64,000 bases of DNA from positions 1,550,001-1,614,000 of the forward strand of contig NZ_JACBYV010000001.1 of the NCBI RefSeq assembly GCF_013408425.1. The letters are read 5' to 3'. Under the pieces are notes generated by a model. The model saw only the letters and a list, made by a program, of their open reading frames with translations. It did not search any database and had not been told where the DNA came from. The stretch comes from Pseudomonas flavescens. GTDB taxonomy: Bacteria > Pseudomonadota > Gammaproteobacteria > Pseudomonadales > Pseudomonadaceae. A program made the translations under genes and the position numbers. Below, one piece after another: positions 1 through 64,000 of the stretch (its first letter is position 1; every line of letters begins with the position of its first letter).

Positions 1-1
1 G

Positions 2-649
2 CAGGCCCAGCTGCAGCACTTCATCAACGATCGCACGCAGATGCTCGCCGCCATCTCCCACGACCTGCGTGCGCCGCTGACGCGCATGCGCCTGCGCGGC
101 GAGTTCGTCGAAGACCCCGACCAGCAGGCCAAGCTGTTCCGCGATGTGGACGAGATGCAGGCCATGGTCAACAGCGCCCTGGAGTTCTTCCGCGACGACG
201 CCCGCCTTGAACCGGCGACCGCCTTCGACCTCGCCGAACTGCTGCACACCGTGGTCGACGACTACAAGGATGCAGGCCTGGAGGTGCAACTGCGCGGCCC
301 GAGCCGGGTGGTGTACGTGGGTCGCCCGATTGGCATCAAACGCATGCTCACCAACCTGCTGGACAATGCCATCAAGTACGGCCATGAACCGCTCATCGAG
401 CTGGGAGAGGGCGCGCATGCGGTGGAGATCCGCTTGCTGGACCGCGGGCCGGGCATCGCCGAAGAGCATCAGGAGGAGGTCTTCAAACCCTTCTTCCGCA
501 TCGAAGGCTCGCGCAACAAGCACACCGGCGGCGTTGGTCTGGGCCTGTCGGCCGCCCGTGCCACGGTACTCGAGCACGGCGGCAGCCTGACGCTGCGCAA
601 CCGCAAGCAGGGCGGCCTGGAAGTGCGAGTGGTGCTGCCGTTCGCCTGA
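2..649 (+). CDS. sensor histidine kinase, C-terminal fragment
   Basis: The reading frame is open from the left edge, so only the kinase core of a membrane sensor is present. The H-box reads ISHDLRAPLTR, with the phospho-acceptor His at bases 59-61. It is followed by an N-box (NLLDNAIKYG) and G-boxes (DRGPGIAEEH, GGVGLGLSAA) of a HATPase_c domain. This layout is that of EnvZ/OmpR-type two-component kinases, which autophosphorylate and pass phosphate to a response regulator, probably encoded to the left. The ATG at 41 lies just before the H-box, so it is an internal methionine and not the start. The sensing domain and ligand cannot be seen. Confidence 0.93.
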   Translation, partial: QAQLQHFINDRTQMLAAISHDLRAPLTRMRLRGEFVEDPDQQAKLFRDVDEMQAMVNSALEFFRDDARLEPATAFDLAELLHTVVDDYKDAGLEVQLRGPSRVVYVGRPIGIKRMLTNLLDNAIKYGHEPLIELGEGAHAVEIRLLDRGPGIAEEHQEEVFKPFFRIEGSRNKHTGGVGLGLSAARATVLEHGGSLTLRNRKQGGLEVRVVLPFA

Positions 650-696
650 CGCCGGCTTACCTGCACGGCCGAAGCGCAAGGGCCATGGCGATCAAC

Positions 697-2436
697 CTAG
701 ATGGCCAGCTCGCTGCGGTTGCGGCCATTGCGTTTGGCTTTGTAGAGCGCCTCGTCGGCCAGGGCGCGCAGCGTCTCGACATCATCGTCCTCAGCCTGGC
801 TCGCCAGCGCGACACCGAAACTCGCCGTCACGGCGATGGGGTGATCCAGGCCGAGATCGAACGGCGCTTCGCTGATGGCACCGCGTATGCGCTCGGCGAA
901 GTGCAGGGCAGCCTCGGCGCTCGATAGCCACAACTGGATGGCGAACTCTTCACCACCAATTCTGGCGATGCGCTCCTCTCCACGGATCTGCGCCTGGCAG
1001 CGCGCGGCGATGAGCTGCAGGAGCCTGTCTCCAGCCGGGTGCCCATAGGTGTCGTTGACGCGCTTGAAGTGGTCGATATCGAACAGGATGATCGCGCGTT
1101 GGCGGCTGTCGTCCTGTGCGGGCGCCTGGAACAAGCGGTCGAAGGCGCGGCGATTCGGTAGCCCGGTAAGGTGATCGGTTTCCGCGTTGGCCTTCAGTTC
1201 GGCGATCAGCTCATCACGTTCACGACGCACCACGTGGGCCTGTCGCAGCTGACGCTCGAGCTCCTGCAGGGTCTCGAACACGCTGTAGCCATCGTCCGCC
1301 GAGACCGGGAGCGCCGTGCTGTGCGAATCGATGAGCGTCATGATCCTGTGCGTGCCCAGCAGCAGCGGTTTGATTACCCGCCGCCTGAGCCACAGATAGC
1401 CGGCAGCCAGTAGCAACAGGAGCGCGAATCCCGAGCCGGCAACCAGCAGCAGGTGGGTCATCGATGTTCGAGTCGTGCGCTGCAGGTCGGTCTTGGTCAG
1501 GCGCAAGGTGGTGTCGCGCAAGGCGATGATGCTGGCCATGTGCGGCACATAGCGCTCCGCGAACGCGGCCGGGGTTGGTGCCGTGTGCCGGGCCAGGGCA
1601 TCCATCACGTTACGGTGCAACTCCATTCCTTCACGGCTATACGCCTGTTGCATGCTTGCATAGGCAGTCTTCAACTCGCGTGTGGCCGCGCCACTGAAGT
1701 GGTTCGGCAGATTGTTCATGCCGAGGCCGAGCTGCACCTGCAATTGTTCGAGGCGGCCCTCCGTGAGCTGCAACTGGCGAATTTCCGCAGCGTGCAGAGG
1801 GCGCTGCTCGGCCAGCGCCGGGGTCAGCTGTGAGCCCCAGCGGCCAGCAACCTCTCTCAGCCGTGCAGCCCAATAGGTGTTGTACAGCGTGGCACCGATC
1901 TGCGGGGTGCGGCGAACCATGTCGCGGGCAAACCAATCGACGAGTGGGAACATCCGCTCCGTTGCCGCGATCATGGCCGAGACGGCCTCCGCGAGGCTCG
2001 CCGGGTCGCGCTGCCCGACCGGCTGCGACAGCAGACTGTCGACCCGTCCGCGCGCGCGCTCCAGGGCTTGGCTTATTTCCGCTACGGGGTAGGGCAATGC
2101 TTCGCAGGGCAGGCAGCCGGAAATCGCCACCTCGAGAGAGCCGAGCCGCTCGTCGCTCAGCGTTCGGGCACGCTGCAGTCGCTGCGGATCTCCATCGAGG
2201 CCGCCGAGCATGCCGTTGGTAGGCCCTCGCTCGGCGGATATGGATTCCATGGTGCGCAATGCTTCTTCGAATACGCTCAGTTGCGTAAGGGTTTTTGCCT
2301 GTGCCCGGTAGGTGCGATAGAAGTCGGTAACGATCAGCGTAAAACTCAGCACAATGCCCAGGCTGACGACCACCAGCGTAGTATTGATCCACTTGTCCAG
2401 GCGTGTGGCGACGTGCAGCGGTCCGCCTGCCGGCAT
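697..2436 (-). CDS. membrane-anchored diguanylate cyclase (GGDEF)
   Basis: This 579-residue protein should make cyclic-di-GMP from two GTP. One membrane segment lies at about residues 16-38 and a second at about 325-350; between them is a periplasmic sensing region of roughly 280 residues that I cannot assign to a family. A GGDEF domain fills the last 170 residues, with the active-site motif GGEEF at 494-498. The inhibitory I-site, normally RxxD five residues upstream, reads RGEE, so product inhibition may be weak. No EAL domain is present. It is convergent with the kinase fragment to its left and reads alone. The start at 2436 has a GGGAAG-type ribosome site. Confidence 0.9.
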   Translation of the reverse strand: MPAGGPLHVATRLDKWINTTLVVVSLGIVLSFTLIVTDFYRTYRAQAKTLTQLSVFEEALRTMESISAERGPTNGMLGGLDGDPQRLQRARTLSDERLGSLEVAISGCLPCEALPYPVAEISQALERARGRVDSLLSQPVGQRDPASLAEAVSAMIAATERMFPLVDWFARDMVRRTPQIGATLYNTYWAARLREVAGRWGSQLTPALAEQRPLHAAEIRQLQLTEGRLEQLQVQLGLGMNNLPNHFSGAATRELKTAYASMQQAYSREGMELHRNVMDALARHTAPTPAAFAERYVPHMASIIALRDTTLRLTKTDLQRTTRTSMTHLLLVAGSGFALLLLLAAGYLWLRRRVIKPLLLGTHRIMTLIDSHSTALPVSADDGYSVFETLQELERQLRQAHVVRRERDELIAELKANAETDHLTGLPNRRAFDRLFQAPAQDDSRQRAIILFDIDHFKRVNDTYGHPAGDRLLQLIAARCQAQIRGEERIARIGGEEFAIQLWLSSAEAALHFAERIRGAISEAPFDLGLDHPIAVTASFGVALASQAEDDDVETLRALADEALYKAKRNGRNRSELAI

Positions 2437-2594
2437 AGGTCACTTCCCATTCAATGCGCGTGATTCGATCGTGCGTTGGATTCCTCAGTATAGTGGCGCA
2501 TGGCTATTTATCGATACCAGCCGAATGCCTCCCATGTTCGGGATGCACGCGGCTGGCCACTTGCCTTGGGGGACTGATGCCTAGCTGACAGCGC

Positions 2595-3788
2595 TCAGAT
2601 GACGGACCTTTCTTTCTGGCTGGCGAGGAAGGTGCCCACCGGAGGGCGAGCTGCGAAGTGTTTCTGCACGCCGTTGCAAATGGCTTCGGCGACGCGCTTC
2701 TGGTGAAGAGGGTCGCAGAGCTTGCGGCAATCGGCGGGGTTCGAGATGAAGCCGGTTTCCACCAGGATCGAGGGAATGTCCGGCGACTTCAGAACGGCAA
2801 AACCTGCCTGTTCGACGCGTTTCTGATGGACGCCGGCAACCTTGCCTACATCATCGAGAATGGTCTTGCCCAGATCCAGGCTGGTGGTGATGGTGGACGT
2901 CAGTGACATGTCCAGCAGTACCCCGGCCAGCACCGGGTCCTTGTTCTTGAGCGAAAGCAGATCCCTGGCGCCGAGCAGGTCCGCGCTGTTTTCACGCTCG
3001 GCCATCCAGCGTGCGGTGGTCGAGGTGGCGCCATTTTCCGACAGGGCGAATACCGAGGCTCCCGATGCGCTCTTGCGGGGTGCGGCGTCGGCATGCACGG
3101 AAATGAAGATGTCGGCGTTGTGGCGGCGCGCGACTTCTACCCGTTTTCGCAACGGAACGAATACATCTTGGTTGCGCACGAGTTGCGCCTTGAAGCCACG
3201 CTGGCGGTTGAGCTTCTGCGCAAGCAGCCTGGCGATGGCAAGGGCCACGACTTTTTCCTGTTCGCCCTGGCTGCCCAGGGCGCCAGGGTCCTTGCCACCG
3301 TGCCCGGCGTCGATCACCACGACCACGTCCCGCAGCGAGCGATTGTCGGCGGGCTGCTGCTCGGCGACTCTCGGCATGACGGGGGCGTTGCCGTGCAGGT
3401 CCACGACCAGCCGGTGGCCCTCACTGCCGGCTGGGCCCAGGAGGAAGCTTTCCACCCGGGCAGGCTGCTTCAGATCGAGCACGATGCGCGTGCCAGCCGA
3501 CTGAGCGCCGCTGCGAATGGCGCTGACCACCCGGCTGCCGACGGACAGCCCGTCGAGGCTGGTGAGAATGCCGGTATCGGTGAGATCCACGACCAGTCGC
3601 TCCGGGGCCTTCAGGGAGAAAATCTGGTATTTGGCCGGGCCGCTCAATTCGAATACCAGCCTCAGTTTCTCTCCATCGTCCCATGCGCGAGCGTGGAGGA
3701 TTTTCTGCGAGGCGGATGCGGCCAAGGCCCAGGGGAGGGTGATACCGGCCAGGGCGAAGTGCAGTAGTTGACGTCTATGCATGATCAT
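2595..3788 (-). CDS. N-acetylmuramoyl-L-alanine amidase with AMIN domain, Tat-exported
   Basis: This enzyme cuts the bond between muramic acid and the stem peptide during septum splitting. The N-terminus has a twin-arginine motif (HRRQLLHFALAG) and a hydrophobic stretch ending near ASA, so export by Tat is likely, as for E. coli AmiC. An AMIN domain (about 30-140) should localise it to the septum. An Amidase_3 domain (about 155-385) carries zinc-ligand and catalytic patches: VVVIDAGHGGKD, the EKVVALAIA glutamate, ISVHADA and ILVETGFISN. At 397 residues it is the usual AmiC size. It has no mutL neighbour, which is where Pseudomonas amiB normally sits, so it is probably a second amidase. Confidence 0.92.
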   Translation of the reverse strand: MIMHRRQLLHFALAGITLPWALAASASQKILHARAWDDGEKLRLVFELSGPAKYQIFSLKAPERLVVDLTDTGILTSLDGLSVGSRVVSAIRSGAQSAGTRIVLDLKQPARVESFLLGPAGSEGHRLVVDLHGNAPVMPRVAEQQPADNRSLRDVVVVIDAGHGGKDPGALGSQGEQEKVVALAIARLLAQKLNRQRGFKAQLVRNQDVFVPLRKRVEVARRHNADIFISVHADAAPRKSASGASVFALSENGATSTTARWMAERENSADLLGARDLLSLKNKDPVLAGVLLDMSLTSTITTSLDLGKTILDDVGKVAGVHQKRVEQAGFAVLKSPDIPSILVETGFISNPADCRKLCDPLHQKRVAEAICNGVQKHFAARPPVGTFLASQKERSVI

Positions 3789-3934
3789 TCGCTTCCGAGC
3801 TAACGTAACTTGAAATGTTATGTTATTGCATTATCGCTCGGTATGTAAGGTGCTCCGATCAGACTCCTGTACCGTTCTCGCGGGCCTGGGGGACCGCGTG
3901 CCGATACCCCTGCCAGCGACGCCCATTGGGCCAT

Positions 3935-4210
3935 TCAGGCACCGTCGTGGCCCTCTCGCGCTTCACGCAGCGCCTGGCGATAGAGGGCGACCAGTTCCTC
4001 GACCAGGTCCTTGGCGAACAGATAAGCCACGCGTATCTCCAGGCTGTCGGTGCGTTCGTTCTTCTTGCCGAGCAGCTCGTTGAACAGACAGAGCAGCAGG
4101 TCCGCGCGTTGCTCGGCTTCGCTCTGGGCATCGAGTGATTGGCTGCCGGGCCTGGGAGTGGGGCGTTTTCGGCCGGGGAAGGGGGGGATGGGAGGGCGCG
4201 AATCAGTCAT
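3935..4210 (-). CDS. small protein, paralogue A (91 aa)
   Basis: I do not recognise a named family. The protein is proline- and arginine-rich at the N-terminus and helical and acidic at the C-terminus (LFNELLGKK, then LVALYRQALREAR). It is the same length as, and clearly related to, the 91-residue protein at 5132-5407: both share LFxELxxKK, LFxKDLxxE and LYRQALxEAR. A strong ribosome site (GGGAGGG) precedes the ATG. The start overlaps by 8 bases the stop of a 54-codon gene upstream, so the two are probably translationally coupled. It is divergent from an XRE regulator at 4445. Confidence 0.7.
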   Translation of the reverse strand: MTDSRPPIPPFPGRKRPTPRPGSQSLDAQSEAEQRADLLLCLFNELLGKKNERTDSLEIRVAYLFAKDLVEELVALYRQALREAREGHDGA

Positions 4211-4367
4211 GACATCCCTCCCAAGTGATCGATTCTTCGTCGAACAAAAGAGGTTGGGCGAGATGATCGGCGTGCAGATCGAGGATGGTCACCTCGGCAA
4301 AGCCTTTTGCCGAAGTAACGTCGATCCACGCCCTTGCTTGTGCTGAGGTACGGGTGGCATGCATCAT
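4203..4367 (-). CDS. small protein (54 aa) coupled to paralogue A
   Basis: A 54-codon frame begins with two adjacent ATG codons (4367 or 4364) and ends at a TGA inside the start of the 91-residue gene, giving an 8-base overlap. The predicted peptide starts MMHATRTSAQ and ends WEGCHD. It contains ordinary hydrophobic/charged alternation (VTILDLHADHLAQPLLF) with no long low-complexity run, which suggests a real protein. A weak GGA ribosome site lies six bases upstream. The family is unknown. It fills most of the divergent gap to the XRE gene, so the shared promoter region must lie in about 4368-4444. Confidence 0.5.
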   Translation of the reverse strand: MMHATRTSAQARAWIDVTSAKGFAEVTILDLHADHLAQPLLFDEESITWEGCHD

Positions 4368-4444
4368 TCGAGTCCATTCAAAAGCATCCAGTAACTAGGA
4401 GATTACCATTCAATAGAGTGGTGTCAATAAGGAATTCTATTCAA

Positions 4445-4795
4445 ATGACTGGTATTGGAGTTCGCCTGCGCGAAGAACGTGAGCGACTGGGAATGTCGCA
4501 GGTTGTTTTTGGTGAGCTGGGTGGCGTCAAAGCCAATGCACAAGGCAAGTACGAAAACGGTACGCGCTTTCCTGATGCCGCTTACCTTGCTGCTGTTGTA
4601 GATGCAGGTGTAGACGTTCTCTATGTCATCACCGGTGAGCACAAACTGGAGCGTGCCGACAGCATCTCGCCTCTTGAGGCCAGGCTTCTAGAGGATTTCA
4701 GGCGGCTGGAAAATGATCAGCGCAAGCACACCAGCACCATGGTCCATGCACTGGCCGAGATGGCGGGTCGCTACGACACCAGCGGGCCTGAGTAA
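4445..4795 (+). CDS. XRE-family DNA-binding regulator, copy A
   Basis: This 116-residue protein has a Cro/CI-type helix-turn-helix at about residues 5-60 (GVRLREERERLGMSQ ... KYENGTRFPDAAYL), then a conserved GVDVLYVITGE turn and a short helical tail (LEARLLEDFRRL) that may dimerise. The start is set by alignment with the second copy at 5776 and by AAGGAA nine bases upstream; the longer frame back to 4334 has no support. Divergent transcription from the small genes 4203-4367 and 3935-4210 suggests that it represses itself and them. Confidence 0.85.
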   Translation: MTGIGVRLREERERLGMSQVVFGELGGVKANAQGKYENGTRFPDAAYLAAVVDAGVDVLYVITGEHKLERADSISPLEARLLEDFRRLENDQRKHTSTMVHALAEMAGRYDTSGPE

Positions 4796-4826
4796 CTAGC
4801 GCGCGTAGAAGCTTCAGGCCAGCGGC

Positions 4827-5003
4827 CTAGGGCTTTGCCTCGCGCTCGGTAAGCTCGACCACCTTGGCAGCCGCATCCAGCTCACTGGTGAACATGAACG
4901 CCTCGCCATTATCGGCAACGACCTGGAACAGGGTGTCTCGATCGGGGTGGCGGTATTCAGCCGGGATATCGTCACCCTGTAGCTGTTTGAGTATTGCGGA
5001 CAT
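4827..5003 (-). CDS. small hypothetical protein (58 aa)
   Basis: The protein begins MSAILKQLQGDD and ends ELTEREAKP; it is soluble and acidic with no recognised domain. The ATG at 5003 has GAAAGG six bases upstream. The frame stays open back to a GTG at 5135 that overlaps the TGA of the 91-residue gene (GTGA), so a 102-residue coupled form is a genuine alternative. Either way it appears to be the last gene of a small operon with 5132-5407, convergent with XRE copy A. Confidence 0.6.
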   Translation of the reverse strand: MSAILKQLQGDDIPAEYRHPDRDTLFQVVADNGEAFMFTSELDAAAKVVELTEREAKP

Positions 5004-5131
5004 AGGGTTGCCTTTCTGAACGTGAGCCGTTCCGGTTCTGACGCCCGCGAGCCGGTGAAGTGCCTGCTGGATTTCCGTGCGTAACCCGGGCTCAGGTGCC
5101 AGCTCGCAGGCCTCTGGTAGAGCAGGGCGGT

Positions 5132-5407
5132 TCACTCGGGGTCGTCATCTCCCCGTGCTTCACTCAGCGCCTGGCGGTAGAGCACCACCATCTCATCGAG
5201 CAGGTCCTTGCCGAACAACGATGCCGCGAGCACCTGCAGCCCTTCCGGATACTCGCCTTTCTTGCTGATCAGTTCGTCGAACAGATCGGTCAGCATGCCT
5301 GCACGCAGCTCGGCATCGCCCTGGGCATCGCGAGGTGGGACGTAGTTCTTGGGGATAGGGCTGTGCCGCCGGGGGAATCGAACAATGCGGCTGCGTGGCT
5401 CAGTCAT
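5132..5407 (-). CDS. small protein, paralogue B (91 aa)
   Basis: This is the second copy of the 91-residue protein at 3935-4210. The two match mainly in the C-terminal half (LFDELISKK, LFGKDLLDE, LYRQALSEAR) and differ in the basic N-terminus. An AGGAGGT ribosome site lies five bases before the ATG at 5407, so the longer frame to 5557 is rejected. It is divergent from XRE copy B at 5776, repeating the arrangement of copy A. The function is unknown; the pairing with a Cro-like regulator resembles regulator/partner modules, but no toxin signature is visible. Confidence 0.7.
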   Translation of the reverse strand: MTEPRSRIVRFPRRHSPIPKNYVPPRDAQGDAELRAGMLTDLFDELISKKGEYPEGLQVLAASLFGKDLLDEMVVLYRQALSEARGDDDPE

Positions 5408-5486
5408 GGCGCACCTCCTGTGCGGAGGTGGTAAGGCCGTTTTCGCGGGCAAAGGGGTGCCCTGTTGTACACGCTGAATAGTGCAT
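5400..5486 (-). CDS. possible leader peptide (28 aa) before paralogue B
   Basis: A 28-codon frame starting MHYSACTTGH ends at a TGA overlapping the start of the 91-residue gene by 8 bases, the same geometry as the 54-residue gene before paralogue A. GAGGAG lies nine bases upstream of the ATG. An in-frame ATG at 5507 would lengthen it to 35 residues. It may serve only to couple translation. The short length makes the call weak. Confidence 0.3.
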   Translation of the reverse strand: MHYSACTTGHPFARENGLTTSAQEVRHD

Positions 5487-5775
5487 TTCCTTATGCTCCT
5501 CGAACATCTCGAAACGCCGTCATTGCGGTGATGACGGATCCTGCCGGCTGCGCTCAACGCTTGAGCGCCATTGGTTTACATGCCTGGTTGCCTGGTTTTC
5601 AGCCCCCCTTTCCGAAACGGCCAATTGTGGCCTCGAACCCTTGCCCGGTAAGGCAGGCGTCGGCATAGTGGTGTGGATTCGTGCCATTGCATGTGGTGAT
5701 GAGCGGTAAGCATGGTCCATTAAAATGGACCAGTCAAATTTACGGGTTCAATAAGTTGACAATTGGTGCTTTGAT
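5408..5775. other. divergent intergenic region before XRE copy B
   Basis: Apart from the short leader frame at 5400-5486, I see no gene here. The region carries the 20-base palindrome at 5713-5732 and the first of two TTGACAATTGG repeats (5756-5766). The right third is markedly AT-rich compared with its surroundings, as expected for a divergent control region. Confidence 0.6.
5713..5732. promoter_or_regulatory. 20-bp palindrome, candidate XRE operator
   Basis: Nine-base perfect arms, TGGTCCATT and AATGGACCA, are separated by AA. The site lies 44 bases before the XRE copy B start and on the upstream side of a TTGACA box at 5756. Its size and position fit a dimeric Cro-like repressor controlling one or both divergent genes. 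The assignment is inference. Confidence 0.5.
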
Positions 5776-5786
5776 TTGACAATTGG
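5756..5786 (+). promoter_or_regulatory. direct repeats TTGACAATTGG overlapping the XRE start
   Basis: The 11-base word TTGACAATTGG occurs at 5756-5766 and again at 5776-5786, exactly 20 bases apart. The first copy contains a perfect -35 hexamer. The second contains the presumed TTG start codon of the XRE gene, and GACAAT at 5778-5783 is a fair -10 at 16-base spacing. Either the start is effectively leaderless or the true promoter lies upstream. The spacing of two helical turns also fits repressor half-sites. Confidence 0.4.
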
Positions 5787-6102
5787 AATTCGTCTCAAGG
5801 AAGAACGCTCGCGCCTGGGTCTCAACCAGACCGATATGGGGGCTGTCGGCGGCGTGGGCAAAACCACCCAGATCAACTACGAAAAAGGCGCCGGCGCCCC
5901 GGACGCCTTCTACCTGGCCGCCGTGGAGCGCCTGGGCGTGGATGTGTTGTACGTGGTGACCGGCGAGCGCCGGCCCGCGGCCGCGAACAGCATCAGCGGC
6001 GCCGAGCAGGACTTGCTCGAACACTTCCGCAAACTGCCGGAAGGCGAGCAGGGCTACACCACCACGATGCTGGCGGCACTGGCGCAGAGGGTTGGGCGCT
6101 AG
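5776..6102 (+). CDS. XRE-family DNA-binding regulator, copy B
   Basis: This 108-residue Cro/CI-type protein is a paralogue of 4445-4795: the two share RLxEERxRLG, PDAxYLAAV, GVDVLYVxTGE and a helical tail. The only usable start is a TTG, since a stop codon lies eight codons upstream and no ATG or GTG intervenes. That start gives an N-terminus (TIGIRLKEE) aligning with copy A (TGIGVRLREE). There is no good ribosome site. It is probably autoregulated through the upstream palindrome and repeats, and is followed by the 5'-nucleotidase gene. Confidence 0.8.
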   Translation: MTIGIRLKEERSRLGLNQTDMGAVGGVGKTTQINYEKGAGAPDAFYLAAVERLGVDVLYVVTGERRPAAANSISGAEQDLLEHFRKLPEGEQGYTTTMLAALAQRVGR

Positions 6103-6189
6103 GAAAGCGCTCTGCAGGGCGTTTCCTCATGGGTTCTTGGCGGCTCATCGCTATTGCTCCCGGATTCATTTGTGCTTCAGGAGTGCAAC

Positions 6190-7173
6190 GTGCCTTATGA
6201 ATTAGATGGCCGCCTGGTAATCGGCGTCGCTTCCAGTGCTGTCTTCGACCTGCAGGAGTCGGACTCGGTATTCCAGAGCCAGGGTGAAGAGAATTACCGG
6301 AAATTCCAGGAGCTGAATCTGGATAACCCGTTGCCCAAAGGCATTGCCTACCCCTTCATCAAGCGGTTGTTATCGCTCAATGACCTCAGCGCCGATCCGG
6401 CCGACCCCCTGGTAGAGGTGGTGTTGCTCTCGAAGAACGACCCGGACACCGGGTTACGCGTGATGAAGACCATCGAGCACTACGGGTTGCCGATGACCCG
6501 AGCCATTTTCATGCAGGGCAAGTCACCCTATGAATACATTCCTGCTCTGAACATCGCGCTGTTTCTGTCGGGTGACAAAACCGATGTCGAGTCGGCAATC
6601 AAGGCCGGTTACCCAGCGGGGCAGATGCTCGAGTCCAGGTTCGACGATGACGAGACCGACCAAAGCCTGCGTATTGCGTTCGACTTCGATGGCGTGCTGG
6701 CTGGTGATGAAGCCGAGGCGGTCATGCAGTCAGCGGGTTTGACCGAGTTTCACGCTCACGAAGTCAAGAACGTGATGCAGCCCCATCACCCAGGGCCATT
6801 GAAAGAGTTCATGGTCAGGATCTCGAAGATCCAGTCAGTAGAAGAGCAACACAAGAAGCTCAATCCTGGCTATGAGAACCGGATTCGCGTCTCGATCGTC
6901 ACTGCCCGGAATGCACCCTCCCACGAGCGTGCGATGACCACCCTGAAAAGCTGGGGCGTGATGGCGAACGACGCATTCTTCCTCGGCGGAATCGAGAAGG
7001 GACGAGTGCTCGCGGTGTTGAAACCGCACATATTCTTCGACGATCAGCCAGGGCATCTCAAGTCAGCGAGTGCGGTCGCTCCCTCGGTGCATGTGCCCTT
7101 CGGTATTACCAATCAGGCCGTCATCGAGCCGCCACCTCCGGTTGATTCGGACCTCGCCGAAAACGCCCGCTGA
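6190..7173 (+). CDS. cytosolic 5'-nucleotidase, cN-I type
   Basis: The protein (327 residues from the GTG at 6190) resembles the 5-nucleotidase family of mammalian NT5C1, which releases phosphate from nucleoside monophosphates. The HAD-like catalytic aspartates sit in AFDFDGVLAGDEAE (Asp165 and Asp167). Near the N-terminus is LVIGVASSAVFDL, matching the family's first conserved strand, and IFFDDQPGH is the late HAD aspartate motif. I chose the GTG because CAGGAG lies six bases before it; the frame from a TTG at 6154 lacks a ribosome site. It appears monocistronic after XRE copy B. Confidence 0.8.
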   Translation: MPYELDGRLVIGVASSAVFDLQESDSVFQSQGEENYRKFQELNLDNPLPKGIAYPFIKRLLSLNDLSADPADPLVEVVLLSKNDPDTGLRVMKTIEHYGLPMTRAIFMQGKSPYEYIPALNIALFLSGDKTDVESAIKAGYPAGQMLESRFDDDETDQSLRIAFDFDGVLAGDEAEAVMQSAGLTEFHAHEVKNVMQPHHPGPLKEFMVRISKIQSVEEQHKKLNPGYENRIRVSIVTARNAPSHERAMTTLKSWGVMANDAFFLGGIEKGRVLAVLKPHIFFDDQPGHLKSASAVAPSVHVPFGITNQAVIEPPPPVDSDLAENAR

Positions 7174-7248
7174 CACCCGGATCATTCTTCCTGACTGAAC
7201 CCTGCCGCAACGGGTCATACGTCTACGACGAATGATCAGGACGACACG

Positions 7249-8049
7249 ATGAAGCGCCTGCGGATCGCCACCTTCAATATCAATGGCATCAACGCGCGGC
7301 TTTCGAACCTGCTGGCCTGGCTGGCGCGCGAGGCGCCGGATGTCGTCTGCCTGCAGGAGCTGAAGACGCCTGACAAATCGTTTCCGGCCAAGGACATCGA
7401 GGCGGCGGGGTATGGCGTGGTGTATCAGGGGCAAACTGCCTGGAATGGCGTGGCGATCCTGGCGCGCGATGCGCAGCCACTGGAGATTCGCAGAGGCTTG
7501 CCGGGCGCGGAATGGGACAAGCAGGCTCGCTACATCGAGGCAGCGGCGCATGGTGTGGTGGTGGCCTGCCTGTACCTGCCGAACGGCAATCCACGCCCAG
7601 GTCCGAAGTTCGACTACAAGCTCGCCTGGTTCGAGCACCTGATCGAGCATGCCCAGACCCTTCAGGCCCTCGAACACCCGGTGGTGCTCGCCGGCGACTT
7701 CAATGTGGTGCCGACCGACGTCGACATCTACAACACCCGCTCATGGTTGAAGGATGCCTTGCTGCGGCCGGAAAGCCGTGAGTGCTACCAGCGGCTGCTG
7801 GATCAGGGCTGGGTGGATGCGGTTCGCCATCTTCATCCCCGCGAGCAGATCTTCACTTTCTGGGATTACTTCAGGCGCCACTGGCAGACCAATTCGGGGT
7901 TGCGCATCGATCATCTGCTGCTCAACCCCGCTCTGGCTCCCTATCTCGAATCTGCCGGGGTGGATACCTGGGTTCGCGGTGAGGAGCACCCGAGCGATCA
8001 CGCGCCGACCTGGATCGAGATCGGCAGCCGCAAGCGGAGGCGCCGCTAG
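7249..8049 (+). CDS. xthA: exodeoxyribonuclease III
   Basis: This 266-residue member of the exonuclease/endonuclease/phosphatase family repairs abasic sites and trims 3' ends of DNA. Diagnostic motifs are FNINGINARL, LQELKTPD (metal-binding Glu), GDFNVVPTDVDIYN, RIDHLLL and SDHAPTWIE (catalytic His). The length matches E. coli ExoIII (268). It is not the carbon-repression regulator Crc, which has the same fold but lacks this set of intact catalytic residues. It is convergent with the PAS kinase, with only 16 bases between the stops. Confidence 0.94.
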   Translation: MKRLRIATFNINGINARLSNLLAWLAREAPDVVCLQELKTPDKSFPAKDIEAAGYGVVYQGQTAWNGVAILARDAQPLEIRRGLPGAEWDKQARYIEAAAHGVVVACLYLPNGNPRPGPKFDYKLAWFEHLIEHAQTLQALEHPVVLAGDFNVVPTDVDIYNTRSWLKDALLRPESRECYQRLLDQGWVDAVRHLHPREQIFTFWDYFRRHWQTNSGLRIDHLLLNPALAPYLESAGVDTWVRGEEHPSDHAPTWIEIGSRKRRRR

Positions 8050-8065
8050 CCATCCGCTCACGGGC

Positions 8066-9298
8066 TCAGCCTTCTTCGCTTCCCTTGACCGCCAGGGAGT
8101 GCTCGGTGCCATAGCAGGGGAAGTACAGCTTGACGCTGGTGCCCTCGTTCAGCCGACTCTCCACGACCATCTGGCCATTCATGTCGGTGACCAGGCCCTT
8201 CACCATCGTCAGCCCCAGGCCTGGGCTCTTGTCAGCCGCCTTGGTCGTGTAGAAGGGGGTGAAGATGTGTTCCAGCACGTGGGGCGCGATGCCGGTGCCG
8301 TTGTCGGCAATATCGATCACCACATAGCGACCCGGTCTGAAATTGGCGTTGTGGTGGGGGAAATTGCTGCGGTCGAGGTGTGCATTGGCGGTGCTCAGGG
8401 TCAACACGCCGCCCTGAGGCATCGCCTCTCGCGCATTCACCACCAGGTTGAGAATGGCACTTTCGAGGTGCTGCCTGTTGGCCTTGAGAAAGGAGGTGTC
8501 CGACGCCAGCTTGAGATCGACGGCGATCTGCTCGCCAACCTCATTGCCGATCAACGCGCTCATGCCGAGCAGAATCTGGTTGGGATCGACTCGCTGGAGC
8601 TTTCTGCGGCGTGTGCGTGCGACCAGCAGCAGCTCCTCGGCCATCACCGTGATGCGATCCGTGGCTTCCTTGCACAGCGTGTAGTAGGCGCGCAGTTGCT
8701 CGGACCCGCCGCTGAGTATTTCCTTCTCCATCAATGACAGGCTCATCGACAGGCTGGTCAGTTGATTGGTGAAGTCCTTGCCGACGCTGCTGTCGACCTT
8801 GCCGGCCAGCTCCATCTTCTGCGCCTGGAACAGCGCGCTTTGCAGGTTGTCTTGCGCTTGCGCCTGTGCAGCGTGCTGACGCAGATCCTGAACGCTGTTC
8901 ATGAAGCCAAGCATGGCGCCATCGTTGCCAAACAGCGGCACGATATTGGCGAGGATTGGAATCTGGCTGCCGTCACGCCGTTCGACCACCAGCCGCAGGT
9001 TGGTAACCGCCTTCTGGGTGCGCAGGACCGCAGCCAGGGGGGACTGGTCGTGGGGGATGTGAACCCCATCTTCGTTGCGCAGACGGTATGCGCCCGAGTA
9101 CATGACGGGCCCTTTGCTCAGGTCTGGCGATTCGCCCCAGATCTCTGCCGCTTTAGGGTTGTAGGTGACCAGATTGCCAGCGGCGTTACACAGGTAAACG
9201 CCCACCGGCAGGAATTCGATGAGCTCGTGACCGAGTTTTCTTACGAGAGGGGCATCCGCTGGTAGCCGTAAACCAGTGGCTTGTGGTGTGTCCGCCAT
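8066..9298 (-). CDS. PAS-domain histidine-kinase-like protein lacking the phospho-acceptor His
   Basis: This 410-residue soluble protein has a PAS domain (about residues 20-130), a coiled dimerisation region and an intact HATPase_c domain: N-box LNLVVNAREAMPQGG, then DNGTGIAP, FTPFYTTKA and GLGLTMVKGL. The H-box expected as AHDFNN reads GKDFTN, with Lys174 where the histidine should be. It therefore may not autophosphorylate in the usual way and may act as a partner or ATP-dependent sensor. No response regulator is adjacent. The start at 9298 follows GGAGCC; the frame extending to 9445 lacks a ribosome site. Confidence 0.87.
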   Translation of the reverse strand: MADTPQATGLRLPADAPLVRKLGHELIEFLPVGVYLCNAAGNLVTYNPKAAEIWGESPDLSKGPVMYSGAYRLRNEDGVHIPHDQSPLAAVLRTQKAVTNLRLVVERRDGSQIPILANIVPLFGNDGAMLGFMNSVQDLRQHAAQAQAQDNLQSALFQAQKMELAGKVDSSVGKDFTNQLTSLSMSLSLMEKEILSGGSEQLRAYYTLCKEATDRITVMAEELLLVARTRRRKLQRVDPNQILLGMSALIGNEVGEQIAVDLKLASDTSFLKANRQHLESAILNLVVNAREAMPQGGVLTLSTANAHLDRSNFPHHNANFRPGRYVVIDIADNGTGIAPHVLEHIFTPFYTTKAADKSPGLGLTMVKGLVTDMNGQMVVESRLNEGTSVKLYFPCYGTEHSLAVKGSEEG

Positions 9299-9620
9299 GT
9301 TGGCTCCGTTCGGCCATATAGCGCTAGGGTAGTCCCTAAGCACAGCAAATGCGACTGGCACGGCCCTGCAGGATGTGGTCGAGCGCAGCGAGACCCAGGG
9401 GCGATCCTGACATGAAATGGCGATGGGATCGAAGGCGCTCGGCATGCCGTGCCGGTTAGTCCGACGCCCTGCCGAGGTTGTGGCTGCGCTTCATTGGTTA
9501 TGTCTTTTGGCGCTAAGCAAATAGCTTTTGGATATTTGCGGCGCTTTTCACAGGCAAGGAAAATGCCCGGTGGTTAAAAAATCTTGATGTAGGTCAAAGC
9601 CTTACTTTTAAAGGTGCCTT
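9299..9620. other. divergent intergenic region, control region of the 9621 operon
   Basis: There is no gene in these 322 bases. The half nearest 9621 is AT-rich and contains the inverted repeat at 9517-9539. I could not fix a convincing -35/-10 pair or a sigma-54 site. Confidence 0.6.
9517..9539. promoter_or_regulatory. inverted repeat GCAAATA-N9-TATTTGC
   Basis: Seven-base perfect arms are separated by nine bases, about 80 bases before the MmgE/PrpD start. The spacing and AT-rich arms suit a LysR- or GntR-type regulator of the catabolic operon. No regulator gene lies next to the operon, so the protein involved is unknown. Confidence 0.4.
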
Positions 9621-10931
9621 TTGAACACTTCCCTTAGCGGCCGGTTGGCCAAGGCGCTTTTCGACATCCATCCAGGTGAACGTGAACGTCAGCATGCCCG
9701 TGAAGGGGTGATGGATTACTTTGCCTGCCTGTTGCCTGTGCAGCTCGGCGTGCTTGCCGATTCCGGGCTGGTGCCTGTTCGCGACGTGTTCCCCGCAGCG
9801 GGCAGTACGGAGAACCAGGCGCTGCAGCTGGGTTACATGAGCCATGCGCTGGACTTCGACGACTATCACGCGACGTTTCGCGGGCACCCCTCCACGGTGG
9901 TGCTCTCCACACTGCTGGCGTTGAGCGGACGCTATCCGGGCCAGGCGTCTGACGATTTTCTCGATGCCTATGTGGTCGGCGTGGAACTGGCCGGCCGCTT
10001 GGGCAAGGCCATTGGCACCCGTCATTACGCGGCTGGCTTGCACAGTACCGCGACCCTGGGGGGGATTGCCGCCGCCGGTGCTGCCTGCCGCCTGCTGCGC
10101 CTGCCCCTGGAGCAGACCGAGGTCGCCATCGGCCTTGCCGCTACTCAGGCTTCGGGGCTGCGCGCCCAGTTCGGCTCTGCTGCCAAGGCGCTGCATGCCG
10201 GCTATGCGGCGCGCAGTGCGGTCAACAGCGTCGAGCTGGCCCGTAGCAGGTTCGCGGCGCAGCGCCAAGGGGTGCTGGAGGCGTTTCTCGCCACGCTCGG
10301 GTTCGGCGTGGCCCAGCCGGCTGACCTGCTGGCGGGCTGGGGCGAGCCATGGCGGATCATCGCGCCGGGGCTGGAGTTCAAGCGTTACCCCACCTGCGGC
10401 GGCACCCACAGCGCTGCCGAGGCGGCGTTCGTGTTGCGCGAGCGGATCGACACTGAACTGGACGCCGTGCAGCGCATCGAAGTGAGCTTCCCGCCGGGTG
10501 CCGATACCGCGCCGAACATCATCGCGCCGGTCAATGGCGTGGAGGCGCGCTTCAGCCTGGAGTACGTGATCGCCGATGCGCTGATCAACGGTGCGGTGTC
10601 CCTCGAACGCTACGGCGAGGCAGCGGTCGAGCCGACCATTGCCGCACTGGCTGCGCGGGTGCGCCGCGTGCCGGACCTGAATGCGCCGGCGGACGAGCTC
10701 GACCCGGACCTGCGCTTTCACCGGGTCACCCTGTTCATGGCCGATGGGTCTTCCCACAGCCATTGCGTGACCCGCAAGCAGACCGCCGCACTGCCCACCG
10801 ACGTGCAGGCCAAGCTGCACAAGAATCTTCGATCGCTGCCTGATGAGCGAGTATTCGCGATCAGTCAGGATCTACGCCTTGCAGACGATGCCGCGCTGCA
10901 TCGCCTGATCTCACTCGTTGGCTTTCAATAA
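9621..10931 (+). CDS. MmgE/PrpD family protein
   Basis: This 436-residue protein belongs to the MmgE/PrpD family, which includes 2-methylcitrate dehydratase, cis-aconitate decarboxylase and iminodisuccinate epimerase. Family landmarks include DFDDYHATFRGHPSTVVL near residue 80 and the later KRYPTCGGTHS. It starts at a TTG preceded by AAAGGTG. It opens an operon with a flavin monooxygenase and a polar amino-acid ABC transporter, and no methylcitrate-cycle gene (prpB, prpC) is near. Propionate metabolism is therefore unlikely, and a lyase or epimerase step on a dicarboxylate or N-substituted amino acid is a better guess. The substrate cannot be read from sequence. Confidence 0.85.
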   Translation: MNTSLSGRLAKALFDIHPGERERQHAREGVMDYFACLLPVQLGVLADSGLVPVRDVFPAAGSTENQALQLGYMSHALDFDDYHATFRGHPSTVVLSTLLALSGRYPGQASDDFLDAYVVGVELAGRLGKAIGTRHYAAGLHSTATLGGIAAAGAACRLLRLPLEQTEVAIGLAATQASGLRAQFGSAAKALHAGYAARSAVNSVELARSRFAAQRQGVLEAFLATLGFGVAQPADLLAGWGEPWRIIAPGLEFKRYPTCGGTHSAAEAAFVLRERIDTELDAVQRIEVSFPPGADTAPNIIAPVNGVEARFSLEYVIADALINGAVSLERYGEAAVEPTIAALAARVRRVPDLNAPADELDPDLRFHRVTLFMADGSSHSHCVTRKQTAALPTDVQAKLHKNLRSLPDERVFAISQDLRLADDAALHRLISLVGFQ

Positions 10932-10940
10932 GGATTGGTT

Positions 10941-12290
10941 ATGTCCGTGCAACAAACGTCGCCCCGTCAGTTACGCCTTGGCCTGTTCGTGCAGGCGCTG
11001 GGGCACCACGTGGGTGGCTGGCGTGCCGAGGGCGCGAAAGGTTCGCCCACCGATGTCGAGTGGTTCACCTGGATCGCCAAGACCGCGGAAGCGGGCAAGT
11101 TCGACATGTTCTTCGTCGGCGACGCCTTGGCTACCAGCGTGCATCGTCTGCCGTCCACCATGTCACGCCTCGAGCCGCTGACCCTGCTGTCTGCGCTGGC
11201 CGTGCAAACCAAGCACATCGGCCTGGCCGCCACGGCCTCCACGACCTTTGATGAACCGTTCCACCTGGCCCGCGCGCTCTGCTCGGTGGACCACATCAGC
11301 CACGGGCGTGGCGCCTGGAACGTGGTCACGTCGTTTTCCCTCGACGCGGCCCGCAATTTCAGCCGCGAAGACCTGCCGTCCCACGCCGACCGCTATGAAA
11401 TGGCTCGCGAGTTCCTCGATGTGGCCTTCAAGCTGTGGGACGGCTGGGAGGAGGGCGCCATCGTCCGTGAGAAGGACACTGGCCGTTACTCCGACGACAG
11501 CAAGATTCACGCGGCCAACCACAAGGGCAAGCACTTCCAGGTGCAGGGCCCACTGAACATCGCGCGTTCTCCCCAGGGCCGCCCGGTGATCATCGAGGCG
11601 GGTTCTTCGCCTGCCGGCCAGCAACTGGCGGCGCAAACCGCCGAGGTGGTGTTCACCGCGGCGTCTTCGCTGGAAGAAGGCCAGGCGTTTTACAAGAGCC
11701 AGAAGCAGTTCGTGCGTGACGCCGGTCGCCACGCCGACCACCTGCTGATTCTGCCGGGGGTGATGCCGATTGTCGGGCGCACCCGCGAGCAGGCGCAGGA
11801 AGTCTGGAACCAGCTCAATGAACTGGTGGATATCGACAACGGTATCGAGCAGCTGTCTGCCCGCTTCGGGGTGGACATGACCGCCTATCCGCTCGATGGC
11901 CCGGTGCCGGAAATCCCCGCGACCGAAGGCAGCCAGAGCCGCGTCAAGCTGCTCACCGAGCTGGCCGCCCGGGAAAACCTGACCCTGCGCCAACTGGCTG
12001 CGGTGGCTGCTGGCTCGCGCGGCCACCGTGTGGTGGTCGGGACCGCGGAAGATATCGCCGATGACTTCCAGCTGTGGCTGGAGCAGGGCGGTGCCGATGG
12101 TTTCAACATCATGCCCGCCGTGCTGCCTGACCAGCTGGAACTGTTCGTCGAGCTGGTGATTCCCGAGTTGCAACGCCGCGGCCTGTTCCGCAGCGAATAC
12201 CAATACAGCACGCTGCGGGAAAACCTCGGCCTGCCCCCCGTTGAAGAAAACTTTGCCGCCGTTGCCCCGCTGGCAACCGAGAAGGAATAA
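10941..12290 (+). CDS. LLM-class flavin-dependent monooxygenase, NtaA/SnaA/DszA group
   Basis: This 449-residue protein matches the nitrilotriacetate monooxygenase group of bacterial luciferase-like enzymes, which use reduced FMN and oxygen to cleave C-N or C-S bonds. Typical segments are AGKFDMFFVGDALA, LGLAATASTTFDEPFHLAR-like strands, GRGAWNVVTS, RSPQGRPVIIEAGSSPAG and GGADGFNIMP. The ATG at 10941 has AAGGA seven bases upstream. No flavin reductase (NtaB type) is encoded in the window, so FMNH2 must come from elsewhere. Its neighbours suggest a substrate imported as an amino-acid-like compound. Confidence 0.9.
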   Translation: MSVQQTSPRQLRLGLFVQALGHHVGGWRAEGAKGSPTDVEWFTWIAKTAEAGKFDMFFVGDALATSVHRLPSTMSRLEPLTLLSALAVQTKHIGLAATASTTFDEPFHLARALCSVDHISHGRGAWNVVTSFSLDAARNFSREDLPSHADRYEMAREFLDVAFKLWDGWEEGAIVREKDTGRYSDDSKIHAANHKGKHFQVQGPLNIARSPQGRPVIIEAGSSPAGQQLAAQTAEVVFTAASSLEEGQAFYKSQKQFVRDAGRHADHLLILPGVMPIVGRTREQAQEVWNQLNELVDIDNGIEQLSARFGVDMTAYPLDGPVPEIPATEGSQSRVKLLTELAARENLTLRQLAAVAAGSRGHRVVVGTAEDIADDFQLWLEQGGADGFNIMPAVLPDQLELFVELVIPELQRRGLFRSEYQYSTLRENLGLPPVEENFAAVAPLATEKE

Positions 12291-12293
12291 GCC

Positions 12294-13190
12294 ATGAAAC
12301 GTTCTGCACTGACCGCTGCTGCATTCGCACTGCTGCCACTGTCCGGCGCCTTTGCCGCCGACAAGGGTGTGCCCTTCAACGCTACCGCCAAGCCGGAGGC
12401 CGATGCCGCGCTGCACGACAGCCTGCCGGAAGCGATCAAGAAGCGTGGCAGCATCATCGCCGGCACCAACCCGAACACACCGCCGACCACCTTCTACCAG
12501 GCCGACAACAAGACCCTGGCCGGGCGTGAAATCGACATCATCAGCGCCGTTGCCGATCGCCTTGGCGTGAAGCTGGAGCTGCGCGATACCGGCGGTTTCG
12601 ACAACATCATTCCGGGCCTGAAGTCCGGGCGTTACGATGCCGCGATCTCCAATATCGACGCCAATGCCAAGCGTCTCGAACAGGTGGATTTCATCGGTTA
12701 CTACAATGCCTCCAAACTGGCGCTGATCGGCCGTAGCGATGCCAACCTGGGGCCGTTCAATACCTTCCCGGAACTGTGTGGGCAGACCGTCGGTGCCGGT
12801 GCCGGCACCTCTCAGGTGACCCGTCTGCAGCAAGCCAGCGAAGCCTGCGTGGCCGATGGCAAGCCGGCCATCAACGTGCCGATCTTCCCGGATCGTCCGG
12901 CTGGCGTGCAGGCGGTGATCAGTGGCCGTGTGCCGATGTTCTTCGGCCCGTACGAAGGCCTGCGCTACCAGGCCAGCCAGGTGAAGGCGCTGAAACTGGC
13001 GGGTGAGATCACCATCGAGGACACCATCGTTTCCATCGCCCTGGCCAAGGACTCTGCGCTGGGTAAACCGATCCAGGCAGCGGTCAATTCGCTGATCAAG
13101 GACGGCACCTACCAGCAGATTCTCGACAAGTGGGAAATCGGCTTCGGTGCGGTCGAGTCCGCCGGTCTCAACGAAGAAAACATCAAATGA
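12294..13190 (+). CDS. ABC transporter substrate-binding protein, polar amino-acid type
   Basis: This 298-residue periplasmic protein starts with a Sec signal (KRSALTAAAFALLPLSGAFA), then a family-3 solute-binding fold: AGREIDIISAVADRLGVKLEL, LKSGRYDAAISNIDANAKR and GQTVGAGAGTSQV. It should capture the substrate of the downstream permease and ATPase. It begins three bases after the monooxygenase stop, with AAGGA inside the preceding coding end, so the genes are co-transcribed. The ligand-contacting residues do not identify the substrate. Confidence 0.92.
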   Translation: MKRSALTAAAFALLPLSGAFAADKGVPFNATAKPEADAALHDSLPEAIKKRGSIIAGTNPNTPPTTFYQADNKTLAGREIDIISAVADRLGVKLELRDTGGFDNIIPGLKSGRYDAAISNIDANAKRLEQVDFIGYYNASKLALIGRSDANLGPFNTFPELCGQTVGAGAGTSQVTRLQQASEACVADGKPAINVPIFPDRPAGVQAVISGRVPMFFGPYEGLRYQASQVKALKLAGEITIEDTIVSIALAKDSALGKPIQAAVNSLIKDGTYQQILDKWEIGFGAVESAGLNEENIK

Positions 13191-14089
13191 GCCCACGGCC
13201 TGACGACGACATCGCCGGGCTGCGCATCGTCAAACACCGTCACTGGGGGCGCTGGTTCAGCGCCCTGATCGTCTTGCTGCTGCTGTCGCTGGTGGCCACG
13301 TCGATGGTCAACAACCCGCGTTTCGAATGGGACGTGGTGGCGCAGAACCTGACGGAGGAGTCGATCCTCAAGGGCGTGCTGATGACCATCGAGCTGACGG
13401 TCATCTCGGTGGTCTTCGGCTTCGCCGGCGGTACGCTGCTGGCGTTGATGCGCCTGTCTTCCAATCCGGTGCTGGTCAGTGTCAGCTGGGGTTACACCTG
13501 GTTCTTCCGGGCCGTGCCGATGCTGGTGCAGCTGTTCCTCTGGTACAACATCGCCGCGCTCTATCCGCAGTTGTCGCTGAGCCTGCCGTTCGTTGGCGAG
13601 GTGTGGAGCGCTGCCACCAACGAGATCATCAGCCCGTTCAGTGCGGCGGTTCTGGCGCTGGTCATTCACCAGTCCGCCTATGCGGCGGAGATCATCCGGG
13701 CCGGCATCCAGAGTGTCGGCCAGGGCCAGCTGGAAGCCGCCAAGGCGCTTGGCTATCGCCCTGGGCAGATCTTCCGCCAGACGGTGCTGCCCCAGGCCAT
13801 GCGCACCATTCTGCCGCCGGCAGGCAACGAGGTGATCGGCCAGCTTAAAACCACCGCGGTGGTGTCGGTGATCGCACTGCAGGACGTGCTCTACTCGGCG
13901 CAGATCATCTATCAGCGCACCTATGAAGTGATTCCGCTGCTGCTGGTGGCCACCGCCTGGTACCTGGTGATGACCTCGGTGCTGTCGGTGCTGCAGCATT
14001 ACGTGGAAGTGTGGTTCAGCCGCGGCAATGGCCCGGCACGCAGCAACTGGTTGCGCCGCAACAAGGGCACGCAGGAGTCCGAAGCATGA
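13187..14089 (+). CDS. ABC transporter permease, polar amino-acid type
   Basis: This 300-residue inner-membrane permease of the HisM/GltK class begins ATGA over the stop of the binding protein. It has a cytoplasmic N-tail, a first membrane helix at about 23-42 (LIVLLLLSLVATSM), the helix-rich LTVISVVFGFAGGTLLALMRLS region and an EAA loop around EAAKALGYRPGQIFRQTVLPQAMR, which contacts the ATPase. Only one permease is present, so it probably works as a homodimer. Confidence 0.93.
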   Translation: MSPRPDDDIAGLRIVKHRHWGRWFSALIVLLLLSLVATSMVNNPRFEWDVVAQNLTEESILKGVLMTIELTVISVVFGFAGGTLLALMRLSSNPVLVSVSWGYTWFFRAVPMLVQLFLWYNIAALYPQLSLSLPFVGEVWSAATNEIISPFSAAVLALVIHQSAYAAEIIRAGIQSVGQGQLEAAKALGYRPGQIFRQTVLPQAMRTILPPAGNEVIGQLKTTAVVSVIALQDVLYSAQIIYQRTYEVIPLLLVATAWYLVMTSVLSVLQHYVEVWFSRGNGPARSNWLRRNKGTQESEA

Positions 14090-14847
14090 GTGAGTCCATC
14101 CGCCTGCGGGGCGTGCACAAGCAGTTCTCCGGCAACACGGTGCTGCACGGCATCGACCTGGACATCGCCGCCGGCTCGGTGACGGTGATTCTCGGGCCGT
14201 CCGGCTCCGGCAAGTCGACCCTGCTGCGCTGCATCAACCACCTGGAAAAGCTCGACGGCGGCACCATCCATGTCGGCGACACCCTGATCGGCTACCAGCG
14301 CAAGGGCCAGGCGCTGTACGAGCTGCCGGAAAAGGACGTGGCCCAGCAGCGCCAGCGTATCGGCATGGTGTTCCAGCAGTTCAACCTGTTCCCGCATCGC
14401 ACCGTGTTGCAGAACATCGTCGACGCCCCGATGCGCATCCTTCGTCAGAAGCGTGCCGAGGTGGAAGCGCGTGCCATGCAACTGCTCGAGCAGGTGGGCC
14501 TGGCGCACCGCGCGCACGCCTGGCCGCGCGAGCTGTCCGGCGGCCAGCAGCAGCGTGTGGCCATCGCCCGGGCACTGGCCATGCAGCCCGACGTGATGCT
14601 GTTCGACGAACCGACATCCGCCCTCGACCCCGAACTGGTCGGTGAAGTGCTGCAGGCGATGAAGCAACTGGCGCACTCGGGCATCACCATGGTGGTAGTG
14701 ACCCATGAAATCGGTTTTGCCCGGGAGGTGGCGGACAATATCGTGTTCATGGACAACGGCAAGGTGGTGGAGGGCGGTGACGCCCGTACGCTGCTCGACA
14801 ATCCTCAACACCCGCGCCTGCGCGAGTTTCTTGCCAGCGTGCTGTGA
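14086..14847 (+). CDS. ABC transporter ATPase, polar amino-acid type
   Basis: This 253-residue ATPase powers the importer formed with the two preceding genes. Walker A is GPSGSGKST, the signature is LSGGQQQRVAIARAL, Walker B is VMLFDEPTSALDPE, and the switch histidine lies in VVVTHEIGFA. The start overlaps the permease stop (ATGA). It is the last gene of the operon beginning at 9621. Confidence 0.95.
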   Translation: MSESIRLRGVHKQFSGNTVLHGIDLDIAAGSVTVILGPSGSGKSTLLRCINHLEKLDGGTIHVGDTLIGYQRKGQALYELPEKDVAQQRQRIGMVFQQFNLFPHRTVLQNIVDAPMRILRQKRAEVEARAMQLLEQVGLAHRAHAWPRELSGGQQQRVAIARALAMQPDVMLFDEPTSALDPELVGEVLQAMKQLAHSGITMVVVTHEIGFAREVADNIVFMDNGKVVEGGDARTLLDNPQHPRLREFLASVL

Positions 14848-15052
14848 CTGCTGAAAGTCCTCTCCGGCTCATCGATCAGGCTATCCGGCGTGGTGGGCGG
14901 AGAGGGCAGTGGTGCAGCACATCTGTGCTATTGAGCCCTGTTGGAGCTGCTGATAGTTTTCATGGTTTGTCTTTACCCTGACGCAGCCGAGCGATTCGCG
15001 CAGCGAGTGCCAGGCAAAAGGGCGTTCATTGCTACCAGACAAGAGGCGCTTC

Positions 15053-15808
15053 ATGGGTGAAATCAGTTGGCAACGTCGTTCCCCCATGCGAACGACGCGC
15101 GTCGCGGCTGTGATGGTCGTGGCGTGGAGCGGGGCATTCGCGGGTTCATCGGCGGCAAGTGACGCGTCATCGGGTGCCTGCATTGCCGAGGCAGACTTCC
15201 GTCAGGGCAGTGTGGTCGAAACGCAGGCGCGGATCAGTAACGCGCCCGACGTGTTGGGGCACAACAAAACCGAAACCCGGGGCCGTCAGTCATTCGCAGA
15301 TGCCAATCCGCTGGTTCAGGCACAAACGACGCTGATCAATAACGCCCCCGCCTTCACGGGTTACGTCTTCGTTGACCTCGTGGATGGCAAGATCATCCGC
15401 TATGGCAGCCAACACGGCAGCGGTGCTTCACTGGTCACTACCTACAACATCCCGCCACCGGCCGTTCCGATCGATCTTCAACCTGGGCAAAGCGTTACGG
15501 TCAGCTACCTCAGTAAAACCGTCACGGCCGGCCCGGGCGTAGAGTCCGAGATCACGGAGAAGCACACCTACATCGGTCGAGAGAAGATCACGACCCCGCT
15601 GGGCACCTTCGATACCTGCAAGTTCACCAACGAGATTTCCTCGGGGCCCACGTCCGGCAAGGATGGACGGAATCTGGCCGTCATCGAGAGCTGGTTCGCA
15701 TCCGAGGGGCCTTATGGTGGCCGACTCCTGAAAACCTTCGTTCCTGCCCAGGGCGGCTTACCGGACGTGACCAACGAAATGGTCAAGATCACCGCCACCT
15801 CGCCGTAA
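15053..15808 (+). CDS. exported protein of unknown function (251 aa)
   Basis: An N-terminal stretch at about residues 17-37 (TRVAAVMVVAWSGAFAGSSA) looks like a signal peptide, so the product is probably periplasmic. The mature part is rich in Thr, Ser and Gly with beta-strand character. It holds two cysteines (GACIAE and FDTCKF) that could form a disulfide. No known domain is recognised. The ATG at 15053 follows AAGAGG by six bases; an ATG at 15086 would also keep the signal. It stands alone between the ABC operon and the acyltransferase. Confidence 0.7.
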   Translation: MGEISWQRRSPMRTTRVAAVMVVAWSGAFAGSSAASDASSGACIAEADFRQGSVVETQARISNAPDVLGHNKTETRGRQSFADANPLVQAQTTLINNAPAFTGYVFVDLVDGKIIRYGSQHGSGASLVTTYNIPPPAVPIDLQPGQSVTVSYLSKTVTAGPGVESEITEKHTYIGREKITTPLGTFDTCKFTNEISSGPTSGKDGRNLAVIESWFASEGPYGGRLLKTFVPAQGGLPDVTNEMVKITATSP

Positions 15809-16225
15809 TCCACGTTTGCGTTGGGTGCTCGACTCGAGCCGTCCAGCGTGTTGCGATTTCCCAGGGCCTGCCTTGGCAGCGCCCTGGGCAAATCCCGCCA
15901 GTTACCCACTGACCGCTCGCGGTTACCCCATCCCGCTCAATGAGCGCCAGACCACACAGCCCGTCGCACAGAGGCGCTGCGCTGGCGGATTCGCTTGCTC
16001 CGAGGGAGCAGGAATGTTCCTCTGCAGTGCGCACTCCACGGAACCGTAGTCGCGCATCACGGGCCAAGAAGCCCGATTTCCTTTCGTTAAATGCCCTCTC
16101 TACCAGACCTGCGCACAGCGCTGCTTGGGCCAATTCGTAAACCGCGATACCCACGGTAGTACTTTCCACACAACCCACGTAGTGGTGCCCTCACCAGGTA
16201 CGCATGCTCGACAGGAGGTCGTGGT
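15809..16225. other. intergenic region without a gene
   Basis: I see no supported coding region in these 417 bases. There is a small hairpin around 15998 (TGCTCC-GAG-GGAGCA) without a T-run. The acyltransferase ribosome site (AGGAGGT) lies at the right end. Confidence 0.55.
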
Positions 16226-18187
16226 ATGCAATTCAGATCGGATATCAACGGCCTGCGTGCCGTAGCCGTTTTGCTGGTCGTGCTGTTTCATTTCGGTGTT
16301 GCGCCGGTTTCGGGCGGCTTCATCGGCGTGGATGTGTTCTTCGTGATCTCGGGCTATCTCATGACGGGGATCATCGTCTCACGCAGCCTGGCGGGTCGAT
16401 TCAGCTTCGCCACCTTCTATCTGGAGCGCTGCAGACGCATCGTGCCGGCGCTGGCGGTGCTCTGTGTGGCGATGCTTGCGGTGGGGTGGTTCCTGCTGAT
16501 GCCGGGGGAGTATGTCAGCCTGGGCAAACAGGTGATCGCCGCGCTGACATTCGTTTCCAATGTGCTGTTTTGGAAAGAGGCCGGCTACTTTCACGAAAGC
16601 GCTCATGACCTGTGGCTGTTGCACACCTGGTCGCTGTCGACCGAGTGGCAGTTCTATCTGCTTTATCCGATCTTGCTGGCCGTATTGGCACGCTTCGCCA
16701 GCCTCGCGGCCTGGCGCTGGGTGATTCTTGCTGCTGCTGCGCTGTCACTGGTCATCGCCGTACTGGGTTCGCTGCACTCGGCATCCGGAGCCTTTTACCT
16801 GCTGCCAGCGAGAGTCTGGGAGATGCTAGCCGGCGCGCTGGTGTATCTGTTCCCGCTGACGCTGGCAGTGACTCAGCGTCGTGCGCTGGCCTGGGTGGGC
16901 CTGGCGCTGGTTCTGGCGGCGGCGTTGCTGGTCAATGAACAGGATCTGTGGCCGGGTTATCTGGCGTTGGTCCCCGTGGCGGGTAGCGCGTTGTTCATCG
17001 CCGCCGCGCACGAACGATGTGCGCTGACCGATAATCGCATTGCCCAGTATCTGGGGCGCACCTCGTACTCGGTATATCTGTGGCACTGGCCCATCGTGGT
17101 GTGGCTGGATTACTTCAGCCTGGAGAGCCAGCCAGCGTGGCTGGCAATCGGCATGCTGGCGTCGCTGGCGGCAGGGCATCTTTCCTACATGTTCGTCGAA
17201 CTTGGCGCCACCCGCAGCGCAGGCTTGCTACGACGTACCCAGCCTGCGGCCAAGCTGGGCATGCTCTTCGGCGTAGTGCTCGCGGCTATGCTGACGGTGG
17301 TGGCCAGCGGCGTTCCAGTTCGTCTCTCAGCCAACTTTCGCCAGGCCTCGGCGCAATTGTCGATGCCGATCATCACCAATGGCTGGTGCTTCTACAGCGT
17401 GGAGACCATCACCACGCTGCCGGTGGGCAATCGCGGCCAACTCTGCCGCCTCGGTGCACGGGACGGCGAGCTCAAGGCGCTGCTGATCGGCGACTCCTTC
17501 GCGGGGCACTACGCGCCGTTCTGGGATGCCATCGGCAATACCCTGTCCATCGACGTGCAATCGGTGGCCAGCGACTGGTGTTTTCCTTCCGAGGGCCTGG
17601 CCTTCACCGGGCCGACCAGCAGTCGCGCCTATGAGCAGTGCCAGCTGAATCGCGCCTATCTGAAGGCTGGCATCGAGCGATACGACCTGATCATTTTTGC
17701 CGGCTCCTGGGGCGTGATCCGCAACCAGCAGAAAATGGATGGCGTCTATCATGCGATACAGCTGACGTCGGGGAGGGCGCCCTTGCTGGTCGTGATGCCG
17801 ACACCGACCAACTTCGACGTCAACGTTGCGGACCGCTATGCCCGCACGCTGCTCTTCGACATTCCCTTCGATATCGGCAAGTACGGCAAGCAGCGAGATG
17901 TGTCCGCACGCCTGGCCAACGCCGAGCTGCAGGCACAGGTCAGCGACGTGGCCAACATCATGTTCCTGGCCCGTGACGACCTGTTCCATATCGGCGGCGC
18001 GCCCTCCGACGTGACCCGCGACAACGTCCCGTTTGGCCTCGATGAATCCGGCCACCTGAGCATCTACGGCTCACAGCAGGCAGCAGAAGCCTTCAGCGAA
18101 ACGGCCCGCTATCGCTCATTGGTAGAACGCTTGCAGCGGCTACGGTTGCAGCGGGCAGAGATGCAAATGGGAAGGGTGGGGATATGA
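16226..18187 (+). CDS. OafA/YrhL-type acyltransferase with C-terminal SGNH domain
   Basis: This 653-residue membrane protein has an acyltransferase-3 domain of about ten helices (residues 1-370). It starts FRSDINGLRAVAVLLVVLFHF, with the catalytic His in that helix, then GVDVFFVISGYLMTGII and LWLLHTWSLSTEWQFYL. The C-terminal half is a periplasmic SGNH hydrolase-like domain with LLIGDSFAGHY (block I serine) and LDESGHLS (late Asp/His). Such proteins acetylate O-antigen or other surface sugars. AGGAGGT precedes the start. No polysaccharide cluster is adjacent, so the acceptor is unknown. Confidence 0.92.
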   Translation: MQFRSDINGLRAVAVLLVVLFHFGVAPVSGGFIGVDVFFVISGYLMTGIIVSRSLAGRFSFATFYLERCRRIVPALAVLCVAMLAVGWFLLMPGEYVSLGKQVIAALTFVSNVLFWKEAGYFHESAHDLWLLHTWSLSTEWQFYLLYPILLAVLARFASLAAWRWVILAAAALSLVIAVLGSLHSASGAFYLLPARVWEMLAGALVYLFPLTLAVTQRRALAWVGLALVLAAALLVNEQDLWPGYLALVPVAGSALFIAAAHERCALTDNRIAQYLGRTSYSVYLWHWPIVVWLDYFSLESQPAWLAIGMLASLAAGHLSYMFVELGATRSAGLLRRTQPAAKLGMLFGVVLAAMLTVVASGVPVRLSANFRQASAQLSMPIITNGWCFYSVETITTLPVGNRGQLCRLGARDGELKALLIGDSFAGHYAPFWDAIGNTLSIDVQSVASDWCFPSEGLAFTGPTSSRAYEQCQLNRAYLKAGIERYDLIIFAGSWGVIRNQQKMDGVYHAIQLTSGRAPLLVVMPTPTNFDVNVADRYARTLLFDIPFDIGKYGKQRDVSARLANAELQAQVSDVANIMFLARDDLFHIGGAPSDVTRDNVPFGLDESGHLSIYGSQQAAEAFSETARYRSLVERLQRLRLQRAEMQMGRVGI

Positions 18188-18242
18188 GGGGCAGCAGTGG
18201 CGCCAGCCACGACCGCTGCAGCCCCGATACGCGTCCACGTAT

Positions 18243-19259
18243 ATGAGCATCAACCTGGAGAACCCTGTGTTCACGGCCTCGACCATCAGTGAGATCGATA
18301 CCCTGGAAGCGCTCAACAGGCTCTTCGATATCGAGTACGGCCACGTTTTCATCAAGGACACCTACCACCGCCCGCTGCGCTCCTACAACCTCATCAATTC
18401 CGATGCCCGCTGTCAGTTCCTCAAGCACAGCAGGTGCTGCGATACGGCTCACCAGCGCGGTTACGTGGTGGAAACCACGGAAAACAAACTGGTGCTGATT
18501 GGCCACTGCTGCGCGCTCAAGCACTTGGGGCTGGACGATGAGCAGGTCCAGAACGATTTCAAGCGACTCACCGCTGCGGAGAAGGATGCACTGCGCCGCC
18601 AGCGCGTGCAGGCGTTGCTGGAGCGAAGAGAGGAACTCACCCTGTGTGCGAAAGACCTGCTCAAGGCGTTCAAGCACCTGCAGGCCGAGGCCAGCAGCGT
18701 TCTGGAGATGCTCCCCGCTGAACTGCTGCCGGTGCTGGTCGATCGCTGGAAACGCAATGCGCTGAAGGTGATGTGGGAATACATGACCATAAAGCACGGC
18801 AGGGACGAGCGCGGGCGCGCCATCACCGAGAAGGCCTGGTACCCCCATGAATGCGGAACCCTCAGGGGCCTGGGCGCCTGGCTGCAGTTCGATGAAACAA
18901 CGCATCTCCAGCAGCTGTACGAGTTCCTACGCCAATTCAAGAGCATTCCGCTGAAGGTCGCGTTGAGCAATGCTGAACTGGCGTCGGCCGAGGCCGTGCT
19001 GAGCAGTATTTCGGCGCTTGATCTGATGGCCAGGGAGCTCGAACTGCAGCGCAAGCTGATCGCCGAGTTCTGCGCACTGGGCAACCTGATCATCCAGGTT
19101 CAGCTGTTCGCCAACAGGGACTTACGCGCCAGGGTCGTGGAAGCGGTGCATCGGATCGCAGGGCAGCCACTCACCATATCGGCCAACCGTTTCGTGGATG
19201 CCATCGATGAGGCCATCCGCACGCAATACAAGGCTGCGGGAATTCGCATCGCTACCTAG
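18243..19259 (+). CDS. protein of unknown function with N-terminal Cys/His cluster (338 aa)
   Basis: I do not recognise the family. Residues 57-90 hold five cysteines (57, 65, 66, 89, 90) and three histidines (62, 70, 88), a spacing that could bind zinc or an iron cofactor. The rest is helical and charged, with a heptad-like segment around 120-165 (KDALRRQRVQALLERREEL). No membrane segment or signal is present. The ATG at 18243 has no clear ribosome site. Codon use is like its neighbours, so there is no sign of recent transfer. Confidence 0.72.
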   Translation: MSINLENPVFTASTISEIDTLEALNRLFDIEYGHVFIKDTYHRPLRSYNLINSDARCQFLKHSRCCDTAHQRGYVVETTENKLVLIGHCCALKHLGLDDEQVQNDFKRLTAAEKDALRRQRVQALLERREELTLCAKDLLKAFKHLQAEASSVLEMLPAELLPVLVDRWKRNALKVMWEYMTIKHGRDERGRAITEKAWYPHECGTLRGLGAWLQFDETTHLQQLYEFLRQFKSIPLKVALSNAELASAEAVLSSISALDLMARELELQRKLIAEFCALGNLIIQVQLFANRDLRARVVEAVHRIAGQPLTISANRFVDAIDEAIRTQYKAAGIRIAT

Positions 19260-19362
19260 CGCCTGCCGGGGTGCCGTGACGAACGGCAGAACGGGTTGCG
19301 CGAACTGCCTGGGTTCGATGCGTTCGAAAGAGCTGTTCCGGGCATCGCTTCGCGCAACGCCG

Positions 19363-19388
19363 GGCTACATGGTCGTGACCATGTAGCC
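19363..19388. promoter_or_regulatory. 26-bp perfect palindrome
   Basis: Arms of 12 bases, GGCTACATGGTC and GACCATGTAGCC, flank a GT. The site lies 60 bases before the hydrolase start and 103 bases after the preceding stop. No T-run follows, so it is a better operator than terminator candidate, but a transcript hairpin is possible. Confidence 0.45.
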
Positions 19389-19448
19389 TGCGGTTGAGCA
19401 CAGCGAGCCCCACGGCCTTTCCCTGCACTCGATCAAAGGAGCATCTAC

Positions 19449-20183
19449 ATGCCTTACGAACAGGCCAGCCTCTCCACGCGTGATGGCAACTGCGTGGTGC
19501 ATCTGTTTACCCCGGTTTCCGAACGACCAAGCCCGGCGATCATCTTTTACCCGGACGCGGGCGGCATTCGGCCCGCTGCACTGGCGATGGCCGAGCGGCT
19601 GTCGGAGGCCGGCTACGCCGTTCTGCTGCCCGATATCTTCTACCGCTACGGCCCTTATGGCCCACTCGACCCCAAGGAAGTATTCAAGGGCGACGTGCGT
19701 GCCATCCTCGGGCCGCTGATGGCGACTACCGGCAATGCCAAGTCGGTCGAGGATACCCATGCGTTTCTCGCTTACCTCGATGCACATGAAGGTGTTCTGA
19801 CGCAGAAGATCGGCGCGGTCGGACTCTGCATGGGCGGCGGCATGGCGATCGCAGCCGGCGGCACCTGGCCGGATCGATTCGCAGCGGTTGCCAGCTTCCA
19901 TGGCGGCAATCTGGCCAGCGATGCACCCGATAGTCCCCATACCTACGTGGCGGCCCTTGAAGCCGAGCTTTATATCGGTGCCGCCGAGAACGACTCCAGT
20001 TACCCGGCGGCCATGGCCGAGCGGCTCGAAAAGGCGCTCGCGGACGCCCAGGTTCGCTTCACCACCCGAACCTATCCCGCCGCCCATGGCTGGATGATGA
20101 CGGACTTCCCCGTCTACGATGAACGCGCAGCGGAGGAGGGGTGGCGCGACATGCTGGCCTTGTTCGCCCGCAACCTTCGTTAG
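19449..20183 (+). CDS. dienelactone hydrolase family protein
   Basis: This 244-residue alpha/beta hydrolase carries the family's cysteine nucleophile in GLCMGGGMA, the acid in AAENDSSYP and the histidine in AAHGWMM. Dienelactone hydrolases open lactones in chloroaromatic degradation, but many family members have other ester substrates. No aromatic pathway genes are adjacent, so the substrate is unassigned. AAAGGAG lies before the ATG. It is convergent with the NAD(P)-binding gene. Confidence 0.88.
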   Translation: MPYEQASLSTRDGNCVVHLFTPVSERPSPAIIFYPDAGGIRPAALAMAERLSEAGYAVLLPDIFYRYGPYGPLDPKEVFKGDVRAILGPLMATTGNAKSVEDTHAFLAYLDAHEGVLTQKIGAVGLCMGGGMAIAAGGTWPDRFAAVASFHGGNLASDAPDSPHTYVAALEAELYIGAAENDSSYPAAMAERLEKALADAQVRFTTRTYPAAHGWMMTDFPVYDERAAEEGWRDMLALFARNLR

Positions 20184-20275
20184 GTATTCGGGCACATCCC
20201 GAGTGCCGCCGTGCCTCTGGCCATGGCCTGTACCGAGCGCAGCGATATTCGGGGAAGACGTGGAGACAAAAGCCG

Positions 20276-21283
20276 TCACGGAACCTGCAGCTCCATTATC
20301 CGACCGCCTTCACGCTCGAGCCGTGCCAGATAGGCGGCAGCGTCGTGAACCTGATAGGGGAAGTACAGGCCAGGCGCGGTGGGCGGCTTGCCATCGAGCC
20401 CGACAAGTCGATCGAGGATCAGGGAGACACCGATTGCGGTGAGTGGCGCCGCCCCTTCGGGGTGGAAAACGGCGTGCCGCGTGCTCAACTGCTGGCCTGA
20501 ATGGTCCTCTCCGTTGAGCTCGATGATGATTTCAGTCGACAACCCGTGCCCCGCACGCCGGCTCGAACTCACGCCGCTGCCCAGGTTGAATTCGACACTG
20601 CGTGCACCGGTGGCCGTGGCCAAGCCCACCACGTCTATCGATGAAAAGCCCGTTGCCTGGATTTCGGTACCGTCGATGGCGCGGAATACAGCCTTGGCAT
20701 CATCGCCTGCGCGCCACACATAGACCCCATCCTTGCGGGTGAGGGCGGCCGGCAACATCTTGTTCAAGTGCTCGAAGTCAGCGGCGACCGCAGGACCGCC
20801 AGCGTCCTCTTCATCGACGAGCGCGCCGATGCGAATCTCGTGTACCCGGCTGAATGCCTTGGCCAGTTCGAGCGCCGGCACCGTGGTGGCGCCCACCAGC
20901 CATTCATAACCGAGCACGACCGCCGCAGCGTTGGGCGTGTGCATGAAGGCCGCGATTTCCGGCGCTATCTCGAAAACGCCTGAGGAGATGCTCAGGTGAG
21001 GAACGCCGCGCGCCTGTGCGAAACGCAGCCCGGCGATCGAATGATCCATATAGAACACGGCCACGGCACTGACCTGGCGCTCGCTCAGGCCAAGATCGCC
21101 CCGCGTTGGATCGATCACCACGCCCTCGGCGCCGCCAATTTCCGCTGCGGTGCTTTGCGCCTTGGCCAGGTCACGGCCGCCGATCAGCAGGGGAAGGTCG
21201 GGGTATGCAGCACGTAATGATTGAGCCGTCTGGCGACCGATCGCGCCGGAGCCGCCCATCAGCAGTATCGGATCTAATGGCAT
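20276..21283 (-). CDS. NAD(P)-binding saccharopine dehydrogenase-like protein
   Basis: The 335-residue product begins with a Rossmann fold: ILLMGGSGAIGRQTAQSL is the dinucleotide loop, followed by LLIGGRDLAKAQ. The remainder resembles the saccharopine dehydrogenase/trans-acting enoyl reductase-like group rather than short-chain dehydrogenases, as there is no YxxxK motif in the right place. I could not assign a reaction. AGGAGG before the ATG at 21283 fixes the start, so the frame back to 21328 is rejected. A palindrome at 21351-21369 lies in its promoter region. Confidence 0.8.
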   Translation of the reverse strand: MPLDPILLMGGSGAIGRQTAQSLRAAYPDLPLLIGGRDLAKAQSTAAEIGGAEGVVIDPTRGDLGLSERQVSAVAVFYMDHSIAGLRFAQARGVPHLSISSGVFEIAPEIAAFMHTPNAAAVVLGYEWLVGATTVPALELAKAFSRVHEIRIGALVDEEDAGGPAVAADFEHLNKMLPAALTRKDGVYVWRAGDDAKAVFRAIDGTEIQATGFSSIDVVGLATATGARSVEFNLGSGVSSSRRAGHGLSTEIIIELNGEDHSGQQLSTRHAVFHPEGAAPLTAIGVSLILDRLVGLDGKPPTAPGLYFPYQVHDAAAYLARLEREGGRIMELQVP

Positions 21284-21350
21284 TGTTCTGCCTCCTGTTG
21301 CAGGTGGAAAACCAACGTTGGCGTTCAAGCTAGCACAGGAAATGGCACAA

Positions 21351-21369
21351 AACCTACCAAGGGTAGGTT
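21351..21369. promoter_or_regulatory. 19-bp palindrome, candidate operator
   Basis: Eight-base perfect arms, AACCTACC and GGTAGGTT, flank AAG. The centre lies about 77 bases before the start of the reverse-strand oxidoreductase gene and 30 bases before the forward ATG at 21390. The shape suits a TetR-family dimer. No regulator gene is adjacent. Confidence 0.45.
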
Positions 21370-21420
21370 GTTCGTCGAAAAGGCGTGGGATGAAAAAACG
21401 CAGATTTGGCTGTAGCGTAT

Positions 21421-21505
21421 GGGAATATGGGAATATGGGAATATGGGAATATGGGAATATGGGAATATGGGAATATGGGAATATGGGAATATGGGAATAT
21501 GGGAT
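21421..21505. repeat. tandem octanucleotide repeat (GGGAATAT), ten full copies
   Basis: Ten perfect 8-base units run from 21421 to 21500, followed by a partial GGGAT. Because 8 is not a multiple of 3, each added or lost unit shifts the frame. All three forward frames through it are open and encode the same octapeptide MGIWEYGN, and each unit pair supplies an ATG. Such arrays mutate by slippage in replication and are typical of phase-variable contingency genes. Confidence 0.97.
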
Positions 21506-21529
21506 CGGCTATTCGGTGGACGCTTTACT

Positions 21530-22078
21530 ATGCCACCGCCCGAAACAACTGAGCTTAGTGACAGGGAATGCTTTAAGGCACTGAGACCTGAGCTGCCCGA
21601 GCAGCCCGAGCAGCGTCGTGCATTAAAGTCTCTGCTGGAGCTGCTGCTTATCCGCATGCCAGGAGAAGAGCGTGGAAGGCTGGAGCGGCGCATCTTAAGA
21701 AAGCTAAAAGAGGGTGACTGCCCCGAAGCGGCTCTTTACGGAGGATTGACCGATGATAAGCGTGGCCAGAAATTAAAGCAGCTCACATTAATGGTATGTG
21801 ATTTTCGGGGTTTCGATAGCTTTGAGTATTTGGCCCCCATTCTCGCTCAGGCTAGTGGTATTTCGGCTCCCTTTGCCTATACGCACGACGGTAGTCAGCC
21901 GATGTCTGACGTGCTGGCCGAGTTTGATATTTGGCTTCAAAAACATGGAATGCGGTACCTGTACATGAATACGGGTGGGGACGAATACGCAGGCTTTGTC
22001 GTCGAAGCCCAGCGCGTCCAACAGATTGTGGAGTTAGCCAAAGAAGCGGATATCAGACTCAGTCTCGAAAGTTTTTGA
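21530..22078 (+). CDS. unknown protein downstream of the octanucleotide repeat (182 aa)
   Basis: From the ATG at 21530 the product is 182 residues: a charged helical N-terminus (LPEQPEQRRALKSLLELLL), then an alpha/beta-like region with FDSFEYLAPILAQ, DVLAEFDIWLQKHG and YMNTGGDEYAGFVV. I do not recognise the family. The frame also runs up through the repeat, so a start at 21419 would add 37 residues including three MGIWEYGN units. Another ATG at 21390 with AAAAGG upstream enters the repeat in a different frame; loss of one unit or gain of two would fuse it to this gene. GGTGGA lies nine bases before 21530. Base composition is lower in GC than the flanking core genes. Confidence 0.65.
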   Translation: MPPPETTELSDRECFKALRPELPEQPEQRRALKSLLELLLIRMPGEERGRLERRILRKLKEGDCPEAALYGGLTDDKRGQKLKQLTLMVCDFRGFDSFEYLAPILAQASGISAPFAYTHDGSQPMSDVLAEFDIWLQKHGMRYLYMNTGGDEYAGFVVEAQRVQQIVELAKEADIRLSLESF

Positions 22079-22543
22079 CTGGAAAATTCAGCCGCTCGGA
22101 CTGAGGTGGAGAAGATTCCCTTTTTGGAAGACGTCACAAACTGTGCCGCATGTGCTTCAGCTCTCGGCGTCGTAAATCTCGTGTTCGCATTTGTTTCCAA
22201 GCGCGCATTTAGATCCCGCGTCCGTTCATCCAGCGGTGGGAGCGCGTTCAGGCCCTGATAGGTGTACCGGCTCAGGGCTAATGAATGAAAGGAGCATCCG
22301 AGCCACCATGTGCCGGCTTAGATCGAGGTAGGAGGGCGGAAGCAGTCGCGTGGGCGTGTGGCGAAGACGACCGACGCACCATTCTAGATTACTTGTCAAA
22401 AGCCGAAGGAAGCCTATGCTAAGGAAGGCCATTCGCCATCATGCGACTGACCATAGCAAGGCTGTCGTTCCCAGTGCCTTGCTCACCGAATTTTGAACCA
22501 GCTGTGGCTTGAAATGGCCACTGTCTCAACACGGAAGCGAGAC
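22079..22543. other. gene-free stretch before the RloC-like gene
   Basis: No supported coding region is seen in these 465 bases on either strand. Composition is mixed and no clear promoter was found. It may contain eroded sequence from an earlier insertion. Confidence 0.5.
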
Positions 22544-24931
22544 ATGATTGAGTCGATTTCCTTGCGCGATATTGCAACTTACGGCCCCACAAAGCCCGAA
22601 ACTCTCTCGAACTTAAAGGCAATTAATTATTTCTACGGGGCCAACGGCGCGGGGAAGACAACCGTCAGTCGTTTGATATTAAACCCGCAAATTTCTTCTA
22701 CCTCCCAAGTGATTTGGTCGAAGAACAATCCAATACCAGCGCATGTGTATAACAACGATTTCATTACCACTAACTTCACTGATTCCAAGCAATTTAAAGG
22801 GGTGTTTACCCTAGGCCAGGCTCAGCAGGCGCAGCTTGATCGCCTAGATGAACTTCAGAAAGAAAGGGTTCGTCATGATCAATTCAGAAACAAGTCGCTA
22901 GAGGCGCTCGGCGGTGTAGATGGCAATGGTGGTAAGAATGCTGAGAAAAATACTCTGGAAGCGAAACTGGTCGCAAAGTGCTGGGAGCAAAAAGTAAAGC
23001 ACGATGCAGACTTTCAGGATGCTTTCGTTGGCGTAAGGAACAACAGGGAAAGCTTCAAAAACCGAGTCCTGCTTGAAAAGAAAAACAACACCTCTACTCT
23101 GGTTGACCTGGAGAGTCTAAAGAAAAAAGCGAAGGTTGTTTATGGGGAGGCTCCCTCACCAATGAGTGGGGTTGCTAGTCTTGATCTGTCCCGCTTAATA
23201 GCCTATGAGCAAGATCCTTCTTTAACCAAGAAGATAGTGGGTAAGGAGGATGTAAATATATCAGCGATGATCCAATCTTTGGGCAGTAGTGATTGGGTTC
23301 GCCAAGGCATGAAATTCCTTGAGCACACCGATGATGATTGTCCTTTTTGCCAACAAAAGTTGCCTCATGACTTCGAGAAGAATCTCGAAGATTATTTTGA
23401 TGCAACCTTTGAGTTAGATACAAAAGCGCTGTCGCAATATTGCGAAAACTATAATGCGGCTGCAGATTCAATCTTAAGTCAGGCCAATAGTATTATAGCT
23501 GCTGCATGCGCTCATCTTGATAAAGAAAAACTCGATCTTGAGTTTCAGACTTTAAATTCAATAATTCAAGTTAATAGGCAACGCTTGGAGAACAAGCTCG
23601 CTCGCCCTAGCTCAGCTATAGAGCTTGAAACGGTTTCAAGTATTCAGGCAGGCATTACTGGCTTGATTGAGGCAGCAAATGCCAAGGTGGCTGAACATAA
23701 TAAGTTAGTGGCAGGGTTGACGGTCGAGCAGAAAAAATTGGCAGCTGAGGTTTGGAAATATCTTGTCGAGGTGGAGCTAAAAGACACACTCGCCGACTAT
23801 GAAAAGGAGGCCAATGGTCTCGATAAAGCCATAGCGGGAATTAATACGAGCCTAGGGAAAGCAAATTTGGACATTACAGCTGCAGAGGTTGAAATTTCTG
23901 AGATTGAAAAGTCCCTTACGAGTGTAAAACCTACCGTCAACGCAATTAATAAAATCCTCAGGGACTTCGGGTTTAGGGGCTTCTCCCTTGATCCTGCTTG
24001 CGAAAATAATGCGTATCGACTTATTAGAGGTAATGGAAGTGATGCTAAGGCCACGCTTAGCGAAGGCGAAAAGACGTTTGTTACATTTCTCTATTTCTAT
24101 CACCTGCTCAAGGGCAGCATAACCACTTCTGGAATAAGCAGTGATCGTATAGTGGTCATTGATGACCCGGTGTCGAGTTTAGATAGCGATGTGCTTTTTA
24201 TCGTCAGCAGTCTGATTAAGCAACTGTTCCATGAGGTGCGTGAGAAAGGCAGCAATCTGAAACAGATTTTTGTGCTGACGCATAACGTCCACTTTCACAA
24301 GGAAATAACCTTTCATCCAGAGCGTAAAGCGGACAAGGCCCGACCTGAGGAGACGTTCTGGATCATTCGCAAGCCTGCTGATTACTCCCTCGTAGAGTCT
24401 CATGTCATAAACCCGATAAGGACATCTTACCAGCTGCTATGGACTGAGTTAACTAAAGCACCCGTTTCTGCGCTGACCATTCAGAATACAATGCGCAGAA
24501 TTCTGGAGAATTATTTTAAAATTCTGGGCGGAATCAACACTCAGAAGTTGATTGAGAAATTCCAGGGGCATGAAAAAACGCAATGCCAGTCTCTGATTAG
24601 TTGGGTCAACGATGGATCTCATTATTCACCTGATGAGCTCTATGTGGCGATTGGGGACACCATGGCGTCCAGCTACATGAGGATCTTCTACAAGGTGTTT
24701 AGGGAGATGGGCCACATGGATCATTATCGAATGATGATGGGGGATCACTTTGTCGACCTGGATCCCGAAGAGCCGCCTGCGGATCAAGAGGATGGAAATG
24801 CCACATTGGGGCCGCCTCTGGGAGTTGTTGTCGTATCTGGTTCCGTTGGCGAAGTAGGCGCAGCTCCGGTCGTTGCAAGTCCACCACCACCAATTCTGAC
24901 TTGGGCGCTGCAAGAGCTGCCTGAGGACTAG
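22544..24931 (+). CDS. RloC-like AAA/ABC ATPase with predicted anticodon nuclease domain
   Basis: This 795-residue protein has a split ABC ATPase: Walker A GANGAGKT at 32-39, signature LSEGEK at 505-510, Walker B with Asp540-Asp541 and DDPVSSLDSD, and LTHNVHF. Between the halves is a long coiled coil bearing CPFC (Cys266, Cys269), a Rad50-like zinc hook. The C-terminus has RRILE and NDGSH, giving Arg651, Glu655 and His693. That spacing is close to the R/E/H catalytic triad of the tRNA anticodon nuclease PrrC, and the whole layout is that of RloC, which excises the wobble nucleotide of tRNA on DNA damage. The last 80 residues are a proline/glycine-rich tail. ATG 22544 follows GGAAG. AT-rich composition indicates transfer; no restriction-modification genes are adjacent. 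Confidence 0.85.
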   Translation: MIESISLRDIATYGPTKPETLSNLKAINYFYGANGAGKTTVSRLILNPQISSTSQVIWSKNNPIPAHVYNNDFITTNFTDSKQFKGVFTLGQAQQAQLDRLDELQKERVRHDQFRNKSLEALGGVDGNGGKNAEKNTLEAKLVAKCWEQKVKHDADFQDAFVGVRNNRESFKNRVLLEKKNNTSTLVDLESLKKKAKVVYGEAPSPMSGVASLDLSRLIAYEQDPSLTKKIVGKEDVNISAMIQSLGSSDWVRQGMKFLEHTDDDCPFCQQKLPHDFEKNLEDYFDATFELDTKALSQYCENYNAAADSILSQANSIIAAACAHLDKEKLDLEFQTLNSIIQVNRQRLENKLARPSSAIELETVSSIQAGITGLIEAANAKVAEHNKLVAGLTVEQKKLAAEVWKYLVEVELKDTLADYEKEANGLDKAIAGINTSLGKANLDITAAEVEISEIEKSLTSVKPTVNAINKILRDFGFRGFSLDPACENNAYRLIRGNGSDAKATLSEGEKTFVTFLYFYHLLKGSITTSGISSDRIVVIDDPVSSLDSDVLFIVSSLIKQLFHEVREKGSNLKQIFVLTHNVHFHKEITFHPERKADKARPEETFWIIRKPADYSLVESHVINPIRTSYQLLWTELTKAPVSALTIQNTMRRILENYFKILGGINTQKLIEKFQGHEKTQCQSLISWVNDGSHYSPDELYVAIGDTMASSYMRIFYKVFREMGHMDHYRMMMGDHFVDLDPEEPPADQEDGNATLGPPLGVVVVSGSVGEVGAAPVVASPPPPILTWALQELPED

Positions 24932-25394
24932 AAGTACCAACTACCTATGCCCATATTCGCTGGGGAGATACGTCCTGTCGATGCTTGAGAATGCTGTAGC
25001 GTCCATTCGTCTTGGGGTTGAGGATTATCAGGCTGCTGCCCAAGACGATGCTCGGGCCCAGCATCTGATGCATGGTCTCAGATAGCATGATATCCAATTG
25101 AACAAGTGGGCGATGTCAGATGTTCGTAAGCAGCTCATAAGCCCGCTGCATTTGGCTTAATAAGCTAAAAGTGAACGCACTTGTTCATCATTCAGGGAGT
25201 CGGATTGCGGGCTTGCCATCACAAAATTCCTCTCCGTAGATGGCTGGGAACCCTACAGGATTTCAATTTTCGAAGGGCGCCGATTGGCTTTCTTGGGATT
25301 TTGTAAAGTCCTTAATACTAATGGGATGGTTACTATATACTGTGATATGAACGATGGGCTTAGTTAGCCCCTAAAATACGCAGGCAACTCTACT
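24932..25394. other. AT-rich intergenic stretch with a gene remnant
   Basis: Apart from the broken frame at 24981-25160, this 463-base stretch has no gene. The right half (25260-25380) is strongly AT-rich. It separates two convergent genes. Confidence 0.55.
24981..25160 (+). pseudogene. remnant of a small conserved gene, interrupted by TAG
   Basis: From the ATG at 24981 the frame reads MLENAVASIRLGVEDYQ, stops at a TAG (25083-25085) and continues open to a TAA at 25160. The opening LENAxxSIxLGVEDY resembles the start of a family of longer uncharacterised bacterial proteins as I recall them, here cut short. It is probably debris from island rearrangement. The family match is from memory and unconfirmed. 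Confidence 0.35.
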
Positions 25395-26810
25395 TCACAT
25401 AGGTATCTGCCACCCAGACTTCACCCATCGGAACTTTGGTTCTTGAACCTTCGGCCCGCCGAAGTCTTCACCTTCAATCTTGAAGCACCTGGCCATCAGA
25501 TCCCGCACCCCCCCCAAGCGTTCCATGGCAGTGAGTTCCTTGGTGATGTCCTTGACAACCGTTGTAAACGCCTTAGTCGACTCTGACTTCATGAACTCGG
25601 GAGTGGAGAGAGCGAAATCCCGGTCGGGTAACGACACCCCAAATAGACTAGTAACAGAGCTTGCCGCCTTGATTAGAAAGCTGCCCTGGATACCTTGGGC
25701 AGACCTGAGACCGTAGCTGCGTTTAAGGTCGCCGCAAATCTTGTCGACATCATCCATGAGCTTGTTGATGCGCTTGTTTCCACTCGCGAGCCCTTGCTCG
25801 TCGAAGGCAACTCGAATGGCCTTTAGGGTTTCACGCATCGTTACGAAATGGTCTTCGCTGCGGATCTGTCGAGCTGCCTCGATCGCACCGGAAACGCTTC
25901 CGGCGGATTGAGTCAGCCATGCCGAGAACAAGGGCAGGTCCAAAGCGACGGTCTGAGTTGCTCCGTGCGACTGGATTTCCGAAATGCTCGTACTGGTTTT
26001 GTCCGAGAGGTTTGCCAAGAGGCGGGCGGTGAAGTCATGGCCGAAGGCGCCGGCTTTCTTCATCCAGTGCACTTGATAGGCATGCCTGATGGGATGAATG
26101 AATGAGTCTGCTTTCAGGTGTTTGGCTGCAGTCGTGTAATAAATTGATTTGTACGCGAGCCAGTTCAGCGAGGCGACGAACATCTCCAGTTGCTTGGTGG
26201 GACCTCCGTAGGCGCCAGGATACTCTCCAGTGAACTCTGACTTGCTGAATTCGTGGCCATCCGAACCCACTAGCTTGACATCTTTCGACCAACGTCCGCG
26301 CGTTTCACTTGCATCGCTTAACTCTGCGAAGATTGCTGCGCTTAGGGCACTGTATTTGCCATAGTCGTCGGACGCACGGTAGCCCAGCATCCTCATGGTT
26401 AGGTAATACACACTGGAGGCTTGATCCCAGGTGCAGACCATGTTCATTTTCAGTTGCTCCAAAAGGGCACTAAAGTCCTCATCCACGAACTCGCCGCCGC
26501 GAATTTCAGGGCGAATCAGCGATGCTTCTTTTTGAGCGATCGTATCAACCCCGTCCAGCCCGAACTCGGTAGGCGACAAGAACCTGAGATAGGGGAATTG
26601 TTGCTTGCGGCTTTCTCTGTGATCTGCTTTGTAGTTGTCTATGCAGAGGAGGTCGTCGTAAAAGAGGTTGCCTTGCAGGAAATTCTCTAACGCGCACAGG
26701 TCTCCATTGATCGTATCGCTGGTCTTGACCGCCACCGCGCCGGTGGCGCGCTGGACGGCAGTGAGGGTGGCGTTGTCTATCAGTGCGTAGGTCATGTATT
26801 CATTGCCCAT
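25395..26810 (-). CDS. unknown protein, island gene (471 aa)
   Basis: No known domain, signal peptide or membrane helix is recognisable. The protein is mixed alpha/beta at the N-terminus (LCALENFLQGNLFYDDLLCIDNY). The centre is helical (IHPIRHAYQVHWMKK, SGAIEAARQIRSEDHF). The C-terminal half has regularly spaced charged helices (IRVAFDEQGLASGNKRINKLMDDVDKI). It starts at 26810 or at the nearby methionine six codons on; neither has a clear ribosome site. It is convergent with the RloC-like gene and lies between it and the dif site, so a role in host defence is possible by position only. GC content is below that of the core genes. Confidence 0.75.
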   Translation of the reverse strand: MGNEYMTYALIDNATLTAVQRATGAVAVKTSDTINGDLCALENFLQGNLFYDDLLCIDNYKADHRESRKQQFPYLRFLSPTEFGLDGVDTIAQKEASLIRPEIRGGEFVDEDFSALLEQLKMNMVCTWDQASSVYYLTMRMLGYRASDDYGKYSALSAAIFAELSDASETRGRWSKDVKLVGSDGHEFSKSEFTGEYPGAYGGPTKQLEMFVASLNWLAYKSIYYTTAAKHLKADSFIHPIRHAYQVHWMKKAGAFGHDFTARLLANLSDKTSTSISEIQSHGATQTVALDLPLFSAWLTQSAGSVSGAIEAARQIRSEDHFVTMRETLKAIRVAFDEQGLASGNKRINKLMDDVDKICGDLKRSYGLRSAQGIQGSFLIKAASSVTSLFGVSLPDRDFALSTPEFMKSESTKAFTTVVKDITKELTAMERLGGVRDLMARCFKIEGEDFGGPKVQEPKFRWVKSGWQIPM

Positions 26811-27403
26811 CCTAGTGTGGCTGAGACTATAACCACTGAAATTGGATGGTGGCTATATTCGACGGGCAGTCTTTGCGAACCATGAAGCATGGTATTGGCG
26901 CAGGTGAAGCGCCTTATTCGACTGCACGCTCATTGGCGCAGTGTAGTGGTCAACTGATACGGGACACGATATTAAGTCTTTTTCGGACTGAGCTGTTGGC
27001 AGTGCTGCTGAAAAATGACTCTCGGTGAGTCGAGAGCACTGGAAAGACGTCCTGGGAAATATCGAGTCTCTCGAGCAGATCGGTGAAAGCCTAGTCTAGA
27101 TAGCGGAGTCCATCTGTTTCATCAACTGTGAGTGCATTGCTTTCCTGCAACAAGGCGCGTGGTGTGAGCCGTGTGATGTCGACGCCGAAAACGAATTCGT
27201 TGAATCAAGGCCTAAGATAGCTCATGAAAATTTATGGTATGGCCTGTCGTTTAACATAATATACATTATGCGAACCTAAGGTTTCGCACATCAGAGGCTC
27301 TCATCACCAGATTTGGCCTTTCCTCAGTCCAGCGTCAGTGACGACAACGACTGCTGATCGTTGACTGGGACCTTGCTGATGATGAGCCGCTACGTCAGTT
27401 CGT
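26811..27403. other. gene-free AT-rich region containing dif
   Basis: No supported gene lies in these 593 bases. Contents are the dif site at 27249-27276 and a segment at 26942-26967 (TGTAGTGGTCAACTGATACG...) that resembles the end of an IS3-family element but has no partner end or transposase. A small hairpin sits near 27018-27036. A 60-codon frame at 26846 has no coding character. Confidence 0.6.
27249..27276 (-). other. dif site for XerCD chromosome dimer resolution
   Basis: Read on the reverse strand, the 28 bases consist of a XerC arm GGTTCGCATAA, the central region TGTATA and a XerD arm TTATGTTAAAC. Compared with E. coli dif as I recall it (GGTGCGCATAA, TGTATA, TTATGTTAAAT) only two positions differ. 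XerC and XerD recombine here to separate dimeric chromosomes when FtsK brings the sites to the septum. This marks the replication terminus. It lies between the accessory island and the gluconate genes, in a gene-free gap. Confidence 0.93.
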
Positions 27404-27655
27404 TCACTCACGTCCATGATCGAACCAGGCATTCGCCTTGGCGATCACTGCTTTGCGTGCGCTGCCGGGTTCGCTGAATGGACCTGGCACGCTGAGTCGT
27501 TTGACCGGCTTGCCTGCGTCGTCGTGAAATGTGGCGATGACCGCTTGTGCGACGCCGCCCGATTCGTTTGCCCAGATGAATTCGAGCTGCACGTTGTGTG
27601 TGCCGCTCTTGCTGGTGTGGGTGAATTCCGGGGCTTTGCTGGTGACTGTAGGCAT
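27404..27655 (-). CDS. small hypothetical protein (83 aa)
   Basis: The product starts MPTVTSKAPEFTH and ends NAWFDHGRE. It is a soluble protein, probably beta-rich, with no known domain. GGAG eight bases before the ATG at 27655 supports this start over the longer frame to 27736. Codon usage is that of the core genome, so the island probably ends between this gene and dif. It does not belong to the gluconate genes, being separated by a large hairpin. Confidence 0.65.
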   Translation of the reverse strand: MPTVTSKAPEFTHTSKSGTHNVQLEFIWANESGGVAQAVIATFHDDAGKPVKRLSVPGPFSEPGSARKAVIAKANAWFDHGRE

Positions 27656-27780
27656 GAAGAACGCTCCGTAGATAATGACGCCTGGCGGCTTCCTGTCGCA
27701 GGGTTGCTGGCCGCTTCTTGGCCTCTTGCTCCTCACTGTAGGTTATTGCGCGAATACGTCTAGGCAGTCTGTCCGCAAAC

Positions 27781-27831
27781 CCACCGAAGCTGCGCCGGCA
27801 ACCATTGCGGTCGTCGGCGAAGCTTCGGTGG
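27781..27831. terminator. large hairpin downstream of gntP
   Basis: Perfect 11-base arms, CCACCGAAGCT and AGCTTCGGTGG, enclose 29 bases that can pair further (CGCCGGC with GTCGGCG). It starts ten bases beyond the gntP stop on the reverse strand. There is no strong T-run, so it may stabilise the transcript end rather than terminate alone. Confidence 0.5.
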
Positions 27832-27840
27832 CGCCAAGCG

Positions 27841-29217
27841 CTACAGGATCAGGCTACCGATCACGGCCAGCAGGAATGCGATGCTGCCCAGCAGGGTTTC
27901 CATCACTGTCCAGGTCTTGAGGGTGGTTTTCTCGTCCATTTCCAGAAAACGGCTGACCAGCCAGAACCCCGAGTCGTTGACGTGTGAGAGCACCGTGGCA
28001 CCGCCGGCAATCGCCACCACGATGAAGCACAGGTCGAACTCGCTGAGCCCCGGTGTAGCCGCGACCATGGGCGCTACCAACGCCGCTGTGGTGGTCAGCG
28101 CGACGGTAGCCGAACCTTGAGCCACACGCAGTGCTGCGGAGATCACGAAGGCTGCAAGGATCACCGGCATGCCGGTATCCGACAGCGTATCGGCCAGGGC
28201 ATCGCCGATACCGCTGGTACGCAGCACGCCACCGAACATGCCCCCTGCCCCTGTCACCAGGATGATCGAGCAGATCGGCCCTAGCGCACCCTCACAGACT
28301 TTTTCCAGGTGCTTGCTGGTGTGTCGGCCACTGAAGGCGATCAGCGCGAAAAGTACGGTGATCAGCAACGCCACCGGCGTTTTGCCGATCATGCGCAGGA
28401 ACTGCACCCAGGTGCTGTTGCCGTCGACCGTTCCCATTACGCTGAGGGTGTTGAGACCGGTGTCCAGGAAGATCAGCACCAGCGGCATCAGCAGGATGGT
28501 CAGCACCAGCCCGAAGCGCGGCGGCGCTACGCTGTTGTCACGCTCGACATCGGTAAGGAAGCTCGCTGGCAGCTTGAGATTGAAGCGTTTGCCTGCCCAG
28601 AGACCGAACAGATAGCCACCGAAGTACCAGGTCGGCAAGGCGATCAGGGTGCCGATGATGACCAGCAAACCGATGTTCGCGCCCAGCAGTTCAGCTGCCG
28701 CGACCGGGCCCGGGTGCGGCGGCACCAGAGCATGCATGGCTGCGAAGGCACCTGCGGCCGGCAAGGCGTACGTCAGCGTCGAACCGCCGAAGCGCTTGGC
28801 GACGCTGAAGATGATCGGCAGCATGACGATCAGGCCGGCGTCGAAGAAGATCGGGAAGCCGAACAGCAGCGACGCCACACCCAGAGCGAACGGTGCCCGG
28901 TGCTCACCGAACTTGTTGATCAGGGTATCTGCCAGCACTTGAGCGCCGCCGGTTATCTCCAGCAGTCGGCCGATCATGGCACCAAGGCCGACCAGCAAGG
29001 CCACGGCCGCCAGTGTTGTACCGAAGCCGCCCAGTAGTGTCGGGACGATCTTGTCGAAGGGAATCTGCGTGGCCAGTGCGGTGAAAATGCTCACCACCAC
29101 GAGTGCCAGAAAGGCATGCAGACGGAAGCGGATGATCATCAGCAGCAGTAGAAGCACTGCGCCTGCCGCGATGGAGAGAAGCGCCCCTGCGCCGAGAGTC
29201 GTGGTCACCTCATTCAT
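27841..29217 (-). CDS. gntP: gluconate:H+ symporter, GntP family
   Basis: This 458-residue inner-membrane carrier has about twelve hydrophobic helices and the GntP-family pattern (GFGTTLAAVALLVGLGAMIGRLLE, FGFPIFFDAGLIVMLPI, ALVPPHPGPVAAAELLGANIG). It imports gluconate for the kinase encoded beside it. GAGGAGG nine bases before the ATG at 29217 sets the start; the frame to 29238 is less likely. It is read in the same direction as gntK after a 157-base gap. Confidence 0.92.
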   Translation of the reverse strand: MNEVTTTLGAGALLSIAAGAVLLLLLMIIRFRLHAFLALVVVSIFTALATQIPFDKIVPTLLGGFGTTLAAVALLVGLGAMIGRLLEITGGAQVLADTLINKFGEHRAPFALGVASLLFGFPIFFDAGLIVMLPIIFSVAKRFGGSTLTYALPAAGAFAAMHALVPPHPGPVAAAELLGANIGLLVIIGTLIALPTWYFGGYLFGLWAGKRFNLKLPASFLTDVERDNSVAPPRFGLVLTILLMPLVLIFLDTGLNTLSVMGTVDGNSTWVQFLRMIGKTPVALLITVLFALIAFSGRHTSKHLEKVCEGALGPICSIILVTGAGGMFGGVLRTSGIGDALADTLSDTGMPVILAAFVISAALRVAQGSATVALTTTAALVAPMVAATPGLSEFDLCFIVVAIAGGATVLSHVNDSGFWLVSRFLEMDEKTTLKTWTVMETLLGSIAFLLAVIGSLIL

Positions 29218-29374
29218 GATGAGCGCCCTCCTCTGCAACTGCAGCTACTCGGCAAGACCGAGCACGATCATCTTTCAGGGACAGGTAACGGTGAGCTTGA
29301 TGGATGGTTTTCATATCGTCTCCACTTGTCTTTGTTATGGGAGAAGCGTGGTTGTGTCGCGTTATCTGCGGGTG

Positions 29375-29893
29375 TTATCGACCGAACGCGCGCCACCAGT
29401 CAGCGGCCTGCTGGCCGAGCGTATCGATGGATTGCGTCGCATCGAGGGTCAGTGTCGCGTGCTCGCCGTGTGGCGGTTCTAGGGTCGCGAACTGGCTGTC
29501 GATGAGGCTTGCTGGCATGAAGTGACCCGGGCGATCACCCACACGCCTGGCGGCTTCTTCGCGGGTCAGTTCGAGAAACACGAAGCCCAGACCAGGCACG
29601 GCTTCGCGCAACCGGTCACGGTACTTGCGCTTGAGGGAGGAACAGGCCAGTAGCGGCCGATCATGGGTTTCGAGGGCGCTGGCCAGCTCCTCACCCAGAC
29701 GGGTCAGCCAGTCGGCACGGTCCTCATCGGTAAGAGGAATGCCGGCGCTCATCTTCTCGATGTTGGCGGCAGGGTGAAACTGGTCACCTTCGATCAGGTA
29801 ACCGCCGATCTTTTCGGCGATCGATTCTCCGACGCAGCTCTTGCCGCAACCGGATACGCCCATGACGACCAGGGCGGTTATTGGGTTATTCAT
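29375..29893 (-). CDS. gntK: gluconokinase
   Basis: This 172-residue P-loop kinase makes 6-phosphogluconate from gluconate and ATP, feeding the Entner-Doudoroff pathway. The Walker A loop is MGVSGCGKS near residue 12. Family patches EGDQFHPAANIEKMSAGIPLTDEDRADWL and ACSSLKRKYRDRLR are present. GGAG precedes ATG 29893; the frame to 29947 would run into the operator. It is divergent from gntR across two GntR-type operators. Confidence 0.95.
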   Translation of the reverse strand: MNNPITALVVMGVSGCGKSCVGESIAEKIGGYLIEGDQFHPAANIEKMSAGIPLTDEDRADWLTRLGEELASALETHDRPLLACSSLKRKYRDRLREAVPGLGFVFLELTREEAARRVGDRPGHFMPASLIDSQFATLEPPHGEHATLTLDATQSIDTLGQQAADWWRAFGR

Positions 29894-29910
29894 CGTGCAA
29901 CTCCAGCGGA

Positions 29911-29925
29911 AGACAGCGCTATCTT
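29911..29925. promoter_or_regulatory. candidate GntR operator 1
   Basis: AGACAGCGCTATCTT lies 18 bases upstream of gntK. Its complement contains AAG-A-TAGCGCT, matching the GntR operator core reported for Pseudomonas as I recall it (AAG-N-TAGCGCT). Binding here would block gntK transcription. Confidence 0.65.
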
Positions 29926-30035
29926 TGAAGATCGTGAACATCTGCAAGACGGCGGCTTCGAATGTTGTAAGTGTTGTTCGCCAGGTACTGCTGCTCGGGG
30001 CCAGTTACGCAATGCACGACATTGCCAAGCCTTCG

Positions 30036-30050
30036 AGACAGCGCTACCTT
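30036..30050. promoter_or_regulatory. candidate GntR operator 2
   Basis: AGACAGCGCTACCTT repeats operator 1 with one change and lies 34 bases before gntR. The pair brackets the divergent promoter region and suggests autoregulation as well as repression of gntK. Confidence 0.65.
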
Positions 30051-30084
30051 AAACATCAATTACTGCCGATGACAAGCCTTTGCA

Positions 30085-31110
30085 ATGAAATCTCCGACGC
30101 ACAGCAGTTCCCGTACCCTGGGCATGCCCACGCTTGCAGAGGTCGCCGAGCGTGCAGGCGTTTCCACCATCACTGCGTCCCGTGCATTGCGCGGCGTGGC
30201 CACGGTAGGTGCTGATCTGGCTGAGCGCGTGCGCAAGGCGGCCGACGAGTTGGGCTACGTGGCGAATCCTGCTGCACGCACCCTGGCATCGGCGCGCAGT
30301 ACATCCGTGGTGGTGCTCATCCCTTCCCTGTCCAACCAGTTGTTCATCGAACCTCTGGATGCGATTCACGAGGTGATGCGTCCGCGCGGTATCGAGGTGC
30401 TGATTGGCGATTACCACTATTCTCGCGATGAGGAAGAACGGCTGGTTCGCAACTACCTGCCGTATCGGCCGATGGGCATGCTGCTGACCGGCTTCGACCG
30501 TACCGAAGGCACGCGGCATCTGCTCAGCGCCAGCCGTATTCCCTGCGTGCACATGATGGAATTGAGCAGCGCGCCCGGTATCGCCAGCGTCGGGTTCTCT
30601 CAGCAGGCAGCTGGTGAAGCCGTGGCGCAACACCTGCTGCAGCAGGGGCGCAAGCGTCTCGCCTACATCGCCGCCCAGCTGGACCCGCGGGTGATGCAAC
30701 GTGGTGAGGGGTTTCGGCGCACCCTGCAGGCGGCCGGCGTGTATGACCCGGCGCTGGAACTGCTGCACCCCCTGCCCTCATCCATCGGTTTGGGTGGCCA
30801 GCTGTTCAATGAGCTGATGCAGCGCCACCCGGATATCGATGGCATCTTCTTCTGCAATGACGACCTTGCTCAGGGCGCACTGTTCGAGGCGCAGCGCCGT
30901 GGTATCGCGGTTCCAGGGCGTGTGGCATTGGTGGGTTTCAACGACCTGCCGGCTTCCGCGCATACCGTGCCAAGGCTGTCGTCGATCCACACGCCGCGCA
31001 CCGAGGTCGGCCGTGAAGCCGCCAACCTATTGCTGAAAATGCTCGATGGCCGCCCTGCTGCGTCAAGCGTCGATCTCGGCTTCGAGCTGCGGGTGCGTGA
31101 AAGCAGCTAG
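30085..31110 (+). CDS. gntR: LacI-family repressor of gluconate genes
   Basis: This 341-residue regulator has a LacI helix-turn-helix at about 14-60 (PTLAEVAERAGVSTITASRALRG) and a periplasmic-binding-like effector domain (VVVLIPSLSNQLFIEPLDAI, FFCNDDLAQGALFEAQRRG, VGFNDLPAS). In Pseudomonas, GntR is released from DNA by gluconate or 6-phosphogluconate. Its position opposite gntK, with two matching operators between, supports the name. A terminator follows it. Confidence 0.93.
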   Translation: MKSPTHSSSRTLGMPTLAEVAERAGVSTITASRALRGVATVGADLAERVRKAADELGYVANPAARTLASARSTSVVVLIPSLSNQLFIEPLDAIHEVMRPRGIEVLIGDYHYSRDEEERLVRNYLPYRPMGMLLTGFDRTEGTRHLLSASRIPCVHMMELSSAPGIASVGFSQQAAGEAVAQHLLQQGRKRLAYIAAQLDPRVMQRGEGFRRTLQAAGVYDPALELLHPLPSSIGLGGQLFNELMQRHPDIDGIFFCNDDLAQGALFEAQRRGIAVPGRVALVGFNDLPASAHTVPRLSSIHTPRTEVGREAANLLLKMLDGRPAASSVDLGFELRVRESS

Positions 31111-31193
31111 TCGATGAAAGCGTCGCTTCCGGTCATCAAACCGCAATCGATTTTCGACATGCTTCTAGCCTGACACAGGGACGTGTCGCCCCA

Positions 31194-31225
31194 GAAAAAA
31201 GCCCGGTCGGATGCCGGGCTTCTTT
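31194..31225. terminator. bidirectional rho-independent terminator
   Basis: Arms AGCCCGG (31200-31206) and CCGGGCT (31214-31220) are flanked by an A-run on the left and a T-rich stretch on the right. It ends gntR on the forward strand and mexS on the reverse. Confidence 0.85.
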
Positions 31226-31239
31226 CGTTCAGGGTTGGA

Positions 31240-32256
31240 TCACTCCAGTGTCAGCGCGACTCGACCCCGATCCGGGCAGGCTTCCATGTAACGGTGCGCC
31301 TCGACGAACTCTTCGAACGGGAAGGTCTTGTCGATGCGCGGCTTGAGCACGCCTTCCGCGGTCAGTTTGTTGATGTGATCGAGCGCCCGCTGTACCGCCG
31401 CGCAATCCTGTTCGATCCCCAGTTCCGAGTGCCCGGTGAAGTCCAGTACGCAGTGACGGAAGAACTGCAGGTGCTTCTTGAACGCGGCGCAGGCCGGGAA
31501 CGCGGTGTCGTTGCCACCGTTGAGGCCATACAGAATCAGCTTGCCGCGGGTGGCCGCAACGTCACCGAGCAGCTTGAGCTGCTGGCCGGCGCAGTGGTCG
31601 AGGATCACTTCGGCACCCTTGCCCTCTGTGTAGCGCTCGACCTCGAGGACCAGATCCTGCTCTTCGGTGAAGATGATCTTGTCGGCGCCCAGTTCGCGCA
31701 GGAACTCACGGCTGTCCGGCACGCTGGTCGATACGATGACATTGGCGCCCAGCGCCTTGGCAAGCTGTACCGACTGCGGAGCCAGGCAATGGCAAGCCTC
31801 GGTGATCAGGACGTGCTGACCGGCCTTGAGCTTGGCCAGGTCGACCATCGCGAAGTAGGCGAACAGCAGGCCGGTGTAGTGCACGCTGGCTTCCTGCGGG
31901 CTGAGCACATCCGGGAAACGGGTCAGTGCGAAGCGCGGCACGACCACACGGTCGCCCCAGGTCGGATAGCGATTCGGGGTGCTGGCCGGGAATGCAGCAA
32001 CCTGTGCGCCGACCTCGAGGTCATCAACGCCCTCGCCCACGGCTTCTACGATACCGGCCAGCTCCGAGCCGACACCTGAAGGTAATTTGGCTTCTTCCGA
32101 CGCCAGGTTCTGGCGCCACAGTACGTCGCCCCAGCTAACCCCGAGGGCCTGGACGCGTACCAGTACCTCCCCCGCTGCGGGGGTAGGTGTCGGCATTTCT
32201 TCGCACTGCAATACGCTGGCGTCGCCGAACTTGTGGAAACGGATCATGCGGGACAT
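31240..32256 (-). CDS. mexS: quinone oxidoreductase-like MexS
   Basis: This 338-residue zinc-independent medium-chain dehydrogenase/quinone reductase has the GroES-like start SRMIRFHKFGDASVLQ, the PSGVGSELAGIVEAVG segment and a Rossmann cofactor fold (LKAGQHVLITEACHCLAPQSVQLAKALGANVIVSTS). In P. aeruginosa, MexS limits MexT activity, probably by removing reactive electrophiles, and mexS mutants overproduce MexEF-OprN. Its place divergent from mexT is the conserved one. GAGG before ATG 32256 fixes the start. Confidence 0.92.
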   Translation of the reverse strand: MSRMIRFHKFGDASVLQCEEMPTPTPAAGEVLVRVQALGVSWGDVLWRQNLASEEAKLPSGVGSELAGIVEAVGEGVDDLEVGAQVAAFPASTPNRYPTWGDRVVVPRFALTRFPDVLSPQEASVHYTGLLFAYFAMVDLAKLKAGQHVLITEACHCLAPQSVQLAKALGANVIVSTSVPDSREFLRELGADKIIFTEEQDLVLEVERYTEGKGAEVILDHCAGQQLKLLGDVAATRGKLILYGLNGGNDTAFPACAAFKKHLQFFRHCVLDFTGHSELGIEQDCAAVQRALDHINKLTAEGVLKPRIDKTFPFEEFVEAHRYMEACPDRGRVALTLE

Positions 32257-32496
32257 CGTCAACCTCAACTGATCGCGGATTGGTTATTCACTGGAGTCGA
32301 CTTTATCTGCTGACCTTCACGTGCACCACCCGGCCCGATTGATAGTCGTCATGCCTGGCAGTGATATAGGCCACTAGAACGTGTGGATATATCGATGATA
32401 CCGGTGTCTTTCCCAATTCGCTCAAGTGCTCGTACTATTGGCGGACAAGGCTCTCACTAGCGTCCCGCTCTGGCAAGCCCGCACATTGGTACTTGG

Positions 32497-33414
32497 ATGA
32501 ACCGCAACGACCTGCGCCGTCTCGATCTCAACCTGCTGATCGTCTTCGAAACGCTCATGCACGAACGCAGCGTGACTCGCGCGGCCGAGAAACTGTTTCT
32601 CGGCCAGCCGGCGATCAGCGCCGCATTGTCGCGGTTGCGCACGCTGTTCGATGACCCCTTGTTCGTGCGCACCGGGCGTAGCATGGAGCCCACGGCACGC
32701 GCCCAGGAGATCTTCGGCCTGCTCTCGCCTGCGCTGGATTCGATTTCGACGGCAGTCAGCCGTGCTTCGGAATTCGACCCAGCCACCAGCACGGCGGTAT
32801 TTCGTGTCGGCCTGTCCGACGACGTCGAATTCGCCCTGCTTCCTGCCCTGCTCCGCCGTTTGCGCTCTGAAGCGCCCAATGTGGTGCTGGTGGTGCGCCG
32901 TGCCAACTACCTGCTGATGCCCAACCTGCTGGCCTCCGGGGAGATTTCGGTAGGGGTGAGCTACACCGAGGAACTACCGGCCAACGCCAAGCGCAAGACC
33001 CTGCGCCGCAGCAAGCCGAAGCTGCTGCGTGCCGATGTCGTGCCCGGGCCGCTGACCCTGGACGACTACTGCGCTCGCCCACATGCCATGGTGTCTTTCG
33101 CGGGCGACCTCAATGGTTTCGTCGATGAACAACTGGCGCGCTTGAACCGCAGCCGCAAGGTGGTGCTCGCCGTGCCGCAGTTCAATGGCCTGGGCACCCT
33201 GCTGGCGGGCACCGACCTGATCGCCGTGGTGCCCGACTACACCGCCGCCACTCTGACTGCCGCTGGTGGCCTGCGCGCCGAAGACCCACCGTTCGAAAGC
33301 GACAGCTTCGAGATGTCCATGGCTTGGCGCGGCGCCCAGGACAACGACCCAGCCGAACGCTGGCTGCGCTCGCGAATCCAGATGTTTTTCGGTGATCCGG
33401 ACAGCCTCGAATAG
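32497..33414 (+). CDS. mexT: LysR-type activator MexT
   Basis: This 305-residue regulator activates mexEF-oprN and mexS. The helix-turn-helix is at about 8-66 (DLNLLIVFETLMHERSVTRAAEKLFLGQPAISAALSRL) and an effector domain follows. The sequence is close to P. aeruginosa MexT as I know it throughout, including LMPNLLASGEISVGVSYT and FNGLGTLLAGTDLIA. Only one copy of CGGCCAGC is present at 32601-32608; an extra copy of that octamer inactivates mexT in some PAO1 lines, so this allele should be functional. Confidence 0.95.
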   Translation: MNRNDLRRLDLNLLIVFETLMHERSVTRAAEKLFLGQPAISAALSRLRTLFDDPLFVRTGRSMEPTARAQEIFGLLSPALDSISTAVSRASEFDPATSTAVFRVGLSDDVEFALLPALLRRLRSEAPNVVLVVRRANYLLMPNLLASGEISVGVSYTEELPANAKRKTLRRSKPKLLRADVVPGPLTLDDYCARPHAMVSFAGDLNGFVDEQLARLNRSRKVVLAVPQFNGLGTLLAGTDLIAVVPDYTAATLTAAGGLRAEDPPFESDSFEMSMAWRGAQDNDPAERWLRSRIQMFFGDPDSLE

Positions 33415-33435
33415 CGGCTTTATCTGTATTTAGCG

Positions 33436-33452
33436 ATCTATGCAGTATAGAT
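33436..33452. promoter_or_regulatory. candidate MexT site 1 (T-N11-A inverted repeat)
   Basis: ATCTAT-GCAGT-ATAGAT is a perfect 6-base inverted repeat with five-base spacer in the mexT-mexE gap. The form is typical of LysR-type sites. It lies about 140 bases before mexE. Confidence 0.5.
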
Positions 33453-33483
33453 AGGTAGCTTGCTATTAATATTCCAAATCGTA

Positions 33484-33512
33484 ATATCATCATTCACAGT
33501 GATATCTATCTT
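33484..33512. promoter_or_regulatory. candidate MexT site 2 (nod-box-like)
   Basis: The segment contains ATC-N9-GAT at 33489-33503 inside the inverted repeat ATATCA-N10-TGATAT (33484-33505). It partly matches the MexT consensus I recall (ATCA-N5-GTCGAT-N4-ACYAT). It lies 80-110 bases before mexE, a good position for activation. Confidence 0.5.
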
Positions 33513-33593
33513 CGGAGCGTTCGATTCGTTCCTGGATGTTGCTGAGACCAGACTCCGCCTCCATCACTACCAACACCTTGGCGGATCGTAATC

Positions 33594-34826
33594 ATGGAAC
33601 AGCCCACTACCCGGCTCTGGCCCTTCCCTCTTGCTCTCGCCGCGACGCTGGTGCTCGCCGCTTGCGGCAAGAGCGAGGATGTGGCGCAACAGCAGATGCC
33701 CGCGGCGAAAGTCAGCGTGGCCGAAGTCATCGAACAGCCACTCAACGAGTGGGATGAGTTCACCGGTCGCCTCGAGGCCCCTGAATCCGTGCAAGTCCGC
33801 CCCCGTGTGTCGGGCTTCGTCGACAAGGTGAGCTTCAATGAAGGCGCCCTGGTGAAGAAAGGCGATCTGCTGTTCCAGATCGATCCGCGCCCCTTCCAGG
33901 CCGAAGTCAAACGCCTCGAAGCGCAACTGCAGCAAGCCCGTGCCAATCAGGCTCGTACGGTCAGTGAATCACGCCGTGGCGAACGCCTGCGTGAAGGCAA
34001 TGCGATCTCCACCGAGCTGGCCGATGCGCGCAAGACCGCAGCCCAGGAGGCCCAGGCCGCCGTGGCCGGGATTCAGGCCGAGCTCGACAACGCCCGCCTG
34101 AACCTCAGTTTCACCCGCGTGACCGCGCCTATCGACGGTCGCGTCAGTCGCGCCGAAGTCACTGCCGGCAACCTGGTCACCGCCAGTGAGTCGCTGCTGA
34201 CTTCGCTGGTGTCCACCGACAAGGTGTATGCCTACTTCGACGCCGACGAGCGTGCCTTTCTCAAGTACACCGAGTTGGCCCGCCAGTCCGGCCACGACAG
34301 CCGTGGCAAGAGCCCTGTGTATCTGGGGCTGTCGAACGAAGACGGCAACCCCCATCTGGGCCAGCTGGACTTCCTCGACAACCAGGTCAACCCGCGTACC
34401 GGCACCATCCGTGGCCGCGCGGTGTTCGATAACGCAGACGGTCGCTTCACCCCGGGCCTGTATGCGCGTTTGAAACTGGTCGGTAGCGATACCTACGACG
34501 CCACCCTGATTCAGGATGTCGCCGTCGGTACCGATCTCGGCAAGAAATTCGTGCTGGTGCTCGGCGCCGACAACAAGGTCGTCTACCGCTCCGTGCAGTT
34601 GGGGCCGAAGCTCGAAGGTCTGCGCATCGTCCGTGACGGCCTGGCCAAGGGCGAACGTGTGGTGGTCAACGGTCTGCAGCGGGCGATCCCGGGCAGTACC
34701 GTGGATCCGCAGGCCGTGCCGATGGCCGACGAGAAAACCCTTGCGGCTCTGGAACGTCAGCGTCGAGCGGTGGCTTCGGCCCGCGCCGAGCGCAGTGACG
34801 AGCCGCTGAAGGTCAGCCTCAAGTAA
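33594..34826 (+). CDS. mexE: RND efflux periplasmic adaptor MexE
   Basis: This 410-residue membrane-fusion lipoprotein has a signal ending in the lipobox LAAC. Next come a barrel-sandwich half (RVSGFVDKVSFNEGALVKKGDLLFQIDPRPF), a coiled-coil hairpin (about 100-165), the second lipoyl half (LSFTRVTAPIDGRVSRAEVTAGNLV) and beta-barrel domains. It links MexF to OprN to expel chloramphenicol, fluoroquinolones and trimethoprim. It is the first gene of mexEF-oprN, induced by MexT. Confidence 0.96.
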   Translation: MEQPTTRLWPFPLALAATLVLAACGKSEDVAQQQMPAAKVSVAEVIEQPLNEWDEFTGRLEAPESVQVRPRVSGFVDKVSFNEGALVKKGDLLFQIDPRPFQAEVKRLEAQLQQARANQARTVSESRRGERLREGNAISTELADARKTAAQEAQAAVAGIQAELDNARLNLSFTRVTAPIDGRVSRAEVTAGNLVTASESLLTSLVSTDKVYAYFDADERAFLKYTELARQSGHDSRGKSPVYLGLSNEDGNPHLGQLDFLDNQVNPRTGTIRGRAVFDNADGRFTPGLYARLKLVGSDTYDATLIQDVAVGTDLGKKFVLVLGADNKVVYRSVQLGPKLEGLRIVRDGLAKGERVVVNGLQRAIPGSTVDPQAVPMADEKTLAALERQRRAVASARAERSDEPLKVSLK

Positions 34827-34924
34827 CAACCGACTTCACCCGCTTCTCTCTTACCTGAAATCCTGCTCGCGCCGCTGATGGCGTGGGCAGGCTGGGCTGT
34901 GCCCGTCATTCCAAGGACACTCAG

Positions 34925-37900
34925 ATGAACTTTTCCCAGTTCTTCATCCAGCGGCCGATCTTCGCCGCCGTGCTGTCGCTGATCATTCTGATCGGCGGCG
35001 CCATCTCGCTGTTCCAGCTGCCGATCAGCGAATACCCGGAAGTGGTGCCGCCCACGGTGGTGGTCACCGCCAACTTCCCGGGTGCCAACCCCAAGGTCAT
35101 CGGCGAAACCGTGGCCTCGCCGCTGGAGCAAGCCATCGTCGGTGTCGAGGGCATGCTGTACATGTCCTCCCAGGCCAACAATGACGGGCGCATGACGCTG
35201 ACCATCACCTTTGCCCTGGGTACCAATCTGGATACCGCCCAGGTGCAGGTGCAGAACCGCGTGACGCGCACCATGCCGACCCTGCCCACCGAGGTGCAGC
35301 GCCTCGGTGTGACGGTCGACAAGGCTTCGCCGGACATGACCATGGTGGTCCACCTGACGTCGCCGGATAACACCTACGACATGCTCTACCTGTCCAACTA
35401 CGCCGCGCTGAACATCAAGGACGAGCTGTCGCGCCTGGACGGTGTCGGTGATGTACGGCTGTTCGGGCTGGGTGACTACTCGATGCGCGTCTGGCTCGAC
35501 CCGGACAAGGTCGCTTCCCGCGGGCTGACTGCCACCGACGTGGTCAACGCCATCCGTGAGCAGAACCGTCAGGTTGCCGCCGGTTCCCTGGGCGCACCGC
35601 CCGCCGCGGGTGACAACAGCTTCCAGCTGTCGATCAACGCCCAGGGCCGCCTGGTTACCGAGGAAGAGTTCGAGAACATCGTCATCCGTGCCGGTGAGAA
35701 TGGCGAGATCACTCGCCTCAAGGACATCGCGCGGATCGAACTGGGCTCCGAGCAGTACGCACTGCGCTCGCTGCTCAACAATCAGCCGGCGGTCGCCATG
35801 CCGGTCTTCCAGCGTCCGGGCTCCAACGCCATCGCCATTTCCGATGCGGTGCGTCAGCGCATGGCCGAACTGAAGGAGAGTTTCCCCCAGGGCGTGGACT
35901 ACGAAATCGTCTACGACCCGACCATCTTCGTACGCGGCTCCATCGAGGCGGTGGTGCACACCCTGCTCGAGGCCATCGTGCTGGTGGTCCTGGTGGTGAT
36001 CCTGTTCCTGCAGACCTGGCGCGCCTCGATCATTCCCCTGGCCGCCGTGCCGGTGTCGCTGATCGGCACCTTCGCGGTGATGCACATGTTCGGCTTCTCG
36101 CTCAACGCCCTGTCGCTGTTCGGCCTGGTGCTGGCCATCGGTATCGTGGTGGACGACGCCATCGTGGTGGTGGAGAACGTCGAGCGCAACATCGGCCTCG
36201 GCAAGACGCCGGTCGAAGCCACCAAGCAGGCGATGAAGGAAGTCACCGGCCCCATCGTCGCCACGGCGCTGGTGCTGTGTGCGGTGTTCATCCCTACCGC
36301 GTTCATTTCCGGGCTTACCGGACAGTTCTATCAGCAGTTCGCGCTGACCATTGCCATCTCCACGGTGATCTCGGCCTTCAACTCCCTGACCCTGTCGCCG
36401 GCCCTGGCTGCCGTACTGCTCAAAGGCCATGACCAGCCGAAGGATCGCTTCTCCCGCGGTCTCGACCGCCTGTTCGGTCGCTGGTTGTTCAACCCCTTCA
36501 ACCGGGTATTCGACCGAGCCAGCAATGGCTATGTCAGCACCGTACGCCGGGTACTGCGTGGCAGCGGCATCGCGCTGGTGGTGTACGCCGGCTTGATGGG
36601 CCTGACCTACCTGGGCTTCGCCAGCACACCGACTGGCTTCGTGCCGCCGCAGGACAAACAGTACCTGGTCGCCTTCGCCCAGTTGCCGGACGCGGCCAGC
36701 CTGGATCGCAGCGAAGCGGTGATCAAGCGCATGTCCGACATCGCCTCCAAGCACCCCGGCGTGGCCAACACCGTGGCGTTCCCGGGCCTGTCGATCAACG
36801 GCTTCACCAACAGCCCCAACAGCGGCATCGTTTTCGTCACCCTCAAGGGCTTCGACGAGCGCAAGGACCCGTCGCTGAGCGCCAATGCCATCGCCGCCGA
36901 ACTCAACGGCAAGTTCGCCGATATTCAGGAAGCCTACATCGCCATCTTCCCGCCACCACCGGTGATGGGCCTTGGCACCATTGGCGGCTTCCGCGTACAG
37001 GTTCAGGACCGCGCCAACCTGGGCTACGACGAGCTGTACAAACAGACCCAGAACATCATCGCCAAGAGCCAGCAGGTGCCGGAACTGGCCGGGTTGTTCA
37101 CCAGCTATCAGGTCAACGTGCCGCAGGTGGAAGCCAGCATCGACCGTGAGAAGGCCAAGACCCACGGCGTGGACATCGATCAGATCTTCGACACCATGCA
37201 GGTCTACCTGGGCTCGCTGTACGCCAACGACTTCAACCGTTTCGGGCGTACCTATCAGGTCAACGTCCAGGCAGACCAGCAGTTCCGTCTTGAGGCCGAT
37301 CAGATCGGTCAGTTGAAGGTGCGCAACAACCGTGGCGAGATGATCCCGCTGTCGACCTTCGTGAAGGTCAGCGACAGTGCCGGCCCTGATCGGGTCATGC
37401 ACTACAACGGCTTCATCACCGCGGAAATCAACGGTGCGGCAGCGCCCGGCTACAGTTCCGGCCAGGCCGAAGCGGCGATGGCCAAGCTGTTGAAGGAAGA
37501 GCTGCCCAACGGCATGAGCTTCGAGTGGACCGAGCTGACCTATCAGCAGATCCTCGCCGGCAACACCGCGCTGTTCGTGTTCCCGCTCTGCGTCTTGCTG
37601 GCCTTCCTGGTGCTGGCCGCTCAGTACGAAAGCTGGAGCCTGCCGCTGGCGGTGATCCTGATCGTACCGATGACGCTGCTGTCGGCGATCACCGGGGTGA
37701 TTCTGGCAGGCGGTGACAACAACATCTTCACCCAGATCGGATTGATCGTACTGGTGGGATTGGCGTGCAAGAACGCCATCCTCATCGTCGAATTCGCCAA
37801 GGAGCAACAAGAGCATGGCCTCGATCGCGTCGCCGCGGTGCTGGAAGCCTGCCGCCTGCGCTTGCGGCCAATCCTGATGACTAGCTTCGCCTTCATCATG

Positions 37901-38098
37901 GGCGTGGTGCCGCTGGTACTGTCGAGCGGCGCGGGTGCGGAAATGCGTCATGCCATGGGTGTTGCGGTGTTCAGCGGCATGCTCGGGGTGACCTTCTTCG
38001 GCCTGCTGCTGACGCCGGTGTTCTACGTGCTGATTCGGGCGTTCGTGGAAAAGCGCGAAGCCCGCAAGGCAGCCCGTCTGCAGGAGGTGCAGGCATGA
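34925..38098 (+). CDS. mexF: RND efflux pump inner-membrane subunit MexF
   Basis: This 1057-residue proton-driven transporter has the usual twelve helices and two large periplasmic loops. Helix 4 contains GIVVDDAIVVVENVER, the conserved acidic pair for proton transfer. The family motif MTSFAFIMGVVPL lies near residue 970. The start is the ATG at 34925 (NFSQFFIQRPIFA), 98 bases after mexE. The stop overlaps the oprN start (ATGA). The gene is complete with no frameshift. Confidence 0.97.
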   Translation: MNFSQFFIQRPIFAAVLSLIILIGGAISLFQLPISEYPEVVPPTVVVTANFPGANPKVIGETVASPLEQAIVGVEGMLYMSSQANNDGRMTLTITFALGTNLDTAQVQVQNRVTRTMPTLPTEVQRLGVTVDKASPDMTMVVHLTSPDNTYDMLYLSNYAALNIKDELSRLDGVGDVRLFGLGDYSMRVWLDPDKVASRGLTATDVVNAIREQNRQVAAGSLGAPPAAGDNSFQLSINAQGRLVTEEEFENIVIRAGENGEITRLKDIARIELGSEQYALRSLLNNQPAVAMPVFQRPGSNAIAISDAVRQRMAELKESFPQGVDYEIVYDPTIFVRGSIEAVVHTLLEAIVLVVLVVILFLQTWRASIIPLAAVPVSLIGTFAVMHMFGFSLNALSLFGLVLAIGIVVDDAIVVVENVERNIGLGKTPVEATKQAMKEVTGPIVATALVLCAVFIPTAFISGLTGQFYQQFALTIAISTVISAFNSLTLSPALAAVLLKGHDQPKDRFSRGLDRLFGRWLFNPFNRVFDRASNGYVSTVRRVLRGSGIALVVYAGLMGLTYLGFASTPTGFVPPQDKQYLVAFAQLPDAASLDRSEAVIKRMSDIASKHPGVANTVAFPGLSINGFTNSPNSGIVFVTLKGFDERKDPSLSANAIAAELNGKFADIQEAYIAIFPPPPVMGLGTIGGFRVQVQDRANLGYDELYKQTQNIIAKSQQVPELAGLFTSYQVNVPQVEASIDREKAKTHGVDIDQIFDTMQVYLGSLYANDFNRFGRTYQVNVQADQQFRLEADQIGQLKVRNNRGEMIPLSTFVKVSDSAGPDRVMHYNGFITAEINGAAAPGYSSGQAEAAMAKLLKEELPNGMSFEWTELTYQQILAGNTALFVFPLCVLLAFLVLAAQYESWSLPLAVILIVPMTLLSAITGVILAGGDNNIFTQIGLIVLVGLACKNAILIVEFAKEQQEHGLDRVAAVLEACRLRLRPILMTSFAFIMGVVPLVLSSGAGAEMRHAMGVAVFSGMLGVTFFGLLLTPVFYVLIRAFVEKREARKAARLQEVQA

Positions 38099-39507
38099 AA
38101 TCGCTGATCGATAAGGTGCCGCGCAGCCTGCTGCTCAGCGCCCTGACGCTTGCCCTGAGTGCCTGTGCGGTCGGCCCGGATTATCGGGCACCGGACAGCG
38201 CCGCCGTGACCTCGGCGCAGAGCGCCGGTGGCGGCTATGACACCAGCCGTTTCGAAACCCAATGGTGGCAGCAGTTCGAAGATCCGACCCTGAGCCAACT
38301 GGTGCAGCAGTCGCAGCAGGACAACCGCGAACTGCGCGTGGCTTATGCCCGACTGCGCGCCGCCCGGTCCATCCGTGACGATGTCGCCAATGACCGGCTG
38401 CCTACCGTGACCAGCCGAGCCAGCAGCGAAATCGGCAAGGCCCAGCAACCTGGGGTGACCGAGGAACGCGTCAATGCCGAGCGCTATGACCTGGGCCTGG
38501 ACATGGCCTGGGAACTCGATCTGTTCGGCCGAATTCAGCGACAGCTGGAAGCCAGCGAGGCGCAGATCGATGTCGCCCAGGCCGACTATCAGCAACTGCA
38601 GGTCAGCCTGATCGCCGAGCTGGTGGATGCCTACGGCACGCTGCGTGGCGCGCAACTGCGTGAACGTATCGCCCGTGACGACCTGGACAACCAGCGCTCG
38701 TCGCGGGACATCATCGAGCGACGTCGCGAAGTGGGTATGGGCAGCGAACTGGACGTGCTGCGTTCCGACGCCCGCCTGGCTGCCACCGAGGCCACGGTAC
38801 CGCGCCTGCAGGCCGAGCAGGTGCGGGCTCGCAACCGCATCGCCACCCTGCTCGGCCAGCGGCCTGATCAGCTCAGCGTCGACCTGGCGCCGCGGCCTCT
38901 ACCCGCCATATCCAAGGCGCTGCCGATTGGCGACCCTGGCGAGTTGCTGCGTCGCCGCCCGGACATTCGTGCTGCCGAGCGCGAGCTGGCCGCCGCGACC
39001 GCCCAGGTTGGCGTGGCCACGGCCGATCTGTTCCCACGGGTCAGCCTGTCCGGCTTCCTCGGTTTCACCGCAGGCCGTGGCTCGCAGTTGGGCTCATCGG
39101 CGGCGCGCGCCTGGAGCGTGGCCCCGACGATCAGCTGGGCCGCCTTCGATCTGGGCAGCGTTCGCGCTCGTTTGCGCGGTGCCGAAGCCGATGCCGATGG
39201 GGCACTGGCCGGTTACGAGCAGCAGGTGTTGCTGGCCTTGGAAGAGTCCGAGAACGCCTTCAGCGATTACGGCAAACGCCAGGAACGCCTGCTCGCATTG
39301 GTGCGTCAGTCGGAGGCCAGCCGTGCCGCGGCAGCCCAGGCCGGTTTGCAGTACCGCGAAGGTACGGCTGACTTCCTGGTGCTGCTCGACGCCGAACGCG
39401 AGCGGCTGGCTGCCGAAGACAGCCAGGCTCAGGCCGAGGTCGAGCTGTACCAGGGCATCGTCGCCATCTACAAGGCGCTGGGTGGAGGTTGGCAGCCGGC
39501 GTCCTGA
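38095..39507 (+). CDS. oprN: outer-membrane efflux channel OprN
   Basis: This 470-residue TolC-like lipoprotein begins with a signal ending LALSAC (lipidated Cys) and then GPDYRAPD. The two repeats of the outer-membrane factor family follow, including WELDLFGRIQRQLEASEAQ and RRRPDIRAAERELAAATAQVGVA. It forms the trimeric exit duct for MexEF. It is translationally coupled to mexF and closes the operon before a strong terminator. Confidence 0.96.
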   Translation: MKSLIDKVPRSLLLSALTLALSACAVGPDYRAPDSAAVTSAQSAGGGYDTSRFETQWWQQFEDPTLSQLVQQSQQDNRELRVAYARLRAARSIRDDVANDRLPTVTSRASSEIGKAQQPGVTEERVNAERYDLGLDMAWELDLFGRIQRQLEASEAQIDVAQADYQQLQVSLIAELVDAYGTLRGAQLRERIARDDLDNQRSSRDIIERRREVGMGSELDVLRSDARLAATEATVPRLQAEQVRARNRIATLLGQRPDQLSVDLAPRPLPAISKALPIGDPGELLRRRPDIRAAERELAAATAQVGVATADLFPRVSLSGFLGFTAGRGSQLGSSAARAWSVAPTISWAAFDLGSVRARLRGAEADADGALAGYEQQVLLALEESENAFSDYGKRQERLLALVRQSEASRAAAAQAGLQYREGTADFLVLLDAERERLAAEDSQAQAEVELYQGIVAIYKALGGGWQPAS

Positions 39508-39547
39508 AGACTCATTTCCCTCCCGGCCGCGTCGTCGGCCCTTGCAG

Positions 39548-39583
39548 CCCCACGCAGATGCCCCTCTGCGTGGGGATTTTTTT
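39548..39583 (+). terminator. rho-independent terminator of mexEF-oprN
   Basis: Eleven-base perfect arms, CCCCACGCAGA and TCTGCGTGGGG, enclose a six-base loop and are followed by ATTTTTTT. Confidence 0.95.
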
Positions 39584-39610
39584 GGATGCTTGAAAGCGCG
39601 TGCACTGTTG

Positions 39611-39676
39611 TTGTGGGAACGGGCCATGCCCGTGATTTCGCGCGCATGGACTAGGCGTCCCCGCGCGCTCCCACAA
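39611..39676. repeat. REP-like palindromic element
   Basis: Outer inverted arms TTGTGGGA (39611-39618) and TCCCACAA (39669-39676) enclose an inner hairpin ACGGGC-CAT-GCCCGT. This is the common Pseudomonas intergenic REP style (GTGGGA...GGGCCATGCCC). No other copy was seen in the window. Confidence 0.7.
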
Positions 39677-39830
39677 ATAGTGGTCAGGCATGGCCTTAAG
39701 CTGCCCCCCATCCATGCCCGCAAAAAATGATGGTTTTCATCGGAATCCTCGATTGCCGCGCACGCCACCTTCCGGTACAAACGGCAGCTTGTCGCCGTGG
39801 CCCGGCCGTCCCGTCTCGTTGGAGAAGTTC

Positions 39831-40337
39831 ATGTCCCGCTCTACCACGCCCGCCCCGCTACTGCTCGTGATCGCTCTGGCCAGCGCCGCCATGCTCGCCG
39901 GCGCGCTGATCGCGCAACACGTCTTTGGCTGGGAGCCTTGCACGCTGTGCGTGCAGATCCGTCTGTGGCTGGCCCTGACCACCGTCATCGCCCTGCTGCT
40001 CAGCGCCGCCGCAGCGGCCCGGCAGACCTGGCTGGCGGTGCTGCTGTGGCCGCTGCTGCTCGCCGCCAGCGGCATGGCGCTGATCGACAACGCCCACGTC
40101 ACGCTCATCGAGCTGGGCGTCATGGAGAGCTTCAGCTGCTCGCCCTTCCCCTTCTACTACCAGACCCTGCCTCTGCACGAGTACTGGCCGGGCGTGTTCA
40201 TGAGCGGTGGCATCTGCGGGCAGAACGATTACAAGATTCTCGGCCTGCCCTTCACCGTCTGGACCCTGGCAAGCATCGCCGCGCTGTTCGCGCTGGTGCT
40301 GTTCACCCTGTGGCGCAGCATCCGCGGCAAACGCTGA
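39831..40337 (+). CDS. dsbB: disulfide bond formation protein DsbB
   Basis: This 168-residue inner-membrane protein reoxidises DsbA and passes electrons to quinone. It has four membrane helices and both cysteine pairs: Cys37-Cys40 in EPCTLC, and Cys103 with Cys129 in the second periplasmic loop. GGAG six bases before ATG 39831 sets the start. It is a short Pseudomonas-type paralogue. The glycosyltransferase follows seven bases after the stop. Confidence 0.93.
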   Translation: MSRSTTPAPLLLVIALASAAMLAGALIAQHVFGWEPCTLCVQIRLWLALTTVIALLLSAAAAARQTWLAVLLWPLLLAASGMALIDNAHVTLIELGVMESFSCSPFPFYYQTLPLHEYWPGVFMSGGICGQNDYKILGLPFTVWTLASIAALFALVLFTLWRSIRGKR

Positions 40338-40344
40338 GCCCGGT

Positions 40345-41646
40345 ATGCGCAAGGTATTGGTCATTGGCTACGTCTGGCCGGAACCCCGTTCGTCCGCAGC
40401 GGGCAGCCGCATGCTCGAACTGCTCGGCGTGTTTCGCGGCCAGGGCTGGCAGGTCACCTTCGCCAGTGCTGCGGCGCTGTCTTCGCACCGCGCAGACCTG
40501 AGCGAGTTGCAGATCGCCGAAGTGGCCGTTGCCCTGAACTGCGACAGCTTCGATAACCTCGTCGCCAAACTGCAGCCGGATCTGGTGCTGTTCGACCGTT
40601 TCTTCACCGAAGAGCAATTCGCCTGGCGTGTCGAGCGCGCCTGGCCGCAGGCCCTGCGGGTCCTCGACACCAGCGACCTGCACTGCCTGCGCGATGCCCG
40701 TCACGGCTTGCTCAAGGCCAGCCAGCTGGCCTGTTCGAACGAAGCCGAGCGGCAGCAGGTCGGCCCGGTGCACGCCACTGCACGGCAGTTGTACGCGGCC
40801 ATGGCGGACGGCGACATGGCGCAGCGGGAAATCGCGTCGATCTACCGTTGCGACCTGACGCTGATGATTTCCGAATTCGAGATGAGCCTGTTGCAGGAAC
40901 AGTTCAAGGTGCCGGCAGCCCTGCTGCACGATTGTGCGTTGATGCTGATTCCGCCTGCGCTCGAGAAGCTGCCATTTGCCGAGCGGCAGCACTTTCTGAG
41001 CATCGGCAACTTCCGCCACGCGCCAAACTGGGATGCCGTGCTGTGGCTCAAGCATGGTCTGTGGCCATCGATCCGCGCGCGCCTGCCCCAGGCGCAGCTG
41101 CACGTGTACGGCGCCTACCCGCCGCCGAAGGCCACGGCACTGCACAACCCCAAACAGGGTTTTCATGTACTCGGCTGGGTCGACGATGCTCACCAGGTGA
41201 TGGCTCAGGCGAGGATCTGTCTGGCCCCCCTGCGCTTCGGCGCCGGGATCAAGGGCAAACTGGCCGATGCCATGGCCTGCGGCACGCCCAGCGTGACCAC
41301 GCCAATCGGTAGCGAAGGCATGCATGGCGAGCTGTCGTGGCCCGGTAGCATCGCGACCGACGCCAACTCATTCGCCGATGCGGCGGTGCAGCTGTACGCG
41401 GACGAAACGCGCTGGCTCGACGCGCAGCGGCAGGGATATGCCCTGCTCGACGCGCGCTTCGATCGCCCTCTGCTCGGCGAAGCGCTGGTGACCCGCCTGA
41501 ATCGGCTGTTCGCGACCCGAGAGCAACATCGTCAGAGCAATTTCGTGGGGGCCATGCTGCGTCACCATCAGCACAAGAGCACCCAGTACATGTCCCAGTG
41601 GATCGCAGCCAAGAATGCGGCTATACCGGTAAAAGCAGACGTTTGA
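40345..41646 (+). CDS. glycosyltransferase, GT-B fold
   Basis: This 433-residue cytosolic protein starts with the GT-B N-terminal strand RKVLVIGYVWPEPRSSAAGSR. It has a C-terminal nucleotide-sugar region resembling GT4-like enzymes: FLSIGNFRHAPNWDAV, HVLGWVDDAHQVMAQARICLAPLRFGAGIKGKLADAMACGTPSVTTPIG. The ExxxxxxxE pattern is altered, with GIKGKLADAM in its place. Donor and acceptor are unknown. It sits directly behind dsbB but is unrelated in function; no surface polysaccharide genes are nearby. Confidence 0.85.
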   Translation: MRKVLVIGYVWPEPRSSAAGSRMLELLGVFRGQGWQVTFASAAALSSHRADLSELQIAEVAVALNCDSFDNLVAKLQPDLVLFDRFFTEEQFAWRVERAWPQALRVLDTSDLHCLRDARHGLLKASQLACSNEAERQQVGPVHATARQLYAAMADGDMAQREIASIYRCDLTLMISEFEMSLLQEQFKVPAALLHDCALMLIPPALEKLPFAERQHFLSIGNFRHAPNWDAVLWLKHGLWPSIRARLPQAQLHVYGAYPPPKATALHNPKQGFHVLGWVDDAHQVMAQARICLAPLRFGAGIKGKLADAMACGTPSVTTPIGSEGMHGELSWPGSIATDANSFADAAVQLYADETRWLDAQRQGYALLDARFDRPLLGEALVTRLNRLFATREQHRQSNFVGAMLRHHQHKSTQYMSQWIAAKNAAIPVKADV

Positions 41647-41744
41647 CGGCAATCTGCCCGTCTTCCTTCCGCTCCTCGGACGGATGTCACAAATAGGACG
41701 CTGCGTTTGCAGTAGACTCCGCGAACAACCGTTCCCGGTTCTAG

Positions 41745-42803
<1,059 letters not shown>

Positions 42804-42965
42804 TCCCTTTGCCTGTGGCGTGCATGGGGCGCAGCGAACCCCGGAAACCATCACTCCAGGGTGGCTCGCTCTCGTCGCCCGGCGTTGAGCGTGGCGTTAC
42901 CCGGGAAGGGTCGACCGGAGTACAGCCACGCTCGACCACAGGCTACCGGTAAGCGGCACACGACG

Positions 42966-44363
42966 CTATCGAGCCGTGTCCTGGGCGCCCTCGAACCAGG
43001 CCAGTTTTTCCCGCAACTGCACCACTTCGCCGACGATCACCAGCGTGGGCGCGTGCACCTCGTGGCGTGCGACCAGGTCGGGCAGATTGGCCAGGGTGCC
43101 GGTAAATACCCGCTGATTTTCCGTGGTGCCCTGCTGCACCAGTGCTGCCGGTGTGCTCGCGGCACGGCCGTGGGCGACCAGTTGCTGGCAGATGGTCGGC
43201 AGGCCGACCAGGCCCATGTAGAACACCAGGGTCTGACTGGGCGCGATCAGCTCCGACCAGGGCAGGTCGGCGCTGCCGTCCTTGAGGTGGCCGGTGACGA
43301 ATCGCACCGATTGCGCGTGATCGCGATGGGTCAGCGGAATGCCCGCATACGCGGAGCAGCCGCTGGCCGCGGTGATCCCCGGTACCACCTGGAAGGGAAT
43401 GCCATGGGCGGCCAGTTGCTCGATCTCTTCGCCACCCCGGCCGAAGATGAACGGATCTCCGCCCTTGAGGCGCAGCACGCGCTTGCCGGCCTTGGCCAGG
43501 TCGATCAGGCGCTGGTTGATCTGTTCCTGAGGAACGGCGTGATCGGCGCGACGCTTGCCAACGTAGATGCGTTCGGCATCGCGGCGGCACAGTTCGATGA
43601 TCGCAGGAGCGACCAGGCGATCGTAGAGCACCACATCGGCTTGCTGCATCAGGCGCAGGGCGCGGAAGGTCAGCAGATCGGGATCGCCCGGGCCTGCACC
43701 GACCAGATACACCTCACCCAGCGCCCGAGGCGCGGCACCACTGACCTTGTCCTCCAGCAGGCGGCGGGCTTCGCCTAGTTTGCCGGCGAACACGCTTTCC
43801 GCGATCGACCCCTGAAATACGTCTTCCCAGAACACCCGGCGCTGCTGCACGTCGGGAAACAGGCTCTTGACCTGTGCCCGGAAGACTTTAGCCAGACCGG
43901 CCAGCTGACCGTAGGTAGCCGGAATCCAGGTTTCGATCTTGGCGCGAATCAGCCGGGCCAGCACTGGCGCATCACCGCCGCTGCTGACCGCAACGATCAA
44001 TGGCGAGCGGTCGACGATGGCAGGAAAGATCACGCTGCACTGCGCAGGTGCATCCACCACGTTGACCGGCAGGCCGATGGCCTGAGCCTGTTGGGATACC
44101 TGGGCATTCAGGGCTTCGTCATCGGTCGCGGCAATCACCAGCGATACGCCGCTCAGATCGTCGGGCTGGTAGTTGCGCAGGCGCAACTCGCCCGTGCCCT
44201 GCTCCACCAGTTCGCGCAGCTCACTGCCCACCTCGGGCGAGACTACGCGCAGACAGGCCCCGGCATCGGCCAGCAGGCGCGCCTTGCGCAGGGCGATCTC
44301 GCCGCCGCCGATCACCAGCACGCGGCGATCCTGCAGTTTGTGGAACAGGGGAAGAAAGTCCAT
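42966..44363 (-). CDS. cysG: siroheme synthase CysG
   Basis: This 465-residue fusion makes siroheme for sulfite and nitrite reductases. The N-terminal half oxidises precorrin-2 with NAD and inserts iron ([20 protein letters not shown] loop). The C-terminal half is uroporphyrinogen-III methyltransferase ([56 protein letters not shown]). The start at 44363 ([10 protein letters not shown]) follows the family; two earlier in-frame ATGs exist. It follows serS on the same strand after a hairpin-containing gap. Confidence 0.95.
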
Positions 44364-44411
44364 GACGATGCCCATTGCGGTCGCTCGCAAGCGACGTGTT
44401 GAAAATGGCGA

Positions 44412-44469
44412 CCCCGAGACTCAGCTCGGGGCCTGAAATACTATGCCAAGCGGCACCTTGAGGTGCCGC
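44412..44469 (-). terminator. two hairpins after serS
   Basis: GCGGCACCT/AGGTGCCGC (44450-44469) and CCCCGAG/CTCGGGG (44412-44431) are perfect stems between serS and cysG. Neither has a long T-run; the second is followed on the reverse strand by a weak ATTTTC. They may partly terminate serS transcripts. Confidence 0.45.
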
Positions 44470-44482
44470 CGTTGCGCATGGA

Positions 44483-46150
<1,668 letters not shown>

Positions 46151-46154
<4 letters not shown>

Positions 46155-47476
46155 GGCTTTCTGCGCTGCCGCGGGCTGTTGGCGTCCTGATCGGCCAGAT
46201 GGGCGAGCTTGTCGCGAATCTTCAGCTCCAGGCCACGTGGCACCGGCTGATAATAGCGGCGCGGTTCGATGTCTTCGGGAAAGTAGTCTTCGCCAGCCGC
46301 GTAGGCTTCGGGCTCGTCATGGGCGTAGCGGTATTCGTCGCCATAGCCGAGCTGCTTCATCAGTTTGGTCGGCGCATTGCGCAAGTGCAGCGGCACTTCA
46401 CGCGAGCCGTTTTCGGCGACATCGCGCATGGCGGCCTTGAAGGCGCTGTACACGGCATTGCTCTTCGGCGCGCAGGCCAGGTAGACGATGGCCTGGGCCA
46501 CGGCCAGCTCGCCTTCGGGGCTGCCGAGGCGTTCCTGGACGTCCCAGGCATTCAGGCACAGGGTCAGTGCGCGGGGGTCGGCATTGCCGATGTCCTCGCT
46601 GGCCATGCGCACCACGCGCCGGGCGATGTACAGCGGATCACAACCGCCATCGAGCATGCGTGCGAACCAGTACAGGGCCCCGTCCGGGCTGGAGCCGCGC
46701 ACCGACTTGTGCAGCGCGGAAATCTGGTCGTAAAAGGCTTCGCCGCCCTTGTCGAACCGCCGCCGGGTATCGCCAAGCAGGTCGAGCAGCAATTCGGTGC
46801 TGATCTCACCGCCGTCATCGGCCAGGTCGGCAGCGTTCTCGAGAAAGTTGAGGAAGCGTCGGCCGTCACCGTCCGCCGCGCTCTTGAGAATGTCGAAGCT
46901 GTCGTCCGGCAGCTTCAGTTGTCGCTCGCCCAGCCCTTTGGCCTCGCTCAGCGCGCGGTCGACCAGCTTGCGCAGCGCCGCGTCATCCAGACTCTTGAGA
47001 ACGTAGACGCGCGCGCGGGACAGCAAGGCGTTGTTGAGTTCGAACGAAGGGTTTTCCGTGGTCGCGCCGATGAAGATCAGCGTGCCGTCTTCCACGTAAG
47101 GCAGGAAGGCATCCTGCTGCGACTTGTTGAAACGATGCACTTCGTCGACGAACAGAATGGTGCGGCGGCCATACTGGGCGGCGTGCTGCTGGGCGACCTC
47201 GACGGCCTGACGAATCTCCTTGACCCCGGACAGCACCGCGGAAATGGTCTCGAAATGCGCATCGGTGACCTGTGCCAGCAAGCGTGCCAGGGTAGTCTTG
47301 CCGACGCCGGGTGGGCCCCAGAAGATCATCGAGTGCAAGGCGCCCTGCTCCAGCGCTTCGCGCAGCGGCTTGCCGCGGGCCAGCAGATGCTCCTGACCAA
47401 CGTATTCGTCCAGCGTGGTCGCCCTCAGACGGGCGGCCAGTGGCTGGGCGACGGGCGCACTGCGAAACAGATCCAC
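46151..47476 (-). CDS. rarA: replication-associated recombination protein RarA
   Basis: This 441-residue AAA+ ATPase of the MgsA/WRNIP1 family acts at stalled forks and double-strand ends. Walker A is GPPGVGKTT, Walker B is [10 protein letters not shown], sensor 1 lies in [10 protein letters not shown], and the C-terminal tetramerisation domain is intact. It begins six bases after lolA and overlaps crcB, so these are one operon. Confidence 0.96.
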
Positions 47477-47482
47477 GACTAC

Positions 47483-48109
47483 CTACTCTTGAATGACGTC
47501 CGCGCCCTCGGGGATTTCGAAGCTGAACTGCTTGTCATCCAGAGGCTCGTTCATCTTCACGCTCATGAACAGAATGTTGGTGCGCTGGCCAATGCTGTCG
47601 ATCAATTGCATGTCGTTCAGCACACCGTTGCGGAACGACAGGCGCAGGCTGTCGAACAAGGTGTCCTTGGACTTCGGCTTGAGGATGAAGTCCACCACGC
47701 TGCCGCCTTCCTTGAAGGTGATCTCGAAGTTCTCGCGGATCTGCGACACATCACCGGAGAGCAACAGCGCCGGTGTGTGGGTCAGGCGCTGGTCGAGGGA
47801 CTGGATGGTCACCTGCTCGAGATCCGGGTCGTACAGCCACACCTGCTTGCCGTCGGAAACCAGCAATTGCTCCATCGGCTCGTCGGTGTGCCAGCGGAAC
47901 AGCCCCGGTCGCTTGAGGGCCAGCTCGCCGGAAGTTTCCTGCAGCTGGGTGCCGCTGCCGTCGAGGGACAGCTGGGAGAAGCGCGCGGTAATGGTCTGCG
48001 CCTGGTTGAGCAACTGGGTCAGGCGCTGTACAGCGGCTTCATCGTCAGCATGGGCGAACAGGCTCGCGGTACTCAGCACGGCGAGCAACATCAGGCGAAT
48101 CAGGCGCAT
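47483..48109 (-). CDS. lolA: outer-membrane lipoprotein carrier LolA
   Basis: This 208-residue periplasmic chaperone ferries lipoproteins from LolCDE to LolB. A Sec signal ([20 protein letters not shown]) is followed by the half-barrel fold with [36 protein letters not shown]. It sits between ftsK and rarA, the conserved order in gamma-proteobacteria. Confidence 0.96.
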
Positions 48110-48129
48110 GTGAATCCTCTGTCAGGGTG

Positions 48130-50538
48130 TTAGTCGCGGTTCTGCCCGGGTGCGATGACCTCGCGCGAACCGTTGGTATTCATCGGCGTTACCACGCCGG
48201 CCATTTCCATGGCTTCGATCATGCGGGCGGCGCGGTTGTAGCCGATTTTCAGCTTGCGCTGCACCGAGGAGATGGACGCGCGGCGGCTTTCCAGCACGAA
48301 ATTGACCGCTTCGTCGTACAGTGGATCCGACTCGCTGTCGTCGCCACCGTCGGAGCCACCGCCACCACCGTCGAAGCCACCACCGCCCTCTTCGGAGCCG
48401 GCCAGGATGTCTTCGTTGTAGTCCGGTGCGCCACGCAGCTTCCAGGCTTCGACCACACGGTGCACCTCGTCGTCGGAGACGAAGGCGCCGTGCACGCGAA
48501 TCGGCAGGCTGGTGCCTGGCGGCATGTAGAGCATGTCACCGTGGCCGAGCAGCTGTTCGGCACCGCCCTGGTCGATGATGGTGCGCGAGTCGATCTTGCT
48601 CGATACCTGGAAGGCCATACGGGTGGGAATGTTGGCCTTGATCAGACCGGTGATCACGTCCACCGACGGCCGCTGGGTAGCGAGAATCAGGTGGATGCCC
48701 GCCGCCCGTGCCTTCTGGGCGATACGTGCGATCAGCTCTTCGACCTTCTTGCCGACGATCATCATCATGTCGGCGAATTCGTCCACGACGACGACGATGG
48801 TCGGCAGCGTTTTCAGCAGCGGCGCTTCGTCTTCCATGCTTTCGCGGCGATACAGGGGATCGGACAGCGGCTCACCCGCCTCGATGGCATCCTTCACCTT
48901 GCGGTTGAAGCCTGCCAGGTTACGCACGCCCATCTTCGACATCAGCTTGTAGCGGCGCTCCATCTCGGCAACGCTCCAGCGCAGCGCGTTGGCCGCCTCC
49001 TTCATGTCGGTGACGACCGGGCAGAGCAGATGGGGAATGCCTTCGTAGATCGACAACTCGAGCATTTTCGGGTCGATCATGATCATCTTGGCGTCTTCCG
49101 GCCCCGATTTGAACAGGATCGACAGAATCATCGCGTTGACGCCCACCGACTTACCGGAACCGGTGGTACCGGCGACCAGCAGGTGGGGCATTTTCGCCAG
49201 GTCGGTGATCACCGGCTTGCCGCCGATATCGTGACCCAGGGCCAGGGTGACCGGCGATTTGGCGTCGTCGTATTCGGGGGTCGACAGCACCTCGGAGAAA
49301 CGCACGATCTGCCGGTTCTCGTTGGGGATTTCGATACCCACGGTGGTCTTGCCGGGAATCACTTCGACCACACGCACGCTGGTCACCGCCAGCGAGCGCG
49401 CCAGGTCCTTGGCCAGGTTGGCGATTCGGCTGACCTTGACGCCAGCGGCGGGTTGAATCTCGTAGCGGGTGATCACCGGGCCGGGATGGATCGAATCGAC
49501 CGACACCTCGACACCGAATTCCTTGAGCTTGATCTCCAGCAGGTGCCCGACACCCGCCAGGGACTCTGGCGAGTACTCGATCTTCTTGGCTTCTGCGGGG
49601 TCGAGCAGCGAGATTGGCGGCAGCGTGCCTTCCACGGCGCTGTCGACGAACAGCGGCGCCTGTTTCTCCTTCTGCACCCGTTTGCTCGGCTCGGGCGCCT
49701 TGGGCGCGGCCGGAGCGGTAATCACCGGAGCGGGACGGCTTTCCCGTTCGCTCATGTGCTTGTTGAGCGACTCTTCACGCTCGATCAGGCGTTCCTTGAC
49801 CTTGGCCTGCTCGCGACGATCACGCACCACCGGGGCCGCCACGTCGTGAACGCGCTCGTCCACTTCACGCAGTTGCGCAACCAGTTGCTTGCGGTCTTGG
49901 CGCGAGCTCCACCAGCGGTTGACCACGCTCTGCACCAGCTCCAGCAGATCCAGGGTGATCTTGCCGGTAAGGTCCATGACCTTGAACCAGGAAAGGTCGG
50001 TGAACACGGTCAGGCCGAACAGGAACAGAGCGATGAACAGCAGCGTACTGCCCTGCACGTTCAAGGCCGCGACGGTCAGTTGGCCGAGGCTTTCACCCAG
50101 CGCACCGCCTGCCGATGCCGGCATGCCTGCGCTGCTCTGGAAGTGGATATAGGCCAGTGCTGCGCCCGACAACACCAGGAACACCAGGCCGATCAGGCGC
50201 CAGGAGAACAGCCAGCCGCTCCAGTGCCAGGGTTCGTGACGGGCACGGAAGACCTGCAGCGCCTTTATGCCGAGCAATAACGGGAAGAGATAGGCGAAAT
50301 AACCGAGGGCCATGAACAGCACATCGGCGAACCAGGCGCCGGCACGACCAGCGGCGTTGTGCACCTGCTCGACGTTGCTGGTATGGGTCCAGCCCGGGTC
50401 GGCCGGATCGTAGGTGAGCAGCGCCATCCACACATAGAGGCACAAGGCCCCAAGGGCGATCAGCGCACCCTCCTTGAGGCGGTACGGCAGTTGCTGACGC
50501 CAGGCCGGCGCCGGTGCTGTAGAGCTAGAATTCTTCAA
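48130..50538 (-). CDS. ftsK: DNA translocase FtsK
   Basis: This 802-residue divisome motor has four or five N-terminal membrane helices (about 25-200), a linker rich in Ala and charged residues, a RecA-like motor with Walker A ([14 protein letters not shown]) and [12 protein letters not shown], and a C-terminal winged-helix gamma domain that reads KOPS. It moves DNA toward dif, which is also in this window, and activates XerCD there. I prefer the TTG start at 50538, since the protein then begins [10 protein letters not shown] with the family size; the frame extends to an ATG at 50610 without a clear ribosome site. Confidence 0.95.
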
Positions 50539-50744
50539 AACGCATTTGTTCCTGCGCCAGTAGCGCGCCGCATGATCGGTAGAGGACGAAACGTCGCCAT
50601 TGTACGGCATGCCGCACCGCTGATGGGGGCTGATCGCCCCACCCCGCTCCCGCTAGCTTCGTGCTTCGGTGTAGCATAGCGGCCACTATTCGTCCGTGCG
50701 GCTCAATTTGAGCACGCATTCTCTTTTGTGACAAAGGCTTATGA

Positions 50745-51704
<960 letters not shown>

Positions 51705-51752
51705 TCAACCTGGGCGGTGTAAAACCCGCCCTCCCCTGCCGCGGTTTCGCCA

Positions 51753-52454
51753 ATGCTCACCTGGTTGCAACGCGACTCTCTGACCTTTCCGCCCCTCGAC
51801 AAGGCCCTGCGCGAGCCCAACGGCCTGTTGGCCGCTGGCGGCGACCTGCGCGCTGACCGGCTAATCGCCGCCTATCGACACGGCTGCTTCCCCTGGTACC
51901 AGGACGGGCAGCCGCTGCTGTGGTGGTCGCCAGACCCTCGCACGGTGCTGTTTCCCAACGAAGTGCATGTATCGCGCAGCCTGCGCAAGGTCATTCGCCA
52001 GGGGCATTACCGGGTCAGCTTCGACAAGGCCTTCCCGGATGTCATCCAGGCCTGTGCCGCGCCACGCGACTATGCGGACGGCACCTGGATCACCACGCCC
52101 ATGCAACAGGCCTACATCGAGCTGCACGGGCGTGGCGTGGCTCACAGCGTGGAGGTCTGGCAAGACGAGCGACTGGTCGGCGGGCTCTACGGCCTGGCCA
52201 TGGGCAAGCTGTTCTTCGGCGAGTCGATGTTCAGCCGCGCCGACAATGCCTCCAAGGTCGGTTTCGTGACCCTGGTCGAGCACCTCAGGCGCTGGGGTTT
52301 TGAACTGATCGACTGCCAGATGCCGACCCAGCACCTGCACAGCCTGGGTGCCCGGGCGATAAGCCGCGCGCAATTCGCTGACTATCTGCAGCGCTATCTC
52401 GAGCAGCCCAGCACCGCCCACTGGCTGGCGCCGCTACAACCAACCGACGGGTGA
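51753..52454 (+). CDS. aat: leucyl/phenylalanyl-tRNA-protein transferase
   Basis: This 233-residue GNAT-like enzyme adds Leu or Phe to proteins that start with Lys or Arg, marking them for ClpS-ClpAP. Family segments include [39 protein letters not shown] and [11 protein letters not shown]. With bpt, clpS and clpA nearby, the whole bacterial N-degron pathway is in this window. Confidence 0.96.
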
Positions 52455-52522
52455 CAGGCCTGTTCTGGTGGAGGCCGGCGACCTGGCATACACTCATTCC
52501 AGGCTAACCTAGGGAGTCGATC

Positions 52523-53230
52523 ATGACTGAGCTGGCTCGCCTGAAGTTCTACGCCACCCAGCCGCACCCTTGCAGCTACCTGGCCGAGGAACAGGCCACC
52601 ACCCTGTTCCTAGATCCCAGTCAGCCCATGGATGCGCATATGTATGCCGAGCTTTCCGAGCTCGGCTTTCGGCGTAGCGGCGATCATCTCTACCGCCCGC
52701 ACTGTCAGCGCTGCACGGCGTGCGTGCCCGCGCGGATTCCGGCTGCCCGCTTCGTGCCCAATCGACAGCAGCGCAAGATCCTCAAGCGCAACGAGTCGAT
52801 TCAGGTACGTGCGGTGCGCCCGGTATTCAGCGAGGAGTACTACGCGCTGTACGTTCGCTACATCGAGCAGCGCCATGCCGACGGCGACATGTACCCACCG
52901 AGTCGCGAGCAGTTCTCCACCTTCCTGGTCCGCGACCTGCCGTTCTCGTGCTTCTACGAGTTTCGCGAAGATGGCCGCCTGCTGGCCATCGCCGTCACCG
53001 ACGTGTTGCCTAATGGATTGTCGGCGGTCTACACCTTCTACGACCCCGACGAGGAGCGCCGCAGCCTGGGGCGCTTCGCGATCCTCTGGCAGATCGGTGA
53101 GGCGCTGCGAATGGGGCTCCAGGCGGTCTATCTGGGCTACTGGATCAAGAACTGCCGAAAGATGAACTACAAGACGCAATATCGACCCATCGAGCTGTTC
53201 GTCAATCAGCATTGGGTAGCCCTTACCTGA
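52523..53230 (+). CDS. bpt: bacterial arginyl/leucyl-tRNA-protein transferase Bpt
   Basis: This 235-residue ATE-family enzyme transfers Leu to proteins with N-terminal Asp or Glu in bacteria such as Vibrio. Family landmarks include [18 protein letters not shown], the cysteine-rich [35 protein letters not shown] and [20 protein letters not shown] precedes the start. It lies 68 bases after aat. Confidence 0.95.
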
Positions 53231-53280
53231 CGGCTTTGCGCACCTCGGCACGACTGCGTCGCCGAAACAGGAACAGACCC

Positions 53281-53310
53281 TTGGCGTCAACCCCGTTTTT
53301 CGGGCACAAT
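53281..53310 (+). promoter_or_regulatory. candidate sigma-70 promoter of infA
   Basis: TTGGCG and CACAAT are 18 bases apart in the bpt-infA gap, about 65 bases before the infA start. Confidence 0.35.
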
Positions 53311-53375
53311 GCACGCCGCTTTTGCCTGGGGCCAGTTGCGCCGGGCCATTCATTGGATACCGAGGGCTTTACTGC

Positions 53376-53594
53376 ATGTCGAAAGAAGACAGCTTCGAAA
53401 TGGAAGGCACTGTCGTCGACACCCTGCCCAACACCATGTTTCGTGTGGAGTTGGAAAATGGGCACGTCGTTACCGCGCACATCTCCGGAAAGATGCGCAA
53501 GAATTACATCCGCATTCTGACTGGTGACAAGGTCCGCGTAGAGCTGACCCCTTACGACCTGAGCAAGGGTCGCATCACCTACCGCGCCCGCTAA
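53376..53594 (+). CDS. infA: translation initiation factor IF-1
   Basis: This 72-residue OB-fold protein binds the ribosomal A site during initiation. It starts [31 protein letters not shown] and ends RITYRAR, the exact family length. The longer frame to 53322 is not coding. A short hairpin (53596-53618) and then a bidirectional terminator follow. Confidence 0.98.
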
Positions 53595-53634
53595 CAGGTA
53601 GGAGCCACGCTCCCACCTGCTTCGTGCGGTAATG

Positions 53635-53662
53635 AAAACGCCCGGCATATGCCGGGCGTTTT
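53635..53662. terminator. bidirectional terminator between infA and clpA
   Basis: Twelve-base perfect arms, AAAACGCCCGGC and GCCGGGCGTTTT, enclose ATAT. It can end infA on the forward strand and clpA on the reverse. Confidence 0.92.
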
Positions 53663-53723
53663 CGTTGCTCTTGCAGCGTAATCCGCCTGATTTGGCGGGC
53701 TCGACGAGCCCGCCAGTCATGCC

Positions 53724-55994
53724 TCAGGCCATTTCCGCCGTGGTCTCGAAATCGAACGTCAGTTCGCCGTTCTCGAGATTCACATGGACGGTACCGCCAT
53801 GCTCGGACAGCTCGCCGAAGAGGATCTCCTCCGCCAGCGGACGCTTGATCCGATCCTGGATGAGACGAGCCATTGGCCGCGCGCCCATCTGCACGTCGTA
53901 ACCCTGCTCCGCCAGCCAGTCACGCGCAGCGTTGCTGACCTCGAGCATGACGCGCTTGTCTTCGAGCTGCGCCTGCAGCTCGATGAGAAACTTGTCGACG
54001 ATGCTCTTGATCGTTTCGTGACTGAGGCGGCCGAACTGGATGATGGTGTCCAGGCGGTTGCGGAACTCCGGCGTGAAGCTCTTCTTGATGACTTCCATGG
54101 CATCGGACGAGTGATCCTGATAGGTGAAACCAATCGACGCCCGCGAGGCCGTTTCGGCACCGGCGTTGGTGGTCATGATCAGGATGACGTTGCGGAAATC
54201 CGCCTTGCGCCCGTTGTTGTCGGTCAGGGTGCCGTGGTCCATCACCTGCAGCAGCAGGTTGAAGACTTCCGGGTGCGCCTTCTCGATTTCATCGAGCAGC
54301 AGCACGCAATGCGGCTGCTTGGTGATGGCCTCGGTCAGCAGGCCTCCCTGGTCGAAACCGACATAGCCAGGAGGGGCGCCGATCAGACGAGACACGGTGT
54401 GTCGCTCCATGTACTCGGACATGTCGAAACGCACCAGCTCGACACCCAGGGCCTTGGACAGCTGACGAGCCGCCTCGGTCTTGCCGACGCCGGTCGGACC
54501 AGCGAACAGGAACGAGCCGACCGGCTTGTCCGGCGCCTTGAGGCCTGCGCGCGACAGCTTGATGGCAGTGGCGAGCGAATCGATGGCAGCGTCCTGACCG
54601 AATACGGTCAGTTTCAGGTCGCGCTCCAGGTTACGCAGCAATTCCTTGTCGGAGCTGCTGACGTGCTTTGGCGGAATCCGCGCGATCTTGGCGACGATGT
54701 CTTCGACCTGCGGGACGTCGATGCGCTTGAGGCGCTTGTCCTGCGGCTGCAGACGCTGATAGGCGCCCGCCTCGTCGATCACGTCGATCGCCTTGTCGGG
54801 CATGTGCCGATCGTTGATGTAGCGCGAAGCCAGCTCGGCAGCTGCACGCAACGCCTCATCGCTGTACTCGATGTCATGGTGCTGCTCGAAGCGCCCCTTG
54901 AGGCCCCTGAGGATGCCGATGGTGTCTTCCACCGAAGGCTCGACCACGTCGACCTTCTGGAAGCGCCGTGCCAGGGCACGATCCTTCTCGAAGATGCCGC
55001 GGAACTCCTGAAAGGTCGTGGAGCCGATGCAACGGATCTCACCCGACGACAGCGCCGGCTTGAGCAGGTTGGAAGCGTCCATGACGCCACCCGACGCAGC
55101 ACCGGCGCCGATGATGGTATGAATCTCGTCGATGAACAGGATCGCGTGGGGGCGTTTGCGCAGCTCGGTGAGCAGTGCCTTGAGGCGCTTCTCGAAATCG
55201 CCGCGGTACTTGGTGCCCGCCAGCAGTGCACCCAGATCGAGGGAGTAGACCACTGCGTCGGCGAGCAGATCAGGCACCTGATTGTCGACGATGCGCTTGG
55301 CCAGCCCTTCGGCGATGGCCGTCTTGCCGACGCCCGCCTCGCCAACCAGCAGTGGGTTGTTCTTGCGGCGGCGGGCGAGAATCTGCGCCACACGCTCGAC
55401 TTCGTTCTCACGGCCGACCAGCGGATCGATACGGCCCTGACGCGCCAATTCGTTCAGGTTGCTGGCGTAGGCATCCAGCGGGTTGCTGGAAGACGAGGAC
55501 TCACCGCCCTCTTCGTCCTGCATTTCCTGCTCGGCGTCCGGGGATGTTCCCTGACCTGGCACCTTGGAAATGCCGTGGGCAATGAAATTGACCACGTCGA
55601 TACGCGCCACGCTCTGCTGCTTGAGCAGGAACACGGCCTGACTTTCCTGCTCGCTGAAGATCGCGACCAGTACGTTGGCGCCGGTCACTTCACGCTTGCC
55701 GGAGCTTTGCACGTGGAACACCGCACGCTGCAGAACGCGCTGGAAGCCCAGTGTTGGCTGGGTTTCACGCTCTTCGTCATGCTGTGGAATCAGCGGCGTG
55801 GTCGAGTCGATGAATTCCTGCAGATCGTTGCGCAGCTTGTCCAGGCTGGCGCCACAGGCGCGCAGCACGCTGGCTGCGGCTTCGTTGTCCAGAAGAGCCA
55901 GCAGGAGGTGCTCCACCGTCATGAATTCATGACGCTTGGCACGTGCCTCCTTGAAGGCAAGGTTGAGGGTGACTTCGAGCTCTCGATTTAACAT
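53724..55994 (-). CDS. clpA: ATP-dependent Clp protease ATPase ClpA
   Basis: This 756-residue AAA+ unfoldase feeds proteins to ClpP. It has the N-domain (two Clp repeats, 1-140), an acidic serine-rich linker ([12 protein letters not shown]), D1 with GEAGVGKTA and D2 with GPTGVGKTE. The IGL loop for ClpP docking is absent from the part I can read with certainty. It lies 29 bases after clpS and is read with it. Confidence 0.97.
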
Positions 55995-56023
55995 AGCTTC
56001 ACCTCATGCCCAAGCGGCCGGCG

Positions 56024-56386
56024 TTAACCGTCCTTCTCGATTTCACAGAGTAATGGATGCTGGCTTTCCCGCGCGTATTGATTGACCTGGGTGGCCTTGG
56101 TCTCAGCGATATCGCGGGTGTAGAGACCGCAAACGGCGCGACCTTCGGTGTGCACGGTCAACATGATTCTGGTCGCCACCTCCCGATTGAGGTTGAAGAA
56201 GGTCTCGAGTATCTCGACCACGAAATCCATGGGGGTGTAGTCATCATTGAACAAGATCACCTTGTAAAGCGGAGGCGCCTGCAATGCCGGCTTGGATTCC
56301 TCGACGGCCAGGCCTGAAGAGTCGTCCTCATGCGGTGCGGGTCGATCCTGATTGAATGTTAGTCGAATCTGGCTACTTGCATGCAT
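56024..56386 (-). CDS. clpS: ClpA adaptor ClpS
   Basis: This 120-residue adaptor binds proteins with N-terminal Leu, Phe, Trp or Tyr and delivers them to ClpA. The core carries the binding pocket: [20 protein letters not shown] and the [21 protein letters not shown] segment. It is the first gene of clpS-clpA and divergent from cspD, as in E. coli and other Pseudomonas. Confidence 0.96.
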
Positions 56387-56607
56387 GCTGGATAAAAGGT
56401 TCGTGGGTGAATGGAGATGGGCAGCAAAAACTAAGACCCGTTTATCGTTGCTTCGTGCGTTGCCTTGACTATCGGCAAAAGGGTGTTACAACCAAAGGAT
56501 ACCCCTACGGGGTGAAAGGGCTTGCGCACGTACGAGCTATCTTACGGACGCGGGATCTAATGTGGATGATACTCCAGCAATGGAGTTCCTTGCAGAGGGA
56601 TATCAGC

Positions 56608-56874
56608 ATGCTAAGTGGTAAGGTCAAGTGGTTCAACAACGCCAAGGGCTATGGGTTCATCCTGGCCGAAGGCCGAGATGAGGACCTGTTCGCCCATTAT
56701 TCGGCCATCCAGATGGACGGGTACAAAACCCTGAAAGCCGGACAAGCCGTGAGCTTCGATATTATTCAAGGCCCCAAGGGCCTCCACGCCGTGAATATCA
56801 GCGCTGCTCAGGCAGCTTCTGAAGTTGCTACCACCGCCACCAGCAGAGTGCGCGGGGAGACCGTCGAGGTTTGA
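56608..56874 (+). CDS. cspD: cold-shock-like protein CspD
   Basis: This 88-residue single-strand DNA/RNA-binding protein is the stationary-phase CSD family member that slows replication. RNP1 is KGYGFI and RNP2 is DLFAHY; a short extra C-tail ([15 protein letters not shown]) distinguishes CspD from CspA. The start follows AGAGGGA by seven bases. A long perfect terminator follows. Confidence 0.95.
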
Positions 56875-56895
56875 TTTCCTAAGCTGCTTGGCTGC

Positions 56896-56932
56896 ACGCA
56901 AAAGCCGGTCTCAGGACCGGCTTTTGCGTTTC
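56896..56932 (+). terminator. rho-independent terminator of cspD
   Basis: Fifteen-base perfect arms, ACGCAAAAGCCGGTC and GACCGGCTTTTGCGT, enclose TCAG. The T's are within the stem end and the following TTTC. Confidence 0.9.
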
Positions 56933-59630
<2,698 letters not shown>

Positions 59631-59652
59631 GTGATTCGTTGAGTTAAAAGGA

Positions 59653-59677
59653 CCCCGGCCCTGTGCCGGGGTTTTTT
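59653..59677 (+). terminator. rho-independent terminator of idh
   Basis: CCCCGGC-CCTGT-GCCGGGG is followed directly by TTTTTT. Confidence 0.95.
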
Positions 59678-59703
59678 ATTTCCTACCCGCTGAAGGAGGC
59701 TTC

Positions 59704-60150
59704 ATGACCTGGCATGCGCACGTCACCGTTGCAACGATCGTCGAGCAAGACGGACGTTTTCTGTTCGTCGAAGAACTCAAGGGCGGCCGCCTGGTGCTCA
59801 ATCAGCCCGCCGGCCATCTGGAACCCCGGGAAAGCCTGCTGCAGGCCGCGGTACGGGAAACCCTGGAAGAGACCGGCTGCGATGTCGAACTGACCGGCGT
59901 TACCGGCATCTACCTGTACACCGCACCGAGCAACGGCGTGACCTATCAACGCATCTGCTTCACCGCCAATCTGCTCGCGCATCACCCCGAGCGCGCGCTG
60001 GATAGCGATATCAGCGGCATCCGCTGGCTCACTCATGAAGAGCTCCAGGCCGAGTCCGATCACCTGCGCAGCGAGCTGGTGATGCGCTGCCTGGACGACT
60101 ACCTGGCGGGCGCCCGCTTTCCCTTGAGCCTCATCCACGAACCGATGTAG
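59704..60150 (+). CDS. nudJ: Nudix hydrolase NudJ
   Basis: This 148-residue pyrophosphatase matches NudJ, which acts on thiamine and nucleotide diphosphates. The Nudix box GHLEPRESLLQAAVRETLEETGC is complete with its metal-binding REtxEExG glutamates. AAGGAGG precedes the ATG. It sits before mnmA-hflD, the usual order in gamma-proteobacteria. Confidence 0.92.
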   Translation: MTWHAHVTVATIVEQDGRFLFVEELKGGRLVLNQPAGHLEPRESLLQAAVRETLEETGCDVELTGVTGIYLYTAPSNGVTYQRICFTANLLAHHPERALDSDISGIRWLTHEELQAESDHLRSELVMRCLDDYLAGARFPLSLIHEPM

Positions 60151-60180
60151 GCACGGGCGGCGCTCGCGCAAGCGGCCGAA

Positions 60181-60209
60181 CTGAAACGTCGGGCACATCC
60201 TGTTAGAAT
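60181..60209 (+). promoter_or_regulatory. sigma-70 promoter of mnmA-hflD
   Basis: CTGAAA and TAGAAT are 17 bases apart. Transcription would start near 60216, which makes the TTG at 60219 too close and favours the ATG at 60243 as the mnmA start. Confidence 0.6.
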
Positions 60210-60242
60210 CTCGCCCCTTTGAAGCCTGTATTGATCCCGACC

Positions 60243-61358
60243 ATGCAAGATCCAGCCACTCAGCGCGTAATCGTCGGCATGTCCGGCGGCGTCGACTCCT
60301 CCGTATCGGCCCTGCTGTTGCTCGAACAGGGCTATCAGGTCGAAGGCCTGTTCATGAAGAATTGGGACGAGGACGACGGCACCGAATACTGCACCGCCAT
60401 GGACGACCTGGCCGACGCCCAGGCCGTTTGCGACCGCATCGGCATCAAGCTGCACACCGCCAACTTCGCGGCCGAGTACTGGGACAACGTGTTCGAGCAC
60501 TTCCTGGCCGAGTACAAGGCTGGTCGCACGCCGAACCCGGACATCCTGTGCAACCGCGAAATCAAGTTCAAGGCGTTCCTCGATTACGCCCTGATGCTCG
60601 GCGCCGACCTCATCGCCACCGGCCACTACGTGCGCAGGCGTGACATCGACGGGCGCAGCGAGCTGCTCAAGGGGCTGGACCCGAACAAGGATCAGAGCTA
60701 TTTCCTGCACGCCGTTGGCGGCGAGCAGATCGCCAAGACCCTGTTCCCGGTTGGCGAGCTGGAAAAGCCCCAGGTGCGCGCCATCGCCGAGAAATACGAG
60801 CTGGCCACCGCCAAGAAGAAGGACTCCACCGGCATCTGCTTCATCGGTGAGCGGCGCTTCAGCGATTTTCTCAAGCAGTACCTGCCGGCGCAGCCGGGCG
60901 ACATCGAAACCACCGAAGGCGAGGTCATCGGCAAGCACCACGGCCTGATGTACCACACCATCGGCCAGCGCCAGGGCCTGGGTATCGGCGGTCTCAAGGA
61001 TGCCGGCGACGAGCCCTGGTACGTGTTGCACAAGGACCTGACCCGCAACGTGCTGGTGGTCGGCCAGGGCAACGAACACCCCTGGCTGTTCTCCCGCGCC
61101 CTGAACGCCTCGCAGATCTACTGGGTCAATCCGATCGAGCTCGATGCTCCGCGTCAGCTGACGGCCAAGGTGCGCTATCGCCAGGCCGACCAGACCTGCA
61201 CCCTGGAACGCAGCGTCGATGGCTACCGGGCCGCGTTCGACCAGCCGCAGCGCGCAGTCACGCCCGGACAGTCCGTGGTGTTCTACGATGGTGATATCTG
61301 TCTTGGCGGTGGCGTGATCGAAAGCGCCGAGCCCTGGAGCGAGGGCGCCCCGCGATGA
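60243..61358 (+). CDS. mnmA: tRNA-specific 2-thiouridylase MnmA
   Basis: This 371-residue enzyme puts sulfur on U34 of Lys, Glu and Gln tRNAs. The ATP-pyrophosphatase loop is [10 protein letters not shown]. Catalytic cysteines lie in [11 protein letters not shown] and [12 protein letters not shown]. The ATG at 60243 is chosen over a TTG at 60219 because of the promoter position. Its stop overlaps the hflD start. Confidence 0.96.
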
Positions 61359-61975
61359 ACCCGATACAAGAACAGTTGATCGCCCTTGGCGCGGTATTTC
61401 AGGCCGCGGTGATGGTCGACAAGATCGCCAAGACCGGCCAGGCCGCCGAGAGCGAAGTGACCTGCCTGATCGGCAGCCTGCTGGTGCGTGACCCCAAAGG
61501 TACCCTGGATGTGTTCGGCGGGGATGACCTCAATCTGCGTGACGGTTACCGCGCCCTGGTCAGCGCCCTGGAGCGCGACCCGACCAGCCTGCAGCGCGAG
61601 CCCCTGCGCTATGCACTCGCCCTGCTCGGCCTGGAACGTCAGCTCGACAAGCGTGGCGACCTGCTGCAGTTGATGGGTGGGCGCCTCGATCAGGTCCAGA
61701 GCCAGGCAGAACACTTCGGCATTGGCCACGAGAACGTGATTTCCTCGTGCGGCGCGCTGTATCAGGACACCATCAGTACCTTCAAGCAGCGCATTCAGGT
61801 GCAGGGCGACAGCCGCTTTCTGCAGCAGCCGGCCAATGCCTCGAAAATCCGTGCCTTGCTGCTCGCTGGCATCCGTTCCGGACGCCTGTGGCGGCAGTTG
61901 GGCGGTCATCGCTGGCAGTTGGTGTTCAGTCGTCGCAAATTGCTGCGTGAGCTTTACCCGATGCTGCGCGGCTGA
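61355..61975 (+). CDS. hflD: high frequency lysogenization protein HflD homolog
   Basis: This 206-residue helical, membrane-associated protein is the homologue of E. coli HflD, which binds phage lambda CII; its role without the phage is not settled. Family segments include [22 protein letters not shown] and [25 protein letters not shown]. It begins ATGA over the mnmA stop, and purB follows, the conserved mnmA-hflD-purB order. Confidence 0.94.
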
Positions 61976-62118
61976 CAGCACTCTCAAGCCGAATATCAAG
62001 ACTCTGGCTTATCTTCATGATTAGTATGGATTTTCATTTGAAAATCTCGCTTCTTGAAAAGCCATCAGTCCGCTGTTACTCGAAGCCTGGCGCTTGCAAC
62101 GCGCCACTTCGTGTATGA

Positions 62119-63531
<1,413 letters not shown>

Positions 63532-63550
63532 GCTATAGCCAGTCTCAAGG

Positions 63551-63581
63551 ACGCCCGGCTGAAGCCGGGCGTTTCTTTTTA
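63551..63581 (+). terminator. rho-independent terminator of purB
   Basis: ACGCCCGGC-TGAA-GCCGGGCGT is followed by TTCTTTTT. Confidence 0.93.
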
Positions 63582-63611
63582 TACGCTTTAATAAATATCA
63601 AGGACTTACAG

Positions 63612-64000
63612 ATGAATCCTGATGCTCCTCTTCAGCTATTGGGTGGCCTGAGCGCACGTGAGTTCCTGCGCGATTACTGGCAGAAGAAGCCCCTGCTGGT
63701 GCGCCAGGCCATCCCCGCGTTCGAAAGCCCGATCTCTCCGGACGAACTGGCCGGCCTCGCCCTCGAGGAAGAAGTGGAATCGCGCCTGGTAATCGAGCAT
63801 GGCGAAACGCCTTGGGAGGTGCGCCGGGGCCCCTTCGCCGAGGATGCGTTCTCGCAGTTGCCAGAGCGCGAATGGACGCTACTGGTGCAGGCCGTCGACC
63901 AGTTCGTTCCAGAGGTTGCCGAGCTGCTGGAAGAATTCAAGTTTCTGCCCAAGTGGCGTATCGATGACGTGATGATCAGTTTCGCCGCACCTGGCGGCGG
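63612..64000 (+). CDS. roxA: cupin ribosomal oxygenase (RoxA/YcfD), N-terminal part
   Basis: The frame starts at ATG 63612 and runs off the window after 129 codons. The opening (LLGGLSAREFLRDYWQKKPLLVRQA) and WRIDDVMISFAAPGGG are typical of the JmjC-type 2-oxoglutarate oxygenase that hydroxylates an arginine of ribosomal protein L16. The iron-binding HxD should lie just beyond the edge. purB lies upstream. Confidence 0.85.
   Translation, partial: MNPDAPLQLLGGLSAREFLRDYWQKKPLLVRQAIPAFESPISPDELAGLALEEEVESRLVIEHGETPWEVRRGPFAEDAFSQLPEREWTLLVQAVDQFVPEVAELLEEFKFLPKWRIDDVMISFAAPGG

Follow-up and report, generated by a model that had tools for sequence, protein, structure and literature searches.

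The window considered here, that is, the whole stretch of 64,000 nucleotides that was analyzed, comes from the chromosome of Pseudomonas flavescens (contig NZ_JACBYV010000001.1, positions 1,550,001 to 1,614,000) and carries a dif site on its minus strand at 27249..27276, with the XerC arm at 27276-27266, a 6-bp spacer and the XerD arm at 27259-27249. XerC and XerD, together with FtsK, resolve chromosome dimers at dif. The minus-strand 28-mer, GGTTCGCATAATGTATATTATGTTAAAC, was recognized in the initial annotation by its XerC arm, spacer and XerD arm and by having only two differences from E. coli dif. These fall at positions 4 and 28, and the resemblance is far beyond chance level: against these two mismatches, the best site in each of 20 simulated windows that preserved dinucleotide steps had 10-12, and none of 100 shuffles gave a match to the 28-mer at three mismatches or fewer. 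Inside the window, the palindromic shadow of dif itself has 10 mismatches and the next other site 12. The proposed whole-genome search, run at up to three mismatches over the closed single-contig chromosome of 5,951,877 bp (the proposed limit of four mismatches being applied to the window), returned 27249-27276 as the sole match, in keeping with the expectation of one dif per chromosome. Two proteins encoded by the same genome exceed the NCBIfam cut-offs of the XerC and XerD models. For the comparison with a listed Pseudomonas site, also proposed at the outset, PMC2731167 gives the dif of P. aeruginosa PAO1, from which the window site differs at positions 2 and 28 only. Judged by its sequence, 27249-27276 is an ordinary chromosomal dif.

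The site lies, as had been described, in a gene-free gap (no open reading frame of at least 90 amino acids across 26811-27403) that adjoins an accessory island, seen as a low-GC block directly to the left of the gap. On the XerC side, the first gene of a known family codes for a GntP-type permease (27841..29238, minus strand), beyond which lie the genes for a gluconokinase (29375-29947) and a LacI-type regulator (30085-31110). On the XerD side are found a 61-bp repeat (26942..27002, no strand assigned) that has several copies in other Pseudomonas genomes, a 471-aa open reading frame for a conserved hypothetical protein (25395..26810, minus strand) and, farther out, the gene (22493..24931, plus strand) of an AAA_13 ATPase of 812 aa that belongs to PDC-S06, a candidate defence family of PADLOC. 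This ATPase, which also shows weaker similarity to the LmuB and PrrC models, lies in the lowest-GC part of the window. In some genomes, the 61-bp repeat has an inverted counterpart at a distance of about 850 bp, which is the arrangement of an insertion sequence, and the copy at 26942-27002 is probably the solo end of such an insertion sequence.

The earlier placement of the window at the replication terminus is supported by the distances to dnaA, by GC skew, by motif polarity and by the single dif. With dnaA at 4,632,468 in a PF00308 search (the other match to this model, at 2,833,885, is weaker and lies in a 260-aa frame), the two dif-to-dnaA arms measure 3.06 and 2.90 Mb, or 51:49. Across 80 samples of 20 kb, GC skew changes sign near dif and near dnaA, the best split being given by the samples that start at 1,636,757 and 4,612,677 (sampling step, 74 kb), and the cumulative plot suggested in the initial annotation has its maximum within the 300 kb around dif at 1,581,994, 4.7 kb from the site. 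Within the same 300 kb, 52 of the 53 copies of GGGNAGGG, a KOPS-type motif, are directed at dif (23/23 on the plus strand to its left, 29/30 on the minus strand to its right), and the best polarity split falls between 1,568,169 and 1,578,243, some 10 kb within which dif lies. GC skew is reported to switch at dif in P. aeruginosa (PMC6199493) and motif polarity to be towards dif in P. syringae (PMC6053426). The window site thus resembles the XerCD/dif systems of E. coli and P. aeruginosa in its length of 28 bp, its 11-6-11 organization, its position opposite dnaA, the polarity switch, its single copy (at up to three mismatches) and the presence of both XerC and XerD in the genome; the only notable difference is the C at position 28.

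A dif match with at most three mismatches was found in 170 of 298 genus genomes, more distant sites in the remaining 128 being covered only where another search happened to reach them. G197 is the one genome with two such matches, the second of which lies on a 135-kb contig, perhaps a plasmid, and is a dif-like site with one spacer mismatch and an element-type left flank (L176). Seventy-eight distinct dif loci, chosen by up to two mismatches in the 19-bp core and including one from outside the genus (L143), were read together. Among them, the most variable positions of dif are the first bases and the last base, and many loci have a common sequence on the XerD side, whereas the XerC side is different and less shared. 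In the 41 loci, described below, that have dif upstream of a recombinase match, pairwise identity over 60 bp is 73.6% on the XerD side and 34.5% on the XerC side. The conserved XerD-side flank contains repeats of about 29 bp. Fifty of 77 sampled sites stay below 36/60 matching bases to this element-type flank, and a flank at or above that threshold accompanies 18 of 28 sites with C at dif position 28 and nine of 49 with T (Fisher p 1e-4, or 2e-5 to 5e-4 at thresholds of 30-40, with related species not being independent). The last base of the window core is likewise C, the base that is commoner beside element-type flanks, where both PAO1 and E. coli dif have T; the C was probably contributed by the insert.

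Two other kinds of genes recur beside dif. A second dif-adjacent protein family, whose members have up to 414 aa and go by the name integrase in records of Stutzerimonas and Pseudomonas, is present at 16/78 dif loci (e.g., L202, L205, L217, and L181), with 14 of its 17 open reading frames on the XerD side. A conserved open reading frame of 73-202 aa (some cut), found on the XerC side only and reading towards dif, occurs at 12/78 loci (L013, L130, L179, L181, L184, L187, L188, L191, L193, L197, L205, and L214) and is probably the ancestral neighbor of dif.

At some loci, the XerD-side flank runs for 115 bp into the ATG of a gene for a 422-aa tyrosine recombinase (PF00589 at 7e-15 in the L257 copy), which, at E 1e-30 or better, has a whole or partial match in 32 of 398 genus genomes; in G368 and G227, which are among these, identity is 28-29% only. 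Scanning named genomes yielded 75 loci, from which 49 were examined (L253-L302 minus L279, 48 labelled Pseudomonas and one Pantoea) and 25 left out (L303-L327, all but one distant, with up to 32% identity, and the L317 match spanning 19 residues only). A dif lies at most 300 bp upstream of the recombinase match at 41 of the 49 loci and not close upstream at the other eight. The distance is exactly 115 bp at 30 of the 41, with the gene being either whole or a remnant, and differs at the remaining 11, at some of them because the match begins inside the gene. At 15 of the 30 loci with the 115-bp spacing, the 422-aa frame is recovered to 95% or more in a single tblastn piece; at the others the gene is shorter or broken. 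Downstream lie genes for a 506-aa protein (PF00589 at 3e-7), for a protein of about 705 aa and for a small protein of about 132 aa. The 705-aa protein has no Pfam match, and its motifs TGQRGNE, HQPRHW, and YYQH fit a tyrosine recombinase. The element family has four lead genes, three for tyrosine recombinases (422 and 506 aa and, as predicted from its motifs, about 705 aa) and one for the protein of about 132 aa. In a set of 60 loci, 57 of which were matched by tblastn, one piece covers at least 95% of the 422-aa protein at 27/60, of the 506-aa protein at 20/60, of the 705-aa protein at 20/60 and of the 132-aa protein at 25/60, counts that allow for in-frame stops within the pieces and for at least three genomes being present twice (L249/L253, L252/L257, and L174/L293). 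Shortened copies are common, some with internal deletions (L273 and L286) and some keeping only the first codons of the recombinase gene (L296, L300, and L302). A phage origin of the element was rejected, the 422-aa protein having no match in 50,697 phage records.

The right end of the elements, derived from L253, L185, L296, and L300, consists of TTATGAACATCTGACATCGCCCACTT followed by GTTAAAT; among these same loci, L253, L296, and L300 match the motif with 0/33 mismatches. It closes with a second GTTAAAY, the 7-bp core of the outer XerD arm, after which the old flank follows. Counted from dif, the insert of L253 spans 9,671 bp and that of L296 5,985 bp. Tandem element copies are found in L265/L275, within one contig, and in L300, and in both L275 and L300 an inverted, diverged version of the left end and the core GTTAAA precede the left end. 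The DNA past the right core of L253 is the DNA that directly follows dif in G089 (94% over 66 bp, with identical spacing), and it also matches G149, at L217 (95% over 65 bp, with the spacing off by 2). In G002, a right end with two mismatches is joined to this L253/G089 flank 81.3 kb from dif. The same flank is therefore encountered in three states: empty (G089), with a 9.7-kb insert (L253) and with an 81-kb insert (G002). Of 99 genomes covered by the junction search, 68 gave matches, most of which lay elsewhere in the query; G062 has one more short match beside the junction (86% over 43 bp). A second whole dif at the far end was considered and rejected: none was found at up to four core mismatches in the fetched flanks of 50 loci, with the exception of L298, whose one dif is on the opposite strand, and what is present at the far end is the 7-bp core only. 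Thus, the far junction has in common with dif the outer GTTAAAY of the XerD arm and lacks the dif spacer and the XerC arm, which argues against XerCD exchange at the spacer. The bias towards C at position 28, taken with the T that follows the right core, would fit a strand exchange inside GTTAAA. The element ends, the GTTAAAY at both of them, the spacing of dif and first recombinase (most often 115 bp), the position of the inserts beside the XerD arm of an intact dif, and the empty and occupied states of a site can all be read from the DNA itself.

Against this background, the sequence next to dif in the window can be interpreted. The 7-bp attachment core GTTAAAC (27249..27255, minus strand) is the outer XerD arm of dif, and next to it stands the left end of a dif-targeting element (27178..27248, minus strand), with 54/71 bases equal to those of L130 and L131 when dif is left out and a BLAST identity of 83% over 99 bp when it is included. 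The left-end homology stops at 27178, so that the window lacks both the inner repeat and the gene of the recombinase. The right end is found at 25097..25190 on the same strand; its 33-bp terminal motif (25097-25129) has two mismatches, its terminus is a decayed core copy, GTTCAAT (25097-25103), and its homology to L300 and L296 extends over 93-108 bp. The two cores are 2,145 bp apart. In 79 control samples of the same genome (1.58 Mb), the best right-end match has 13/33 mismatches, compared with two in the window, and the best left-end match 11/36, compared with five at dif (the left-end scan of the window used a hand-composed motif, and 5/36 is the score against real flanks). Each end occurs once in its own genome (E 1 or better), and the window holds no other match at up to 11 mismatches to either end motif. 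Remnants of the recombinase trio were sought in the window and gave only matches with E of 0.5 or more, and the 422-aa recombinase has no match in the genome at 1e-30. On these comparisons, both ends of the element are in place, each with a core copy, and the recombinase operon is absent; the insert is a recombinase-free derivative of 2.15 kb that contains the gene of the 471-aa protein. This derivative accounts for part of the “accessory island” noted beside dif, and the 812-aa ATPase lies beyond its right end. On the far side of the right core, TGGATATCATGC (25085..25096, minus strand) looks, by eye, like the native dif flanks of other species and is the probable original XerD-side flank of dif; no empty-site relative for this right junction was found among the 298 genomes.

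The 471-aa frame is the one clear gene inside the derivative. Among 8000 scored candidates, 291 proteins match it at E 0.001 or better, while Pfam, NCBIfam, and PADLOC give no match. Eight other genus genomes have a close homolog, and the stretches retrieved around these homologs (4.4 kb for G413) show no element ends. The gene was for this reason rejected as a marker of the element, and its link to the element may be a chance capture.

Cargo was scanned in ten hand-picked proteins, from which no rate follows. A Tmn-like protein is encoded between the mapped ends of both L253 and L296, and a further protein of L253 resembles the Aga_REase model of PADLOC. Downstream of the operon, at loci where the right end was not reached, are PDC-M65A/B (L257), an LmuB-like protein (L258) and GajA with GajB (L266). 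Two of the ten proteins, one in L253 and one on a megaplasmid, had no match. Three P. aeruginosa megaplasmids of 495-501 kb code for the 422-aa protein at 83% identity; in the one examined, only an XerD half-site precedes the left end, and an IS30-type transposase gene interrupts the gene of the third recombinase. The P. flavescens genome itself contains, far from dif (G000:C1:1060318-1071815), three tyrosine recombinase matches within 12 kb, in frames of 357, 534, and 779 aa, perhaps another recombinase-trio island.

The arrangement recalls several known systems. Tn554 and the recombinase-in-trio elements (for tyrosine recombinase classes, see PMC8138268 and PMC8371274) share with the dif elements consecutive tyrosine recombinases, a small protein, a short core and a fixed target. 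The dif elements differ in their target, which is dif, and in the sizes of their recombinases (422, 506, and 705 aa). The first recombinase is also distantly similar to GmtY of the Gamma-mobile-trio (E 3.6e-8), scoring 33.1 bits against a cut-off of 340, which places it outside GmtY. The small protein of about 132 aa is distantly similar to VPA1267 (E 0.037), a protein linked to the Gamma-mobile-trio. IMEX (described in PMC5357621 and PMC9765430), among them the CTX phage, GGI, LME-1, and EludIMEX-1, likewise enter at dif, and a working dif remains on one side of them. They differ from the trio elements in that full trio copies encode three tyrosine recombinases of their own (the window derivative encodes none) and in that the trio elements have as their core the outer 7 bp of the XerD arm in place of the dif spacer. 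No recognizable paper on trio elements at dif was found in the literature, which is weak evidence of absence, many subscription papers being outside reach.

Three other readings of the locus were weighed. In the first, the conserved flank on the XerD side would serve dif as a host accessory sequence, comparable to those of plasmid Xer sites, and would not be the end of a mobile element. This might be suggested by its adjoining dif in many species and by its internal repeats. However, nearly two thirds of the sampled sites (the 50/77 given above) lack such a flank at the threshold used, the flank often leads directly to a recombinase gene, its inverted form terminates the far side of inserts, and two tandem junctions as well as the P. 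aeruginosa megaplasmid have it where no whole dif is present. This very unlikely reading was dropped in view of the adjoining recombinase gene, the tandem junctions and the inversion at the right end. The possibility that the elements are IMEX, carrying a dif mimic and integrated by the host XerC and XerD, is somewhat less remote and still unlikely: known elements do use dif in this way (PMC5357621; PMC9765430), and the window derivative has no recombinase of its own, but the full copies encode three, and a far junction without spacer or XerC arm does not indicate exchange at the dif spacer.

It would be harder still to believe that an ordinary dif stands here beside unrelated accessory DNA by chance and that the matches to element ends in the window are coincidental. 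Mobility genes do adjoin about a quarter of dif sites in a proteobacterial survey of 161 sites, 10.9% having phage proteins as neighbors and 14.2% having insertion sequences or genes for a transposase or an integrase (PMC2731167). Yet the window has two ends in the right orientation and place, the left one identical at 54/71 bases outside dif and the right one with two of 33 mismatches and homology over 93-108 bp, and nothing in the control samples comes closer to the right-end motif than 13 mismatches.

The reading that we prefer, with a probability of about 0.85, is that the site is the chromosomal dif, that its XerD arm doubles as the attachment site of Pseudomonas recombinase-trio elements and that the window carries a recombinase-free derivative of one of them. 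The dif of the window is itself ordinary, and the adjacent element is recognized only through comparison. In the proposed mechanism, the recombinases of the element would exchange strands within the GTTAAAY core; the left junction would re-form the XerD arm, so that the host could tolerate the insert; and new arrivals would insert beside dif, with older inserts being displaced outward. XerCD could also participate in integration. The elements apparently insert themselves at one arm of dif, leaving dif unbroken, and some carry likely anti-virus genes. It is also fairly probable, in a broader sense, that the dif of Pseudomonas is a landing pad for undescribed self-integrating islands that have their own recombinase trio, use a 7-bp core that rebuilds dif, stack outward and carry anti-phage genes (Tmn and, downstream, Gabija and candidate systems), and that small recombinase-free derivatives spread or persist by means of the same ends. 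The suggestion in the initial annotation that dif gives a reason for foreign DNA gathering beside it, offered there with no mechanism, was right in outline. The adjoining DNA has both ends of a family that uses the outer XerD arm as its core.

In the cited papers, dif elements borrow the Xer recombinases of their host. A family that brings its own recombinases and touches only the outer XerD arm would, if this is true, represent a different way to occupy a site that the chromosome must keep. The borders of islands at the Pseudomonas terminus can be found from dif on one side and the 33-bp right-end motif on the other, and the trio family would help to explain the recurrence of foreign and defence DNA at this terminus as well as the varied flanks and last base of dif.
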